Positions 1 to 52,075 of a DNA stretch of 52,075 nucleotides are shown here, one piece after another. The stretch's first letter is position 1. Every line of letters starts with the position of its first letter. The DNA lies in assembly GCA_029781035.1 (NCBI GenBank), contig JAKOXK010000016.1:1-52075 (forward strand), read 5' to 3'. The stretch comes from Armatimonadota bacterium (lineage in GTDB: Bacteria; Armatimonadota; Fimbriimonadia; Fimbriimonadales; Fimbriimonadaceae). The notes below the pieces were generated by a model, which worked only from the letters and a program-made list of their open reading frames with translations, searched no databases and had not been told where the DNA came from. A program made the position numbers and the translations under genes.

Positions 1-578
1 TCCGAGCCTGACAACTCATAGCAGGCAAGGTTGCCTCCCACGGAGACGCCCGCGACTGAGCCTCCCGCTGCGGTCCAGGCGACTGGCGCTGACCCGGATG
101 ACAAAACGTAACCCTTCGACACGCCGCCCGAAGTGACCGTGACTCCGATCCCGGCGGCAAAGCTCATAGAGTTGACTACGACGGAGTCCGTGCTGGCAGG
201 CAGTTGAAGGTTCGAAAGCCCTCCGTTTTGGATGAAGAACAACTGCGGCGGTGTCGTCGTGTGGTCGGAAGCGACGACCTCTCCCAGTTCGTCGATGCCA
301 TCAATCCACTTGCACTGCGTCGGCAAGGCGATGTCTTGGGTCGTTCCGTCGGGGGACCACCCAAAGAACGTGAGGACGTTGTTGTTCGTGTAGGTGCCGA
401 CAACGCGACCGTCTCTCGAGACGCCAGTGACTGCTGCGTCGGTCGAGGCGACCGGTGTGATCTGCGCCAAGCCGTAGGACACGGGCGGGTGAGTGAAGTC
501 GGTATTGGTGCCGCCGCAACCACTGAGAAGCCAAAGGGCGAGACTAGCGACGATGAACTTCGACGGAACGGTCTTCAC
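1..578 (-). CDS. Secreted lipoprotein with HAF-like repeats (C-terminus cut by window edge)
   Basis: The frame is open from a GTG at 578 to the window edge (192 codons seen, no stop). The N-terminus is a lipoprotein signal: basic VKTVPSK, a hydrophobic stretch, then the lipobox LLSGC, with Cys at about residue 20. The mature part has short repeats such as 'VTGVSRDGRVVGTY' and 'IDGIDELGEVVAS', resembling HAF-type extracellular beta repeats, so a propeller-like surface protein is likely. The function is unknown. A TATAAT lies 6 nt before the GTG, so the mRNA may be leaderless. The gene lies downstream of the J-domain gene on the same strand but has its own promoter-like box. Confidence 0.6.
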   Translation of the reverse strand, partial: MKTVPSKFIVASLALWLLSGCGGTNTDFTHPPVSYGLAQITPVASTDAAVTGVSRDGRVVGTYTNNNVLTFFGWSPDGTTQDIALPTQCKWIDGIDELGEVVASDHTTTPPQLFFIQNGGLSNLQLPASTDSVVVNSMSFAAGIGVTVTSGGVSKGYVLSSGSAPVAWTAAGGSVAGVSVGGNLACYELSGS

Positions 579-584
579 CGCCCC

Positions 585-590
585 ATTATA
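585..590 (-). promoter_or_regulatory. -10 box of the lipoprotein gene
   Basis: A perfect TATAAT on the minus strand ends 6 nt before the GTG start at 578. The predicted transcription start would fall on or beside the start codon. No convincing -35 was seen at the usual spacing. Confidence 0.45.
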
Positions 591-667
591 GATGCGGGTT
601 CGGACGGCAGGAGACGTCCCTATAGGTTTCCTGGGCACATTCACATGACGTTCGAACCTGGAATGCG

Positions 668-1885
668 CTACCTGCCTGTCCTCAGATTGTCCACGACGTA
701 CCAGCCAGCTACCACCCCGAAGTAGACCAGATTGCCACCCCACATGAGGTTCTCCATGGCCAGTGCAGGACCGCGCGCCCATCCCGCCAGAGCGAAAACA
801 ACGGCGACCCCAGCCACTGACCCCAGACACAATGACAGCGATCGGTTGAACGCTTGCTGAGTCTGACCAACGACAAAGTACAGGACGCAGGCCACCCAGA
901 ACGAGACAATGGACACAAGCCCCAAGGCAAGGGCGGGAGGAACCTTCATCATCGCAGAGCCGGACGTTGCCCCAAAGGACGCCAAAGCGCCTGCCAGGCT
1001 CAGGCAAGTCCCAACGACGATTCCAGAGAGGAAGAGCATCACCGTGACGCCAAGAGTCCAGTCAGGGGCAAAGGCCAGCCCTAAGGGCCGTTCCGAAGCG
1101 AACACCGTATAAATGGCGGCCAAAGCCACGGCGAACACGGCGACCCCAAGCGGTGGCAGGTGCACTTCAGGCACATACCTGCCTGAAGCGGCCGATGGCG
1201 ACGCCGCCCGACTGTCGAGCAATTCCTCGTACTTGCGCTGGTGCAGGGGATTCGCCGGCTCGTATTGGGCAGCATAGCCGTAGAGTTCGACGGCTTTGTC
1301 GAGGTCGCCGCGGAACCGGGCGATGTCTCCAAGCACGGCATAGGGAACCGGCTGTCGAGACTCGACCAACAACATGCGTGTCGCCAACCGCTCGGCTTCG
1401 ACGAAACGTCCTGCATTGAGCAACGAAGTCAAGTGGCGAGTCTCTGCCAGATCGATTTTCGGCGGAGCTGGCGCATCTTGCATCCGCTTTTCGGCCCGTC
1501 GTCTCAACTCGTCGGCTTCCCTGATTTCCTTTTCACGTTGCCGGGCCGTCCTAGCCCTTGCCTCTGCTTCAGTCGCCTTGGGGCTCGACTGTGAAGCCTT
1601 GTTGGAGGAACCCGAAGGAGGAGTCGAAGTTGTGCCAGATTGGGCTGCTTCGGTGCGGGGTGCAGACTCTGGAGGCACAACGCCAAGGATGGCGTCATAG
1701 GCCGCCTTGCGCCTTGGATCCTTAAGCACCTCGTAGGCTTGTTGGAGGCGCTGGAACTGCTCCTTCGCGTCCGGTGCCTTGCTGACGTCGGGGTGGAGTT
1801 TGCGCGCCAACTTGCGGTACGCGATGCGCACGTCCTCGGCGCCCGCCCCCGCCGCCAAGCCAAGGGTGTCGTAGTGCGTTGGCAC
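668..1885 (-). CDS. Membrane-bound J-domain (DnaJ-like) protein with TPR region
   Basis: A protein of 405 aa. Residues 1-70 are an intact J domain with HPD at 31-33 ('KLARKLHPDVSK') and the helix IV region 'YEVLKDPRRKAAYD'. A Ser/Thr-rich linker and a charged coiled segment (about 110-140) follow, then a TPR-like stretch (about 147-220) with 'PYAVLGDIARFRGDLDKAVELYG'-type helices. The C-terminal half has about five hydrophobic segments. It should recruit a DnaK/Hsp70 to the membrane; the client is unknown. There is no zinc-finger or C-terminal DnaJ domain, so it is not DnaJ itself. The start is the GTG at 1885, with CATAAT 5 nt upstream. Confidence 0.8.
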   Translation of the reverse strand: MPTHYDTLGLAAGAGAEDVRIAYRKLARKLHPDVSKAPDAKEQFQRLQQAYEVLKDPRRKAAYDAILGVVPPESAPRTEAAQSGTTSTPPSGSSNKASQSSPKATEAEARARTARQREKEIREADELRRRAEKRMQDAPAPPKIDLAETRHLTSLLNAGRFVEAERLATRMLLVESRQPVPYAVLGDIARFRGDLDKAVELYGYAAQYEPANPLHQRKYEELLDSRAASPSAASGRYVPEVHLPPLGVAVFAVALAAIYTVFASERPLGLAFAPDWTLGVTVMLFLSGIVVGTCLSLAGALASFGATSGSAMMKVPPALALGLVSIVSFWVACVLYFVVGQTQQAFNRSLSLCLGSVAGVAVVFALAGWARGPALAMENLMWGGNLVYFGVVAGWYVVDNLRTGR

Positions 1886-1890
1886 GCACG

Positions 1891-1896
1891 ATTATG
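1891..1896 (-). promoter_or_regulatory. -10 box (CATAAT) of the J-domain gene
   Basis: CATAAT on the minus strand is followed by 5 nt and then the GTG start at 1885. It belongs to the recurrent family of -10-like boxes placed directly before start codons in this window. Confidence 0.45.
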
Positions 1897-1948
1897 GTCG
1901 TTGAGGCCAGCGAAAGGACTAGGTGCCGCACTTATGGACCGCCGTCAC

Positions 1949-2276
1949 TCAGCCATCCCTCCCGACGTAGTTGAACACGGCATCCCGAAGGACGATGTAC
2001 TCAACGGCCCTGCCGCCCTTGAGAGAGGGTGGCCACGGTCTGCAATTCAACATCGGTGTTCAGCCACAAGCGGCGAGTCGTTCGGTTGTCCAATCGACTC
2101 AGGCGGGCATCAAGGCCTGGCAGTGCTGACTACACCGGTTGGCCGATCATGGCGCGAGCCTCTCGATCAAGATCATTCATGGGCAAGGTCATGTTCACCA
2201 GGTATGGGGCGGCCACCCCGACGATGGCCACCGTACTCACACTCACCGCCCAAACGAACGCCTTGAGGCGGAACAC
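1949..2276 (-). pseudogene. Degenerate small membrane-protein gene (in-frame stop plus frameshift)
   Basis: The gap of almost 500 bp between the J-domain gene and ftsY is not empty. From a GTG at 2276 the minus strand encodes 48 residues with a clear membrane helix ('FVWAVSVSTVAIVGVAAPYL') and ends at a TAG (2130-2132). The same frame continues in protein-like form ('SALPGLDARLSRLDNRTTRR', 'WLNTDVELQTVATLSQ'). Omitting one G of a GGG run near 2020 then gives 'GGRAVEYIVLRDAVFNYVG' and a stop at 1949. This suggests one ancestral protein of about 110 aa broken by a stop and a 1-nt shift, or sequencing errors. A CATACC box lies 6 nt before the GTG. The alternative is that only the 48-aa peptide is real. 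Confidence 0.4.
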
Positions 2277-2379
2277 AACTTTGGTATGAGGCTGTGTTGG
2301 CCTTGATAGCCCGCCGAATCTTCTCGATACGTCCTAGTCGTCCTGACCCCCACGCCGCACCCCTGCCAACCTGTGCCCG

Positions 2380-3252
2380 ATGTTCAAACGACTCATGGAG
2401 CGCGTCGACCGCATGCTCGGGCGCGGGGTCATTGACGAAGACCTCTATGAGGAGCTTGAGGAGGCTTTGCTTCAAGCTGACACGAACGTCAACGTTACGC
2501 ACTCGATCATCGAAGACGTGAGACAAGCCGTCAGAAACGAGAAGATCACGAGTGCCGAAGGGATCAAGGCTCGACTGCAAGAGGAGATCCGTCGGCGCTT
2601 TGATCAAGGTGGCGACCCAGTCCTTCAATACGGTCCAGCTGCACCTACCGTTTACCTTTTCGTTGGTGTCAACGGAGTGGGCAAGACGACGAGCATCGGC
2701 AAGCTGGCCAAGCGGCTCACGAGTCAGGGTCATAAGGTCGTTTTGGCCGCCGGCGACACGTTCCGGGCAGCAGCCATCGAACAGCTCCAGCTCTGGGCAG
2801 AACGCTCCGGCGCCGAGTTCGTCGGGACGCTCCCCAACGCCGATCCTGCTAGCGTGCTGTTCGACGCGATCAGTGCAGCCAAGGCACGGGGATGCGACTA
2901 CGTCCTCGCTGACACGGCTGGGCGTCAACACACGAAAGCGAACTTGATGCTGGAACTCCAAAAGGTCGCCAGGGTCACGGAAAAGGCGCTTGGTCGGGCA
3001 CCGGACGAGGTCTTACTGGTCTTAGACGCCAACACCGGCCAGAATGCGATCCGTCAAGCGGAGGAGTTCACCGCCGCGACCGGAGTGACCGGACTGGTAC
3101 TCACCAAGCTCGACGGCACCGCCAGGGGCGGGGCCCTCATCGGTGTGTGGGAGCGCTTCAAGATCCCGATCAAGCTCGTCGGAGTCGGCGAGAAGCCTGA
3201 GGACCTGCGTGACTTTGACGCCAAGTCCTTTTCGGAACAGCTCTTCGACTGA
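2380..3252 (+). CDS. ftsY: Signal recognition particle receptor FtsY
   Basis: A 290-aa GTPase that docks SRP-ribosome complexes at the membrane. It is the short NG form without an acidic A domain. N-domain helices occupy about residues 1-80. The G domain has the P-loop 'GVNGVGKTTSIGKLAKRL', G2 'DTFRAAAIEQLQ', G3 'DTAGRQHT', G4 'TKLDGTARGG' and the closing motif 'GVGEKPEDLRDF'. The start ATG at 2380 fits the family N-terminus (MFKRLMERVDRMLGR). It is monocistronic; the next gene is convergent. A perfect palindrome CCGGGCGCCCGG lies in the short space after the stop. Confidence 0.95.
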   Translation: MFKRLMERVDRMLGRGVIDEDLYEELEEALLQADTNVNVTHSIIEDVRQAVRNEKITSAEGIKARLQEEIRRRFDQGGDPVLQYGPAAPTVYLFVGVNGVGKTTSIGKLAKRLTSQGHKVVLAAGDTFRAAAIEQLQLWAERSGAEFVGTLPNADPASVLFDAISAAKARGCDYVLADTAGRQHTKANLMLELQKVARVTEKALGRAPDEVLLVLDANTGQNAIRQAEEFTAATGVTGLVLTKLDGTARGGALIGVWERFKIPIKLVGVGEKPEDLRDFDAKSFSEQLFD

Positions 3253-3298
3253 CTTGACTCCAGAGGACGGTGCGCCGGGCGCCCGGAACGGTTTCGCC

Positions 3299-3532
3299 TC
3301 ACTGGACAGACAAGTTGGCTGCCTTGAGCCGCCTGGCCTTGGCCCAACGTCGCCATGCGAACACGGCCAACAGACTCAGCAACGTAGATACAGCGGCGTC
3401 GTCCAACCAGCCCAGAAGGGGGATCACGTCTGGAATCACGTCGATCGGTGACGCATCGTACAACAAGGCCAAAACTATGGAGGCGATGGCTCCCCACGGT
3501 GCGCGGGGCGATTTGTCGAGGATACGGCTCAT
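3299..3532 (-). CDS. YkvA/DUF1232 family small membrane protein
   Basis: A 77-aa protein with the DUF1232 signature 'LYDASPIDVIPDVIPLLGWLDD', in which 'SPIDxIPDxxPxxGxxDD' is diagnostic. It has two hydrophobic segments (about 15-30 and 45-62). The family is widespread and its role is not established. It lies downstream of the flotillin gene on the same strand with a gap of about 145 bp, and is convergent with ftsY. The gap contains a small hairpin (GGTTG/CAACC) and nothing else that I can support. Confidence 0.75.
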   Translation of the reverse strand: MSRILDKSPRAPWGAIASIVLALLYDASPIDVIPDVIPLLGWLDDAAVSTLLSLLAVFAWRRWAKARRLKAANLSVQ

Positions 3533-3678
3533 GACAGGTTGACGCGAACCGTCTCACCTTGGATGCGCGAGTAGGTCCATCTGCATCGAGTCCGTTGAGC
3601 CGGGGCGGTTGGTCTCTCGGCAACCACCAAGGCAGACACAACCACCCTGGCTCATGGTCGTTTGTCGAAAGTCCGTTG

Positions 3679-5079
3679 TCAATCGGCGTTGGTCTTCGGT
3701 GGCGCGTCGAAGGTGATCTTGGGCTTCGGTGCGATCGGCGACTGTGCCGGCCTCACTTCCGGCTTGGGCGCGACAACCTGGGCCGGCTTGACTGAAGCGG
3801 CCTGAGGCTCCTGCGATCGTGGCTGGGCCGGTGGTGCGGCCGGAGCGTCTCCAAGGTCGATCGATCTGTTGACAAGTTGCGCCGCCAGCACGGTCTGGAT
3901 GACGCTTGTGATCTGGTCTGTCGCACCACCTGCAGCACCTTTGCCATCACTGGAGAGCGTCACGAGCCGAGCCTGGGCTAAGGCAGATGCAATCGATGGC
4001 ACGATCTCGGGAAGTAGCTCTAGCTGCCTGAGAGCCAGGTACGCCTCGCCGCCTTGATTGATCGCGTTGTTGACCTTCAAGATGGCTTCAGCCTGAGCGT
4101 CGGCGACCTTGCGTACTCGGATGGCCTCGGCCTCAGCACCCGCTTCGGCTTGAACTTTGACCCGCTCCGCGTCTGCGTTGGCTTGAGCGATTTGGGTGGC
4201 TTTGAGCTCAGCCTCACGCTGTTTGGCCAAAGCCAGTTGCTTCGCGGCTTCGGCCTCCGCGATAGCAGCGGCGTTCTGGGCCTTGCGCTGCTCCAGCTCT
4301 CTTTGTTTGTCGTTGATCGCTTGTTCAGCGGCAAGCTGGGCTTCACGGGCACGGCGTTCTTGGTCGGCCGTCACGATGTCGGCGTTCGCTTTGGCTTCGA
4401 CCGCTGATTGGCGCCTTCGAGCCTCGGCGACCTCGCTTTGTACTTCCTTTATGTTCAGCGAGTTGAAGACCAAGCCCAAGTCTTGGAGTTCGCGGGAGCA
4501 TGCACTCTTGATGATGACGGCCAGTCGGTCGTCATCGTCACTGGCGAGGGCCGAGAGGGTAGGGCTCGCTGGCACAGGCAACTGGCTTCCATCGGGTCCC
4601 GTTCGAGTCACCTTCGAATTGAAAAGCTCATCGTGGTGGAGCAGGTTGATCGCACGCCGTCCCGTCGAAGTGAGCAGGTCAGTCAGCGTAGACGTCTGCT
4701 CGACAAGTGGCTTGGCGAAGAACTTGTTTGCCGCCGTCTTGATGGTCTCGTTGCTGTCGCCAACACTCACGATTGCACTCGCGAGCACCCGTACCTTGAC
4801 CGGGCGAGGTTGTCCCGTGCGGTCGATGTCCGCGGTCTGGTCGGCGATGTCGAGGTCGATATTGATGGCCTTAGAGGGAATCGTCGTGCTCGTCGTGAGC
4901 AAAGGGATTTCAATCGCCTTGCAGGGTCCCTTGTAGACCCTAGTCGCACCTCTGAGCCAGCTGACGATCCGGATCGTTCCAGCGTCCACGGTGGAGAGGA
5001 CGCGGCTGATGATCCAGGGCAGCAGGATCAACAGGAAAAACAGGATCCCGCCGGCGACGATGTAGTTGGTTGGGGGCAT
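3679..5079 (-). CDS. Flotillin-like SPFH-domain membrane scaffold
   Basis: A 466-aa protein with an N-terminal membrane anchor ('YIVAGGILFFLLILLPWIIS'), then an SPFH/band-7 domain (about 35-210). A long Ala/Glu/Lys-rich coiled coil (about 215-345, 'EAEAAKQLALAKQREAELKA') is typical of flotillins (FloT/YuaG). The Pro/Ala/Lys-rich tail (about 405-466, 'PAAPPAQPRSQEPQ') is probably disordered. The role inferred from the family is to organise membrane microdomains. A strong Shine-Dalgarno (AAGGAG) lies upstream of the ATG. It sits 3 nt after the NfeD/YuaF-like gene, the conserved flotillin-NfeD pairing. Confidence 0.88.
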   Translation of the reverse strand: MPPTNYIVAGGILFFLLILLPWIISRVLSTVDAGTIRIVSWLRGATRVYKGPCKAIEIPLLTTSTTIPSKAINIDLDIADQTADIDRTGQPRPVKVRVLASAIVSVGDSNETIKTAANKFFAKPLVEQTSTLTDLLTSTGRRAINLLHHDELFNSKVTRTGPDGSQLPVPASPTLSALASDDDDRLAVIIKSACSRELQDLGLVFNSLNIKEVQSEVAEARRRQSAVEAKANADIVTADQERRAREAQLAAEQAINDKQRELEQRKAQNAAAIAEAEAAKQLALAKQREAELKATQIAQANADAERVKVQAEAGAEAEAIRVRKVADAQAEAILKVNNAINQGGEAYLALRQLELLPEIVPSIASALAQARLVTLSSDGKGAAGGATDQITSVIQTVLAAQLVNRSIDLGDAPAAPPAQPRSQEPQAASVKPAQVVAPKPEVRPAQSPIAPKPKITFDAPPKTNAD

Positions 5080-5082
5080 AGT

Positions 5083-5778
5083 TCAGTTCTCCTTAGGTTC
5101 CCAAGACAATTCTTTTGTCACTCTGCATGTGTTCCGCTTGGAATCGACGTCGAGCACGACGAGTTCGTCCCCTTTGTGGACACACTCCAGGCCGACTTCG
5201 GCAGGATCCAAGCGCGCTAAAACTTGAACGGTCTGTCCGTCCACTGTGAGGCTGACGAGCCCCTTCCCTTGCTCGTCAAAGCTGGTGATTGCCGTCGCCG
5301 TGTGCGCCACGCTCCCCTCGAGGCCCTCACTTGGACGAGCGGCAAAGGAGAGCAAGGCGTTTGAGACCGGGTTTACGACCCACGCATTGAAAAGGATTCC
5401 GGCGACTGCGGCCAGAACGGCCACGAACGAGGGAGCCAGGTGTCCTTGGATCAGCATGCCTGTCGCGCCTGCACCGAGGCACACGCTGAAGATGGCCAGC
5501 GGGGACACAAAGAACCAAGGAGCGGAGGATTCTTCAGCCTGGTTGTTTCGTTGGGCCTGATGTCCGTGCGTATGGGCCTTGGCCGAGCCAACGTGCCGGC
5601 CAACTCCCCGCCCCGAAGCATGTTGATGGACGTGGATTCGACCGTGTCCGACAGGGCTGTGGGCGTGCCCTGCGTGGCCCCTAGGCCCGGAAGCATGGTG
5701 GCCACCCCTCGCGACGCCCATAAGGCTCATGACGAGCGCTCCGACAAGGCCTATGACCATCAGCGATTCGTAGAACAA
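5083..5778 (-). CDS. NfeD/YuaF-like flotillin partner with a histidine-rich insert
   Basis: 231 aa. One N-terminal membrane helix (about 7-24) is followed by an unusual His/Gly-rich segment with 13 His between residues 27 and 73 ('GHAGHAHSPVGHGRIHVHQH'). Two further membrane segments follow (about 88-135), then a C-terminal beta domain (about 150-225, 'LEGSVAHTATAITSFDEQGK') resembling the OB-like fold of NfeD/YuaF. Position directly before a flotillin gene supports the partner role. The His-rich loop suggests divalent-metal binding, which is an inference. The start is a TTG at 5778 with AAGGA upstream; an ATG at 5760 is an alternative. Confidence 0.65.
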   Translation of the reverse strand: MFYESLMVIGLVGALVMSLMGVARGGHHASGPRGHAGHAHSPVGHGRIHVHQHASGRGVGRHVGSAKAHTHGHQAQRNNQAEESSAPWFFVSPLAIFSVCLGAGATGMLIQGHLAPSFVAVLAAVAGILFNAWVVNPVSNALLSFAARPSEGLEGSVAHTATAITSFDEQGKGLVSLTVDGQTVQVLARLDPAEVGLECVHKGDELVVLDVDSKRNTCRVTKELSWEPKEN

Positions 5779-5877
5779 CTGAACATCCTTACGCTACTAG
5801 ATCGGCGTAGGTTGTACCTCCGGGCTCTGTGGCATTCGCTGCATCGGCACTTGAGACTGATTTGAATTCGCTAATGA

Positions 5878-6561
5878 TTAGGTTGGCAAGCGGTCAGTGG
5901 GAAGAGGTTCTTCCTTGTCCTTCCCAATCCAGAACGCCTCCGCTGCCGGGCGAGAGGCGACGCATCGAACAAGCTTGCCGTCACGAAAGTGCAGTGCCGC
6001 ACCATCGTCGGCGGCGTATCCGGGAGGCATGACACCGTCACTCACTAGGCGCGTGAACACTGGGCGGCGCTGTGGCTCCGAGTCGTAGTGTGGGCAAGCA
6101 CTGCCGGGAAGAAACCCAAGGCAAGGAAGGGGGTTCAGTTCACCGGGGATGGAATCGGTGACCCCTTGCTCAAACCAGCAAATCATGCCTGCGCTGACAC
6201 CAGCCAGGACGGCTCCGTTCTCGGCCGCGTCTTTGATGGCTTGGTCAATGCCCCATTCCCGCCAAAGGCAAAGCATCGACTTGGTGTTACCGCCGCCGAC
6301 GTACAGTAAGTCATGGCTGCAGACGAACTCACGGAGATTCTTTGAATTCGGAGTGAACAGGGAAAGGACTGTGTACTCACAGGGAAGAGTGTCCAGTGCA
6401 GCGCTGACTCGGGCTATCAACTCTGGCGACTCGCCACTTGCGGTTGGGATGAAGCAGACCCGAGGGCGGTCTTGACCGGTCAAAGACAGGGCGTATCGCT
6501 CAAGAGCGAGTTTGTCTGGCTCCATTGAGAACCCTGCGCCACCAATGGCCAGGATTTGCAT
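5878..6561 (-). CDS. Peptidase S51 (dipeptidase E-like)
   Basis: A 227-aa peptidase E/cyanophycinase superfamily protein. The nucleophile Ser is in 'GVSAGMICWFEQ'. Other family marks are 'CFIPTASGES' near the N-terminus, the 'LYVGGGNTKSMLCLWREW' loop and 'GAALHFRDGKL' near the C-terminus. The size matches short peptidase E rather than the longer cyanophycinases. Predicted cytosolic (no signal peptide), hydrolysing small, possibly Asp-containing, peptides. It follows tyrS by 36 bp on the same strand. Confidence 0.82.
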   Translation of the reverse strand: MQILAIGGAGFSMEPDKLALERYALSLTGQDRPRVCFIPTASGESPELIARVSAALDTLPCEYTVLSLFTPNSKNLREFVCSHDLLYVGGGNTKSMLCLWREWGIDQAIKDAAENGAVLAGVSAGMICWFEQGVTDSIPGELNPLPCLGFLPGSACPHYDSEPQRRPVFTRLVSDGVMPPGYAADDGAALHFRDGKLVRCVASRPAAEAFWIGKDKEEPLPTDRLPT

Positions 6562-6597
6562 GAAGCCAGTTTACTTGTGCTCGACAATCGGAACTGG

Positions 6598-7797
6598 CTA
6601 ACGGGCGAGACGAAGTGTCCTGAACTGGTGCCGTCCCACTCGGAGAATCTTGCCGTCCAGTTCAATGGCCTGAAGCTTGGCGAACGGATCCATGACTTTC
6701 TCGGCATCAAGGGAGACGGCTCCGGCTTTGATGAGGTCACGGGCTGCACCGTTGCTCTTCGCGAGCCCGAGGGAGGCGATCAAGTTGGCCAAGGCGACAA
6801 CCCCGTCCGCGATCAAGTCATGTGGTATCGCCGCATCCTCAGCTTCGACCACCTGTTGCCGTTGGCTGAAAGTCTCCTTGAAGAACTGGTCGGCCATCTC
6901 AGCTTCTTCAACCGAATGGTAGAGCCCAACGATTTCACGGGCCAGCCTCTTCTTCGCTTCGTAGGGGTTCGACATGATCGCCTGACGCGCCTCGGCCATC
7001 GGGACGTCCGTGCACAGTTCGAACCAGTTGTCGAGAAGTTCGTCGGGAATGGACATCGTCTTCCCGTACATGTCGTTGGGCGAGTCCACAACACTGATGT
7101 AGTTGCCCAACGACTGCGACATCTTCTCCTTGCCGTCGGTGCCGATCAGGAGCGGGCACAACATGACGACTTGTGGCTCTTGGCCCCAGTGCTGCATCAA
7201 ATCGCGGCCAACCAGATTGTTGAACTTCTGGTCGGTGCCACCCAGTTCGACGTCGGAATTCACCATTACGGAGTCGTATCCCTGACACAGCGGGTAGAGG
7301 ATCTCGTGCATGGCGATCGGGCGGTGCTCGTTCCACCTGTTGGTGAAATCGTCGCGCTCCATGATACGTGCCACCGTGTACTTGCTGCAGAGCTTGATAA
7401 CGTCTACAAATGTCATCGTCCCTAGCCAGTCAGCGTTGTATGTGATCTCGGTGAGCGCGGGGTCGAGGATCTTGTAGACCTGCTTACTGACCGCCTCAAC
7501 GTTCCTGACGACCTCGTCGTGACTGAGTTGCGGCCGGGTCTTGCTCTTGCCACTGGGGTCACCAATCTGGGCGGTGAAGTCACCGATGATGAGCACAGCG
7601 GTGTGACCGAGCTTCTGGAAGTCGCGCAGCTTGCGCAGAACAACCGCCCATCCGAGGGTCACGTGGGCCACGGTCGGATCGACGCCCAGTTTCACCCGCA
7701 AAGGCTTGCCGGACTTCAGCTTCTCGGCCAGATCGGCTTCACTGATGATCTCGGTCGTGCCTCGACGGAGCAGGGCCAGTTGTTCCTCGACGGTCAT
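6598..7797 (-). CDS. tyrS: Tyrosyl-tRNA synthetase
   Basis: About 399 aa, class I aminoacyl-tRNA synthetase. The HIGH motif appears as 'HVTLGW', with 'VDPT' just before it. The tyrosine-binding region 'GDFTAQIGDPSGKSKTRPQL' and 'GGTDQKFNNLVGRDLMQ' are clear. The KMSKS loop is 'KMSQSLGN'. A C-terminal S4-like RNA-binding domain (about 335-399) contains 'NGAARDLIKAGAVSLD'. The form with 'HVTLGW' matches the TyrZ-like group. ATG at 7797 is preferred over a TTG at 7806; a TACCCT box lies 8 nt before that ATG. Confidence 0.95.
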   Translation of the reverse strand: MTVEEQLALLRRGTTEIISEADLAEKLKSGKPLRVKLGVDPTVAHVTLGWAVVLRKLRDFQKLGHTAVLIIGDFTAQIGDPSGKSKTRPQLSHDEVVRNVEAVSKQVYKILDPALTEITYNADWLGTMTFVDVIKLCSKYTVARIMERDDFTNRWNEHRPIAMHEILYPLCQGYDSVMVNSDVELGGTDQKFNNLVGRDLMQHWGQEPQVVMLCPLLIGTDGKEKMSQSLGNYISVVDSPNDMYGKTMSIPDELLDNWFELCTDVPMAEARQAIMSNPYEAKKRLAREIVGLYHSVEEAEMADQFFKETFSQRQQVVEAEDAAIPHDLIADGVVALANLIASLGLAKSNGAARDLIKAGAVSLDAEKVMDPFAKLQAIELDGKILRVGRHQFRTLRLAR

Positions 7798-7853
7798 GGA
7801 GTGCAAGGGTACCGGGGGACGGGCGCCAACGGTCGAACAAGTGCTATTTGGAC

Positions 7854-9038
7854 CTAGACGGCTTTCACGGGCGAGAGCTTGGACAATCTCGAAAGCGCGT
7901 CCTCCAGCACGTCGTCTTCCAGCGCCAGGCAGAAGCGGATCCAGGGTGCACGGCTCGGATCCCTCACGAAATCGCTCGATGGTACGGCTCCCACGCCGGT
8001 GCTGGCAATCATGCGGGACACGAACGTCGTACTGTCGACCCCAGGGGCCAGCTGATCGTAACGTGAAAGCAGGTAGTAGGCCCCTTCCGGAACATACGGG
8101 TCCATGCCAACCTCACGCAGTCCGGCGACAAAGCGGTCGCGCTTGCCCTGATATTTGTCAGACAAGTCTGAGTAGAAACGGTCAGGGAAGTTCCGGACGC
8201 CTCGCGCCACCGCTTCTTGAAGCGGTGCTGGGGCACACACGTAGATCGCGTCCATTACCGCGGCCATCGGCTCGGCGATCGCTGCCGGAGCGACGGCGTA
8301 GCCTATCCGCCAGCCTGTGATGCTGAACGTCTTGCTGTATCCGCCCATCGTGACCGTCCTGTCACGGAGCTCTGCCAGCGAAGCTGGGGACACATGGCGG
8401 CGTCCATCAAAGACCATGTACTCGTAGATCTCGTCGGTCACGACCAGAGTCTCGTACGGCTCGATCACCCCGGCCAGAGCCCGTAGTTCCTCTTCACTGA
8501 AGACCTTTCCCGAGGGGTTGCCCGGTGTGTTGACCAGCACGAACTTGGTCTTCTCTGAAACGGCTTCGGCCAGGGCGTTCACATCGAAAGACCAGTCCGG
8601 CTCTCTCAAGGCAATGGTGTGGATCTTGGCGCCATACCGCTTGAGGCATTGGACGTGGTACGGGTACGTCGGTTCGAAGACGACGACCTCGTTGCCGGGC
8701 TCGAGCAAGGTGGCGCAGACAGCCTCAAACGCACCGGTCGCTCCACAGGTGACAAGGACCTCGGTCTCCGGATCAAGCCCGCAGATCCCGTTGTGGTGTT
8801 CCAGCTTGTAGGCGAGTGCTTCCCGAAGCGATGACAACCCACGTGGATTTGTGTATCGGTTGACCCCCTCGTGCGCGGCCCGCGAGGCCTGCTCGAGGAC
8901 GTACTCGGGCACGGGGAGTTGGCAGACGCCTTGTCCGAGGTTGATGCCACCAACTTTCTGCACCTCGAGCGTGATCTGGCGCAAAGCGGGCGATTGGAAA
9001 GACCTTGCCTGTCGCGTGAGCAGGTTTCCGTGTTCCAT
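7854..9038 (-). CDS. Class I/II PLP aminotransferase, candidate methionine-salvage transaminase
   Basis: 394 aa, fold type I aminotransferase. Visible marks are 'GGINLGQGVCQLPVP', 'YTNPRGLSSLREALA', 'VTCGATGAFEAV', 'NTPGNPSGKVFS', the PLP lysine in 'GGYSKTFSITGWRIGY', and the carboxylate-binding Arg in 'WIRFCLALED'. It resembles the YbdL/kynurenine aminotransferase group, whose members transaminate methionine. It is divergent from mtnBDC across only 70 bp, so the inferred role is the last step, 2-oxo-4-methylthiobutanoate to methionine (MtnE). Substrate cannot be fixed from sequence. A TAGTAT box lies 16 nt before the ATG. Confidence 0.8.
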   Translation of the reverse strand: MEHGNLLTRQARSFQSPALRQITLEVQKVGGINLGQGVCQLPVPEYVLEQASRAAHEGVNRYTNPRGLSSLREALAYKLEHHNGICGLDPETEVLVTCGATGAFEAVCATLLEPGNEVVVFEPTYPYHVQCLKRYGAKIHTIALREPDWSFDVNALAEAVSEKTKFVLVNTPGNPSGKVFSEEELRALAGVIEPYETLVVTDEIYEYMVFDGRRHVSPASLAELRDRTVTMGGYSKTFSITGWRIGYAVAPAAIAEPMAAVMDAIYVCAPAPLQEAVARGVRNFPDRFYSDLSDKYQGKRDRFVAGLREVGMDPYVPEGAYYLLSRYDQLAPGVDSTTFVSRMIASTGVGAVPSSDFVRDPSRAPWIRFCLALEDDVLEDALSRLSKLSPVKAV

Positions 9039-9095
9039 GTCAGATCCGTAAGGATACTAGAAGGCCCCTGACCCGGCCCATCTTGACGATGACGT

Positions 9096-9101
9096 CATAA
9101 T
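9096..9101 (+). promoter_or_regulatory. -10 box (CATAAT) of the mtnBDC operon
   Basis: GTCATAATC is followed by 7 nt to the GTG start of mtnB. A TTGACG exists upstream but only 7 nt before the box, so it is not a properly spaced -35. Confidence 0.45.
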
Positions 9102-9108
9102 CCGCCGG

Positions 9109-9717
9109 GTGGAAGAGGCACTTCGAACCGAGCTCACTACCCTCATCCATTTCATTTACCATCGAGGATGGGCACCAGGGACAGGTGGCAACTTCAGCCG
9201 AGTGCTGTCCCGGGATCCGTTCCGGCTGCTCATCACCCCTACTGGCATCGACAAGGGCAAGCTGCACGTCCACCAACTCCTGATCGTTGACCAAAATGCC
9301 GAGGTCGTTCAGGGGAACCTGCGCCCTTCGGCAGAGACATGGCTCCACATCCCTATCGTCGAAGAGACCGGGGCCGATGTCGTGCTTCACACGCACTCGA
9401 GTTGGAACACGCTTGCCTCTCTGACGCCCGCGCCCGCCTTCCAGATCTCAGGCTTTGAAATGCTCAAGGGTCTTTCCGGAGTGACGACGCACGAACACCG
9501 CGAGACCATTCCGATCCTCGAAAACTCCCAAGACATACCCGCTTTGAGCCGAGTTCTCCGTCAGACTCTTCGTGACCAACCTGAGGTCCACGCGGTTCTT
9601 CTGCGAGGTCACGGACTCTACACCTGGGGCTGTGATATATTCGAAGCCCAACGCCACCTTGAGGTCTTGGAGTTTCTCTTCGAATTGACCTGGAGGGGCC
9701 GCAACCTGGAGGCATAG
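9109..9717 (+). CDS. mtnB: Methylthioribulose-1-phosphate dehydratase
   Basis: 202 aa, class II aldolase/adducin fold. It dehydrates 5-methylthioribulose-1-P to 2,3-diketo-5-methylthiopentyl-1-P in methionine salvage. Visible: the N-terminal 'GWAPGTGGNFSRVL', 'ITPTGIDKG', 'PSAETWLH', the zinc ligands 'HTHSSWN' (His94 and His96) and 'LLRGHGLYTWG' carrying the third His. It starts at a GTG that fits the family N-terminus. Its stop abuts mtnD with no gap. Confidence 0.93.
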   Translation: MEEALRTELTTLIHFIYHRGWAPGTGGNFSRVLSRDPFRLLITPTGIDKGKLHVHQLLIVDQNAEVVQGNLRPSAETWLHIPIVEETGADVVLHTHSSWNTLASLTPAPAFQISGFEMLKGLSGVTTHEHRETIPILENSQDIPALSRVLRQTLRDQPEVHAVLLRGHGLYTWGCDIFEAQRHLEVLEFLFELTWRGRNLEA

Positions 9718-10284
9718 ATGGCAACGCTACGGATTCCCGATCAAGACGTGACGATCACCGACTACGATGAGATCAAGTCCCGTCTGGCAGACATCGGGAT
9801 TGGATACGAAGTGTGGAAACCCAAGTTCCAACTTGAGCAGTCGGCCTCGAGCGAACAGGTGCTAGAAGCCTTCGCTGAGCAAATCAACCAATTGAAGTCG
9901 GAAGGCGGCTACGTGACGGCCGATGTGATCGACCTCTTTCCCGACACGCCGAACTTGGATGCGATGTTGGCGAAGTTCAGTCGCGAGCACTGGCACGATG
10001 AAGACGAAGTCCGGTTCATCATCGAAGGCCGCGGCGTGTTCCACATCCATCCCAAAGAAGGCGAAGTCGTCGCTCTGGAAGTCGAGGAGGGCGACTTGGC
10101 CCGCGTGCCAGCGGGAACTTGGCACTGGTTCGACCTTTGTCAAGAAAAGAGAATTCGGGCCATCAGGCTCTTTCAAGACCCTTCGGGATGGACACCTCGG
10201 TACACCGACAGCGGTGTGGACAAGGGCTATCTGCCGGTCTGCATGGGGATTTCCTTCATTCCGCCCCAACTGGCCCAGCTCTGA
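9718..10284 (+). CDS. mtnD: Acireductone dioxygenase (cupin)
   Basis: 188 aa, converting acireductone plus O2 to 2-oxo-4-methylthiobutanoate and formate (Fe form). The metal ligands are all visible: His91, His93 and Glu97 in 'HWHDEDEVR' and His136 in 'GTWHWFD'. '[11 protein letters not shown]' is the cupin core. Ni- versus Fe-type specificity cannot be read from sequence. It is the second gene of the operon and immediately follows the mtnB stop. Confidence 0.95.
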
Positions 10285-10286
10285 GG

Positions 10287-10961
10287 ATGCACCCGAAGGC
10301 ATTCCTACTCGATATCGAGGGCACCACGACGCCGGTCGACTTTGTCACAAAGACGCTCTTTCCGTTTGCCAGGCGCGGGTTGTCTCGGTACGTGTCCGAC
10401 CATTGGGCGGATCCCGAACTTGAACTTGACGTGAGGGGCCTTGGCCGAGGTAACGCTCCGGACGAATTCAACGATCCAATCGCAGTGACAGATCGCCTCC
10501 TTGAGTTGATGGACGGCGACGTCAAATCGACTCCCCTCAAATCAATCCAGGGAAGAATCTGGGAGGAGGGATACCGGACCGGCCAACTCCAAGGTGCCGT
10601 GTATCCAGACGTTGAGCCTGCCCTACGCCGCTGGAGGGCCAGGGGCGCGACGATTCATATCTACTCATCGGGCAGTGTCCTGGCTCAGAAGCTTCTGTTC
10701 GGGCATTTGCCACAAGGCGACCTGACGCCACTGATCGACTCGTATTTCGACACGACGACAGGACCAAAGCGAGAAGCAACAAGCTACCGTCGGATAGCTG
10801 CTGCGATTGGCGCCTCAGCAGACCAGATCCTCTTCTTGAGCGACGTCCGCGAGGAAGTGGAGGCAGCTCGGGAAGCCGGACTGTCTGCCCGGATCGTTGT
10901 GCGCGAGGGCAACGTCGATAGGGACGCGTACGCGATCTGCACCTTCGACGACATCGAGTAG
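10287..10961 (+). CDS. mtnC: Enolase-phosphatase E1
   Basis: 224 aa, HAD superfamily. It enolises and dephosphorylates diketomethylthiopentyl-1-P to acireductone. HAD motif I is 'FLLDIEGTTTPVDFV' with the nucleophile Asp near residue 9. 'IHIYSSGSVLAQKLLFGH' is motif II, 'TTGPKREATSYRRIA' carries the motif III Lys, and 'ILFLSDVREEVEAA' is motif IV. The start is the ATG at 10287, 2 nt after the mtnD stop, with GAGG just upstream. Confidence 0.94.
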   Translation: MHPKAFLLDIEGTTTPVDFVTKTLFPFARRGLSRYVSDHWADPELELDVRGLGRGNAPDEFNDPIAVTDRLLELMDGDVKSTPLKSIQGRIWEEGYRTGQLQGAVYPDVEPALRRWRARGATIHIYSSGSVLAQKLLFGHLPQGDLTPLIDSYFDTTTGPKREATSYRRIAAAIGASADQILFLSDVREEVEAAREAGLSARIVVREGNVDRDAYAICTFDDIE

Positions 10962-11003
10962 CGGCCAATACACGACATTCATCGACTGCCACACCACACG
11001 CCA

Positions 11004-12488
11004 CTAGCAGAACTGGAATTCCGGAGAGCCGAACATAAGCCGACAGACTGCGGCCGCGACCCCTCCCGCGTTGGCCTGTGTGACCGCCCCCCCGCTCGCA
11101 TCGCTCGCCGCCTTGACGAGCTGGTCGACTTTCGATCCGGGCAAGTGGGCATCGAAAACGGAGACGAGCCGCGCGACGACGCCGTGGGGCGTCGGGTCTG
11201 CGGCCACGAGGGGGAACACTGGATACCGGATACTTGCTGCACCGCCCTTGGGCGCACCTTTGGCCGCTCCTGCGCCAGGCCCTTGCGCGTCACCAAAGAG
11301 TCGGTCAGCCCACTTCATCCGCTCGACCATGGTCGCCGAACTGATCCAGTGGTTGCCGTACTTCCACCCGGACACGTCCGGCGGATACAGGAGCTCCATC
11401 CCCATCGCTTTTGTCCCCTGCATCGCAATCACAGCCGGGCCTGCAGCCCGGATGCCTTGGATGGTTTCGTCGTCCGCCAGCCGCGTCGCCAAATTCGATC
11501 CTAGGCCGAGTTCCCGCAGTGTCGAGAAGCAGAAAGTGACAGGATTCTTGATCAAGCCTTGTTCGGCCCTCGGCGAAAAGAACTCAGGAGACTCAACGAT
11601 CGCTCGAACCAGAACTTTGATGTCGAGGCCACTTTCCCTGAACCGCTTGGCGACCCGCTCCACCACCTCAGGTTCGGGGTCGGCGTAGGCGAACCACGTC
11701 CAGGCCTTTTGCGCCAAGAACACGGCCGTTCGGGGACTCGAGCAAAGGATCCGGAGGATGTCGTCACCGTCAAAGTTCCCGGATTGACCGAGATACGTCT
11801 TGGAACCGTCGTCGTGCTGATCCTCTCGGAAAATGAAGCCTATTCTCGGAGCTGCCTGCCCTGCCTTCAACTTGGGGCGACCGGCGGGCTTGGCAGGTTC
11901 TACTACCCGGTTGCCCCGTTGAATGCCATAGGTCCATCCTGTAAAGGCCCTGGCGCCCTCCTTGACGTCCTGCTCGGTATAGTTTCCCACGCCCAGGGTG
12001 AAGAGCTCCATCACCTCTCGGGCAAAGTTCTCGTTAGGCTTGCCCTTCTTGTTCTCATGGTTGTCGAGCCAGTAGAGCATCGCAGGGTCTTTGCTGATAT
12101 TCGTTAGAAGATCCTGAAATCTCCCCGCGCAATGGTTGCGCAGACACTCAACATGATCGTGCATCGCTCCAACCGCGTCCACTTTTTCCGCGCTGGTGGC
12201 GAAATGGTTGTGCCAAAAGACAGTGAGTGCGGCTTCAAGAGGACGGTTTGTTGTCAGAAGACGGGCATACCACCAGGCTTGGACACTCTTCATGTTGACG
12301 AGGCCCTTGTTGTTCGCGAAGCGGTCGAGATCGATCTCTGGGTCGGTGACCGAGTCAAAAGCCAGCAACTTGTCCAGGGCTCCCGGAAGACCTCCCTGGA
12401 CGTAGTAATCCAGTTCCTGTTCGCTGGCCCCAAGTCCAAACCTGCGGAGGACATGGGCGACTTTCTCACGGTCAGTCGTGAACGGCAT
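11004..12488 (-). CDS. DUF1800 family protein
   Basis: 494 aa with clear DUF1800 features: the N-terminal 'KVAHVLRRFGLGAS', then 'WWYARLLTTNRPLEAALTVF', 'WHNHFATSAEKV', 'NENFAREVMELFTLGVG' and 'YTEQDVKEGARAFTGW', and near the C-terminus 'YPPDVSGWKYGNHWIS'. The biochemical role of the family is not established. It often sits next to a DUF1501 gene, but here the nearest DUF1501 genes are about 10 and 24 kb away. No classical signal peptide is visible at the chosen start. A large inverted repeat lies between it and the upstream small gene. Confidence 0.85.
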   Translation of the reverse strand: MPFTTDREKVAHVLRRFGLGASEQELDYYVQGGLPGALDKLLAFDSVTDPEIDLDRFANNKGLVNMKSVQAWWYARLLTTNRPLEAALTVFWHNHFATSAEKVDAVGAMHDHVECLRNHCAGRFQDLLTNISKDPAMLYWLDNHENKKGKPNENFAREVMELFTLGVGNYTEQDVKEGARAFTGWTYGIQRGNRVVEPAKPAGRPKLKAGQAAPRIGFIFREDQHDDGSKTYLGQSGNFDGDDILRILCSSPRTAVFLAQKAWTWFAYADPEPEVVERVAKRFRESGLDIKVLVRAIVESPEFFSPRAEQGLIKNPVTFCFSTLRELGLGSNLATRLADDETIQGIRAAGPAVIAMQGTKAMGMELLYPPDVSGWKYGNHWISSATMVERMKWADRLFGDAQGPGAGAAKGAPKGGAASIRYPVFPLVAADPTPHGVVARLVSVFDAHLPGSKVDQLVKAASDASGGAVTQANAGGVAAAVCRLMFGSPEFQFC

Positions 12489-12501
12489 GTCCTTAAAGAC
12501 G

Positions 12502-12534
12502 AAGGACGCCCGCTCAGGTTCAGCCGGCGTCCTT
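12502..12534. repeat. Strong hairpin between the small basic protein gene and the DUF1800 gene
   Basis: AAGGACGCC (12502-12510) pairs with GGCGTCCTT (12526-12534), 9 bp perfect, and inner GCT/AGC extends the stem past one C-C mismatch. There is no T-run on either strand. On the minus strand it ends 13 nt before the DUF1800 start, so it could be a terminator of the upstream gene or a leader structure that affects translation. Confidence 0.55.
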
Positions 12535-12578
12535 GAGTGTGTCGGGCCCCAATCCCCCGAGGTTGAGGCGTGGGGGCG

Positions 12579-12773
12579 TCAGACTTCTTTGACGTTCGTC
12601 GATTTGAAGGTCGCTTCGTTGACGAACTTGAACAGCTTGCTGCCACCGTATTCGGCTGTGAGGGCGTAGCGAACCTGCTCGCCGTTCTTCGTTTTGCGGA
12701 CCATCTTGGTCTTGCGAACGTCCGAGTCGGGTACATCGACGTGAGACCGAGTCTTCAAGTTGTAAAACTTCAT
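12579..12773 (-). CDS. Small basic protein of unknown function
   Basis: 64 aa, rich in Lys/Arg ('DVRKTKMVRKTKNGEQVRY') with alternating beta-like segments ('RYALTAEYGGSKLFKFV'). No cysteines, no signal peptide, no membrane helix. I do not recognise the family; a small nucleic-acid-binding protein is possible but unproven. The start ATG has a good Shine-Dalgarno (AAAGGA, 6 nt before). It is divergent from the Fur-family gene, with a hairpin in the shared upstream region. Confidence 0.7.
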   Translation of the reverse strand: MKFYNLKTRSHVDVPDSDVRKTKMVRKTKNGEQVRYALTAEYGGSKLFKFVNEATFKSTNVKEV

Positions 12774-12812
12774 GATTGTTCCTTTAGCCTCGTGCGTGAG
12801 TTGGTCGACTCA

Positions 12813-12826
12813 GGTTCCTCTGAACC
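12813..12826. repeat. Small inverted repeat in the small-protein/fur divergent region
   Basis: GGTTC-CTCT-GAACC forms a perfect 5-bp stem with a 4-nt loop, about 40 nt upstream of the small-protein start. Another GGTTC on the minus strand lies next to it. It could be a leader hairpin or an operator half-site pair for the adjacent Fur-family regulator. Confidence 0.3.
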
Positions 12827-12915
12827 CGACCGAACCAAACTGAGTGTGAGTTTGCACGTTCGAGACAGGCTCACGCAAGGCTTTGGGCGGTTTTTGGCCC
12901 AGGAATCCCACGAGG

Positions 12916-12921
12916 TAGCAT
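12916..12921 (+). promoter_or_regulatory. -10 box (TAGCAT) of the Fur-family gene
   Basis: TAGCAT is followed by 6 nt and the ATG at 12928, the same arrangement as other leaderless candidates here. Confidence 0.35.
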
Positions 12922-12927
12922 CAAAAC

Positions 12928-13404
12928 ATGAGGGTCAGCCGCCGAAGAGGGGCCATTGTCGTGGCTCAGACCGGCTTTGAGGCGGTCGCAATCAAGCGGC
13001 TCCAGCAGGCTGGACACCGCATCACGGTGCCCAGAGTCCAGGTCGCGAGGATCCTTTCTCGGGCCGACCGGCCCTTGACGGCCTATGGCGTCCACCAGGA
13101 GATCGTGGCCAACGGCGGAAGGGCCGACGTAGTGACTGTCTACAGGGTTCTTGGTACTTTGGTCGAGCTGGGGCTCGTCCATCACATTGGTGTCGTGGAC
13201 GGGTACATGGCTTGTAGCTTGAACGAGTCACACGAGGAGGACACGGAGCACGTTGTCTGTACGAGTTGTGGCCGGGTCACGGAGTTGCCACTTCCCCACG
13301 AAGTCGCTGAGCGCACGGCAGCCCAGTTGAATGAACTGGGCTACTCGCATGCGCAGACCCGGGTCGAGATACTGGCCGTCTGCCCGGCCTGTGCCGTTGA
13401 ATGA
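12928..13404 (+). CDS. Fur-family metalloregulator
   Basis: 158 aa. A winged helix (about 20-90) includes 'GHRITVPRVQVARILSRADR' and 'VVTVYRVLGTLVELGLVHH'. The C-terminal dimerisation domain has two CxxC pairs, 'CTSCG' and 'CPAC', which bind the structural zinc. His residues at 'NESHEEDTEHVV' are candidate sensor ligands. Whether it senses Fe, Zn, Mn or peroxide cannot be read. The start at 12928 gives an N-terminal extension; a GTG at 12961 is an alternative. It is convergent with the HtrA gene, separated by a strong hairpin. Confidence 0.88.
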   Translation: MRVSRRRGAIVVAQTGFEAVAIKRLQQAGHRITVPRVQVARILSRADRPLTAYGVHQEIVANGGRADVVTVYRVLGTLVELGLVHHIGVVDGYMACSLNESHEEDTEHVVCTSCGRVTELPLPHEVAERTAAQLNELGYSHAQTRVEILAVCPACAVE

Positions 13405-13405
13405 G

Positions 13406-13435
13406 CAACGCGCGGATCGTTGGATCCGCGCGTTG
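13406..13435. terminator. Bidirectional hairpin between convergent fur-like and htrA-like genes
   Basis: CAACGCGCGGATC (13406-13418) and GATCCGCGCGTTG (13423-13435) form a perfect 13-bp stem with a GTTG loop, directly after the fur-like stop and 17 nt beyond the htrA-like stop. No U-tract on either side, so it may act without one or block read-through from both sides. Confidence 0.65.
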
Positions 13436-13452
13436 ACAGAAGTGGGCTTTGC

Positions 13453-14991
13453 TTACTCGAACGGCACCGTGACCGTGTAGGCCGACGAGTTTCCGTTCCG
13501 GAATCTGTCGAACTTGACCGTCACTTGGTCGCCCCAGTTCACGCCCGACATCGAGTCCATGACGTCTTGGACGTCCGAGATCTTCTTGCCGTTGACCTCA
13601 GTCAAGACATCGCCAACCTGCATGTTCACCTTGGAAGCGAAGGAGCCGTCATTGACTGAAGTCACCACAACTCCATTGACTCCTGCAGGAATGCCGAACT
13701 GCTTCTTGAGCGTGCCGTCCAACTGCTGCACCATGACGCCAAGCCTTGGTTTGCCGCTGTGGGGAGACTTCGGCTGGTCGTTCGGTGCCTGATCAGGCTG
13801 GTTGAAGAACGGTTGGACGTCTCCGAACGGGTTCACCTGGCCCCTCGGAGAGGTCTGCTGAGTCTCCTTCGGGGGAGCCGCCAGTTTCACGCTCGCCGTC
13901 TTGGTCTGACCATCATGGACATACGTCACGTTGACTGTCTCATTCGGTGAGTGCCTGTACATCGCGATTCGCAGGTCGATCTCGTTCGTGACCGGGTTTT
14001 TGTCGATCTGGGTGATGACGTCCTTATCACGCAAACCAGCTTTGTAGGCCGGGGAACCTGGCTCGACGGAAAGTGCATAGGCGCCACCGTCCATGTGCCA
14101 GTCTTTCTTTTCGAACGGCTTGAGGTCGCGGGGATTGACGCCCAGCATGCCACGGTCGAACTTGCCCGTATCGATGAGCTTGTCGGCAACCGCCTTGACG
14201 ACGTTGCTGGGAATCGCAAAACCGATCCCAGCGTTCGAGCCATTGGTGCTGTTTATCGCTGAATTGACACCGATCACGTCGCCATCCACGTTGATGAGCG
14301 GCCCACCACTATTGCCCGGGTTGATCGAGGCGTCTGTCTGAATCAGACCGGAATAGACGCGAACCTGGCCCGTGCTGGGATCGGGAATCTGTCCCAAGCG
14401 GCCTACTGCACTGACATGTCCGATCGTCACCGTGTCCTCAAGGCCGAACGGCGCACCGATGGCCAAGGCAAGCTGCCCGACACGGACTTGCCCGCTGTTA
14501 GCTAAGGCCAGGGTCGGCAGATCTCTCTGGTCGACTTTGACCACGGCCAGATCGAGTTGAGGGTCGTTCGCGTGGGTCACTTTGCCAATCAGCTCACGTC
14601 CGTCGGCGAGGACGACCTTGACTTTGTCGTTGCCCGCGACCACGTGGTCGTTGGTGACGATCCACCCGTCAGAGCGGTAGACAAAGCCCGAACCTGACTT
14701 GCTTCCCTGAAGCTGTGCCATTGGGTCATTGGAGGCTTTGTCGTCCGTTTCAGACGTGATGAAGACGACGCCTTGCGAGGCGGCTTCTGACAGTGCCGAG
14801 AAAGTCTGGTCCAATTGCTTGAGCGTGGACATGTCGACACCGGTCGAGAGCCCAGCCGTTTTCAGCTTCACCGGCATGAGACTTCCCAAGACGGAAGTGC
14901 CAGGTCGGAAACTCTGACCCAGCACGACTCCACCCACAAGGAGCGCTCCCGCTCCGAGGATCAGCCAAGGTCGATTCATGAAACTACTCAT
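13453..14991 (-). CDS. HtrA/DegQ-type serine protease with two PDZ domains
   Basis: About 512 aa envelope protease/chaperone. An N-terminal membrane anchor ('WLILGAGALLVGGVVLGQ') is followed by the trypsin-like domain with His116 ('TNDHVV'), Asp147 ('LDLAVVKVD') and Ser228 ('GNSGGPL'). PDZ1 lies at about 290-370, then a Gln/Pro-rich linker, then PDZ2 at about 415-490. It sits last in the sigma/anti-sigma/RseB-like operon, as mucD does in Pseudomonas. The start ATG at 14991 is chosen from the membrane anchor; a GTG at 15027 and an ATG at 14979 are alternatives. It may also have its own ECF promoter. Confidence 0.92.
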   Translation of the reverse strand: MSSFMNRPWLILGAGALLVGGVVLGQSFRPGTSVLGSLMPVKLKTAGLSTGVDMSTLKQLDQTFSALSEAASQGVVFITSETDDKASNDPMAQLQGSKSGSGFVYRSDGWIVTNDHVVAGNDKVKVVLADGRELIGKVTHANDPQLDLAVVKVDQRDLPTLALANSGQVRVGQLALAIGAPFGLEDTVTIGHVSAVGRLGQIPDPSTGQVRVYSGLIQTDASINPGNSGGPLINVDGDVIGVNSAINSTNGSNAGIGFAIPSNVVKAVADKLIDTGKFDRGMLGVNPRDLKPFEKKDWHMDGGAYALSVEPGSPAYKAGLRDKDVITQIDKNPVTNEIDLRIAMYRHSPNETVNVTYVHDGQTKTASVKLAAPPKETQQTSPRGQVNPFGDVQPFFNQPDQAPNDQPKSPHSGKPRLGVMVQQLDGTLKKQFGIPAGVNGVVVTSVNDGSFASKVNMQVGDVLTEVNGKKISDVQDVMDSMSGVNWGDQVTVKFDRFRNGNSSAYTVTVPFE

Positions 14992-15093
14992 CTTTTGATT
15001 CCCAATTACCTCTATCGGAGGATTCACTACCCGAGTCGGACTTTTCGGCCATCTTGGGCTTTCGGCCTGGGAGTCCGACTGGAACTAAGAGAA

Positions 15094-15122
15094 CAAACGG
15101 CCTGGACCAATCGAGAAGTTCC
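15094..15122 (-). promoter_or_regulatory. Candidate ECF-sigma promoter before the HtrA-like gene
   Basis: On the minus strand GGAACTT (15122-15116), a 16-nt spacer, then CGTTTG (15099-15094). This matches the general ECF pattern (GGAAC-type -35, CGT-type -10). It begins just past the RseB-like stop and lies about 100 bp before the protease start. No expression data. Confidence 0.35.
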
Positions 15123-15127
15123 GAGTC

Positions 15128-16099
15128 CTAATCGCCCGGCTTCAGGAATCCGTCCAAGATTTTCCTAAGTGTGGACTCGGCAATCTGCTCGCCGGGCACA
15201 GATGTGATGCCGCACGAGACCCCGTACGCGTCTTCGCCCTTGAGCCTGATCTCGTTCGTCGGCTGCTGACGGTTCCGCCACTGGTACACGGTCAGGCTCG
15301 TCATGCCGTCCGATATCTTCACCATCACATAGGAGCGATTCCGTTCCGTGAACAGGTACGAACCCGAGATCTTGAACCCGAGAGGAAGTCTGTCCGGGAG
15401 CCGTGCGGAAAAGCCGACCGCATCCCGCGACTCGTCCGGCTTTGAAAACTTCCTTGGCCCCTCATGGCGCACGACATCGGCATCGCTGGCCTCCTCTGGC
15501 AAGCCAAAGTCGTCTATTGCGGCCAGCGGATCGAAGTCCACAGACTTGGTGTCGAACAGGACGACTCCTGTCGAGTCGTCGGCTCCAATGACGTACTTCA
15601 AGACGACGTCGTGAACGGTGTCCACATACATCCGTCTTGTCGGAATCTGCGACAGATTGGGCTCAATAATGAGCTCGCGGACACGTTGACCTGCGATGGT
15701 GTCCGATCCTCCCATGCGGACCTTGTAGTTCTGAGCCACCAGTTTCATGCGCCACTCGACGGTCGGCTGCATCAGATAGGGCGACGGTTGCACACTCAGA
15801 ATGTCGCGGTCCCTCAGGAAAGTCTTCAGGACTCGACCGTCGTCGATCGACACAATGTCGTTCCTCATAATCGGCGTGATGATCGTCGCCTTGATCCCCT
15901 TCCCTGCGACTGTCTGAACCTTGAGCTTCCATTCGCCGTTCCCGCCCCGGCCCGGCCTCGTCTCGATCCGCATATAGCTGACCGACCGCTGCTTCGAAAG
16001 GACTTGCCGCAACTTGGCAAGGGCATCGGTATCTTCCGACGCAAGTGCCGCCTGGAGGCTGAGGAATGCTGTGACGCAGAGGAGAGCGGTTTTGAGCAA
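15128..16099 (-). CDS. RseB/MucB-like periplasmic regulator
   Basis: About 323 aa. The start is a TTG at 16099 with TAAGG just before it, giving a signal peptide 'LLKTALLCVTAFLSLQAALA'. The N-terminal LolA-like sheet domain (about 25-205) and the C-terminal domain with 'GFSARLPDRLPLGFKISGSY' match the two-domain RseB/MucB architecture. In gamma-proteobacteria RseB binds the anti-sigma factor and senses mislocalised envelope components. The position right after the anti-sigma gene (8-nt gap) supports the same role here. Confidence 0.75.
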   Translation of the reverse strand: MLKTALLCVTAFLSLQAALASEDTDALAKLRQVLSKQRSVSYMRIETRPGRGGNGEWKLKVQTVAGKGIKATIITPIMRNDIVSIDDGRVLKTFLRDRDILSVQPSPYLMQPTVEWRMKLVAQNYKVRMGGSDTIAGQRVRELIIEPNLSQIPTRRMYVDTVHDVVLKYVIGADDSTGVVLFDTKSVDFDPLAAIDDFGLPEEASDADVVRHEGPRKFSKPDESRDAVGFSARLPDRLPLGFKISGSYLFTERNRSYVMVKISDGMTSLTVYQWRNRQQPTNEIRLKGEDAYGVSCGITSVPGEQIAESTLRKILDGFLKPGD

Positions 16100-16106
16100 G
16101 GCGACC

Positions 16107-16559
16107 TTAGCGACCGCCCGCGTACCCGACTGTAACGGCAGGGACACCACCTCCCAGAGGGTCTGTGCCCCAGATGTAGGCGTCGTCTGCGGGCCGCTGC
16201 AACTCACTGTGCGACGCGGTCGCCACCGGTTTCACCGGCTGTTGGACAGGGGTTGATAGCCTAATGGCAAGGAAAGCGGCCGCGGCTGAAGACAGAGCGA
16301 CCAGCCCCATCACGGCCAGTTGCCCTGAAGGTCGGCGGTTCGAAACGAACACCGCCCGATGCAACCGAGCTTCGACTCCGGCAGTGGGCTCCGGCACCTT
16401 CAAGTTGCCGAGCACCAGTTTGACACTGGCCAAAGCTTCAGACTCGGCTCGACAGCTTGGGCACTCTCGAAGATGCTCCCTGACGGCCAATGACTCGACT
16501 CCAGGGAGTTCTCGGTCGAGATACGCGGAGAGCAGGCTGCTCGCGTGGTGGCACGTCAC
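16107..16559 (-). CDS. Anti-sigma factor with zinc-binding (ZAS/zf-HC2) domain
   Basis: 150 aa. The N-terminal ZAS domain shows 'MTCHHASSLLSAYLDRELP' and 'HLRECPSCRAES', the His-x3-Cys-x2-Cys signature. One membrane helix (about 81-100, 'LAVMGLVALSSAAAAFLAIR') is followed by a periplasmic tail of about 50 residues. Its GTG start overlaps the sigma stop by GTGA, so the two are translationally coupled. Expected to hold the ECF sigma at the membrane until proteolysis. Confidence 0.88.
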   Translation of the reverse strand: MTCHHASSLLSAYLDRELPGVESLAVREHLRECPSCRAESEALASVKLVLGNLKVPEPTAGVEARLHRAVFVSNRRPSGQLAVMGLVALSSAAAAFLAIRLSTPVQQPVKPVATASHSELQRPADDAYIWGTDPLGGGVPAVTVGYAGGR

Positions 16560-17164
16560 AGCAGCACCACCTCACCATTGCGCTCAAGGTATTGGCGCAA
16601 CTGCTTGCGCCCGCGATGGATGCGGGATCTGACCGTGCCGATCGAGGTCTGCATCATTTCGGCGATCTCTTCATAAGAGAGGCCCTCGACGTCGGCAAGT
16701 ACGACCGCCGTACGGAATTCAGGGTTCATCGACTTGAGGCCAAGTTGGATCGGCTCCTCCAAAGTGCCTTGCATGGCTGCCGTCTCGACACAAGCGTTCT
16801 CGTCTGGCAAGTCCCATGTCCGGTTGCCGTCCACGCCGCTGGTCTCCATGCTGATTGTCTTGAGCCGAGTTCTCTTACGGACCGAATCGATATGGACGTT
16901 GGTCATGATCCGGTAAAGCCAAGAGGTGAACGGAAGGCTCTCGTCGTATCGGTGGAAGAACCGGTACGCTCGGACGAAGGTCTCCTGCAAAAGGTCTTCG
17001 GCCTCGGTGGCGTTGGACGTGAGCCGGTACGCCATGTTGTAGGCCTGACGGTACGTCTGGCCCATCAGTTTCTCGAAAAGGGGCCGCCGTGCCTCTCGGC
17101 TTTGTGTCAAGCCTTTGACCCAAGTCGCCAACATTGATTGCCTCACAGACCGATACCAGCCCAT
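16556..17164 (-). CDS. ECF RNA polymerase sigma factor (RpoE-like)
   Basis: Up to 202 aa. Region 2 is 'AEDLLQETFVRAYRFFHRYD' and 'FTSWLYRIMTNVHIDSVRKR'; region 4 is 'GLSYEEIAEMMQTSIGTVRS' with 'RIHRGRKQLRQYL'. There is no extra domain. First gene of the sigma/anti-sigma/RseB/HtrA operon. A TAGAAT box overlaps the ATG at 17164 (minus strand 17168-17163), so the true start may be the GTG at 17146 or the ATG at 17134. No clear self-type GGAACTT promoter was found before it. Confidence 0.9.
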   Translation of the reverse strand: MGWYRSVRQSMLATWVKGLTQSREARRPLFEKLMGQTYRQAYNMAYRLTSNATEAEDLLQETFVRAYRFFHRYDESLPFTSWLYRIMTNVHIDSVRKRTRLKTISMETSGVDGNRTWDLPDENACVETAAMQGTLEEPIQLGLKSMNPEFRTAVVLADVEGLSYEEIAEMMQTSIGTVRSRIHRGRKQLRQYLERNGEVVLL

Positions 17165-17215
17165 TCTAGCTCAGGGTTCCCGAACCACAAACGTCCTGGG
17201 CCGTGTCCGGTCCAA

Positions 17216-18127
17216 TTACTTGGCCAAGATCTCCGACCAGAGCCAGTCTAGGCTTGCACCAGCATTGACGTTTCCAACCAGGAACTTGTGCACCTCAATG
17301 GCACTTTTGGCCAGATCCGGCCGTTCGGGCCTTCTCGCCAGCAGCCAAGCAGCGAGGCACCGGGCCGCTTCGACCTGCCCGGCCCGAGTGTTCGACTTCT
17401 GGGACTTAGCCAGCGATTCGGCCGCGTCGCGGGTCTGGTCTGCCAAGACGATGGAGGCAAACCAAGGTGCGGTCAGAGACGACTCGAACACCCTCCAGAC
17501 CTGCTCGTAGGCGTCAAGGCTGGCCCGGATTTTCGCGAGAAGGCCCGGCGAACCACCCAGCACCCTCTCCATCTCCGAAGGCTCGGAGGGGACGAGGCTG
17601 GGGCACGCAACCGCCATGCAGCGAGACCGTACGGTCGGCAAGAGGCGACTGAACTCCGATGTCGTCAGGATCATCCTGACATAGGGTGGCGGCTCCTCCA
17701 GGGATTTCAGAAGTGCGTTGGAAAAGTCGTGGTTCATGCGGTCGCACTGCTCCAACAAGACCACCTTGTGCTTCGCCATAAGCGGGGGCGTGCGCAGGAA
17801 CTCGATCAACGTGGGCTTTGGGGCGTCTTCATCAGGCTTTCGGCCAACTGGGGGCGGGCGCCAAGCATCGAGCTTGATCATGGAACTAGGGCCCCAAGGT
17901 CGGACGACATGAAAGTCGACCATTCTTCCCGAGTCGAACGCACGACAGACACTGCAGTCATAGGAACGCGCTTCAATCGGCTCGGAACAGAGCCAGCCTT
18001 GGGCCAGTTTCCGTGCCGCTTCATCCATCCCGGCGCCTTCTGCTCCATAAAAGAGGACGGCATGGACTCCTCGGAACTCGGTCACGAGCCGTTCGATGAG
18101 GGCTGAGACTCCCTCAATAGCGGGCAA
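17216..18127 (-). CDS. holB: DNA polymerase III delta-prime subunit
   Basis: About 303 aa clamp-loader AAA-like subunit. Visible: a degenerate Walker A region 'LFYGAEGAGMDEAARKLAQG', zinc cysteines 'SYDCSVCRAF', 'HKVVLLEQCDRMNHDFSNAL', the delta-prime 'LLKSLEEPPPYVRMILTTSE' segment and 'LLPTVRSRCMAV' (SRC motif). The start is a TTG at 18127, overlapping darA by 14 nt, with GAGGTGG just upstream. The darA-holB order is also seen in Firmicutes. Confidence 0.85.
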   Translation of the reverse strand: MPAIEGVSALIERLVTEFRGVHAVLFYGAEGAGMDEAARKLAQGWLCSEPIEARSYDCSVCRAFDSGRMVDFHVVRPWGPSSMIKLDAWRPPPVGRKPDEDAPKPTLIEFLRTPPLMAKHKVVLLEQCDRMNHDFSNALLKSLEEPPPYVRMILTTSEFSRLLPTVRSRCMAVACPSLVPSEPSEMERVLGGSPGLLAKIRASLDAYEQVWRVFESSLTAPWFASIVLADQTRDAAESLAKSQKSNTRAGQVEAARCLAAWLLARRPERPDLAKSAIEVHKFLVGNVNAGASLDWLWSEILAK

Positions 18128-18443
18128 ACTCGTCCACCTCGAGTACGAACATGACAGCGCCTCCGACCTGGACCCGGACCGGACTCGGCAAAATGGCCGT
18201 CGTCGGCGAACCCTCAAACGGGGCGACGTTCACCACTTGCTCGCGAGTACTGCAGTTCGCTTGCACAATCTCCTTCAGGGCGCCGATGTCGTCGGACTCA
18301 AGCCCGACAAGCAGGGTCGAGTTGCCCTCGCGCAGAAACCCGCCCGTGGATCCAATGACCGTGAACTTCATCCCGGCCTTCACGAGTCCATCGCTCAGCC
18401 GGTTCCGGTCGCGGTTGTGGACGATGCACACGACCAGCTTCAT
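18114..18443 (-). CDS. darA: Cyclic-di-AMP receptor, DarA/PstA (PII-like)
   Basis: 109 aa. The N-terminus 'MKLVVCIVHNRDRNRLSDGL' and the loop 'STGGFLREGNSTLLVGLE' are diagnostic of the c-di-AMP-binding PII-like family (YaaQ/PstA); 'NCSTREQVVN' follows. It probably forms a trimer that senses c-di-AMP; the downstream partner is unknown. The start ATG at 18443 follows a TACACT box by 9 nt. It overlaps holB by 14 nt. Confidence 0.93.
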   Translation of the reverse strand: MKLVVCIVHNRDRNRLSDGLVKAGMKFTVIGSTGGFLREGNSTLLVGLESDDIGALKEIVQANCSTREQVVNVAPFEGSPTTAILPSPVRVQVGGAVMFVLEVDEFARY

Positions 18444-18452
18444 GTAGAAAGC

Positions 18453-18458
18453 AGTGTA
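18453..18458 (-). promoter_or_regulatory. -10 box (TACACT) of darA-holB
   Basis: TACACT on the minus strand lies 9 nt before the darA ATG. The 240-bp gap upstream of darA otherwise holds a GC-rich hairpin near 18646 and no gene I can support. Confidence 0.35.
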
Positions 18459-18645
18459 CCTTTGAAGACTCTCTCGGACATCTGTGGCAGTATCCGGTGG
18501 CGCCACTCTGGGTGAGCAGATCCAGGGCAAGGCTGACCACACGGCCCCAATCGATTGAAACCGGCCCCCACAACATCGCGGGAGAGTCCCGGGTCACGGG
18601 CGGTTATTCCCAAATCTCAGGTGCCCCCGTTCCCAGAACCACTGG

Positions 18646-18671
18646 CCCCGCCGGTGATGCCACAGGCGGGG
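18646..18671. terminator. Hairpin after the pseudopilin-lipoprotein operon
   Basis: CCCCGCC (18646-18652) and GGCGGGG (18665-18671) form a perfect 7-bp stem with a 12-nt loop, 14 nt beyond the small lipoprotein stop. No U-tract. Confidence 0.45.
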
Positions 18672-18684
18672 CGCACACTGAATC

Positions 18685-18906
18685 CTAGTGGCTTGAGTCT
18701 CGACTTTCTCCGGCGTTTCCCGGATCGGTCCGACCACCACCTTCTCGCCGTTGCTGGGCAGCGTTGGTCGCGGGTGGGTGGCTGTTTGGATCGGGCACTG
18801 TGTACGACTCAGACGACTTACTCGACAGCCCACATCCAGTGAGTCCAGCCACGAAGACAAAGGCCAGTGCCAAAACTGCAGCCTTCAACGACGGCCTCAT
18901 CAGCAT
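18685..18906 (-). CDS. Small lipoprotein following a pseudopilin
   Basis: 73 aa. The lipoprotein signal has basic 'MRPSLK', a hydrophobic core and the lipobox 'LTGC'. The mature part is short, polar and low-complexity ('[20 protein letters not shown]'), probably disordered. Its start overlaps the pseudopilin stop (ATGCTGATGAGG), so it is coupled to it; the second ATG at 18900 is an alternative start. Role unknown. Confidence 0.65.
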
Positions 18907-19775
18907 CCACCGGGATCCGGGGGCGGAATCGCATCGCCGTTACGACCGGCTTGGATAAGCCAAATGTTGTCAGTCGGATGCTGCGTGATGTCGTAACCGT
19001 CCCTCTCCGGGTGCCGGTGGGCAGCATGCAAGTCGCAGAACAAATAGTTGTTCGTAGCCGAGTGCCTGGTCTTGTCAGCAGGGGTGAGGTCGTAGCCCCA
19101 ACTGTTCACAGCGTCCTGTTGGGTGGTCCAGAAGCCCATGTCCTGCAAGTAATCGCCTGCTTCGGGAGAGATTCCGGTATATCCGCCTTTCGCGCTTTCC
19201 ACATAACCTTCGAACAAGAGATCCGTCATGGCGGGATTCGCAACGGCAGTAGTGCTGACTCCACCCAGATAACGGCTGTCGTAGCTGAGGTTGCTCTCAT
19301 TGGAATAGCTGCCAAAGCCGTGACCGTTCCACGAAACAGAGTGTTGCTTGTTCTTTGGCGTGTAGCACGCGTCAGGATTTGTCGCGTACTTGTTGGCAGG
19401 TGTCAAGAACACGTTCATCGAATACGTGACAGGGAAGTTCATCCATGTGTTGTTGTTCCCGGAATTGAGAACGGGTTCGTCCGGGCAGACCCAGATGCTG
19501 TTCCTGGAGTTCTTCTCGCGGTTCTTGATGTAGGGTTCAAGCGCCGACTTGCCGTAGTCATCGGTGAAGTGGAAGTAACGGGGGCTCACCAGCACATCGT
19601 CACTGTCAGAGGCGTACATCGCGAATACGTCGCCGAACTGCTTCAAGTTCGACAAGCAAACGGTCGCCTTGGCCGCTTCCTTTGCCTGAGCGAAGACGGG
19701 GAATAAGATTGCGGCCAAAATCGCAATGATCGCGATGACCACCAAGAGTTCGATGAGGGTGAACGCTTTCCGCAT
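18900..19775 (-). CDS. Type II pseudopilin-like protein (prepilin N-methylation domain, H-X9-DG type)
   Basis: 291 aa. A prepilin signal '[20 protein letters not shown]' with the +5 Glu and a hydrophobic helix is followed by '[13 protein letters not shown]', a form typical of Armatimonadota. The large extracytoplasmic domain has four Cys and ends with a degenerate H-X9-DG region ('[17 protein letters not shown]', DL instead of DG). ATG at 19775 is supported by GAGGA 8 nt upstream. Such genes are often multicopy in these genomes and their substrates are unknown. The leader contains a strong hairpin. Confidence 0.88.
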
Positions 19776-19808
19776 AGGATGATTCCTCATAGTGGCCGCT
19801 AGAGGAAT

Positions 19809-19841
19809 GGGCCAAACCCGATCCTGACCAGCGGTTGGCCC
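19809..19841. repeat. Hairpin in the pseudopilin leader
   Basis: GGGCCAAACC (19809-19818) pairs with GGTTGGCCC (19833-19841), 9 bp with one bulged A. On the plus strand TTTT follows, but no plus-strand gene lies upstream. On the minus strand it sits between a TTTAAT box (19859-19864) and the pseudopilin Shine-Dalgarno, so it would be in the 5' leader. Confidence 0.45.
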
Positions 19842-19876
19842 TTTTCTAGGAGCCGAAGATTAAAGATACTTGAAGA

Positions 19877-19896
19877 CTCGGGCCCTTTTCCCCGAG
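19877..19896. terminator. Hairpin downstream of the HIT gene
   Basis: CTCGGG (19877-19882) pairs with CCCGAG (19891-19896); an alternative CGGGCC/GGCCCG pairing overlaps it. Located about 70 nt after the HIT stop on the minus strand. Weak evidence. Confidence 0.3.
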
Positions 19897-19965
19897 GCCC
19901 GTCATTGAAACTAAGGACATTTTCACATTGGGACCCTTGACCCTGTGGAAAAGTGGGCTGCGCGA

Positions 19966-20298
19966 CTAACCGGGAGGCCAGTCGAGCTGACGCCCACCAA
20001 GTAAATGTGCGTGCAAGTGGTCGACGGTCTGGCCGCCATCGACACCTTGGTTGATGACGACTCGAAATCCGCCCGACAAGCCTTGCATCTCGGCGACCTT
20101 CTTGGCCGCGTTGAGCAGGAACTGGTGGTCACCGGAGTCGGGAAGGTCTGCCATTCCTGTGATCTCCGACCGAGTCACGATCACGATGTGCACTGGAGCC
20201 TGAGGGTTGATGTCGCGGAAGGCGACACAGTGCTCGTCTTCGTAGACGATGTCGGCCGGGATCTCCCGGTTGATGATCCGTGTAAAGAGGCTGGCCAT
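19966..20298 (-). CDS. HIT-family purine nucleoside phosphoramidase (HinT-like)
   Basis: 110 aa. The histidine triad is 'HLHAHLLGG' near the C-terminus. The N-terminal 'ASLFTRIINREIPADIVYED' and 'FRDINPQAPVHIVIV' match HinT proteins, which hydrolyse adenosine phosphoramidates in the cytosol. The start ATG has GGGAGG about 14 nt upstream, and TAATTT lies 6 nt before it. It is divergent from a secreted-protein gene, with a 52-bp shared upstream region. Confidence 0.93.
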   Translation of the reverse strand: MASLFTRIINREIPADIVYEDEHCVAFRDINPQAPVHIVIVTRSEITGMADLPDSGDHQFLLNAAKKVAEMQGLSGGFRVVINQGVDGGQTVDHLHAHLLGGRQLDWPPG

Positions 20299-20336
20299 GA
20301 AGTGAAATTACCTCCCCACGGGGTCGAATCGACGGT

Positions 20337-20342
20337 CATAAT
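20337..20342 (+). promoter_or_regulatory. -10 box (CATAAT) of the secreted-protein gene
   Basis: GTCATAATCG is followed to the ATG at 20351 with 8 nt after the hexamer; same motif as before mtnB and the 36.98-kb gene. Confidence 0.45.
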
Positions 20343-20350
20343 CGACTCCA

Positions 20351-21133
20351 ATGATCGCCACGCTCTTGGCTGCAGGCCTGGCCCTGAACGATGCGGCCCT
20401 CGCCGTGGGTGGCACGCCGAAGACACTTGACGGCCACGTCTCAGTCCGCATGGAGAGTGAGAAGATCGTCTTGAGGATCGGACAACAAGGCACGGTCGCC
20501 GACTGCCGGTTCGTCTTCGTCAACGATGGCCCGACTTGTCAGGTGAAAATGGGCTTCCCTGACAACGGGTACGGGGCCGCGGATCCGGAGGAAGAAGCAG
20601 ATCCGGACGTGGCTTCAAAGCCCCCAAAGACCGGAGCCATGAAGAGCTTCCAGTCATGGGTGGACGGCAAGGAAGTCGCCACAAGACTCGAGCGTGGCCA
20701 AGGGGCCGGCGAGTATTGGCACACCAAGACAGTGACGTTCAAGGGCCAGGCTCGGACCGTCGTCCGTGACAGGTACAGCCTGGACGTTTCGAGCGCAATC
20801 GTCCTCTTTGGCGAAAACAAGGACGCAAACGCCCATTACGCTGGATACGTGGTAAGCACAGGAGCATCCTGGAAGGGACAAATCGGCCGAAGCGAGGTCG
20901 TTTTTGAACTGCCTAGCACGGTCAAGAGGATAGTCACGATAGCGAGCGTGACAGCCAAGGACGACCCGCGCCACTATGTCGTTGCGCCCTTTGCCAAAGG
21001 CACCGTAGCCTATTCGGGCATGGCACAGCCGACCGTCAAGGGCCACACCCTAAGGTTTGTCCGCACCAGGTGGCGGCCAACCACCCATGACGACATATCG
21101 CTGTGGTTCGACTACAGCATCGCGAAGGACTGA
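20351..21133 (+). CDS. Secreted protein of unknown function
   Basis: 260 aa. A short signal-like N-terminus ('MIATLLAAGLALNDAALAVG') precedes a predicted all-beta protein. It opens with 'SVRMESEKIVLRIGQQGTVA' and 'CRFVFVNDGPTCQVKMGFPD', loosely recalling DUF4424-type domains in which a conserved beta strand precedes a Pro-rich loop. An acidic insertion ('ADPEEEADPD') follows. No catalytic motif seen. I do not recognise the family with confidence. The gene is alone, convergent with the DUF1501 gene (23-bp gap). Confidence 0.6.
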   Translation: MIATLLAAGLALNDAALAVGGTPKTLDGHVSVRMESEKIVLRIGQQGTVADCRFVFVNDGPTCQVKMGFPDNGYGAADPEEEADPDVASKPPKTGAMKSFQSWVDGKEVATRLERGQGAGEYWHTKTVTFKGQARTVVRDRYSLDVSSAIVLFGENKDANAHYAGYVVSTGASWKGQIGRSEVVFELPSTVKRIVTIASVTAKDDPRHYVVAPFAKGTVAYSGMAQPTVKGHTLRFVRTRWRPTTHDDISLWFDYSIAKD

Positions 21134-21156
21134 TAACCTCGACTGGGACTCCCTGA

Positions 21157-22602
21157 TTACTTGATGAGTTCCTGCACAACCTCACCGTAAACGTCGGTCA
21201 GCCTAAAATCACGCCCTGAGTAGTGGTAAGTCAGCCGCGTATGGTCGACACCCAACAAATGAAGCAGCGTCGCATGGAGGTCATGGACGCTCAGCTCGTC
21301 TTGCTCCACGGTGTAGCCGAGTTCGTCAGTCTGTCCATAACTCAGTCCGGGCTTGAGCCCGCCACCCGCCATCCACATCGTGAAGGCCCGAGGATGGTGG
21401 TCACGGCCCTTATACGTTGATCCGCCCCGTGCCTCGTTCATAGGCGTGCGGCCGAACTCCCCGCCCCAAACAACGATCGTCTCGTCGAGGAGTCCCCGCT
21501 GTTTCAAGTCCTTGATCAAGGCCGCAGCTGCTTTGTCGGTCTCTCGGCACAGTGCGGGCAGACGGTGAACAATGTCGTCGTGCTCGCTGGTGCCGTGGTT
21601 GTCCCACCCCCGGTGGTAGAGCTGCACGAACCGCACGCCGCGTTCGACTAGCCGCCGGGCAAGCAGACAGTTGTTGGCGAAGCTCTTCTTTCCAGGCTCT
21701 GTCCCATACATTTCGTGGATCTCGGCAGGCTCCTTGGCGATGTCCATGAGGTCGGGGACGCTCGATTGCATCCGGTAAGCCAGTTCGTATTGGGCGATCC
21801 GGGTCGCGACTTCCGGATCCAGGGAGTCCTGGAGTTGGATCTCGTTGAGATCCCGGAGGGCGTCCAGCGTGTCCCGGCGGACGTCCGCAGACACGCCGTC
21901 AGGGTTTGACACATAAAGGACGGGATCTCCTTGAGAACGCAGTTCGACGCCTTGATACACGGTGGGCAAGAACCCGCTACTCCAGCAGAACTTGCCTCCG
22001 TCGGGATTGTTCTCGCCACTGATCAAGACAACAAAGCCCGGAAGATCGCGATTTTCCGAACCCAACCCGTACGTGAGCCAACTTCCCATGCTGGGCCGCC
22101 CTGGGATCTGGAAGCCCGTGTTCATGAAGATCTGGGCTGGGGCATGGTTGAACTGGTCGGTGCGCATGGACCTCACGACGGTGATGTCATCGACAACCTC
22201 CTTCAGGTGCGGCAACAACTCACTCACCATCTGGCCGCTCTGCCCAACCTTCTCGAACTTGTAGGGAGATCCCATCAGCTTGGGTTTGCCCCGGATGAAA
22301 GCGAACCTCTCGCCTTTCAGAAGCTCGTCAGGGCACTCCTGTCCGTCGTACTTCTGAAGCGTCGGCTTTGGATCGAGCAGATCCACCTGGCTTGGCGCGC
22401 CAGCCATGAACAAGTAGATGACGGACTTGGCCTTGGCCGGAAACATCGGCTTGCGCGGGTCCATCGGGTTCTTGCGCTGCTGATCTTGAGCCAGTCCGGC
22501 TTCGAGGAACAGGTTCGAGAGAGCCAGCCCACCGATCCCGTAGCCCACTTGTTTGAACAATGTGCGACGGGTCAGCTCGCGCAAGAAGTCCTGGTGATTC
22601 AT
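21157..22602 (-). CDS. DUF1501 family secreted protein
   Basis: 481 aa. The N-terminus '[20 protein letters not shown]' is a twin-arginine-like export signal. The sulfatase/phosphatase-like fold typical of DUF1501 shows in '[20 protein letters not shown]', '[20 protein letters not shown]', '[13 protein letters not shown]', '[14 protein letters not shown]' and '[17 protein letters not shown]'. The gene starts 4 nt after the PSCyt1 gene, the standard planctomycete-type pair. Function of the pair is not established; a role in handling sulfated or complex extracellular polymers is a published suggestion only by association. Confidence 0.9.
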
Positions 22603-22606
22603 CCGT

Positions 22607-25600
22607 TTATTCCTTTGTGATCGTCTCGTCGAGGTTGAGAAGGGTGTTAGCGACCATCACAAGCGCCGCATCGTCAGGATCGGAACCGACTTTCTTTGCG
22701 GACTGCTGGTCCTGCCTGTAACGGCCCACCAGCTTGTCGTGGAGGGCAATAAGCCGTGTCAGCTCTGGCGCCGAAGGCAGTCGGCCCGTGCACAGCCGGA
22801 ATCCGTGACGCAGCATCATGTCCCGCGATCCGTCAGTCTCGTACTTCATCCGCCCAGCAAGCCCCCTTGCGGCCTCCATCATGACGCTGTCGTTCAGTAG
22901 CGCGAGAGCCTGCAGCGGCGTGTTGGTCCGCAGACGGCGAACCGTGCAGACGTCCCGCGCGGTCGCGTCAAGGGCGAGGAAACTGGGGTACGGGGCGGAT
23001 CGTTTCAGGAACGTATAGAGGCCACGGCGATGAGCCTGACCCCCTGAGCTCGTCGTCCATTGCTCCCCGTTGTACGGCGTGTCCCAGACGCCGCTCGGCT
23101 GCTCAGGAAACACGCTGGGGCCACCGATCTGTGGATCGAGGAGGCCACTGACCGCCAACGCGTTGTCGCGCACCATCTCGGCCTCCATTCGAAACCGGGG
23201 GCCCCTGGCCAGGAGAACGTTTTGAGGATCCTTTTCAGCAAGTGCAGGCGTAGCCGACGACGATTGCCGGTATGTCGAGGACGTCACGATCAGTCGCAGC
23301 ATCGCCTTGACGTCCCACTTGTCCATGAATTGCACGGCGAGCCAGTCCAGCAGCTCAGGATGGCTCGGCGGAGTGCCTTGAGTCCCGAAGTCCTCACAGG
23401 TCTCGACGATTCCACGGCCGAAGACCATCTCCCATAGCCTGTTGACCTCTACCCGGGCCGTCAACGGATTGCCCCGGCTCACAAGCCATCGGGCAAACGT
23501 CAGCCGGTTAACGGGGATTCCCTTTGGCATGGGGGGCAAAAAAGCCGGAGCAGCCGCTTGCACCTCATCGCCCTTGTTCAGAAACTCGCCACGAACATGA
23601 ATGTTTGCCTTGAGTGGCCCGTCTGTGGGCTTGTCCCTCAGAATCAGGGCAGCAGGGAACTGTGACTTCAGTTTCTCTAGGGCTTGCCTGTCGGCCTCCA
23701 AGCTGAGGGCATCAGCCCTCGTCGACGGATTGACTCTCACGAAGTAGCTCCAAAGGGCGCGCTGCTCCTCCGGAGAGCGGTCTGACTTCCCAAGGGCTTC
23801 GCGGACTGCAGACGGCATGACTCGCGGATTCTCATGGGTCTCGATCCCAACGCGGAAGTGGCCCAGGACATGGCCCTTCCAGTTCGGATCGTCAAACTTC
23901 AGTGCTACCGACAAAGTCTGCCCTGCACCGACGCGGACAGGTTTTTCAGTGACCGCAAGCAGTTCGTTGGCCTTCCCTTCTTCTGGGTAGATCGCCCAGC
24001 CCGGGCCCTTGCCTCCGATGACACTGGACGAGTCGTAGCCCTGCTGCGAGAAACTCGCCTCGGCCCTGGAGAGGGGAACCGTTTCTCCGTCCAAGCTGAC
24101 CTGGAGACCCGTCAGAATGAAGTTTCCGCTTGTTGATCGGCCCGGCCCGTTCGATACGAGTCCTTCACCGGGAAGCGCTTCCAGTCTGACGCCTGTGACC
24201 AGGAGCGGACCGCGGAAGCTGACAGCGTATGTGTCGTTGTCGGGAACCGATCCGGTGGCCCAGTAGGAGCCGTCCTTCAATCGTGTCAGTGTCTGGCCGT
24301 TGGCCGACGACGCGGATTGCGGTGTAGGAGCTATTTCCGTGTTGGACCTTGAAGCCTCCACCCAAGCGTCGAATGCCGTTTTTAGGTCATTTGTTGGGGT
24401 CTCCAGCTTGGCTGCGAGACGGGCCGACTCTGCCTGAAGGCGGTCTTGCTCAGCGAGTTGGTCGGCAGTAGGGACACGGATCGTCGGCTCGATCCAGACA
24501 AGCTGGCCAACGTTGTTGTCGCCAACAGCCGTGTAGGCGTTGTTCGCGAACACCGCATAGACTGAGTAGAAGTCCTTCTGCGTAAACGGGTCGTACTTGT
24601 GGTCGTGGCATCGTGCGCATCCGAGGGTTGAACCCATCCAGACCGTTGCGGTTGTTGCGACTCGGTCCAGTATAACGGTGTACATGGCCTCCGCCGGATC
24701 CACGCCTCCCTCTTGGTTGAACATCGTGTTCCTATGGAATCCGGTCGCGATCAGCTGGCCCGTGGTCGGATGCGGGAGCATGTCTCCGGCGAGTTGTTCG
24801 ACCGTGAACTCGTCATAGGGCATGTTCCGGTTGAATGCGTCGATCACCCAGTCCCGGTACTCCCAAGCAACCCGATTGGCGTCCTTTTCGTACCCGTCTG
24901 AATCTGCATACCGGGCCAAGTCCAACCACGGTCGCGCCATCCGCTCGCCAAAATGGGGATTGGCCAGGAGTGAGTCAACGACCTTTTCGTACGCGCTCGG
25001 GCTCTGGTCTCTCAGGAACGCATCGATCTCGGTCGGACTCGGCGGCAGACCAATCAGATCGAGGTACACGCGCCGGATCAGGGTCTCTTTGCTCGCTTCT
25101 GGAGAGGGTCGGAGCCCTTCCTTTTCCAGTCGAGCCAGCACGAAAGCATCGATGGGATTACGCACCCAGCGCCGGTTTTGCACGACCGGCAGCGGTGCCT
25201 TGACGGGCGGGACATACGACCAGTGGGTCGGAGTGGCCGTGCCCTCCTTTGCGCCCTGATCGATCCAGTCGCAGATGACCGTGACCTGGGCCGCGCTCAA
25301 GGGAGCGAACCCGAGGGGCATCTGCTCCTTGCCCCCTTGGCCTTTGATCCTTTGGACGAGGAGACTTTCAGCCGACCGGCCTGGCACGATGGCCGGGCCA
25401 CTTCGGCCGCCTTTCAAGAGCCCTGCCGCGCTCTCCAGGTTCAGTTTGGCCCGGGCATCAGAGCCTGAATGGCAATCAAAACAATGTGCCCTCAAGATCG
25501 GAAGGACGTCCTTCTCAAACGTACGGCCAGGCTGCGCCGTCTGACCCGGCAACGATAGCGCCACGGTCAAGGGCAACGCAGAAAGGGCTAGCGCGCCTGC

Positions 25601-25615
25601 ACGGACAAAGGTCAT
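22607..25615 (-). CDS. Planctomycete-type cytochrome protein (PSCyt1-DUF1549-DUF1553)
   Basis: 1002 aa, exported (signal '[20 protein letters not shown]'). PSCyt1 haem-binding motif 'CFDCH' at about residues 43-47. The DUF1549 block (about 155-360) includes '[20 protein letters not shown]', '[16 protein letters not shown]' and a second CxxCH, '[12 protein letters not shown]'. A middle beta-rich insert occupies about 430-600. The DUF1553 block (about 700-960) has '[20 protein letters not shown]' and 'TSSTYRQSS'. First gene of the pair with DUF1501. The start ATG follows a TAGACT box by 6 nt. Confidence 0.93.
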
Positions 25616-25621
25616 CGTACC

Positions 25622-25627
25622 AGTCTA
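25622..25627 (-). promoter_or_regulatory. -10 box (TAGACT) of the PSCyt1-DUF1501 operon
   Basis: TAGACT on the minus strand lies 6 nt before the ATG at 25615. No upstream Shine-Dalgarno is apparent. Confidence 0.35.
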
Positions 25628-25709
25628 TCCCTAAATCCACGGACTTGAAAGTTCCGTTGCATCGGCGATTGGACTTGCGTGCTAGCGACCGCGTTCGTGG
25701 CTCTTGCTT

Positions 25710-27047
25710 CTAGACAGCAGCACGCGGCAACGGAGTGCCCCGGCTGTATTCGGTGGGCTCGCCATAGGCCACACCCGTCTGCTCATCGGTAAGCCGCACC
25801 GTCTGGATCGTCCTTGCCCAAGACACAGGGCCTGCGAGCTTCACGGTGATCCAGTTTTCTGTCAACCCTTCCAAGAGCCCATCTTTGCCCATCTTGCCTT
25901 CGATCAAGACTGGCATGTTTCGCCCCAGAAACTTGCGGACGTGTTGCCGGGCAGTCTGATCACTGACCTGTGCCATCCTAGCGGCCCGCTCATGCTTGAC
26001 CTGTGGATCCACAGGGTCGCCCCACTGGTCTGCCGGAGTTCCCGGCCTTGGCGAAAATCGAAAGACATGTGCCTTGAGGAACCGAGCCTCCTCCAGCACG
26101 CGGAGACTCGATTCGAATCGCTCTGCGGTCTCGGTTGGGAAACCCACCATGACGTCCGTTGTCAAGGAAACGTCGGGGACGTCATGGTAAAGCCTTTGGC
26201 AGAGTCCAAGGAACTCTGTGGAGTCGTAGCGCCGATTCATGTCCCGCAGGACTTGATCGTCTCCGCTTTGCAGCGGGATGTGGAAATGGGGAACGATATG
26301 GCCTGACTGGGCCAGGGCGACGATCGCCGGTGTCACTTGGTGCATTTCGATGCTACTGATCCGCAGTCGGGACAGCCCACTCTCCCGAGCGAGAAGAGTA
26401 ACGAGTTCCTCGAAACTCGGGCCGCCGCTGCCAGTCTGAGGCCCGTACGATCCGATAAGAACGCCTGTGAGCACCGCTTCCTGATAGCCGGTCTCGGAGA
26501 GCTTCTGGGCTTCTCTAAGAATGTCGCACCAGTTCCGGCTCCGCATCCCGGGCCGGGTGAACGGTATCGAGCAGTAACTGCAATGGACGTCGCACCCGTC
26601 CTGGACCTTGAGTGTCGCACGCGTCCGCCCACCAAAGGCCCGTCGAACGTCGTGTACAGGAGTCTTCGTGGCCTTGGCAGCGATTGCCAGTTCCGGGAAG
26701 GCCTCGGCAAACTTTCTGAACGTCTCCAACTTCTCTGGGTTGGCGACGATCAAGTCAGCGGTCGCTGTCAGTTCGTGTGAGCCGTAGCCACCGTTGAGCT
26801 CCATTTGGGCGGCACACCCCGTCACGACGATCTTGGCGTCCGGGTTGTTCCTCCGGGCCCTACGAACGGTGTATCGGCTCTTGGCTTCGGCCTGTCCCGT
26901 CACGCTGCACGTATTGACGATGTAAACGTCGGCCACGGCATCGAAGGAAACGACGGTGAAGCCAGCGTCCTCGAACGACTCGAGGATCTTCTGGGTCTCG
27001 TATTGATTGACCTTGCAGCCCAGTGTCGTGAAGCCCGCCGTCGGCAC
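25710..27047 (-). CDS. mtaB: tRNA t6A37 methylthiotransferase MtaB
   Basis: 445 aa radical SAM enzyme that makes ms2t6A at tRNA position 37. The N-terminal UPF0004 domain shows 'TLGCKVNQYETQKILESFED' and cysteines 'IVNTCSVTG' and 'VTGCAAQ'. The radical SAM cluster is 'CDVHCSYCSIPF'. 'LQSGDDQVLRDMNRRY' and 'VMVGFPTETAERFE' are family motifs, and a TRAM-like end covers about 375-440. 'TLGCKVNQ' distinguishes MtaB from MiaB. The start is a GTG at 27047; pnuC ends 18 bp upstream, so they form an operon. Confidence 0.92.
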   Translation of the reverse strand: MPTAGFTTLGCKVNQYETQKILESFEDAGFTVVSFDAVADVYIVNTCSVTGQAEAKSRYTVRRARRNNPDAKIVVTGCAAQMELNGGYGSHELTATADLIVANPEKLETFRKFAEAFPELAIAAKATKTPVHDVRRAFGGRTRATLKVQDGCDVHCSYCSIPFTRPGMRSRNWCDILREAQKLSETGYQEAVLTGVLIGSYGPQTGSGGPSFEELVTLLARESGLSRLRISSIEMHQVTPAIVALAQSGHIVPHFHIPLQSGDDQVLRDMNRRYDSTEFLGLCQRLYHDVPDVSLTTDVMVGFPTETAERFESSLRVLEEARFLKAHVFRFSPRPGTPADQWGDPVDPQVKHERAARMAQVSDQTARQHVRKFLGRNMPVLIEGKMGKDGLLEGLTENWITVKLAGPVSWARTIQTVRLTDEQTGVAYGEPTEYSRGTPLPRAAV

Positions 27048-27065
27048 GCTCGACAGTCTGACACG

Positions 27066-27824
27066 TCAAGCAGTCCGAGAGTCCTTCAGTGCCCGCCGCC
27101 ACACAACAAGGCCCGAGATGGAAAGGACAAAAAAGAAACCGTACAACCCGCCGGTAAAGAGGCTTGGCTCGTTCTGGACCGGCCCAAAGGTCAGGTTCCG
27201 GTCGACCTTGAACACCCAGACCATCGGCACCAGGAACATCACGACGCTCAGGAAGTTCACGGTCACCCAAATCCACCAGTTTTCAAAGACCTTCCGAGAC
27301 AGCAAGACTTCCCCCCCGATGCTCAGGACAGCCGTCACGACATCGAGAACACCGGCTTGATGATGGATGGCGAGCATCAGACCCGAGACAACCGGCACTG
27401 CCAAAACCACGGCGATGCCGAACACAACCCACATCTTGGCTGTCGCCCGGACGATGGGAAGCTCCGTCCTATTCTCGCCGCCCTTGGCCCACCAATACCA
27501 TCCGATCACGCTGATCACAATGTAGTAGAGCTGCAGCCACATGTTGGCGAAGAAGCCGTCCTGGTAGAACACCCACATGTAAGCTACGCTCGCCACGATG
27601 GCAACCGGCCAGTTCCACACGGACTCGCGCACCTCGAGCCAGGCGAACAGCAGGCTTGTGGCGACGCCCACGGCCTCAATCTGGCCCTGGCTCAGCCACC
27701 CAGCCGGCAACTGACCGAGGCGCGCCGCCCAGGTGAAGCCAACAGAGGCGAGGAACCAAATGGCAAGGACCGCAAGCGCGAGCCGTTTGTCGATGGGCCT
27801 GACGTGCACAGGGACGGAAGCCAT
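27066..27824 (-). CDS. pnuC: PnuC-family nicotinamide riboside/vitamin transporter
   Basis: 252 aa with about seven membrane helices. The diagnostic core is 'ESVWNWPVAIVASVAYMWVF' and 'QLYYIVISVIGWYWWAKG', with a second 'ENWWIWVTVNFLSVVMFL' repeat, as in PnuC. PnuC proteins are facilitators for nicotinamide riboside; relatives carry thiamine or riboflavin, so substrate is uncertain. No riboswitch was recognised in the 59-bp divergent region with lpxK. Confidence 0.82.
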   Translation of the reverse strand: MASVPVHVRPIDKRLALAVLAIWFLASVGFTWAARLGQLPAGWLSQGQIEAVGVATSLLFAWLEVRESVWNWPVAIVASVAYMWVFYQDGFFANMWLQLYYIVISVIGWYWWAKGGENRTELPIVRATAKMWVVFGIAVVLAVPVVSGLMLAIHHQAGVLDVVTAVLSIGGEVLLSRKVFENWWIWVTVNFLSVVMFLVPMVWVFKVDRNLTFGPVQNEPSLFTGGLYGFFFVLSISGLVVWRRALKDSRTA

Positions 27825-27868
27825 TGGTCAGCACAAGGTACTCCACGGGACAGCCTTCCGGAAAGGGC

Positions 27869-27874
27869 TACAAT
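27869..27874 (+). promoter_or_regulatory. -10 box (TACAAT) of the lipid A/heptose operon
   Basis: TACAATCG is followed to the GTG at 27884 with 9 nt after the hexamer. This placement argues that lpxK starts at this GTG and not at the in-frame ATG at 27824. Confidence 0.45.
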
Positions 27875-27883
27875 CGCTTCCGC

Positions 27884-28873
27884 GTGTCGTCCCGGTTCGA
27901 AAACGTTTGGGCATACACTGGCATGCCCGCCCTGTTGCTCTCGCCCCTGGGCGCTTTGTACGCCATCGGTTGGTGGGCGTACGAAGGCATCTACCGTACG
28001 GGGCTCAAGAAGGCGTTTGAGCCCCATGCTCCCGTGGTGACAGTCGGCAACCTCATGGCGGGCGGGACAGGGAAGTCGCCAATGACCCTGTTCGTTTCTG
28101 GGATCATTCAGAACTTGGGACGGGATGTCGTCGTCAGTGTGAGCGGATATGGTTCGCCAAGTTCACAGGGTGCGCAGATGGCACCTGATGGGCCGCTCCG
28201 AGCCTCGCAGTGGGGCGACGAAGCTTCCATGTTTCGATGGTTGGAGCCGTCCCTCAAACTCGTCGTCGGCCGGGATCGGGTTGAAGCAGCGCGCCTGGTC
28301 CACTCGAGCTTCCCAGGGGCCGTCATGCTCATGGACGATGGTTTTCAGCATCTGAGGCTTCGACAGCATACGACGATCGTGCTGGATCCGCTAACCTACA
28401 ACCGGTTTTGCCTGCCGGCTGGGCCGTATCGTGAGCCCCGGTCGACGGGAACGAGGAGGGCCGACCTAGTACTGCCCGACCATCGGTTCCACCAGGCCAG
28501 GTCTGACACGATCGTCAAACAGGTTTCGGGACTTGAAGCCGATCCGAAGACGTCGGCCCTCCATCTGGTCTGCGCGATCGCCCGTCCTTTTCGGCTGACC
28601 AAATCGCTTGAAGCTGAGGGCTACCGGGTAGCCGGTGCGAGACTGCTCCCAGACCATGATCCCTTGACGGCAGGTACCCTCCTGAAGGGCTTGGACTCCT
28701 CTGCCGCGCTGATTGTCACCGCCAAGGACTGGGTCAAACTTTGCGACCGGCCCGACTTTGCTGGACGGACGGTCTTCGTCGCGCACTATGAGGCTCGGAT
28801 AGAGCCTGAGCAGGACTTTGCCGAATGGTTGGGACGACAACTCGATGAAGAAGCTGGGCAAACGACTGCTTGA
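27884..28873 (+). CDS. lpxK: Tetraacyldisaccharide 4'-kinase LpxK
   Basis: About 329 aa, phosphorylating the 4' position of the lipid A precursor at the inner membrane. An N-terminal membrane-associated helix ('LLSPLGALYAIGWWAYEGIY') is followed by the P-loop 'VGNLMAGGTGKSPMTLF', 'LMDDGFQHLRLRQHTTIVLD' and 'LLPDHDPLTAG'. Presence of LpxK shows that the organism makes lipid A. First of five overlapping genes. The GTG start is chosen from the TACAAT box and the family N-terminus. Confidence 0.93.
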   Translation: MSSRFENVWAYTGMPALLLSPLGALYAIGWWAYEGIYRTGLKKAFEPHAPVVTVGNLMAGGTGKSPMTLFVSGIIQNLGRDVVVSVSGYGSPSSQGAQMAPDGPLRASQWGDEASMFRWLEPSLKLVVGRDRVEAARLVHSSFPGAVMLMDDGFQHLRLRQHTTIVLDPLTYNRFCLPAGPYREPRSTGTRRADLVLPDHRFHQARSDTIVKQVSGLEADPKTSALHLVCAIARPFRLTKSLEAEGYRVAGARLLPDHDPLTAGTLLKGLDSSAALIVTAKDWVKLCDRPDFAGRTVFVAHYEARIEPEQDFAEWLGRQLDEEAGQTTA

Positions 28874-29741
28874 GAACGCTGGCGGCGTTGTGCTCGAGCG
28901 CCTCCAGAGATCCTTGGGTCGCAAAAGCCCCGCCGGGGTCGAGAGTTTCGGGCGCAGGATTGGGCGCCTCTTCTACAGTGTCGGCAAAAAGCGCAGAAAC
29001 CGGGCCATGGACAATCTGGCACTGGCGTTCCCGGAGATGACCGTCGAGGAACGGAAGGTCCTCACTCGCAGAGTCTTCGAGCACTTCGGCCTCGTGGCCG
29101 CTGACTTTCTCGCCAGCAAGAGGAGGACACTGGCCGACCTGGAAACCACCACGGAAATCTGCGGTCGTGAGAACCTGGACGAGGCGATCGCCGCGGGCAA
29201 GGGCGTCTTGCTGGTCACCGGGCACTTCGGCAACTGGGAACGGGTTTCGGCATGGGTCTCGATGGCGGGCTATCCCTTGACAGTCGTGATCCGAGACGCA
29301 GATCAGCCTGGGGTCAACCATGTGGTCAACGAGCTTCGGACAGCTTCGGGCACTCAGGTTCTCCCCCGGGGAAACGCCCCCCGTCGGATATTGGAGAAAC
29401 TTCGATCGAACGAGATCGTGGGCATCCTTTCGGATCAGAATTCCGAGGACGCCTTTCTTCCATTCTTCGGCAAACCTGCAGGCACGAACTTGGGTCTGGG
29501 AGTAATCCAGAGTCGAACCGGGGCCGTCGTTCAACCCGTGTCGTGCGCTTATCTCGGGGGATGCCGGTACCGGATCGTCTTCTATCCCCATATGCAACCT
29601 GAAACCGGTTACGAGACGAAAGGTGAAGGCCTCCTGCGAGCGTTCAACGATTGGCTTGAACGAGTCATCCGCGAGCGTCCGGAGCAGTGGTTGTGGTTCC
29701 ATGACCGTTGGCGGAACGCCCGCGAAAAGGGAATGCTGTGA
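28845..29741 (+). CDS. Lipid A lauroyl/myristoyl acyltransferase (LpxL/HtrB family)
   Basis: 298 aa. The acyltransferase HX4E motif is 'HFGNWER', followed by 'NHVVNELRTASGTQVLPRGN' and 'GILSDQNSEDAFLPFFGKPA'; 'PEQWLWFHDRWR' near the C-terminus is the usual closing motif. It adds a secondary acyl chain to Kdo-lipid A or an equivalent. The ATG at 28845 overlaps lpxK by 29 nt. LpxL and LpxM cannot be told apart here. Confidence 0.9.
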   Translation: MKKLGKRLLENAGGVVLERLQRSLGRKSPAGVESFGRRIGRLFYSVGKKRRNRAMDNLALAFPEMTVEERKVLTRRVFEHFGLVAADFLASKRRTLADLETTTEICGRENLDEAIAAGKGVLLVTGHFGNWERVSAWVSMAGYPLTVVIRDADQPGVNHVVNELRTASGTQVLPRGNAPRRILEKLRSNEIVGILSDQNSEDAFLPFFGKPAGTNLGLGVIQSRTGAVVQPVSCAYLGGCRYRIVFYPHMQPETGYETKGEGLLRAFNDWLERVIRERPEQWLWFHDRWRNAREKGML

Positions 29742-30703
29742 GAATCCTCGTCGTCAGGTTCGCGGCAATCGGGGATTGCGTAATGACGGCCTGGGCCGTG
29801 ACCGCCCTGAAACGAACTTGCCCCACGGCTGAGATCGTCTGGGCAGTGCAAGAGCGCTGCAGTGACGTCGTCGATACTGACAATCTGGTTAGTTTGACCC
29901 ATGTGGTTCCACGCGGTCGATGGAAGAAACACCGCTGGTCGCCAACCACCTGGAGAGAGCAGTTTCTCACCTATACGAGGCTCAGGGCACACCGGTTTGA
30001 CGTCGGCTTTGACTTCCAGGGCCACTCGAAGACAGCGATTCTCCTCCGACTGTCCGGTGCCAAGACTCGACTCGCTAGCCGCGCCACGGACGTCCTGGCT
30101 TCGTTTCTTAACCATCCGGTCAATCTCAGCCCTGAAGGGCCGCATGAGGTTCAGTTGGCGCACGCCCTTGTTCAGCGTTGCGTAGACTGTGATCTTCCCG
30201 ACTACCCTCTGATGCCTGAGACCGGGCAACACGCGGGCTTCTGGACGAACATCCTTGATGCGTCCCGCCCAATCGTCTCGATCCAGACGGGGGCGGGTGA
30301 GAAATCCAAGACCTACCCGGCAGAGCAGTTCTCTGACGTCGCGGCAAGCCTCGTATCGAGAGGCATGCAGGTCGTGGCGATCGGGGGCAAGTCCGACCCT
30401 CACCTCGCCGTCGAAGGTGTTCTCGACGCGGTTGGGCACCATGACCTCCGGTCCGCGATGGCGCTTATCGCTCTCAGCAGCGTCCATTTAGCATCGGACA
30501 CCGGCACAGGGCATATTGCAGCCGCCTTGGGAACCCCAGTCGTCAGTGTGTTCGGGCCTACTGATCCTCGCCGCTATCGACCTTGGACGGAGGCAGGAAT
30601 GGTGTTGCAGAGCGACGGACCCATCTCCAACATCCCGCCTGAAACCGTGACGGACGCGGTCGTGACTTTGGTCGAGGAGGCACACGGTGCGCGTTCTCGT
30701 TAG
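29738..30703 (+). CDS. Glycosyltransferase family 9 (LPS heptosyltransferase-like), first copy
   Basis: 321 aa. The N-terminal 'VRILVVRFAAIGDCVMTAWA' and C-terminal 'LASDTGTGHIAAALGTPVVS' with 'FGPTDPRRYRPW' are the GT9/ADP-heptose transferase signatures (GT-B fold). It is expected to transfer heptose to the LPS core. The GTG start overlaps the LpxL stop by GTGA, so translation is coupled. WaaC versus WaaF cannot be assigned. Confidence 0.85.
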   Translation: MRILVVRFAAIGDCVMTAWAVTALKRTCPTAEIVWAVQERCSDVVDTDNLVSLTHVVPRGRWKKHRWSPTTWREQFLTYTRLRAHRFDVGFDFQGHSKTAILLRLSGAKTRLASRATDVLASFLNHPVNLSPEGPHEVQLAHALVQRCVDCDLPDYPLMPETGQHAGFWTNILDASRPIVSIQTGAGEKSKTYPAEQFSDVAASLVSRGMQVVAIGGKSDPHLAVEGVLDAVGHHDLRSAMALIALSSVHLASDTGTGHIAAALGTPVVSVFGPTDPRRYRPWTEAGMVLQSDGPISNIPPETVTDAVVTLVEEAHGARSR

Positions 30704-31604
30704 CCGCTTATCCTCGCTCGGCGACGTCGTCTGCACCCTTCCCGCCGCCACGGCCATCAAACGACAGTGGCCCGACTCCGAAGTCAGCTGGGTCGTGGAC
30801 AAGCGTTTCCGCTCCGTTGTGGATTGCTGCCACGCTGTGGACCATGTCCATGAGCGGCCAAGTCGGGCTATAGTGGCACGGGAATGGGGAGAATTCGATG
30901 TGGCCCTTGATATGCAGGGACTGCTCAAGTCTTCGATCTTGGTGGCCCTGGCGAGAGCCAAGAGGCGGCTCGGCTACCACTGGCAGCGGGAAGGATCGTG
31001 GCTCGTCAGTCAGCGAGTCCTGCCGGATCCAAGTTCTTTGCACATCGTCGACCAGTTGGTCGATGTTGCTCGTGCCTTGGGCTGCGCGGCCGAGGAGGCC
31101 GAGTTCAGCCTTGCGCCCCGGGACGAGGACGTTGAACGAGTCTCGAGGAAGTTGGCCGCACAGGGTTGGACCGGTTCACAGACGGTCGTCCTCAACGCAG
31201 GAGCTGGATGGAGTTCCAAACGATGGGCAGCGCCGAAATACGCCAAGTTAGCGGACAGGCTCCACGCCGAGGGGGCACAGTGTGTGTTCCTCGGTTCGGC
31301 TGCAGACCGGAACGTCTGGGACGAAGTGCGGTCGCACGGAGCCGCGCGTGCCCTAGACATGGTTGGTGAGACCAACATCGCCGAACTGATCGCCCTCGTT
31401 TCCCTCGCAACGGTCCATGTGGGCGGCGACACCGGGAGCACCCACCTTGCCGCCGCACTCGGGCGGCCTGCAGTCGGACTTTACACGATCACGAAGCCCG
31501 AGAGGTCCTGCCCGTATGGACAAATACACAACTGCTTCTCGGGAGACCCGAGCGTCGGTCAAGTTATGGACACAATCGTACGAAACTTGAGGACGGCAAC
31601 ATGA
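30687..31604 (+). CDS. Glycosyltransferase family 9 (LPS heptosyltransferase-like), second copy
   Basis: 305 aa, about the same length and fold as the preceding protein but clearly diverged. 'MRVLVSRLSSLGDVVCTLPA', 'FDVALDMQGLLKSSILVALA' and 'HVGGDTGSTHLAAALGRPAV' are the GT9 motifs, the last containing the nucleotide-binding Asp-Thr-Gly. Begins at a GTG overlapping the previous gene by 17 nt. Two tandem GT9 enzymes suggest at least two heptose (or related sugar) additions. Confidence 0.87.
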   Translation: MRVLVSRLSSLGDVVCTLPAATAIKRQWPDSEVSWVVDKRFRSVVDCCHAVDHVHERPSRAIVAREWGEFDVALDMQGLLKSSILVALARAKRRLGYHWQREGSWLVSQRVLPDPSSLHIVDQLVDVARALGCAAEEAEFSLAPRDEDVERVSRKLAAQGWTGSQTVVLNAGAGWSSKRWAAPKYAKLADRLHAEGAQCVFLGSAADRNVWDEVRSHGAARALDMVGETNIAELIALVSLATVHVGGDTGSTHLAAALGRPAVGLYTITKPERSCPYGQIHNCFSGDPSVGQVMDTIVRNLRTAT

Positions 31605-32059
31605 GTCAGGACACGATACGGCACATCGAGGAAATCCGTCGCGGCAAAACTCTGGTCTTCACGAACGGCGTCTTCGACATCCTTCATGCCGGACACGTGG
31701 ACTACCTGGAGGGCGCACGTGCTTTGGGGGACATGCTCGTCGTCGGCCTCAACACGGACGCATCGGCCCGCAGACTGGGGAAGGGCCCCGACCGACCGGT
31801 GAACTCTCTCGAAGACCGTGCGCGCGTCATCGGGGCACTCCGATGTGTGGATGCGGTGTTGGCGTTCGACGAGGACACTCCTGTGAACCTGATCGCCAAG
31901 CTGAAGCCAGACATTCACGTCAAAGGAGGCGATTACCAGCCACAGGCACTACCCGAGACACCCGTCGTCGAGGCATACGGGGGAACGGTGGTGATCCTGC
32001 CGTTCCTTCCCGGGAGATCGACGACTTCTATCTTGAAGAAGATGGGACTTGAGGACTGA
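31601..32059 (+). CDS. hldC: D-glycero-beta-D-manno-heptose 1-phosphate adenylyltransferase (RfaE2)
   Basis: 152 aa nucleotidyltransferase. 'LVFTNGVFDILHAGHVDYL' carries the HxGH motif; 'VGLNTDASARRLGKGPDRPV' and 'HVKGGDYQPQALPET' fit the heptose-1-P adenylyltransferase (HldE C-terminal) family. It lacks the kinase half, so a separate HldA-type kinase must lie elsewhere. Product is ADP-heptose, the donor for the two GT9 enzymes upstream. ATGA overlap with the preceding gene. Its 3' end overlaps the convergent J-like gene by 32 nt. Confidence 0.92.
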   Translation: MSQDTIRHIEEIRRGKTLVFTNGVFDILHAGHVDYLEGARALGDMLVVGLNTDASARRLGKGPDRPVNSLEDRARVIGALRCVDAVLAFDEDTPVNLIAKLKPDIHVKGGDYQPQALPETPVVEAYGGTVVILPFLPGRSTTSILKKMGLED

Positions 32060-33653
32060 AGACCGGAGCGGAGAAGTCCCCTGACTGCGAGATCCTGTTG
32101 AGCTTCTGAGACACCAAGTCTGCTTCGTAGACCGCGCGATTGCCGTCCGGTGGTACCCGCATCGTGAAGAGGAGCCTCTTTCCGTCGGGGCTCCAGGATG
32201 GATCCCCGACATCGCCTTCGACGACTCCCATGGGAGCACTCGAAGGTGAGAAGATCACGATGCCCTTTGACGGCTTGTTCGTCTTCGGGTCGATCTGGGT
32301 CAGAACGAGAGCGACGCGGTCGTCGGTCGGCGAAGCGGCCGGCTCGCTGAAGACTCGTCCGGCTCCGCTCAAGCCCACAAGCGGTTGGATGACTGGCCCA
32401 CCTGGGCCTGGAACTCCCACTACATAGATCTGGGCCGTGGACACGGCCTCCTCGACCTTCTTGAGTGAAAGACGCACCTGGTCTTCTATCGCAGAACTGG
32501 CCACGGCCCTCTCTGCATCGGGCAGAGTGTCGAGATGGGCCTTCTGAGTCCGCTCTGTGACTTCGGCCGAGAACTTGTCCGCATAACCGACCGTTCGGTT
32601 CAGATCCATCTTCGTCGGCCCCGTCGTGACCGCGAACAACCGGCCCTCGCTGTCCAAAGAGAACTGGATCTTCTCAGCGTCGATGAGGCGGAACGGCTTG
32701 GCCAGCGTCTGCTTTCCATCCGGGCCCTGTTCGAACTCGAGTGGCTGGTAGACGAGAGCCTGGCCGTTATCGGTCGCCATGATCGTCCACACCGAAGTCC
32801 TCCCTTTGCCCCATACGGCGCGGATGAACCCTGTCCCAATCTGCTTGTACAGAGACTCCATCTGGCTGATCGAGCCTGTGCCCTCTTCTGCTGAGCCTCC
32901 CTCGGTCTTCCGGGCCGACGGCGGCAGTAGCTGGGTCATTTGGGCGGTCTTCTGGTTGTACTGCAGTACGAACCCGCCCGAAGTCAGCAATGCGTTGTCC
33001 CTTGTCGCGGCGTCGTTCGTCGACCCAAAGTAGAGGTTGGCTTTGGACCGACCACCTTGTGATCTGAGCTCCGGCAAACCGCCTTTGGGATTCCATCGGT
33101 ACACGTTAAAGTTGCCGTCGCCTCGTGTGCTGACGAAGAGGAGGCGATCGCCGTCTGGTCTCCAGGCTGGGTCACGGTCTGTCACCCCGGGGGTATAGCC
33201 AGGAACGTCTATCTTCGTACCGTCCGCTTTGAACACGACGAGTTTCGTCGTGTTACCGACCGTTTCGAGGGCTGCTATCATGCCGGCCGTGTCAGTGTGC
33301 GATTCACCTCCGCCGTACTGGATCCAGTTGTTCACGTACCCATAGGCCAGGATGATCGCGGCAACAATGAACAGCCCGATCGCGAGCCGGATCCCCAGCT
33401 TCTTGCGGATCGCTTCAGGATCCGCCTGAACGTTCTCCAAAGCGCTCTTTGACTCGTCCGGGTCTTGGTTGGATTGTGCCTTCTCAAGGCACTCATGAAA
33501 GGCTGACTCAAGGCGCTCTTTCTTGTCCAAGTATTCAGGGTCTGATTGACCGTTGTCCTCAAGATCGAACAAGAGGGCCCGATACGCACGGCGGACCTCC
33601 CTCTCCGACGCTCCCTCACCGATCCCGAGGACCTCATGCGCTCGCTTGTCCAT
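32028..33653 (-). CDS. J-like domain fused through a membrane helix to a PD40/TolB-like beta-propeller
   Basis: 541 aa. Residues 1-60 resemble a J domain ('RAHEVLGIGEGASEREVRRA', 'YRALLFDLEDNG') but the HPD tripeptide is missing. A charged linker is followed by one membrane helix (about 87-106, 'GIRLAIGLFIVAAIILAYGY') and a large outside domain with PD40 propeller repeats: 'DPAWRPDGDRLLFVSTRGDG', 'DPSWSPDGKRLLFTMRV', 'EPAASPTDDRVALVL'. The topology is J-like inside, propeller outside. It is the third gene of def-fmt-this (12-bp gap) and may share their transcript. Function unknown. Confidence 0.75.
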   Translation of the reverse strand: MDKRAHEVLGIGEGASEREVRRAYRALLFDLEDNGQSDPEYLDKKERLESAFHECLEKAQSNQDPDESKSALENVQADPEAIRKKLGIRLAIGLFIVAAIILAYGYVNNWIQYGGGESHTDTAGMIAALETVGNTTKLVVFKADGTKIDVPGYTPGVTDRDPAWRPDGDRLLFVSTRGDGNFNVYRWNPKGGLPELRSQGGRSKANLYFGSTNDAATRDNALLTSGGFVLQYNQKTAQMTQLLPPSARKTEGGSAEEGTGSISQMESLYKQIGTGFIRAVWGKGRTSVWTIMATDNGQALVYQPLEFEQGPDGKQTLAKPFRLIDAEKIQFSLDSEGRLFAVTTGPTKMDLNRTVGYADKFSAEVTERTQKAHLDTLPDAERAVASSAIEDQVRLSLKKVEEAVSTAQIYVVGVPGPGGPVIQPLVGLSGAGRVFSEPAASPTDDRVALVLTQIDPKTNKPSKGIVIFSPSSAPMGVVEGDVGDPSWSPDGKRLLFTMRVPPDGNRAVYEADLVSQKLNRISQSGDFSAPVFSPQVPSSSR

Positions 33654-33665
33654 CCTTGTGGTTCC

Positions 33666-34583
33666 CTAATGTGCCAAACAGTCTCCGACCGAAAGGCGTG
33701 CCCCGTTCGCGAAGTCTCCGCCGCCCATCCGCTTCTTACCCTCCGGTTGCACCTCAAGAAAAGCAATAGCCCCGGTTCGAAAGCCGACCGTGAGTTCTCC
33801 TTTGACTCGGGCAACGATCCCAGAACCTGGATCGACACTGAGCCTGAGGCTGGCCCTCGACACGCGGACATGCCCAAACCGCGTGTTCAGGAATGCGCCC
33901 GGAGACGGTGTGAACGCCCGATACCGGTTGAATTCCTCGACGGCGTCCCGTCCGAAACTCATCTCGGCCTCGGCCTTCTCGGTCTTTGGCGCATAAGTCG
34001 CATCGGCTTCGTTCTGGCGAATCCGCTGATAGTCCCCACTACAGATCCGTGGCATCCACTCGGCAGCCATGCGGCCAGCCAGTTCGGCCAGCCGGCCGAA
34101 CAATTCACCGGCCGTCTCTTCAGAGCCGATCTCAAGAGTCTCGATCGCGATGATGTCGCCCGTGTCCATCCCAGCGCCCATTTGCATGAGCGTCACGCCG
34201 GTCGCGGTGTCACCGTTCAAGAGACATCGTTGGATCGGCGCGGCACCGCGATAGCGCGGTAGTACCGAACCGTGCAAGTTGATGCCCCCGCATCGGGCTG
34301 CTTCAAGCAAACGGACCGGCAGGATCTGGCCATAGGCAGCGACCAACAGGGCATCCGCCCGGAGGCCTTCGACGAGACTGACGAACGCTGGCTCGCGTGC
34401 ACGCTCCGGTGTCTGGATCTGGAGACCGAGTTCCTGGGCCCGCCTCTTTACCAGCGAGCTCTTCTGTTCCATGCCTCGCCCGCTCGGTCGGTCAGGTTGC
34501 GTCACCACCATGACGACATCCTTGTGTACCGCCTCCAAGGCAGGGACGGCGAAATCGGCTGTCCCGAAGAAGACGATCCTCAC
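33666..34583 (-). CDS. fmt: Methionyl-tRNA formyltransferase
   Basis: 305 aa. 'MRIVFFGTADFAVPALEAV' is the N-terminus; the formyl-transfer motif is 'GGINLHGSVLPRYRGAAPIQ' with catalytic Asn and His, and 'GVTLMQMGAGMDTGDII' supplies the Asp. The C-terminal OB-like tRNA-binding domain covers about 205-300. It formylates initiator Met-tRNA. Starts at a GTG that overlaps the def stop by GTGA; def-fmt is a conserved pair. Confidence 0.96.
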   Translation of the reverse strand: MRIVFFGTADFAVPALEAVHKDVVMVVTQPDRPSGRGMEQKSSLVKRRAQELGLQIQTPERAREPAFVSLVEGLRADALLVAAYGQILPVRLLEAARCGGINLHGSVLPRYRGAAPIQRCLLNGDTATGVTLMQMGAGMDTGDIIAIETLEIGSEETAGELFGRLAELAGRMAAEWMPRICSGDYQRIRQNEADATYAPKTEKAEAEMSFGRDAVEEFNRYRAFTPSPGAFLNTRFGHVRVSRASLRLSVDPGSGIVARVKGELTVGFRTGAIAFLEVQPEGKKRMGGGDFANGARLSVGDCLAH

Positions 34584-35113
34584 TCCGCCCTCGGGTCGTC
34601 CAAGTAGGGGTGCATCCAGTGTAGTGTCGCCAGATCGACCTTGTCAATGAAAAGGACACCGTCCAGGTGGTCGATTTCGTGCTGGACGATCCTCGCCGCC
34701 ATGCCCTCCATCTCGTACTCGACCTCGCGGCCCTTGCGGTCGAGCGCCCGAACTTCGATGAACTCGGCCCGCTGGACGTCGCCGTAGAGGCCTGGGATGC
34801 TCAAACAGCCCTCTTCACCAATCGAGTCACCTTCGGACTTGACGATCTCCGGGTTCACGAGTACCATCGCCCTGCCCTGCGGAGCCACGACAACCACGCG
34901 TTCCAGCACGCCAACTTGGGGCGCAGCGAGTCCGACGCCGTGAGCCTTGCGCATGATCCGCAGCATGTTGTCGGCGAGTGCTTGGTGCTTCTTACCGATC
35001 TTGGCGACAGCCCTGGCTGGCTTACGCAACACCTCTGCCGGAATCTTGACGATGGGGTGCTCATCGTCCTCGACGTAGAGGTACTTGAACTCGTCAGGCA
35101 CCACGATCTGCAT
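34580..35113 (-). CDS. def: Peptide deformylase
   Basis: 177 aa metalloenzyme removing the formyl group from nascent proteins. The three motifs are complete: 'GVGLAAPQVG', 'EEGCLSIPG' (metal Cys) and 'QHEIDHLDG' (two metal His and catalytic Glu). The N-terminus is slightly extended. The start is the ATG at 35113 with CATAAT 12 nt upstream. First gene of def-fmt-(J-like propeller). Confidence 0.97.
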   Translation of the reverse strand: MQIVVPDEFKYLYVEDDEHPIVKIPAEVLRKPARAVAKIGKKHQALADNMLRIMRKAHGVGLAAPQVGVLERVVVVAPQGRAMVLVNPEIVKSEGDSIGEEGCLSIPGLYGDVQRAEFIEVRALDRKGREVEYEMEGMAARIVQHEIDHLDGVLFIDKVDLATLHWMHPYLDDPRAE

Positions 35114-35125
35114 GGACGGTTGGAG

Positions 35126-35131
35126 ATTATG
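35126..35131 (-). promoter_or_regulatory. -10 box (CATAAT) of def-fmt
   Basis: GTCATAATC on the minus strand, 12 nt before the def ATG, giving a leader of only about 5 nt. Confidence 0.45.
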
Positions 35132-35189
35132 ACAGGACAAAGGCCCGCCGACACGGTCGACGAGCCCTTGCGGCAAACGGAATCGGGCG

Positions 35190-36419
35190 CTAAAGAGCGG
35201 TGACGTGCGTGAAGGCCTGCCCGAGGACGACCTCAGAGTCGATGCCCATCCAATTGTCGAGGGCCGTTGCGTAGACCTGCCGGAAGTCCGTCTTGAACGT
35301 GATGTCGCCATCATCCAAGTGCTGGAGGTCAGGCTTTGGACCGTGGAAGCCGCCCTTGACGTTCTTGCCGATCAGGAGCATGGGCGCGGCCTTGCCGTGG
35401 TCTGTACCGCCTGACCCGTTCTCATAGGACCTGCGCCCGAACTCGCTAAAAACGAGAACGGTCACCTTGTCCGCCTTGCCCGCTGCTTCCATTTCCTGTT
35501 GGAAGGCGTAGACGGCGTCGCTGAACTCCTTCAGAAGCTTGGCCTGTTGCTCGGCTTGTCGACTGTGCGTGTCGAATCCGCCGGAACTGAAGTAAACCAC
35601 CCGGGTTGCTGGCGACGACGCGACTATCTGAGCGATCTGCTTGAAACCTTGTCCAAAGGGATCGGTGCCGTATGTCTGAGCAGGCGAGAACTTGTCGAGC
35701 CTCGACTTGAGCTCAGTCATCGCGTCCAGCGCGCTTTTGTTAGCTTGCTGAATGACCCGGGTCGAGGTTCCCTGCGCCGCGTCTGCGCCTTGGATCTGAC
35801 GCAACATCTTTTCGGTGTCTGGGTCACCGACCATCGCCTGGATGTCGGCCAAGCTCGCGAAGCAGGGGATGCTCGCGTGGTCCGCCGTCAAGGCGAGCGG
35901 CTTCTCCACCGACAGCCCGATTCCCGCAACCGGCGAGATCTGCCCTGAAGCCGCCCTCACGTCGAACGCTCGGCCGATCCACCCATAACGCAACCGACTG
36001 TCCGGCGACGCGGACTGCCAGATGTCCATGCTCTTGAAGTGCGATCGGTTTGGATTGGGGTATCCGACACTGTTGACCACGGCCACTTTCCCTTGCTTGA
36101 AGAGCTCGCTCAGGGCCGTCATCGAAGGATGGAACCCGAGGTCGTCGCTCAGCTTGATGACTTGGTCATCGGGGATTGCCAACGTCGGACGAAGGGAATG
36201 GTAGGTGGCGTCCGACCAGGGCACGATCATGTTCAGGCCATCGTTGCCACCCGAGAACTGGCACACGACCAAGACGTTGTCCGGATTGACCTTGCCGCCC
36301 TTGGACTGCTTGATGACGTCGGCCTTGGCGATGGCCGACAGCCACGGCGGAGCCATCAAACCCACGGCGATCATGCTTCCCCGGCCAAGGAAGTCGCGAC
36401 GGCTGAACTCGTTACTCAT
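35190..36419 (-). CDS. DUF1501 family Tat-exported protein
   Basis: 409 aa. A clear twin-arginine signal 'SRRDFLGRGSMIAVGLMAPP' is followed by the DUF1501 domain: 'VLVVCQFSGGNDGLNMIVPW', 'RVVYFSSGGFDTHSRQAEQQ', 'VLVFSEFGRRSYENGSGGTD' and 'HGKAAPMLLIGKNVKGGF'. This shorter form is the one usually paired with DUF1800, but no DUF1800 gene is adjacent. ATG at 36419 has GGAG 5 nt upstream. Function unknown. Confidence 0.88.
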   Translation of the reverse strand: MSNEFSRRDFLGRGSMIAVGLMAPPWLSAIAKADVIKQSKGGKVNPDNVLVVCQFSGGNDGLNMIVPWSDATYHSLRPTLAIPDDQVIKLSDDLGFHPSMTALSELFKQGKVAVVNSVGYPNPNRSHFKSMDIWQSASPDSRLRYGWIGRAFDVRAASGQISPVAGIGLSVEKPLALTADHASIPCFASLADIQAMVGDPDTEKMLRQIQGADAAQGTSTRVIQQANKSALDAMTELKSRLDKFSPAQTYGTDPFGQGFKQIAQIVASSPATRVVYFSSGGFDTHSRQAEQQAKLLKEFSDAVYAFQQEMEAAGKADKVTVLVFSEFGRRSYENGSGGTDHGKAAPMLLIGKNVKGGFHGPKPDLQHLDDGDITFKTDFRQVYATALDNWMGIDSEVVLGQAFTHVTAL

Positions 36420-36510
36420 TCTGTCTCCGGAACTTGTGGCAGTGCGCACCACGTCAGTCCATCATATGCCCAGAATGACGGACCGAAGGTCCATCAGTTC
36501 ACTGGATCGG

Positions 36511-36516
36511 TAGAAT
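36511..36516 (+). promoter_or_regulatory. -10 box (TAGAAT) of the 36.5-kb membrane-protein gene
   Basis: TAGAAT is followed by 8 nt and the ATG at 36525. No Shine-Dalgarno is visible. Confidence 0.45.
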
Positions 36517-36524
36517 CTTATTCC

Positions 36525-36968
36525 ATGAACGCGACTCAGAAAAGAAAAGCTTCGATCGTCGCCTCGGTCGCGCTCGCCCTGCTCACGCTCAGCGTGTTCT
36601 GGGTCGCCCGGAACAAGGGGCCCATCAGCACGGTCATGAGGTTCCACGACGCAATAGGCAAATCGAACCTGGCGGCAGTCACCAGCCTGCTCGTCACAAA
36701 CGATTCCGAGCCCGACGCGAACATTCTGGAAGGGTTCGTCTTCCAGAAGATCCAGCACGGAGCCTCCATAGAGGTCTCTAAGGTTGTACTGAACCCTCCA
36801 GACAACAACATGCGATATGCCTGGGTGTACGTGACCTATCACATAGGCCGCAACGATTCGGACACCGTGCTGTTCGTGTTGCAGAAAAAGGGCATGTCGT
36901 GGTTCATCGACCCCAGTTCGACCTTAAGGCGGACTCTGGCCGCGTACCGTGGTGACCTTCAGTCATAA
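36525..36968 (+). CDS. Small membrane-anchored protein, NTF2/DUF4878-like, copy 1
   Basis: 147 aa. One N-terminal membrane helix ('IVASVALALLTLSVFWVARN') is followed by an outside domain of about 110 aa that starts with a helix ('PISTVMRFHDAIGKSNLAAV') and ends in beta strands ('RYAWVYVTYHIGRNDSDTVL', 'MSWFIDPSSTLRRTL'). The layout resembles DUF4878/NTF2-like lipoproteins. Function unknown. The next gene has the same layout and starts 10 nt after the stop, with a promoter-like box inside the stop region. Confidence 0.65.
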   Translation: MNATQKRKASIVASVALALLTLSVFWVARNKGPISTVMRFHDAIGKSNLAAVTSLLVTNDSEPDANILEGFVFQKIQHGASIEVSKVVLNPPDNNMRYAWVYVTYHIGRNDSDTVLFVLQKKGMSWFIDPSSTLRRTLAAYRGDLQS

Positions 36969-36969
36969 T
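36964..36969 (+). promoter_or_regulatory. -10 box (CATAAT) overlapping the upstream stop codon
   Basis: GTCATAATCG contains the TAA stop of the previous gene and lies 9 nt before the ATG at 36979. It could give the second gene its own leaderless transcript. Confidence 0.4.
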
Positions 36970-36978
36970 CGGCCCCGG

Positions 36979-37416
36979 ATGATGCAATCCGGCAGAGGTA
37001 ACTGGCTCCTCATCTCAGTGGTCGCCGTCCTGGCAGCCATTGGTGTCGTGATCGCCACCGCGGGGGAAACGCCTACGACGGCCACAGCTCGGTTCATGAC
37101 GGCATTGGCCAAGGGTGACGCTCAGACGCTGACCGACATGAGCTACTTCAACCCGCCGCGGTCGCGGGAACAGGTACTGGAAGCGTGGAAGAAGACCCTT
37201 CAGTATGGCAAGTTCTACGTGTTCTCGTGGCGTGTCACCGAGGACACCCGCCCGAGTCCCGGGCACGCCAAAGTCGGCCTGCAAGTCGCCAAAGACGCCA
37301 ACTCTCAGATGGCCTATGAAGAGCCATTCTCTGTCGACCTTGTCCAGCAGAACGGAAAATGGCTCGTGGACGTGCGATCGATCAGTCGGCCGATGTACCC
37401 CTCGTTGCCGCGGTGA
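36979..37416 (+). CDS. Small membrane-anchored protein, NTF2/DUF4878-like, copy 2
   Basis: 145 aa. A membrane helix ('WLLISVVAVLAAIGVVIATA') precedes an outside domain beginning 'TATARFMTALAKGDAQTLTD' and ending 'VDLVQQNGKWLVDVRSISRP', the typical NTF2/DUF4878 closing strand ('..GKWLVD..'). Likely a paralogue in plan of the preceding gene. The start is the ATGATG at 36979/36982. Function unknown. Confidence 0.65.
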   Translation: MMQSGRGNWLLISVVAVLAAIGVVIATAGETPTTATARFMTALAKGDAQTLTDMSYFNPPRSREQVLEAWKKTLQYGKFYVFSWRVTEDTRPSPGHAKVGLQVAKDANSQMAYEEPFSVDLVQQNGKWLVDVRSISRPMYPSLPR

Positions 37417-37493
37417 TCAATCCAGCCACCGGCCAGGGTTGCCCAATGGATCCGAGCCGGTCCAGCAGGTTAGAACGTTCCAAACGCAGACAG

Positions 37494-38357
37494 TCAGACC
37501 GTCGGCTCTTCAGGCTCTTCGACGGCGTGTGCCGCTCGCATCTTGGCCAGTTTCTCATCGAACAGTGACTTCGGCTTTTCCTCAAGCCCCGGCTCACGGC
37601 CCTCGAGCAAACGGACCAGCGCCGCACATTCCGATCTCGAGAACTTGACTGCACCTGACTTGTGCTCTTGGAACGCCTCGTAGGCGAGGGGCGCGACGGC
37701 TTTTGCACACTGGGCCATCGCCTCGGCATAGGCCCGGATCTCGTACTGTGCGTGGGCGTCCAGCCGGAGGGCGAGAAAGTGGAAAAGGTTGTGGAGATCG
37801 ATCTGCCAGTACCACTCCGTGTAAAGGTTCAAGGGCAGATTGGTACGCGCCACTTCTCGGGCCAGCCCTTTTTCCAGCATCTCTAGGTAATGAGAATAGA
37901 CAAGTGTCTGGTCTTCAACCATCTGGCTGATCAAATCTTCCGCGCCTGGAACGGTCTCGTCAGAGCGGGCCTGCTTGTTATCAGGGCTTTGTGCGCACAT
38001 CTGTCCAGCCTCAGGCACGTAGAACTCGTCTTTCATGATCGAATATCGGCCGCTGATCTCGTTGAGCCTGGCCGTGCGGTGACGCACCCACTGCCGAGCG
38101 ACGAACACCGGCATTTTGCAGTGAAAGGTCAGCACGACCTGCTCGAAAGGCGACGTGTGCTCGTGGCGCATCAGATAATGGATGAGGCCCCGGTCTTGCC
38201 GATAGCTCTTGGTGCCGGCGCCATAGCTCACGCGCGCGGCTTGGACGATCCGCTGATCCCCGCCGAGGTAGTCCACGAGCCGGACGAACCCCTTGTCAAG
38301 GACTCGGAACTCCTTGTCGATCAGATCGTCTGCTTCTGGGACTGTGATGCGCGCCAT
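37494..38357 (-). CDS. thyX: FAD-dependent thymidylate synthase ThyX
   Basis: About 287 aa. The signature RHRx7S is present in 'RQWVRHRTARLNEISGRYS'. 'RLIVDYLGG'-type N-terminus and 'ARVSYGAGTK' and 'HTSPFEQVVLTFHCKMP' are other ThyX marks; 'TEWYWQIDLHNLFHFLALR' closes the nucleotide site. It makes dTMP from dUMP with methylene-THF and FAD. The start is the ATG at 38357, preceded by CAAAAT 6 nt upstream. It separates two of the small membrane-protein genes. Confidence 0.95.
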   Translation of the reverse strand: MARITVPEADDLIDKEFRVLDKGFVRLVDYLGGDQRIVQAARVSYGAGTKSYRQDRGLIHYLMRHEHTSPFEQVVLTFHCKMPVFVARQWVRHRTARLNEISGRYSIMKDEFYVPEAGQMCAQSPDNKQARSDETVPGAEDLISQMVEDQTLVYSHYLEMLEKGLAREVARTNLPLNLYTEWYWQIDLHNLFHFLALRLDAHAQYEIRAYAEAMAQCAKAVAPLAYEAFQEHKSGAVKFSRSECAALVRLLEGREPGLEEKPKSLFDEKLAKMRAAHAVEEPEEPTV

Positions 38358-38429
38358 TCGCTCATTTTGCCTCAAATCCACCCGTTCCGCCGGAGGTTTT
38401 CGGGTTCACATGTGGCATCATGCATCGGC

Positions 38430-38909
38430 ATGAAAAAGCCCGTTCTTATCATCTTGGCCATCTTCGCGGGCTTCGTTCTGCTCTGCTGCGGCGGCTCGGC
38501 CATTTTGTTCCCTACCCTGATCCAAAAGGGAACGGCCCAGGCCAGAAGTGCGGAGAGCTTCGGCGAGGCCGTCATGGTCGCAATGTGCGCATCGTGGGAT
38601 CCCGGCACAGTGGCCCAGTTCGCGACTCCTGACTTCGCGGACACGTTGCGCGCTCCGGCTACTGCCGACGTGTTCAAGTCGTTCAAGTCGACCTATGGCG
38701 CCTTCCGCACGGGACGGTCACAGATCACCGGAATCGATGCTAACACGTCATCGGAAAGAGGATCCGTGCTTAGGATGACCTTCACGGACCACGTCACTTT
38801 CGAGCAGGGTTCAGCGGATGTCGTGCTACGGCTCACTAAGCCGTCAGGTGGCGATTGGCAGGTAGAGGGCCTGAGAGTCGGCGATGTCTCGCTGGGAGCC
38901 ACGCACTAG
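38430..38909 (+). CDS. Small membrane-anchored protein, NTF2/DUF4878-like, copy 3
   Basis: 159 aa. The N-terminus 'KKPVLIILAIFAGFVLLCCG' is a membrane helix, possibly a lipoprotein signal with Cys-Cys at 19-20. The outside domain has 'SFGEAVMVAMCASWDPGTVA' then beta strands ending 'LRLTKPSGGDWQVEGLRVGD'. Same plan as the 36.5 and 37.0 kb proteins though sequence identity looks low. Its TAG stop sits in a CTAG palindrome shared with the trpG stop. Function unknown. Confidence 0.65.
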   Translation: MKKPVLIILAIFAGFVLLCCGGSAILFPTLIQKGTAQARSAESFGEAVMVAMCASWDPGTVAQFATPDFADTLRAPATADVFKSFKSTYGAFRTGRSQITGIDANTSSERGSVLRMTFTDHVTFEQGSADVVLRLTKPSGGDWQVEGLRVGDVSLGATH

Positions 38910-39499
38910 CCCTGAACGCGGGCCACGAAGTTCTGGAGGATCCGGATCCCGTCTTGAGTCAGAACTGACTCAGGATGGAACTGGAGCCCTTCGATGGGCC
39001 GGATCGTGTGCCGAATCCCCATCACTTCGCCGTCGTCCTCTGCAGTCGCGCTCACAATGAACCCGGGCGGCAGCGTCTGGGGGTTGACAGAGAGCGAGTG
39101 GTAGCGCACGGCCCGCATGGGGTTGGGCAGACCTTGGAACAAACCTTCTCCGTCGTGCCGGACGAGGCTTGTCTTCCCGTGCATGATGGTCGCCGCGCGA
39201 CCGACTTCCGCTCCTGCTACCATGCCGATGGCCTGGTGTCCAAGGCAGACTCCGAACAGCGGAGTTCCCGCCAAGGGGCTGTTGTCGGCCAAGGCGAGTC
39301 GACTGACGTCGGTGCACACCCCGGCCTCTGTGGGCCGACAGGGGCCAGGGGACAGCAAGATGCCGTCTGGCCTCATCGCCACGATCTCGTCAGCCGTGAC
39401 CTCATCATTCCTGACGACGCGAACGTTCGCCCCGCACATCCCGAGGTACTGGACGAGGTTGTAGGTGAAGCTATCGTAGTTGTCGATGACGAGGATCAC
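38906..39499 (-). CDS. trpG: Glutamine amidotransferase of anthranilate/aminodeoxychorismate synthase
   Basis: 197 aa class I glutaminase. 'VIDNYDSFTYNLVQYLG' is the N-terminus, 'ILLSPGPCRPTEAG' follows, the nucleophile Cys is in 'FGVCLGHQAIG', and the His-Glu pair is in 'LQFHPESVLT'. It feeds ammonia to TrpE or PabB; neither is in this window, so a dual TrpG/PabA role is possible. The start is the GTG at 39499, with TACAAT 12 nt upstream and an inverted repeat further up. Confidence 0.93.
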   Translation of the reverse strand: MILVIDNYDSFTYNLVQYLGMCGANVRVVRNDEVTADEIVAMRPDGILLSPGPCRPTEAGVCTDVSRLALADNSPLAGTPLFGVCLGHQAIGMVAGAEVGRAATIMHGKTSLVRHDGEGLFQGLPNPMRAVRYHSLSVNPQTLPPGFIVSATAEDDGEVMGIRHTIRPIEGLQFHPESVLTQDGIRILQNFVARVQG

Positions 39500-39511
39500 T
39501 GTGTCCGCCTG

Positions 39512-39517
39512 ATTGTA
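39512..39517 (-). promoter_or_regulatory. -10 box (TACAAT) of trpG
   Basis: TACAAT on the minus strand, 12 nt before the GTG start, predicting a leader of about 5 nt. Confidence 0.4.
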
Positions 39518-39545
39518 TCGTTGGAACGGTTCAGTCCAGGGCCTA

Positions 39546-39568
39546 GTCGTTAACAATCCAGTAACGAC
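39546..39568. repeat. Inverted repeat between trpG and the candidate small RNA
   Basis: GTCGTTA (39546-39552) and TAACGAC (39562-39568) with 9 nt between. Located about 30 bp upstream of the trpG -10 box and just before the candidate plus-strand RNA, so it may be an operator for either. Confidence 0.4.
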
Positions 39569-39581
39569 AAACCCAGATACT

Positions 39582-39661
39582 AAGGACGAGCCCGCTCTTC
39601 AAGGCGGGAGGAGAAACGACAAAGAGCTCGATTGGCGTGGGCATGATCCCGCGCCTTTTTT
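39582..39661 (+). ncRNA. Candidate structured small RNA ending at an intrinsic terminator
   Basis: There is no protein gene here. A GATACT (39576-39581) could be the -10. The region then has CCCGC/GCGGG (39591-39595 with 39604-39608), competing GCTCTT/AAGAGC (39594-39599 with 39622-39627), an exposed GGGAGGAG, and a terminator with T6. No start codon follows the GGAGGAG at a useful distance. It does not match the common RNA classes I know. It may instead be only the 3' terminator of the neighbouring TPR gene. Confidence 0.3.
39634..39661 (+). terminator. Intrinsic terminator with T6 tract
   Basis: GGCGTGGG (39634-39641), loop CATGAT, CCCGCGCC (39648-39655), then TTTTTT. An 8-bp stem with one G-U. 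It is the only hairpin I noted with a T6 tract. On the minus strand the A6 precedes the stem, so it could also serve the TPR gene in reverse. Confidence 0.7.
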
Positions 39662-39662
39662 C

Positions 39663-40007
39663 TCAGCAATATTTGATCTGCCGGAGGGCGTTCTCGTGGT
39701 CCGGACTGATCTCAAGGATCCGTCGGAACACGGCGCAGGCTTCGTCCTGGTAGCCGAGCATGTTGTATGTCATTCCGAGGTCGTTGAGGACGTCAAGGTT
39801 CCCTGGGTTCTGATCCGCAAGAGCCTTGAGTGCATCCAGCGATCCGTCAAAGTCTCCTTCGAAGCACTGGATCAGAGCCAACTGCCATCGGCTTTTGACA
39901 TGACCAGGTTCCTGAGCCAGTGCCTGCTGGAAGGCCATCTTCGCTTCACCGTAGCGACCCTCACACCGAAGACTGAATCCTCGGTCATACGCTTCCTGGA
40001 CGCTCAT
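39663..40007 (-). CDS. Small TPR protein
   Basis: 114 aa made of three TPR-like repeats: 'AYDRGFSLRCEGRYGEAKMA' (about 6-38), 'WQLALIQCFEGDFDGSLDAL' (about 41-72) and 'LNDLGMTYNMLGYQDEACAV' (about 74-105). No signal peptide or membrane helix. A protein-protein adaptor; partner unknown. Downstream of ftsH on the same strand. Confidence 0.75.
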   Translation of the reverse strand: MSVQEAYDRGFSLRCEGRYGEAKMAFQQALAQEPGHVKSRWQLALIQCFEGDFDGSLDALKALADQNPGNLDVLNDLGMTYNMLGYQDEACAVFRRILEISPDHENALRQIKYC

Positions 40008-40041
40008 GCCAATCCGAACCAGTCCGCATGATACCGTATCA

Positions 40042-41994
40042 CTACATCGATGCAGTACCTGGCTCTAGTCTAGGCGGGGCCGCCGTCGGCCTCCTGTCTC
40101 CTGAGTCAGCACCCGTGTTCGGTTCCTCAGAGATGTCTTGGTTTTCGGGCGCGTCGGGAAGAGGCTGACCTCCCATGAGAGCGAGGAACTCGTCGCGTCC
40201 AAGCGTCTCGCGATCAAGAAGCGCTTTGACGATCTCGTCCATTTTGTCCCTGTTCTGGGTCAGGATGTCGTGGGCTCGCTGGTGGCAAGTGTCGACGATG
40301 TGGCGCACTTCCTCGTCGATGAGCTTCGCCACGTCCTCCGAGTAGTTCCGGTCTTCTACGTGCTCACGGCCCAGGAAGGGATTGCGCGTCCGGTGTCCGA
40401 CCGCCAAAGTGCCGATCTTCTCGCTCATGCCGAACTCGCAAACCATGGCTCGGGCGATCCGGGTCACCCGCTCCAGATCGTTGCTGGCACCTGTCCACCG
40501 CTCGCCGAACACGATCTCTTCAGCCACGAGACCGCCCAGGAGCTGGCTGATGTCGTCCATCAGCTCTGAGCGGCTGACACTGTGCTTCTCGATCTCTGGT
40601 AGCGACCATGTGATGCCCAGCGCCATGCCGCGCGGAAGGATGGTCACCTTGTGGATCGGGTCACAGTGCTCAAGAAGCTCGCCAACGATGGCGTGACCCG
40701 CCTCATGGTAGGCGGTCAGTTCGCGCTCCTTCTCAACCATCTTTCTCGAGCGGCGCGCCGGCCCGACCATCACCCGATCCAGAGCTTCTTCGACTTCGGC
40801 CATGCCGACCTTGTTCTTGTTGCGCCGTGCAGCCAGGAGTGCTGCCTCGTTCAGCGCATTGGCGAGGTCGGCGCCCGTGAATCCGGGAGTCCGCTTGGCG
40901 ATCGTGCCAAGCTCGACGTCCGTATTGAGCGGTTTGCCCTTCGCGTGAATCTTGAGGATCGCCTCACGGCCCGGTGAATCGGGAGCGTCTACCACGATCT
41001 GGCGGTCAAAACGGCCGGGACGCAGTAGCGCCGGATCCAGGACGTCGGGCCGGTTGGTCGCGGCAATGAGGATTACACCCGTGTTGGGGTCGAATCCGTC
41101 CATCTCCACAAGGAGCTGGTTCAAGGTCTGCTCTCGCTCGTCGTGTCCGCCGCCGAGCCCTGCACCCCGCTGTCGGCCGACAGCATCGATTTCGTCCACG
41201 AAGATCAAGCAGGGCCGGTGAGCCTTGGCCGTCTCGAAGAGGTCGCGCACGCGGGCGGCGCCCACACCGACGAACATCTCGACGAAGTCCGAGCCGCTGA
41301 TGTGGAAGAACGGAACACCAGCCTCACCGGCGATCGCTCGCGCCAGGTGAGTCTTGCCGACGCCCGGAGGTCCGGTCAGCAGGATGCCTTTGGGGATCTT
41401 GGCGCCCAGAGCGACGTACTTCTTGGTGTTCCGGAGGAAATCGACGATCTCGTAAAGCTCCGCTTTGGCTTCATCGATGCCGGCTACGTCTTCAAACGTC
41501 ACTTTGGGCCCGTGCTCTCCAGCGCGCCGAGCACGACTTCGGCCGAAATTCATCGCTTGGTTGCCACCAGCTTGGGCCGCCCGTGCGAAGAAGAACCAGA
41601 AGACGACGATCACAATGACCGGCATCAAGAGGTAACCGATGGCTTGCAGCGCGACCTGGGCGGGAGGAGTCGACTCGATCTTGACCTCGATTCCGTCTTT
41701 GGTCCACTCTTGGCGCTTCTCCGAAGCAAAGGGCGAATCGGAGCTGCCGTAGCCCTCAACGACGAACTTCTGGCCCTGAGTCGTATCCCCCATGAGGTCC
41801 ATCTGAGTCCAGTGGATGCTCTTGACCCCGTTTTGGTCCACCTCTTTCTGGAACCGCACCGAGTCCCACTTCATGGGTTGGCTGGTGCTGAAGATCGCCG
41901 ACCCACCCGAGCCGGACAGCAGGTTGATGCCGACGATGATCGCGAGCAAGATGGTGGTTCCCCAAACTAGGGCGCGAAGGTTGCTTCTGTTCAA
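40042..41994 (-). CDS. ftsH: ATP-dependent zinc metalloprotease FtsH
   Basis: 650 aa membrane AAA protease. Two N-terminal membrane helices flank a periplasmic part (about 30-110). The AAA domain has Walker A '[19 protein letters not shown]', Walker B '[16 protein letters not shown]' and SRH '[20 protein letters not shown]'. The zinc site is '[10 protein letters not shown]'. The tail is acidic and disordered. The start is a TTG at 41994 with GGAG 5 nt upstream. It follows tilS by about 60 bp, a conserved neighbourhood. Confidence 0.97.
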
Positions 41995-42054
41995 TGTGAC
42001 TCCAGGGCTTTCTTAGCCCCCGTGGTACCTACGTCTAAGACCCCTCTGGCGTTC

Positions 42055-43449
42055 CTATGGTTCAACGCCTGGCGGGCCGGACAGCGGCTCCAAGCTCATT
42101 CTGAGGCCTTTGGTCGAATTGTCGGTGATTTTGACCCGTTCGGCGATACAAATGCCGGGCACCCATACCGGACCAATCAGATCACAAACCACCGGCAGCC
42201 TTTTCCGTGCGGCGAGAGTGAGCCCTGATTGTTGGAAGAGGTCGCTGATCTTCTTAGTTCCCGCCAGGCCCAAAGGTCGGATTCCCTCCCCGACCTGAGA
42301 GGCCCGCACATAGAGTTGACCCTTCACCGAGACGGCGTCGATCACGACATCAAGGGATCCTGGCTGGCGCCGGAAATCCCGCACCTCGGCTTCAACCACC
42401 CTCAATCTCCATCCGAATTCCTCGCTCTCGGTCATGCCGGGCACTTCCAGTGAAGACCGATAGGGGACGGCCGGGAGCAGTTCGCGTAAGTGGATGAGGC
42501 TGCCCTCCCACTCGACGACGACCCTTCCCAACGGCAAAGTCCAGGCTCCTTTGGCGGTTTTGAGCGACTCGAACAGCCCCGCGGTCTGAGCATGGTCGAG
42601 ATGTCCGCCCATGACTCCGGTGGCCAGCCTCAAACCTCGGGTGATGACTGCTCGCGGGTGGGACCAAAGGGCCCCTTTGTCAAAGGCGACCTCGCAATCC
42701 ATGGTCAGGAACCTCAATGTTCCATTCAAGTGCCGCTCCGACTTCTCGAGGGCTGCGGCTGCAATCCCGTTCAGGAGGGCCTCTTCCTCGCTGGCGATCT
42801 CGCCCAATCTGACGAGAGCTTCGCGGAAAGACGGGTTCACTCTCTCAAGTTCGGGAAAGACTCGGTGCCGAATTCGGGCTCGTGTGAGTTCAAGGTCCTC
42901 GTTACTGGGGTCGTCGTGGAACCAAAGGTCCCTCTCGCGGCAATACTGCCGCGTTTGCTCCCTTCGAAAATCCAAGAGCGGACGCACAATGTCGTCGCGC
43001 CGCCGAGGGATCCCGGCCAGGCCGGCAAGGCCACTCCCGCGAACTGCGTTCAAGAGGATCGTCTCAGCTTGATCGTCTCTTGTATGGGCCGTGGCGATCC
43101 ACTGACAGCCCGTCGTTGCCTTGGCCTCCTTGAAGAACTGGTACCGCGCCTTTCGTCCCGCCTCCTCCAGGCTCATTTTTAAGTCTCTCGACAGACGGGG
43201 GACATCGGCCACACCGCTCACGAACGGGACGTTGAGGCCTTCGGCGAACTGCCGACACGCTTCGAGTTCGGCGTCAGCCTCCAGCCTCTGGCCATGGTGC
43301 AAGTGGGCTGCGACGACGTCGACACCGGCCCGACAGAGGAGGTCAAGCATGCAAGTCGAGTCCGCCCCGCCCGAATAGCCGACAAGGACTCTTGCGCCGG
43401 GTGGTATCAGGCCGGTAGATTCGAGACTCTCCTGGAAACGGCGCAGCAC
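42055..43449 (-). CDS. tilS: tRNA(Ile)-lysidine synthase
   Basis: About 464 aa. It converts C34 of the AUA-reading tRNA-Ile to lysidine. The PP-loop is 'VGYSGGADSTCMLDLL'; 'ARYQFFKEAKATTGCQWIA' and 'TAHTRDDQAETILLNAVRGS' are N-domain motifs; 'ELTRARIRHRVFPELERVNP' follows. The C-terminal substrate-binding domain ('IRPLGLAGTKKISDLFQQSG') is intact. The start is chosen at the GTG 43449 because TACCAT lies 8 nt before it; an upstream in-frame extension would overlap mgtE. Confidence 0.93.
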   Translation of the reverse strand: MLRRFQESLESTGLIPPGARVLVGYSGGADSTCMLDLLCRAGVDVVAAHLHHGQRLEADAELEACRQFAEGLNVPFVSGVADVPRLSRDLKMSLEEAGRKARYQFFKEAKATTGCQWIATAHTRDDQAETILLNAVRGSGLAGLAGIPRRRDDIVRPLLDFRREQTRQYCRERDLWFHDDPSNEDLELTRARIRHRVFPELERVNPSFREALVRLGEIASEEEALLNGIAAAALEKSERHLNGTLRFLTMDCEVAFDKGALWSHPRAVITRGLRLATGVMGGHLDHAQTAGLFESLKTAKGAWTLPLGRVVVEWEGSLIHLRELLPAVPYRSSLEVPGMTESEEFGWRLRVVEAEVRDFRRQPGSLDVVIDAVSVKGQLYVRASQVGEGIRPLGLAGTKKISDLFQQSGLTLAARKRLPVVCDLIGPVWVPGICIAERVKITDNSTKGLRMSLEPLSGPPGVEP

Positions 43450-43457
43450 GTGCGCGG

Positions 43458-43463
43458 ATGGTA
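43458..43463 (-). promoter_or_regulatory. -10 box (TACCAT) of tilS-ftsH
   Basis: TACCAT on the minus strand, 8 nt before the GTG at 43449. Confidence 0.3.
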
Positions 43464-43537
43464 CCGCTGAACCCGCGCCGACCGACGAGAACGATATGGA
43501 CGGGTCAAGTACACGATTGGGCGCGAGCGCAGGCTGA

Positions 43538-43553
43538 CCGGCAAAGTTGCCGG
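43538..43553. repeat. Palindrome in the tilS/mgtE divergent region
   Basis: CCGGCAA (43538-43544), AG, TTGCCGG (43547-43553), 7 bp each side. It lies 33 bp before the mgtE ATG. An operator or a leader hairpin for mgtE; no M-box riboswitch was recognised. Confidence 0.35.
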
Positions 43554-43586
43554 GCCTCCGGTCGCCGAACAACACCGAGGTGAACG

Positions 43587-44975
43587 ATGGCGAGGAGGTC
43601 GAACAGCAGCAGAACGGCAAGCCTGGTCGAAAGACTCAGATCCCTGTGGAAGGTCAAAAACTCGGCCTTGGTCCAGCAGGAACTGGCCACTGAGTATCCG
43701 GAGGACCTCGCCGCGGCCCTTGAAAGACTCGATGTCGAAGAGGGCCTACAGATCCTCGACAAGCTGGACTCCCTCCAAGCGGCCAACGTCATCGTTGAAC
43801 TCCCCACCGAAACCGCCAGGGCCTACGTCAAGCACCTCCCGGACGCCGTACTCGCTGCATACCTGGACGTCCTTCCCATGGACGACGCGATCGACCTTCA
43901 AGAGGAGCTCGAGCCGGAGCGTTTTGCGGCCCTCCTCGAAGTGATTCCCGACGAAGACGCTCGCGAGATCCGCCGTCTCATGCAGTACCCGAAGGGCTCT
44001 GTCGGCAGGATCATGACGGAGCGGTTCTTCGAAGTCGGGCCGCTCACGACCGTCCAGCAACTGCTGGAGGACCTTCGGTCGGCCCCCATTGAGAAGTACG
44101 AAACGGTCAACGAGGTCTATGTCCTTGACGGTGGTGGGTTCCTGCAGGGTGTCTTCAGCCTCCGCAAGGCCCTCCGAGCAGACCCCTCGACGACGGCTTC
44201 GGAACTGATGAAGACCGACGTCGTTGTCGCGTCCGTCGAGGAACCAGACGAAGACGCCGCCCGCCGCATGGCCAAGTACGGGTTCTACGCCCTTCCCGTC
44301 CTGGACGAACGCGGCCGCATGATGGGCGTGTTCACCGGCGACGACGCCCAGACGATCATCCGCGAGGCAGAGACCAAAGACGTCCTCGCTCTCGGCGGTG
44401 TATCGGGCTCGGCCGAGTCCTATCTCTCGCTGGGTGTTTGGCAGCTGTACAAGCGGCGCTTCCCCTGGCTACTGGCCCTCTTTTTCGCCGAGACCCTCAC
44501 AGGCTCGGTGCTCCGCCACTACGGCCAAGGGGACGACTCGCTCCACATGAACCCGCTCGCCTATTACATCCCTTTGCTCATCGGCGCGGGAGGCAACAGC
44601 GGCTCCCAAGTCACAACAACGATCACGCGGGCACTTGCGCTCCAAGAGGTCTCGCCCAGAGACTGGTTCATGGTGATGCGCCGTGAGTTTGTCGTGGCCG
44701 TCATCATTGGAGCGTGCCTCGGTACGATCGGTTGGCTCAATGCCTACTTCCGGTGGCAGAGCGGTTCGGCAGTCAGTTTTGTGGTGGGGATGGCCTTGCC
44801 CGCGATCGTTCTATGGGCGACCACCGTGGGCTCCCTATTACCGATCGCGGCCAAGCGGATCGGCATCGACCCCGCCGTCATGAGCGCTCCCTTCATCACG
44901 ACGTTCGTGGACGCAACGGGACTCGTCATCTATTTTGAAATCGCGCTCCACACGATGAAAGCCCACCTCATGTGA
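43587..44975 (+). CDS. mgtE: Magnesium transporter MgtE
   Basis: 462 aa. The N domain (about 15-140) is helical with repeated 'LDVEEGLQILDKLDSLQAAN' elements; two CBS domains follow (about 150-265, 'GRIMTERFFEVGPLTTVQQL', 'ELMKTDVVVASVEEPDEDAA'). The membrane part (about 290-462) has five helices with the pore motif 'LIGAGGNSGSQVTTTITRAL'. It imports Mg2+ gated by the cytosolic domains. Shine-Dalgarno GAGGTG upstream of the ATG. Divergent from tilS. Confidence 0.96.
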   Translation: MARRSNSSRTASLVERLRSLWKVKNSALVQQELATEYPEDLAAALERLDVEEGLQILDKLDSLQAANVIVELPTETARAYVKHLPDAVLAAYLDVLPMDDAIDLQEELEPERFAALLEVIPDEDAREIRRLMQYPKGSVGRIMTERFFEVGPLTTVQQLLEDLRSAPIEKYETVNEVYVLDGGGFLQGVFSLRKALRADPSTTASELMKTDVVVASVEEPDEDAARRMAKYGFYALPVLDERGRMMGVFTGDDAQTIIREAETKDVLALGGVSGSAESYLSLGVWQLYKRRFPWLLALFFAETLTGSVLRHYGQGDDSLHMNPLAYYIPLLIGAGGNSGSQVTTTITRALALQEVSPRDWFMVMRREFVVAVIIGACLGTIGWLNAYFRWQSGSAVSFVVGMALPAIVLWATTVGSLLPIAAKRIGIDPAVMSAPFITTFVDATGLVIYFEIALHTMKAHLM

Positions 44976-45009
44976 GCCTTGGTCCGAGATTCTGCGTCAA
45001 AATGGTATA

Positions 45010-45030
45010 GGCCCGGGCACCAGACGGGCC
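45010..45030. terminator. Hairpin between mgtE and the S41 peptidase gene
   Basis: GGCCCG (45010-45015) pairs with CGGGCC (45025-45030). It sits 35 nt after the mgtE stop, without a T-run. A second hairpin CCCGG/CCGGG (45057-45070) lies just before the S41 start, with TGTAAT (45040-45045) between them as a possible -10. Confidence 0.35.
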
Positions 45031-45085
45031 GATATCCTTGTAATAGCAGCAAGTAGCCCGGCCCTCCGGGATTTGGAACCAGAAG

Positions 45086-46348
45086 ATGCTCAGACGCCTC
45101 CGCACTTGGACCATGGCCACTGCCGCCATGTTCGCTTTCGCCGTCGCTCATGGCCAGACGTCGCCTGTCCCCCAGGACATCACGACCGATCAAAAGCAGG
45201 CCGTACTCAAGGACATGGACCAGATCATCACGCACCAGGCCTACGTGCCAGGAGTCGACTTCTCCAAGTGGCCCAACCTGGTCAAGGAGCACGAGAAAGA
45301 GGTCGACGACGCCAAAACGGACGCCGACTTCACCAATGTGATGAACGAGGCCCTGCACGAGTTTGGGTTCAGCCACATCGTGCTGTTCTCACCTCAGGCC
45401 GCCGACGCCCGCAACACGCGAAAGATGGCTGGGCTCGGAGTCCGGGTCCAAATCGAGAAAGAAGGGCTCCGAATCGTGTTTGTCTTCCCCAACGCCCCGG
45501 CCGACCAGGCGGGAATCCGACCCGGCGACCTCATCGTGGCTGCCGACGGCAAGCCCGTCCACACGACTGCGGACCTCGCGGGAGACGAGAACACCCGAGT
45601 CAAAGTCACGGTGGACCGTGATGGAAAGAAGAACGTCTATGACATCACCCGCAAGATCTTCTCGACCGACATGCCCGAGACCATCAAGTGGGTCGAAAGC
45701 GATACAGCCCTGGTCACGATCCCGACGTTCGACCTCGGGTACCGCAAGTCTCGCGTTTCGGAGATCATGAATGAGGCTATGAAAGCCAAGAACCTGATCC
45801 TCGACCTCCGGAGCAACGGCGGAGGCCAGGTCTCGAACCTGCTTCACCTTGCGAGCTACTTCATCGACACAAAAACTGCGTTTGGCACCTTTGTCAACAG
45901 GACGATGGCGGACAAGTACGCGGAAGAGACCGGCAAACCTGGTACAGACCCTCTTGCTGTGGCCAACTGGGTTCCGGACAAGGATCGACTCCGGACTTTG
46001 GATCCGCGCTCAGAGCTCTACACCGGTAAGATCGTCGTCCTGATCAATGGCGGCACCGGCAGCGCCAGCGAGATGATGGCGGCTGCGCTACATGAGTACC
46101 GAGACGCCCGGCTCATCGGGAGCAAGTCGGCTGGAGCCGTATTGGCCTCGTTCATGCGCCCGATCGCGGAGAAGTTCCTGCTCCAGTACCCCGTCATGGA
46201 CTACGTGACCGGTAAGGGCGTGCGCCTGGAGGGTCACGGCCTCGTGCCGGACGAGGAAGCCCCGATCGCCAAGTTCGGGGAGGACGACAAAGCGATCACC
46301 CTGGCCGTGAAGTGGTTCACAACGGGTCAGTTCGCTCACTTGTTCTGA
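45086..46348 (+). CDS. S41 family PDZ-containing serine peptidase
   Basis: 420 aa, exported (signal 'WTMATAAMFAFAVAHGQ'). A PDZ domain (about 112-190) has 'GLGVRVQIEKEGLRIVFVFP' and 'IRPGDLIVAADGKPVHT'. The peptidase core has 'ALVTIPTFDLGYRKSRVSEI', 'LILDLRSNGGGQVSNLLH' and the nucleophile region 'LINGGTGSASEMMAAALHEY'. The Lys expected 25 residues after that Ser in CtpA is Ala, but a His in 'EFGFSHIVLF' fits the tricorn-like/S41B arrangement. Probably a periplasmic processing protease. Overlaps the convergent gene by 13 nt. Confidence 0.85.
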   Translation: MLRRLRTWTMATAAMFAFAVAHGQTSPVPQDITTDQKQAVLKDMDQIITHQAYVPGVDFSKWPNLVKEHEKEVDDAKTDADFTNVMNEALHEFGFSHIVLFSPQAADARNTRKMAGLGVRVQIEKEGLRIVFVFPNAPADQAGIRPGDLIVAADGKPVHTTADLAGDENTRVKVTVDRDGKKNVYDITRKIFSTDMPETIKWVESDTALVTIPTFDLGYRKSRVSEIMNEAMKAKNLILDLRSNGGGQVSNLLHLASYFIDTKTAFGTFVNRTMADKYAEETGKPGTDPLAVANWVPDKDRLRTLDPRSELYTGKIVVLINGGTGSASEMMAAALHEYRDARLIGSKSAGAVLASFMRPIAEKFLLQYPVMDYVTGKGVRLEGHGLVPDEEAPIAKFGEDDKAITLAVKWFTTGQFAHLF

Positions 46349-47583
46349 GCGTATTCCGATACCGACTTCGCCAACGTTCCCGGTGGTTGCGCCACTTGGA
46401 ACACGTCAGATGTGACAGTCAGCGGCGTGTAAACACGCGCCGCTGACTGTTCGCTTGTCGGTCCCTTGAAGAGGGAGGTCAAGCTTAAAACAAAGCCGTC
46501 GCGGTTGCGAACGATCAGCGAGACCCCGTTTGTCGCCGAATCTCCCTGGAGGATCGAACAGGGCTCACCCTGAACCTTAGTCCGACCTGTCAGGCTCACG
46601 TTCGCGTGCTGTCCCAAATAGAAGCGCATCGGGTTGATGCCTCGCAACATCAGCCGGAGGAGAGGTTCGACCCGGGTGCCGGTCCTCGCGACAGAGTCCA
46701 CGATTTGGCCTAGGCTGGTCTTGCCGGTGACGTAACAGGAACCCTTCTTGTCCCAGAGTGAAAGGTCATTGCCTGCCAGGACCCATGTCGCATGAGCATC
46801 GTCCTGTTTGGCCCTGTCGCCGGCTACCCAAACCTTCATCGACTCGCCTTCCCCGCTGACTTGGTAGCCAAGGGCTTTCGGGTGGTCATAGCGCGAAAAG
46901 ACCCGCTCGCAGATGGTCCTGGCCTCGTTAGAGGCGTAGGTCGGCGCGGTCACCAATGGCGAGATCTCCTTGGTCTCAAAGGAACCTTGAGGAGGAACGA
47001 AGCCAATAGCGCTCGGCGGGGTGCCATAGGAGAGCGTCCAGTCCGTGCCATAGCGGTCCGTGCGGTACGAGACCCTTCGGAGCAACCGGGTCTTGGGGTC
47101 CATCACGATGGCCATCTTTCCAACGGGCGACGGTGCCACAGCGGCGATCTGCCCGCCGGAGAAGTCCCAAGTCCACTGGTCGGCCGTAGCCAGTGCCTTG
47201 AGCCAAGGGCCCAGCCCGTCGGGCTTGTACAGGGCCGTTACAAGCTCATCCACGATGCCTACCGACCGACGCAAGGCCTCGACAATGTCTGGGTTGGGGC
47301 GATCCTGGTAGGCGTATTGCCTGGACTGAGGGTCGTACTGGTACGTACCGTTCTGGGTCGCGACGACCCTCAAGGTCCGGGCGCCTGAAACTGTCAGATC
47401 GGCGCCCGTCGCGCGATCGTAACTCAGGACGTACATAACCCGTTCTCGGTTCAACACCCCCTGGCTGTCAACGTTCAGGGTGATGGTCGCCTTCGAAAGG
47501 GCTCCTTGTGCGGCGGAACAACTGTCGATGACGAACCGAGAGGGCGAAAGGTTGACCAGGGCGATGGCGGCACAAACAAGCAT
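46336..47583 (-). CDS. Secreted two-domain LolA/RseB-like protein
   Basis: 415 aa, exported ('MLVCAAIALVNLSPSRFVID'). It looks like an internal duplication: each half is a beta-sheet domain that ends in a similar strand, 'IGFVPPQGSFETKE' (about 200) and 'FQVAQPPGTLAKSV' (about 395). This LolA/DUF2092-like fold binds lipid or hydrophobic chains in known members. It starts 2 nt after the ABC permease stop and thus closes that operon, an unusual neighbour. Function unknown. Confidence 0.6.
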   Translation of the reverse strand: MLVCAAIALVNLSPSRFVIDSCSAAQGALSKATITLNVDSQGVLNRERVMYVLSYDRATGADLTVSGARTLRVVATQNGTYQYDPQSRQYAYQDRPNPDIVEALRRSVGIVDELVTALYKPDGLGPWLKALATADQWTWDFSGGQIAAVAPSPVGKMAIVMDPKTRLLRRVSYRTDRYGTDWTLSYGTPPSAIGFVPPQGSFETKEISPLVTAPTYASNEARTICERVFSRYDHPKALGYQVSGEGESMKVWVAGDRAKQDDAHATWVLAGNDLSLWDKKGSCYVTGKTSLGQIVDSVARTGTRVEPLLRLMLRGINPMRFYLGQHANVSLTGRTKVQGEPCSILQGDSATNGVSLIVRNRDGFVLSLTSLFKGPTSEQSAARVYTPLTVTSDVFQVAQPPGTLAKSVSEYAQNK

Positions 47584-47585
47584 GT

Positions 47586-48437
47586 TCAGGGCTTTCCCAG
47601 TCCGGCCGGAGCTCGGTTCTTACCCAAGAGCCCAGCCATGGCGACCAACGTCACCAAGTATGGCAAGGATGTCCAGAACTCAGTCGGAACAGCCGCGCCC
47701 GCCAATTGGGTTCCTTGGAGGTGCAACTGGAGAGCCTCGATGAGGCCAAACCCCAAACAGGCCGCCAAGGTCGGCAGTGGTCTCCAGCCTCCTATAATCA
47801 GTGCAGCGAGAGCGATGAACCCGCGGCCAGCCGTCATGTTGTCACGAAAGCTCCCTGAGTTACTGCAGATGAGGGCACCAGACAAGCCGCACAGCAGTCC
47901 GGTGGCCACGAGTGCCAGGTACCGGACCTTGACGGGATCAAGGCCCATTTGACGGCTCTTGTCGGGATCGTTGCCCACCGCAAGGAGGTGTACGCCACCT
48001 CGAGTCCATCTTAGGTAGAACGCGAGCGTGGCTACAGCCAAGGCAGCCACACACCAGTAAGTCTGTGTTGGCAGGAACGGCGCCCTGAGCAAGGAAGTCT
48101 CGTCCAGCATGGCCTTTCCCAGGAAGCTCGTCCCTCCGGCTGCGATCGCGTTGATCGCCATTCCGCTGATGATCTGGTCGATGGCGAAGGCCTGGGTCAG
48201 GACGGCATGGAGCAACATCAGCAGAATCGCCGCAGCGAGGGCCGCAGCAAGTCCCAGCCAAGGGTTCTGGGTCTGCATGCCCACGACAAACGTCGCACAG
48301 GCGGCACCCAGCATCGCTCCCTCGAGCCCGATGTTCATGACGCCAGACCGCTCGCTCGTGAGGCCACCTAAAGCGGCCAGGACCAGTGGCGCACCGAGGG
48401 TGATCGTGCTTGCTGCCAAAAGGGTCGGGTCAATCAT
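47586..48437 (-). CDS. ABC importer permease (BmpA-type nucleoside/sugar family), second permease
   Basis: 283 aa, about eight to ten membrane helices. 'LVLAALGGLTSERSGVMNIG' and 'LEGAMLGAACATFV' are the conserved N-terminal motif of this permease family (COG1079, YufQ/NupQ); 'GVHLLAVGNDPDKSRQMGLD' is the cytosolic coupling loop. ATG at 48437 overlaps the first permease gene by 8 nt. Confidence 0.88.
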   Translation of the reverse strand: MIDPTLLAASTITLGAPLVLAALGGLTSERSGVMNIGLEGAMLGAACATFVVGMQTQNPWLGLAAALAAAILLMLLHAVLTQAFAIDQIISGMAINAIAAGGTSFLGKAMLDETSLLRAPFLPTQTYWCVAALAVATLAFYLRWTRGGVHLLAVGNDPDKSRQMGLDPVKVRYLALVATGLLCGLSGALICSNSGSFRDNMTAGRGFIALAALIIGGWRPLPTLAACLGFGLIEALQLHLQGTQLAGAAVPTEFWTSLPYLVTLVAMAGLLGKNRAPAGLGKP

Positions 48438-49446
48438 CGCCAAGGCGCGACCTCCTGTAACGTACCGAGGCAAAAACGATGATGAGCAGGCCCAGCAAGA
48501 TCCCGTTCAAACCTTTCGGCACGCCTGTCAGCTGTATGGCCGAGGATCCGGAGCTGAGCACGGCGAACAGGAATGAAGCAGGTAGGAGACCCCAAGGAGA
48601 GCCCCCGGACAAAAGAGCCACCCCGAGAGCATCGAAGCCGTACCCTGGAGAGAAGTTCGCGTAGAAGCGATGCTCATACGCCAGAACAAAGAAAGCTCCG
48701 GCCAACCCAGCAAGCCCTCCTGAAGCCATCAGAGCCCAGACCGTCACCCCCTTGACCTTCACTCCGGCGGTCTCTGAGGCCGTCCGGTTTGCGCCCACCG
48801 CACAAAGCTCAAAGCCCACCACTGTCCGCTTGAGCCATAACGCCATGGCGACCACCCCGACGATCCCCACAGGCAAGGTCCAGCTCAAACTGAAGGGTGG
48901 CTGGGCAACGGCGGCTGGGATCCAGGAGTCGGAGCTCAGTACGGCGGTCGTCCCGCTCTGCTGTGTAGGATCGCGCATCGGCCCGGTCACAAGCCAGACC
49001 GTCAGAAATCCGGCAATGTTGTTCAGCATGATTGTCGAGATGACTTCGTGACCCCCTCGGTACGCCCGAATCCAGCCTGCAGGGAGGGCCCAGAGGCCGC
49101 CAGCGACGATGGCCGCGAGGCAAGCCAACAAGACACCTCCGAGCCCGGGCACTTTGATGGCTGTCGCGGCGGCGGCGGCGGCGCCGATGACCAGCTGACC
49201 GTCCGCTCCTATGTTGAACAGCCCTGCCTTGAGTGCAAGGAAGACCGCAAGGCCCGCGATAAGGAGCGGCGTCATTTCGCGAAATGTCTGTTTCCATGCC
49301 GCCGGACTTCCCATGCTGCCCTGTACTAGCTGACCTAGCGCCTCGAGTGGAGGAACCTTTGTCGCGGCGAGCGCGAGCCAGACCAGCGCGAATGAACAGA
49401 GGACCAGGACGATGTGCCTTGCCCCTAGGCCTTTGATGTCGCCCAC
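48430..49446 (-). CDS. ABC importer permease (BmpA-type nucleoside/sugar family), first permease
   Basis: 338 aa. 'SPAAWKQTFREMTPLLIAGL' and 'ALKAGLFNIGADGQLVIGAA' match COG4603 (YufP/NupP). 'VGANRTASETAGVKVKGVTV' is the coupling loop and 'YEHRFYANFSPGYGFDALGV' the C-terminal motif. With the second permease and the double ATPase it forms a complete membrane part of an importer for purine nucleosides or related solutes. Confidence 0.88.
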   Translation of the reverse strand: MGDIKGLGARHIVLVLCSFALVWLALAATKVPPLEALGQLVQGSMGSPAAWKQTFREMTPLLIAGLAVFLALKAGLFNIGADGQLVIGAAAAAATAIKVPGLGGVLLACLAAIVAGGLWALPAGWIRAYRGGHEVISTIMLNNIAGFLTVWLVTGPMRDPTQQSGTTAVLSSDSWIPAAVAQPPFSLSWTLPVGIVGVVAMALWLKRTVVGFELCAVGANRTASETAGVKVKGVTVWALMASGGLAGLAGAFFVLAYEHRFYANFSPGYGFDALGVALLSGGSPWGLLPASFLFAVLSSGSSAIQLTGVPKGLNGILLGLLIIVFASVRYRRSRLGDD

Positions 49447-49462
49447 CTCCGTCGTGGGAACC

Positions 49463-50953
49463 TCATCCCGTTCCCACCATCATCCTTCCGATTGCCTGTC
49501 GATCCCGTTCAAGGCCCGCGGGAGGCTCCTGCACACGCCCGTGGAAGATGGTCAGTACCCGGTCGCAGTGCTCCAGGAGCTCGTCGAGGTCGAAGCTAAC
49601 GACCAAGGCACACGCCCCCTGCTGACACGCTTGACGGATGGCACCGTAGACTTGAGCCGTACCGTCGATGTCGAGCCCCCGCGTCGGCTGGAACGCCAAC
49701 AGCAGTTTCGGTGCGACTTCGAGCGCTCGGGCCGCCACGTACCTCTGTTGGTTACCGCCAGAGAGACTGCTCATCTTCTGGCGTAGGCCCCCATGCTTCG
49801 TTTTGAACCTGTCAGCGATTCTGCTGGCCGCGTCACGCCGACCGGCCGAGTCCACCCACAGACCTCGAGCGAACGGCGGTAGGCGCTGCAGCCCCAGTGC
49901 CGCGTTCTCTTCAAGCGACCATTCGTCGATGACCCCTTCAAGGTGCCGATCCTCTGGGATTAGGCGAAGGCCCCGTTCTATCCGTTCCCTCGGACCGGTT
50001 TCTGTCCAGTCCTCGCCTGAGAACATGATCGACCCGCGGGAGAGTCGTTGCCGACCGAGAAGCGCTTGAAACAGCTCTCTCTGTCCGTTTCCGTCCACCC
50101 CGGCCAGTCCGACAATCTCGCCTGCCCGAAGCACGAACGTGGCATCTTCGACCGCATCGTCACCTCGATAGCCCTTGAGAGTCACTCCGTTGACTCCGGC
50201 CAACACGTCGCCCACAGTACTTTGTTCGACCGCCCTTTCGTCGATGTCATGACCGACGATCATCTCGGCCAGTTCCCGCGATCCCGTTTCAGCGACCAAA
50301 CTGTTGGCGACGTTTCGGCCACCACGCAGGACATGGACTGTCTGACAGTGGTCCATGACTTCGGGAAGTCGGTGGGTGACGACAATGACCGTCGCCCCGC
50401 CTGCGGCCAGTGATGCAAGGCTGGAATAGAGGGCCTCCGAGTCTGCCGGGGACAGCATGGCCGTGGGCTCGTCCAGAATCATCACCTTGGCGTCTCGCCA
50501 GAGCAGCTTGAGGATCTCCAGCTTTTGCTTTCCCGCCGGGCTGAGTCCCTCGGCAGAATCCCCCCAGTTGAAGGAGTAGCCCATCCTGCCGGCCAGCTCT
50601 GTCGCCCTCGACTTGGCCTTCGACTCGGATAGCAACCAACCCGGCTCTGCCCCTAGCATCAAGTTCTGCAAGCAGGTCAGTTCGGGAATCACGCTGTAGT
50701 GCTGAGAAACCATCCCAATCCCGGCATTGATGGCGTCAGCCGAGTTCCGAAAGTGGACCGGTTTGCCGTCAAGTTCGATCGTCCCGGCATTCGGTTGGAG
50801 AGCACCGAAGAGGACGCGCATCAAGGTCGTTTTCCCTGCCCCGTTCTCGCCAACAAGGGCATGAATGGCCCCTCGGCCTGCCCTGAAGCCGACGTCGTCG
50901 AGCGCTGTCACAGCACCGAAGCGTTGAGTGACGCCAGAGAGACTTACTTCCAT
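49463..50953 (-). CDS. ABC importer ATPase with two nucleotide-binding domains
   Basis: About 496 aa, RbsA/YufO-like. NBD1: Walker A 'GENGAGKTTLMRVLFGAL', 'LSPAGKQKLEILKLLWRDAK' signature and Walker B 'VMILDEPTAMLSP'. NBD2: degenerate Walker A 'GVDGNGQRELFQAL', signature 'SGGNQQRYVAARAL' and a Walker B variant 'LLAFQPTRGLDIDG'. The asymmetric NBD2 is normal for this family. ATG at 50953 overlaps the dehydrogenase stop by 10 nt. Confidence 0.92.
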   Translation of the reverse strand: MEVSLSGVTQRFGAVTALDDVGFRAGRGAIHALVGENGAGKTTLMRVLFGALQPNAGTIELDGKPVHFRNSADAINAGIGMVSQHYSVIPELTCLQNLMLGAEPGWLLSESKAKSRATELAGRMGYSFNWGDSAEGLSPAGKQKLEILKLLWRDAKVMILDEPTAMLSPADSEALYSSLASLAAGGATVIVVTHRLPEVMDHCQTVHVLRGGRNVANSLVAETGSRELAEMIVGHDIDERAVEQSTVGDVLAGVNGVTLKGYRGDDAVEDATFVLRAGEIVGLAGVDGNGQRELFQALLGRQRLSRGSIMFSGEDWTETGPRERIERGLRLIPEDRHLEGVIDEWSLEENAALGLQRLPPFARGLWVDSAGRRDAASRIADRFKTKHGGLRQKMSSLSGGNQQRYVAARALEVAPKLLLAFQPTRGLDIDGTAQVYGAIRQACQQGACALVVSFDLDELLEHCDRVLTIFHGRVQEPPAGLERDRQAIGRMMVGTG

Positions 50954-51819
50954 GAGTCCGGATCGGAGCGAACCAGTACATCGAACAGCGCCGCCGTCGT
51001 CCACTCACCGTGACCTTGCCCGTCCAGTTCGGCCAGCAACCGATCCACAAGTCGTGTTCCCGGAACAGCCGCCCCCAGTTCTTCGGCCGCATGGATGGTG
51101 TAGCCGAAGTCCTTGCGTTGATTCTTCACACTGAAACCAGGCGACCAGTCCCGTGCCAGGATCTTGGGCCCGTAGTTGTCAAACGCCCACGAGCCAGCAG
51201 CTCCGGATGCGAGCACATCACGCGTCTGTGCCAAATCGAGGCCAGCTTTTTCGGCAAAGGCCAGGGACTCGCACAGGGCCAACAGCGAACCACCGACTGC
51301 AATCTGGTTCGCCAGCTTCATCGTCTGCCCTGCGCCTGGGCCTCCTACGTACTCGGCCCTCTTGGCATAGGCGGACATCAAGGGCAGAGCCCGTTCGAAC
51401 GCCTCCCGCTTCCCACCACAAAAGATCGTGAGCTGACCCTTTTGAGCACCCATGGAGCCTCCTGTGACCGGTGCGTCGACGAACGCCAGTCCGACCGACT
51501 CAAGATCTGAGTGGAGCCGTTTGGCAGCATCCGGGGCAATCGTCGAGTGGTCGACAAAGAGCGTTCCGGGCGTGGCGTGAGGAACCAAGGCCCCCAGGCA
51601 CTCTTCGACATCTTCACTACGGGTCACGCAGAGGAACACAGCGTCTGTATCCTTCACAAGATCTGGAATCCCGTCAACGGCGATCGCCCCCTGCGAAACC
51701 AAGGACATCGCTTTTGAGGGAGTGCGGGCGAACACCTTGACGGAGTTGCCGCACTTCAGAAGGTGCCCAGCCATGGGGCCGCCCATGACTCCCAGACCGA
51801 CGAATCCTATCCTGGCCAC
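50944..51819 (-). CDS. NAD(P)-dependent beta-hydroxyacid dehydrogenase
   Basis: 291 aa, 3-hydroxyisobutyrate dehydrogenase/tartronate semialdehyde reductase family. Rossmann motif 'IGFVGLGVMGGPMAGHLLK', substrate loop 'FVDAPVTGGSMGAQKGQLTI', catalytic Lys in 'GAGQTMKLANQIAVGG', and 'KDFGYTIHAAEELG' near the C-terminus. The exact substrate is not readable. First gene of the operon with the ABC importer, so it may act on the imported compound's breakdown product. The GTG start at 51819 has TACAAT 7 nt upstream. Confidence 0.9.
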   Translation of the reverse strand: MARIGFVGLGVMGGPMAGHLLKCGNSVKVFARTPSKAMSLVSQGAIAVDGIPDLVKDTDAVFLCVTRSEDVEECLGALVPHATPGTLFVDHSTIAPDAAKRLHSDLESVGLAFVDAPVTGGSMGAQKGQLTIFCGGKREAFERALPLMSAYAKRAEYVGGPGAGQTMKLANQIAVGGSLLALCESLAFAEKAGLDLAQTRDVLASGAAGSWAFDNYGPKILARDWSPGFSVKNQRKDFGYTIHAAEELGAAVPGTRLVDRLLAELDGQGHGEWTTAALFDVLVRSDPDSWK

Positions 51820-51826
51820 AGGCCCG

Positions 51827-51832
51827 ATTGTA
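51827..51832 (-). promoter_or_regulatory. -10 box (TACAAT) of the dehydrogenase-ABC operon
   Basis: TACAATCG on the minus strand with 7 nt to the GTG at 51819. Confidence 0.45.
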
Positions 51833-51929
51833 GCGCGTGACCAAGGTTCCTCTCTCGGTGGTCTCCAGGCGTCCAGTCATCCGGATCGGGCACTGGTAAG
51901 ACCTCCCGGAAGCGCCGGTTCAAAGAGAC

Positions 51930-51958
51930 CTGAGACAAGTGATCACTCCAGGACTCAG
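51930..51958. repeat. Nested palindrome upstream of the dehydrogenase-ABC operon
   Basis: CTGAG (51930-51934) and CTCAG (51954-51958) enclose the perfect palindrome GTGATCAC (51939-51946). It lies about 100 bp upstream of the operon's -10 box, so it is a candidate operator. The rest of the 256-bp end region holds an 8-G run near 52010 and no gene I can support. Confidence 0.35.
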
Positions 51959-52075
51959 TTCGATCCGAGTGCCTCTAATCAAGATCAACCTGAAACCGTG
52001 CGCCCTGGGGGGGGCAGTGGGAACAGCTGACGTCGCCTGTCACAGAACAGCAGAACGTATTGCGAGTTGAGTCAC

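Follow-up and report, generated by a model that had tools for sequence, protein, structure and literature searches.

The window, i.e. the whole stretch of 52,075 nucleotides that was analysed, contains four genes on the minus strand between positions 13453 and 17134. They code, in this order, for an ECF sigma factor, a zinc-binding (ZAS) anti-sigma factor, an RseB-like protein and an HtrA protease (Table 1). A preliminary description had presented them as a complete envelope stress operon. The four genes on one strand and their positions were recovered, but "complete" is too strong. No RseC/MucC gene is present in the operon (the gap between rseB and htrA holds only a leader of ~140 nt), and genes for a site-1 and a site-2 protease are not part of it; candidates for both are encoded at other places in the genome. 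Past htrA, the next gene runs on the opposite strand.

Table 1. Features of the four-gene operon and its promoter (positions in the window).
Feature	Position	Strand	Evidence or remark
Promoter, ECF-type	17154..17181	-	GGGAAC 17181-17176, GGTA 17157-17154; putative autoregulation
ECF sigma factor, SigE-like	16556..17134	-	Sigma70_r2/r4; best NCBIfam model PRK09647 (SigE); tree; M11 (probable start) invariant
ZAS anti-sigma factor, 150 aa	16107..16559	-	zf-HC2 (7e-12); C3/H29/C33/C36 invariant; GTGA overlap
HxxxCxxC zinc motif, anti-sigma residues 29-36	16452..16475	-	Sequence; invariant in relatives
Conserved C-terminal tail motif of the anti-sigma factor, DDAYIWGTDPLGGGVPAVTVGYAGGR	16110..16193	-	Candidate recognition site for RseB and/or a protease
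RseB/MucB-like two-domain exported protein, 323 aa	15128..16099	-	PDB profile match, hhalign, AF2, Foldseek, VIA
RseB C-terminal domain, LPxGF ... SDGM signature	15131..15481	-	MucB_RseB_C in 9/20 members
HtrA/Deg serine protease, two PDZ	13453..14991	-	Trypsin_2 (3.7e-34), two PDZ_2 stretches

The sigma factor matched the Pfam domains Sigma70_r2 (2e-18) and Sigma70_r4_2 (1e-16). Its best match among the NCBIfam models was SigE (PRK09647/NF007229) with ~161 bits (cut-off 265), compared with 100 bits for the RpoE model TIGR02939 (cut-off 236). In the sigma tree, the sigma factors of the window operon type and actinobacterial SigE came together (support 86/88), within a group supported by 100/99 that also encloses SigH. 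Thus the label "RpoE" given to this protein does not hold, and we refer to it as SigE-like. The open frame of the gene reaches position 17164. The start is probably M11, with its codon at 17134, because M11 is invariant among the five closest sigma factors and a conserved promoter overlaps with the beginning of the open frame.

This promoter was apparent from a comparison of related loci. GGAAC was present in 52 of 56 regions upstream of the sigma gene (mean 12.5 and maximum 22 in shuffled sequences), and GTA stood 18 or 19 nt after GGAAC in 53 of the 55 loci with this type of operon. The resulting pattern, GGGAAC-N18/19-GTA, is located at a nearly fixed distance from the sigma gene, and the -10 element usually reads cGTA. 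The match listed in Table 1 is the only one in the window. A conserved ECF-type promoter in front of a sigma gene indicates autoregulation, and hence the operon is probably transcribed by its own sigma factor. Genome-wide the pattern was not enriched (17 matches versus 41 in the reversed control), and therefore we do not claim a wider regulon.

The anti-sigma gene is coupled to the sigma gene as described previously: its GTG start shares the letters GTGA with the sigma stop. The protein consists of a cytoplasmic ZAS domain, a single transmembrane helix and an extracytoplasmic tail of ~48 aa. It has the features of a class I zinc (ZAS) anti-sigma factor, namely the HxxxCxxC motif, an upstream Cys and the zf-HC2 match in Pfam, and the four residues C3, H29, C33 and C36 were invariant across 29 relatives. 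E. coli RseA, in contrast, has no zinc motif according to a check of its sequence, and the RseA/MucA model NF041468 gave 10.8 bits with the window protein (cut-off 165). This anti-sigma factor is thus not of the RseA type. With a SigE-like sigma factor and a zinc ZAS, the name RpoE-RseA-type is not supported for the operon as a whole.

The third gene probably starts at TTG 16099, 7 nt past the stop of the anti-sigma gene, and its product has a predicted signal peptide (...LSLQAALA, followed by SED). When the window protein was scanned alone, it reached 17.0 bits with MucB_RseB, which is under the Pfam cut-off of 22.3, and MucB_RseB_C gave no Pfam match. Among its 30 syntenic relatives, 28 matched MucB_RseB (E <= 0.1, best 6.6e-16) and 11 matched MucB_RseB_C. 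The proposed search with RseB profiles was thus positive for the relatives and sub-threshold for the window protein itself. With the C-domain scanned alone, MucB_RseB_C was found in 9 of 20 members (best 1.6e-5), and the only PDB chains matched by a profile of this domain were those of E. coli RseB, albeit weakly (E 0.26). Of 61 close genomes, 44 have a relative.

A family profile built from 30 relatives matched E. coli RseB in the PDB (2v42, 1.6e-5) over the C-terminal part of the N-domain and the C-domain; further matches were MucB (4e-4 to 5e-4) and the LolA-fold protein TTHA1012 (2yzy, 0.005). Alignment to E. coli RseB with hhalign gave 6e-7 at ~19% identity. The AlphaFold (AF2) model of the protein (pLDDT 87, pTM 0.83) retrieved MucB (6e-13) and RseB (1.5e-12) with Foldseek. 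VIA Z scores against MucB/RseB were 18.1-19.6 (19.6 for MucB, 18.9 for RseB) over 248-262 residues, spanning residues 20-322 and hence both domains. LolA proteins reached a Z of ~13 at most, matched the N-domain only and ended near residue 214. The third protein is a true RseB homologue with both domains, as the preliminary description had proposed, and the outcome named there as speaking against it, generic LolA-like matches without an RseB C-domain, does not apply.

Y119, R146, Y147 and D247 are inter-domain residues of MucB (PMC7400510). Two of them, Y119 and D247, correspond in the alignment to Y124 and D263 of the window protein, which are two of only seven invariant columns in the family. 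For this comparison an offset of 17 between the chain index of 6in8 and the MucB numbering was derived here; it placed all four residues correctly. With regard to the binding of the anti-sigma factor and a lipid ligand, the match is suggestive only.

The fourth protein is a two-PDZ HtrA protease, as had been stated. It has the H-D-S triad with GNSGGPL and an N-terminal hydrophobic anchor or signal, and it scored 352 bits with the DegP/HtrA model TIGR02037, under the cut-off of 416. Its start is ATG 14991 or 14979 and not GTG 15027. Elsewhere, the same genome encodes a one-PDZ anchored HtrA (G000:C71), an M50 protease with a PDZ domain, the gene of which is truncated at a contig end, as well as the outer-membrane partners LpxC (3e-63) and Omp85 (5e-34). 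It also contains a second sigma/anti-sigma/RseB locus (G000:C94, L194), which is without HtrA and in whose anti-sigma factor no zinc domain was recognised.

All four genes were found in the same order in 28 of 30 relatives from the family or order. Thus the gene string does not reflect chance. Among genomes with a name, those closest to the window's genome are Fimbriimonadia, Fimbriimonadaceae and Chthonomonas-labelled MAGs, and one of these shares its genus. Across the phylum, an RseB-like match was present in 257 of 291 genomes, and 38 of 40 sampled loci had the triad of sigma factor, ZAS and RseB; the remaining two are near contig ends. A gene order not conserved in relatives, which would have spoken against the operon, is therefore not what the synteny survey gave. 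HtrA rounds off the string mainly within the window's own taxonomic order.

In the sigma tree, the window operon type, to which L033, L035, L039 and L043 from other families also belong, was distinct from the remaining ECFs linked to RseB in the phylum. The RseB tree mirrored this division with 2-3 changes, compared with ~24 in shuffles. In the other ECF-ZAS-RseB loci of Armatimonadota (L031-L070) and in the second locus of the window genome, sigma factor, anti-sigma factor and RseB follow each other in the same order. However, these loci belong to different ECF groups, are mostly without HtrA and have a different tail motif (QH...PLxDD).

The identical gene order and the real RseB homologue could also be explained by horizontal transfer of a proteobacterial rpoE-rseA-rseB operon. 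Yet neither the sigma nor the anti-sigma factor is RpoE/RseA-like, the RseB shares only ~19% of its residues with E. coli RseB, and the system occurs phylum-wide in Armatimonadota. We consider such a transfer extremely improbable.

RseB is not kept everywhere. Strings of sigma factor, ZAS and HtrA without RseB were found at seven loci from a single clade (L077 and one order-level family of the genome set), in G139, G141, G142 and G144 (one genus of the window's own family) and in G012, which amounts to about three losses in Armatimonadota. Since RseB is also absent from five of nine actinobacterial SigE loci, and sigma factor, anti-sigma factor and HtrA stay in place, it is dispensable, which counts against the guard scheme favoured below. 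Possibly, the RseB-like protein is an effector, a LolA-type carrier of lipids or lipoproteins under control of the sigma factor, and regulation is brought about by anti-sigma factor and protease alone. The LolA-type half barrel of the N-domain (LolA Z up to 13), the repeated loss of RseB from strings that keep the other three genes and the functioning of mycobacterial SigE without RseB (PMC10027907) agree with this. However, the RseB-specific second domain is kept phylum-wide, the gene directly follows the anti-sigma gene in the 38 of 40 loci mentioned above, and the tail motif of the anti-sigma factor mostly fades where RseB was lost. A pure carrier function is thus unlikely.

The fading of the tail motif was quantified with a leave-one-out profile. 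A score of at least 9.3 bits was reached in 33 of 40 RseB-bearing loci versus 1 of 12 RseB-less loci (tail score against RseB presence, Mann-Whitney p 7e-6); because there were at most three independent losses of RseB, this association is suggestive and cannot reach significance. Compared with the tails of MucA (its sequence verified against 6in9) and RseA, the tail profiles had overall scores no better than shuffles. In the RseB-linked tails of Actinomycetota, the Armatimonadota motif appeared suggestive by eye, gave a mixed result against shuffles and was not retained.

Tail ends of the form SAANFxPR were still present where RseB had been lost. A terminal Arg was found in 35 of 52 anti-sigma factors of this operon type, with or without RseB, versus 10 of 32 in other RseB-linked systems (Fisher p 0.002, the rows being related). 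This would fit a system in which the two-PDZ HtrA of the operon is the site-1 protease and reads the C-terminus of the anti-sigma factor, and RseB merely tunes the process. However, the terminal residues of PDZ ligands are usually hydrophobic, in proteobacteria the cut is made by the one-PDZ DegS/AlgW, and a one-PDZ anchored HtrA is encoded at another place in this genome. We regard this alternative as not very likely.

The interpretation that we favour, with a probability of about two thirds, is that of a SigE-type module for extracytoplasmic stress that controls its own expression and in which RseB guards the tail of the anti-sigma factor until a ligand releases it for proteolysis. In the unstressed cell, the sigma factor would be kept at the membrane by the anchored zinc anti-sigma factor, whose conserved extracytoplasmic tail would be shielded by the exported RseB-like protein, by analogy with the homologues of the latter. 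Disturbance of the envelope might bring a ligand into the half-barrel cavity of RseB (probably a mislocalised lipid, lipid A or lipoprotein), upon which RseB could release the tail. An HtrA-family protease, either the two-PDZ HtrA of the operon or the one-PDZ anchored HtrA, would make the first cut in the anti-sigma factor and an RseP-like site-2 protease the second. From the GGGAAC-N18/19-GTA promoter, the free sigma factor would presumably transcribe the operon that encodes it. More HtrA would clear damaged proteins, and more RseB and anti-sigma factor would reset the switch. The binding of RseB to the tail is the weakest link in this scheme, because the tail has no detectable similarity to the MucA/RseA tails.

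The preliminary description had likened the gene order to algU-mucA-mucB-mucD. Indeed, the Pseudomonas operon algU-mucA-mucB-mucC-mucD shares the order of sigma factor, membrane anti-sigma factor, RseB and two-PDZ HtrA (mucD) with the window, and the resemblance lies in RseB and the architecture. E. coli rpoE-rseA-rseB-rseC shares the order of the first three genes, and the RseB/MucB fold with both domains is common to all of them. However, in the window the sigma factor is outside the RpoE/AlgU group, the anti-sigma factor is a zinc ZAS, which RseA is not, its tail is short and dissimilar to those of RseA and MucA, and RseC/MucC is lacking. LolA, LppX and TTHA1012 (2yzy) have the N-terminal half-barrel fold in common with the window RseB but neither its C-terminal domain nor a link to sigma and anti-sigma factors.

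The closest counterpart was found in Actinomycetota. In nine genomes with a SigE above the curated cut-off, the SigE locus had sigma factor, ZAS and HtrA in every case. In four of them (L234, L235, L236, L274) an RseB is located between anti-sigma factor and HtrA, and these RseBs scored above the MucB_RseB cut-off and had weak MucB_RseB_C matches. In the other five, two Mycolicibacterium included, RseB is absent. Of the actinobacterial loci first read as SigE, two that were tested turned out to be SigH/SigR according to NCBIfam. Since the sigma factor of the window is nearest to SigE and the genes are arranged alike at the SigE loci of Actinomycetota, we conclude that the operon is probably the Armatimonadota branch of a SigE operon, rather than an rpoE operon that was transplanted or an assembly that stands alone. 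The earlier suggestion of "an old system or a parallel assembly" correctly placed an RseB beside a ZAS in Armatimonadota but missed the SigE loci of Actinomycetota.

A separate recruitment of RseB into the operons of Armatimonadota, the SigE-type operons of Actinomycetota and the RpoE operons of proteobacteria would account for the fact that the proteobacterial systems and the SigE systems have sigma and anti-sigma factors from different groups, and inside Armatimonadota RseB adjoins several ECF groups. However, Armatimonadota and Actinomycetota have sigma type, ZAS, RseB and HtrA in common in one order, and the RseB tree tracks the operon type. Parallel assembly is therefore quite unlikely. 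Tentatively, at somewhat less than even odds, we propose that sigE-ZAS-rseB-htrA was ancestral to Armatimonadota and Actinomycetota, that RseB was lost in mycobacteria and others, and that LPS sensing is a proteobacterial specialisation of an older sensor of lipids or lipoproteins.

RseB is the known lipid/LPS arm of the sigma-E response in proteobacteria. Here, RseB with both domains accompanies a SigE-type sigma factor and a zinc anti-sigma factor across Armatimonadota and at several SigE loci of Actinomycetota; in the part of the literature covered, we found neither the operon described for Armatimonadota nor an RseB described for the SigE loci of actinobacteria. The Actinomycetota that keep RseB are generally monoderm or without LPS, and under the tentative proposal above RseB would have to sense a signal other than LPS in them. 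What RseB senses becomes testable in LPS-less cells, and the loci with and without RseB offer natural comparisons.

The actinobacterial SigE locus shares with the window a SigE-like sigma factor, an anti-sigma factor of the HxxxCxxC type directly downstream, HtrA next and a -35 element of the GGAAC type. The arrangement SigE-RseA-HtrA is thus found in the window as well: the ZAS gene follows the sigma gene immediately, and htrA belongs to the string. In M. tuberculosis the locus reads sigE-rseA-htrA-tatB (PMC10027907). The window operon differs in that its -10 element reads cGTA and no tatB follows, and the anti-sigma factors of the two Mycolicibacterium loci are short (~92 aa after the match start) and, unlike that of the window, without a transmembrane tail. 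The mycobacterial SigE loci are also without the RseB that is present in the window. An ancestral operon as proposed here would give a concrete common form to two textbook systems, RpoE-RseAB and the mycobacterial SigE-RseA-HtrA, and the SigE operon of mycobacteria appears to be the window operon minus RseB.

An arginine as the last residue of the anti-sigma is common in this type of operon, being found in 35 of its 52 anti-sigmas, irrespective of the presence of RseB, and in 10 of the 32 from other RseB-linked ECF systems. In one relative (locus L016, contig G033:C133) the reading frame of the anti-sigma seems to be broken past about 50 residues and the profile match covers residues 1-47 only; the remaining three operon genes are intact. 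This apparent break is either an assembly error or a true frameshift.

In the neighborhood of the operon, the mtnB-, mtnD- and mtnC-like frames look, by eye, like a methionine-salvage cluster.

Features in and around the operon (window coordinates)
Feature	Position	Strand	Remarks
mtnB-, mtnD-, mtnC-like frames	9109-10961	plus	by eye
DUF1800- and DUF1501-resembling proteins	11004-12488 and 21157-22602		flanking region, both sides; by eye
Fur-family-like regulator	12928-13404	plus	convergent with operon end; by eye
C-terminal arginine of the anti-sigma	16110-16112		compared with relatives' anti-sigmas

The window's own genome harbors another locus with an ECF sigma, a membrane anti-sigma-like protein and an RseB-like protein (contig G000:C94, about 109.1-111.2 kb; L194:3158-5198). 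It lacks HtrA, and no recognized zinc domain was found in its anti-sigma. The gene for the RseP-like M50-PDZ protease, a candidate site-2 protease, apparently lies in two pieces at contig ends of the draft genome (end of G000:C28 and start of C95; L196 and L163).

In four Actinomycetota SigE loci (L234, L235, L236 and L274) an RseB sits between the anti-sigma and HtrA; a search of a partial literature library turned up no publication reporting this.
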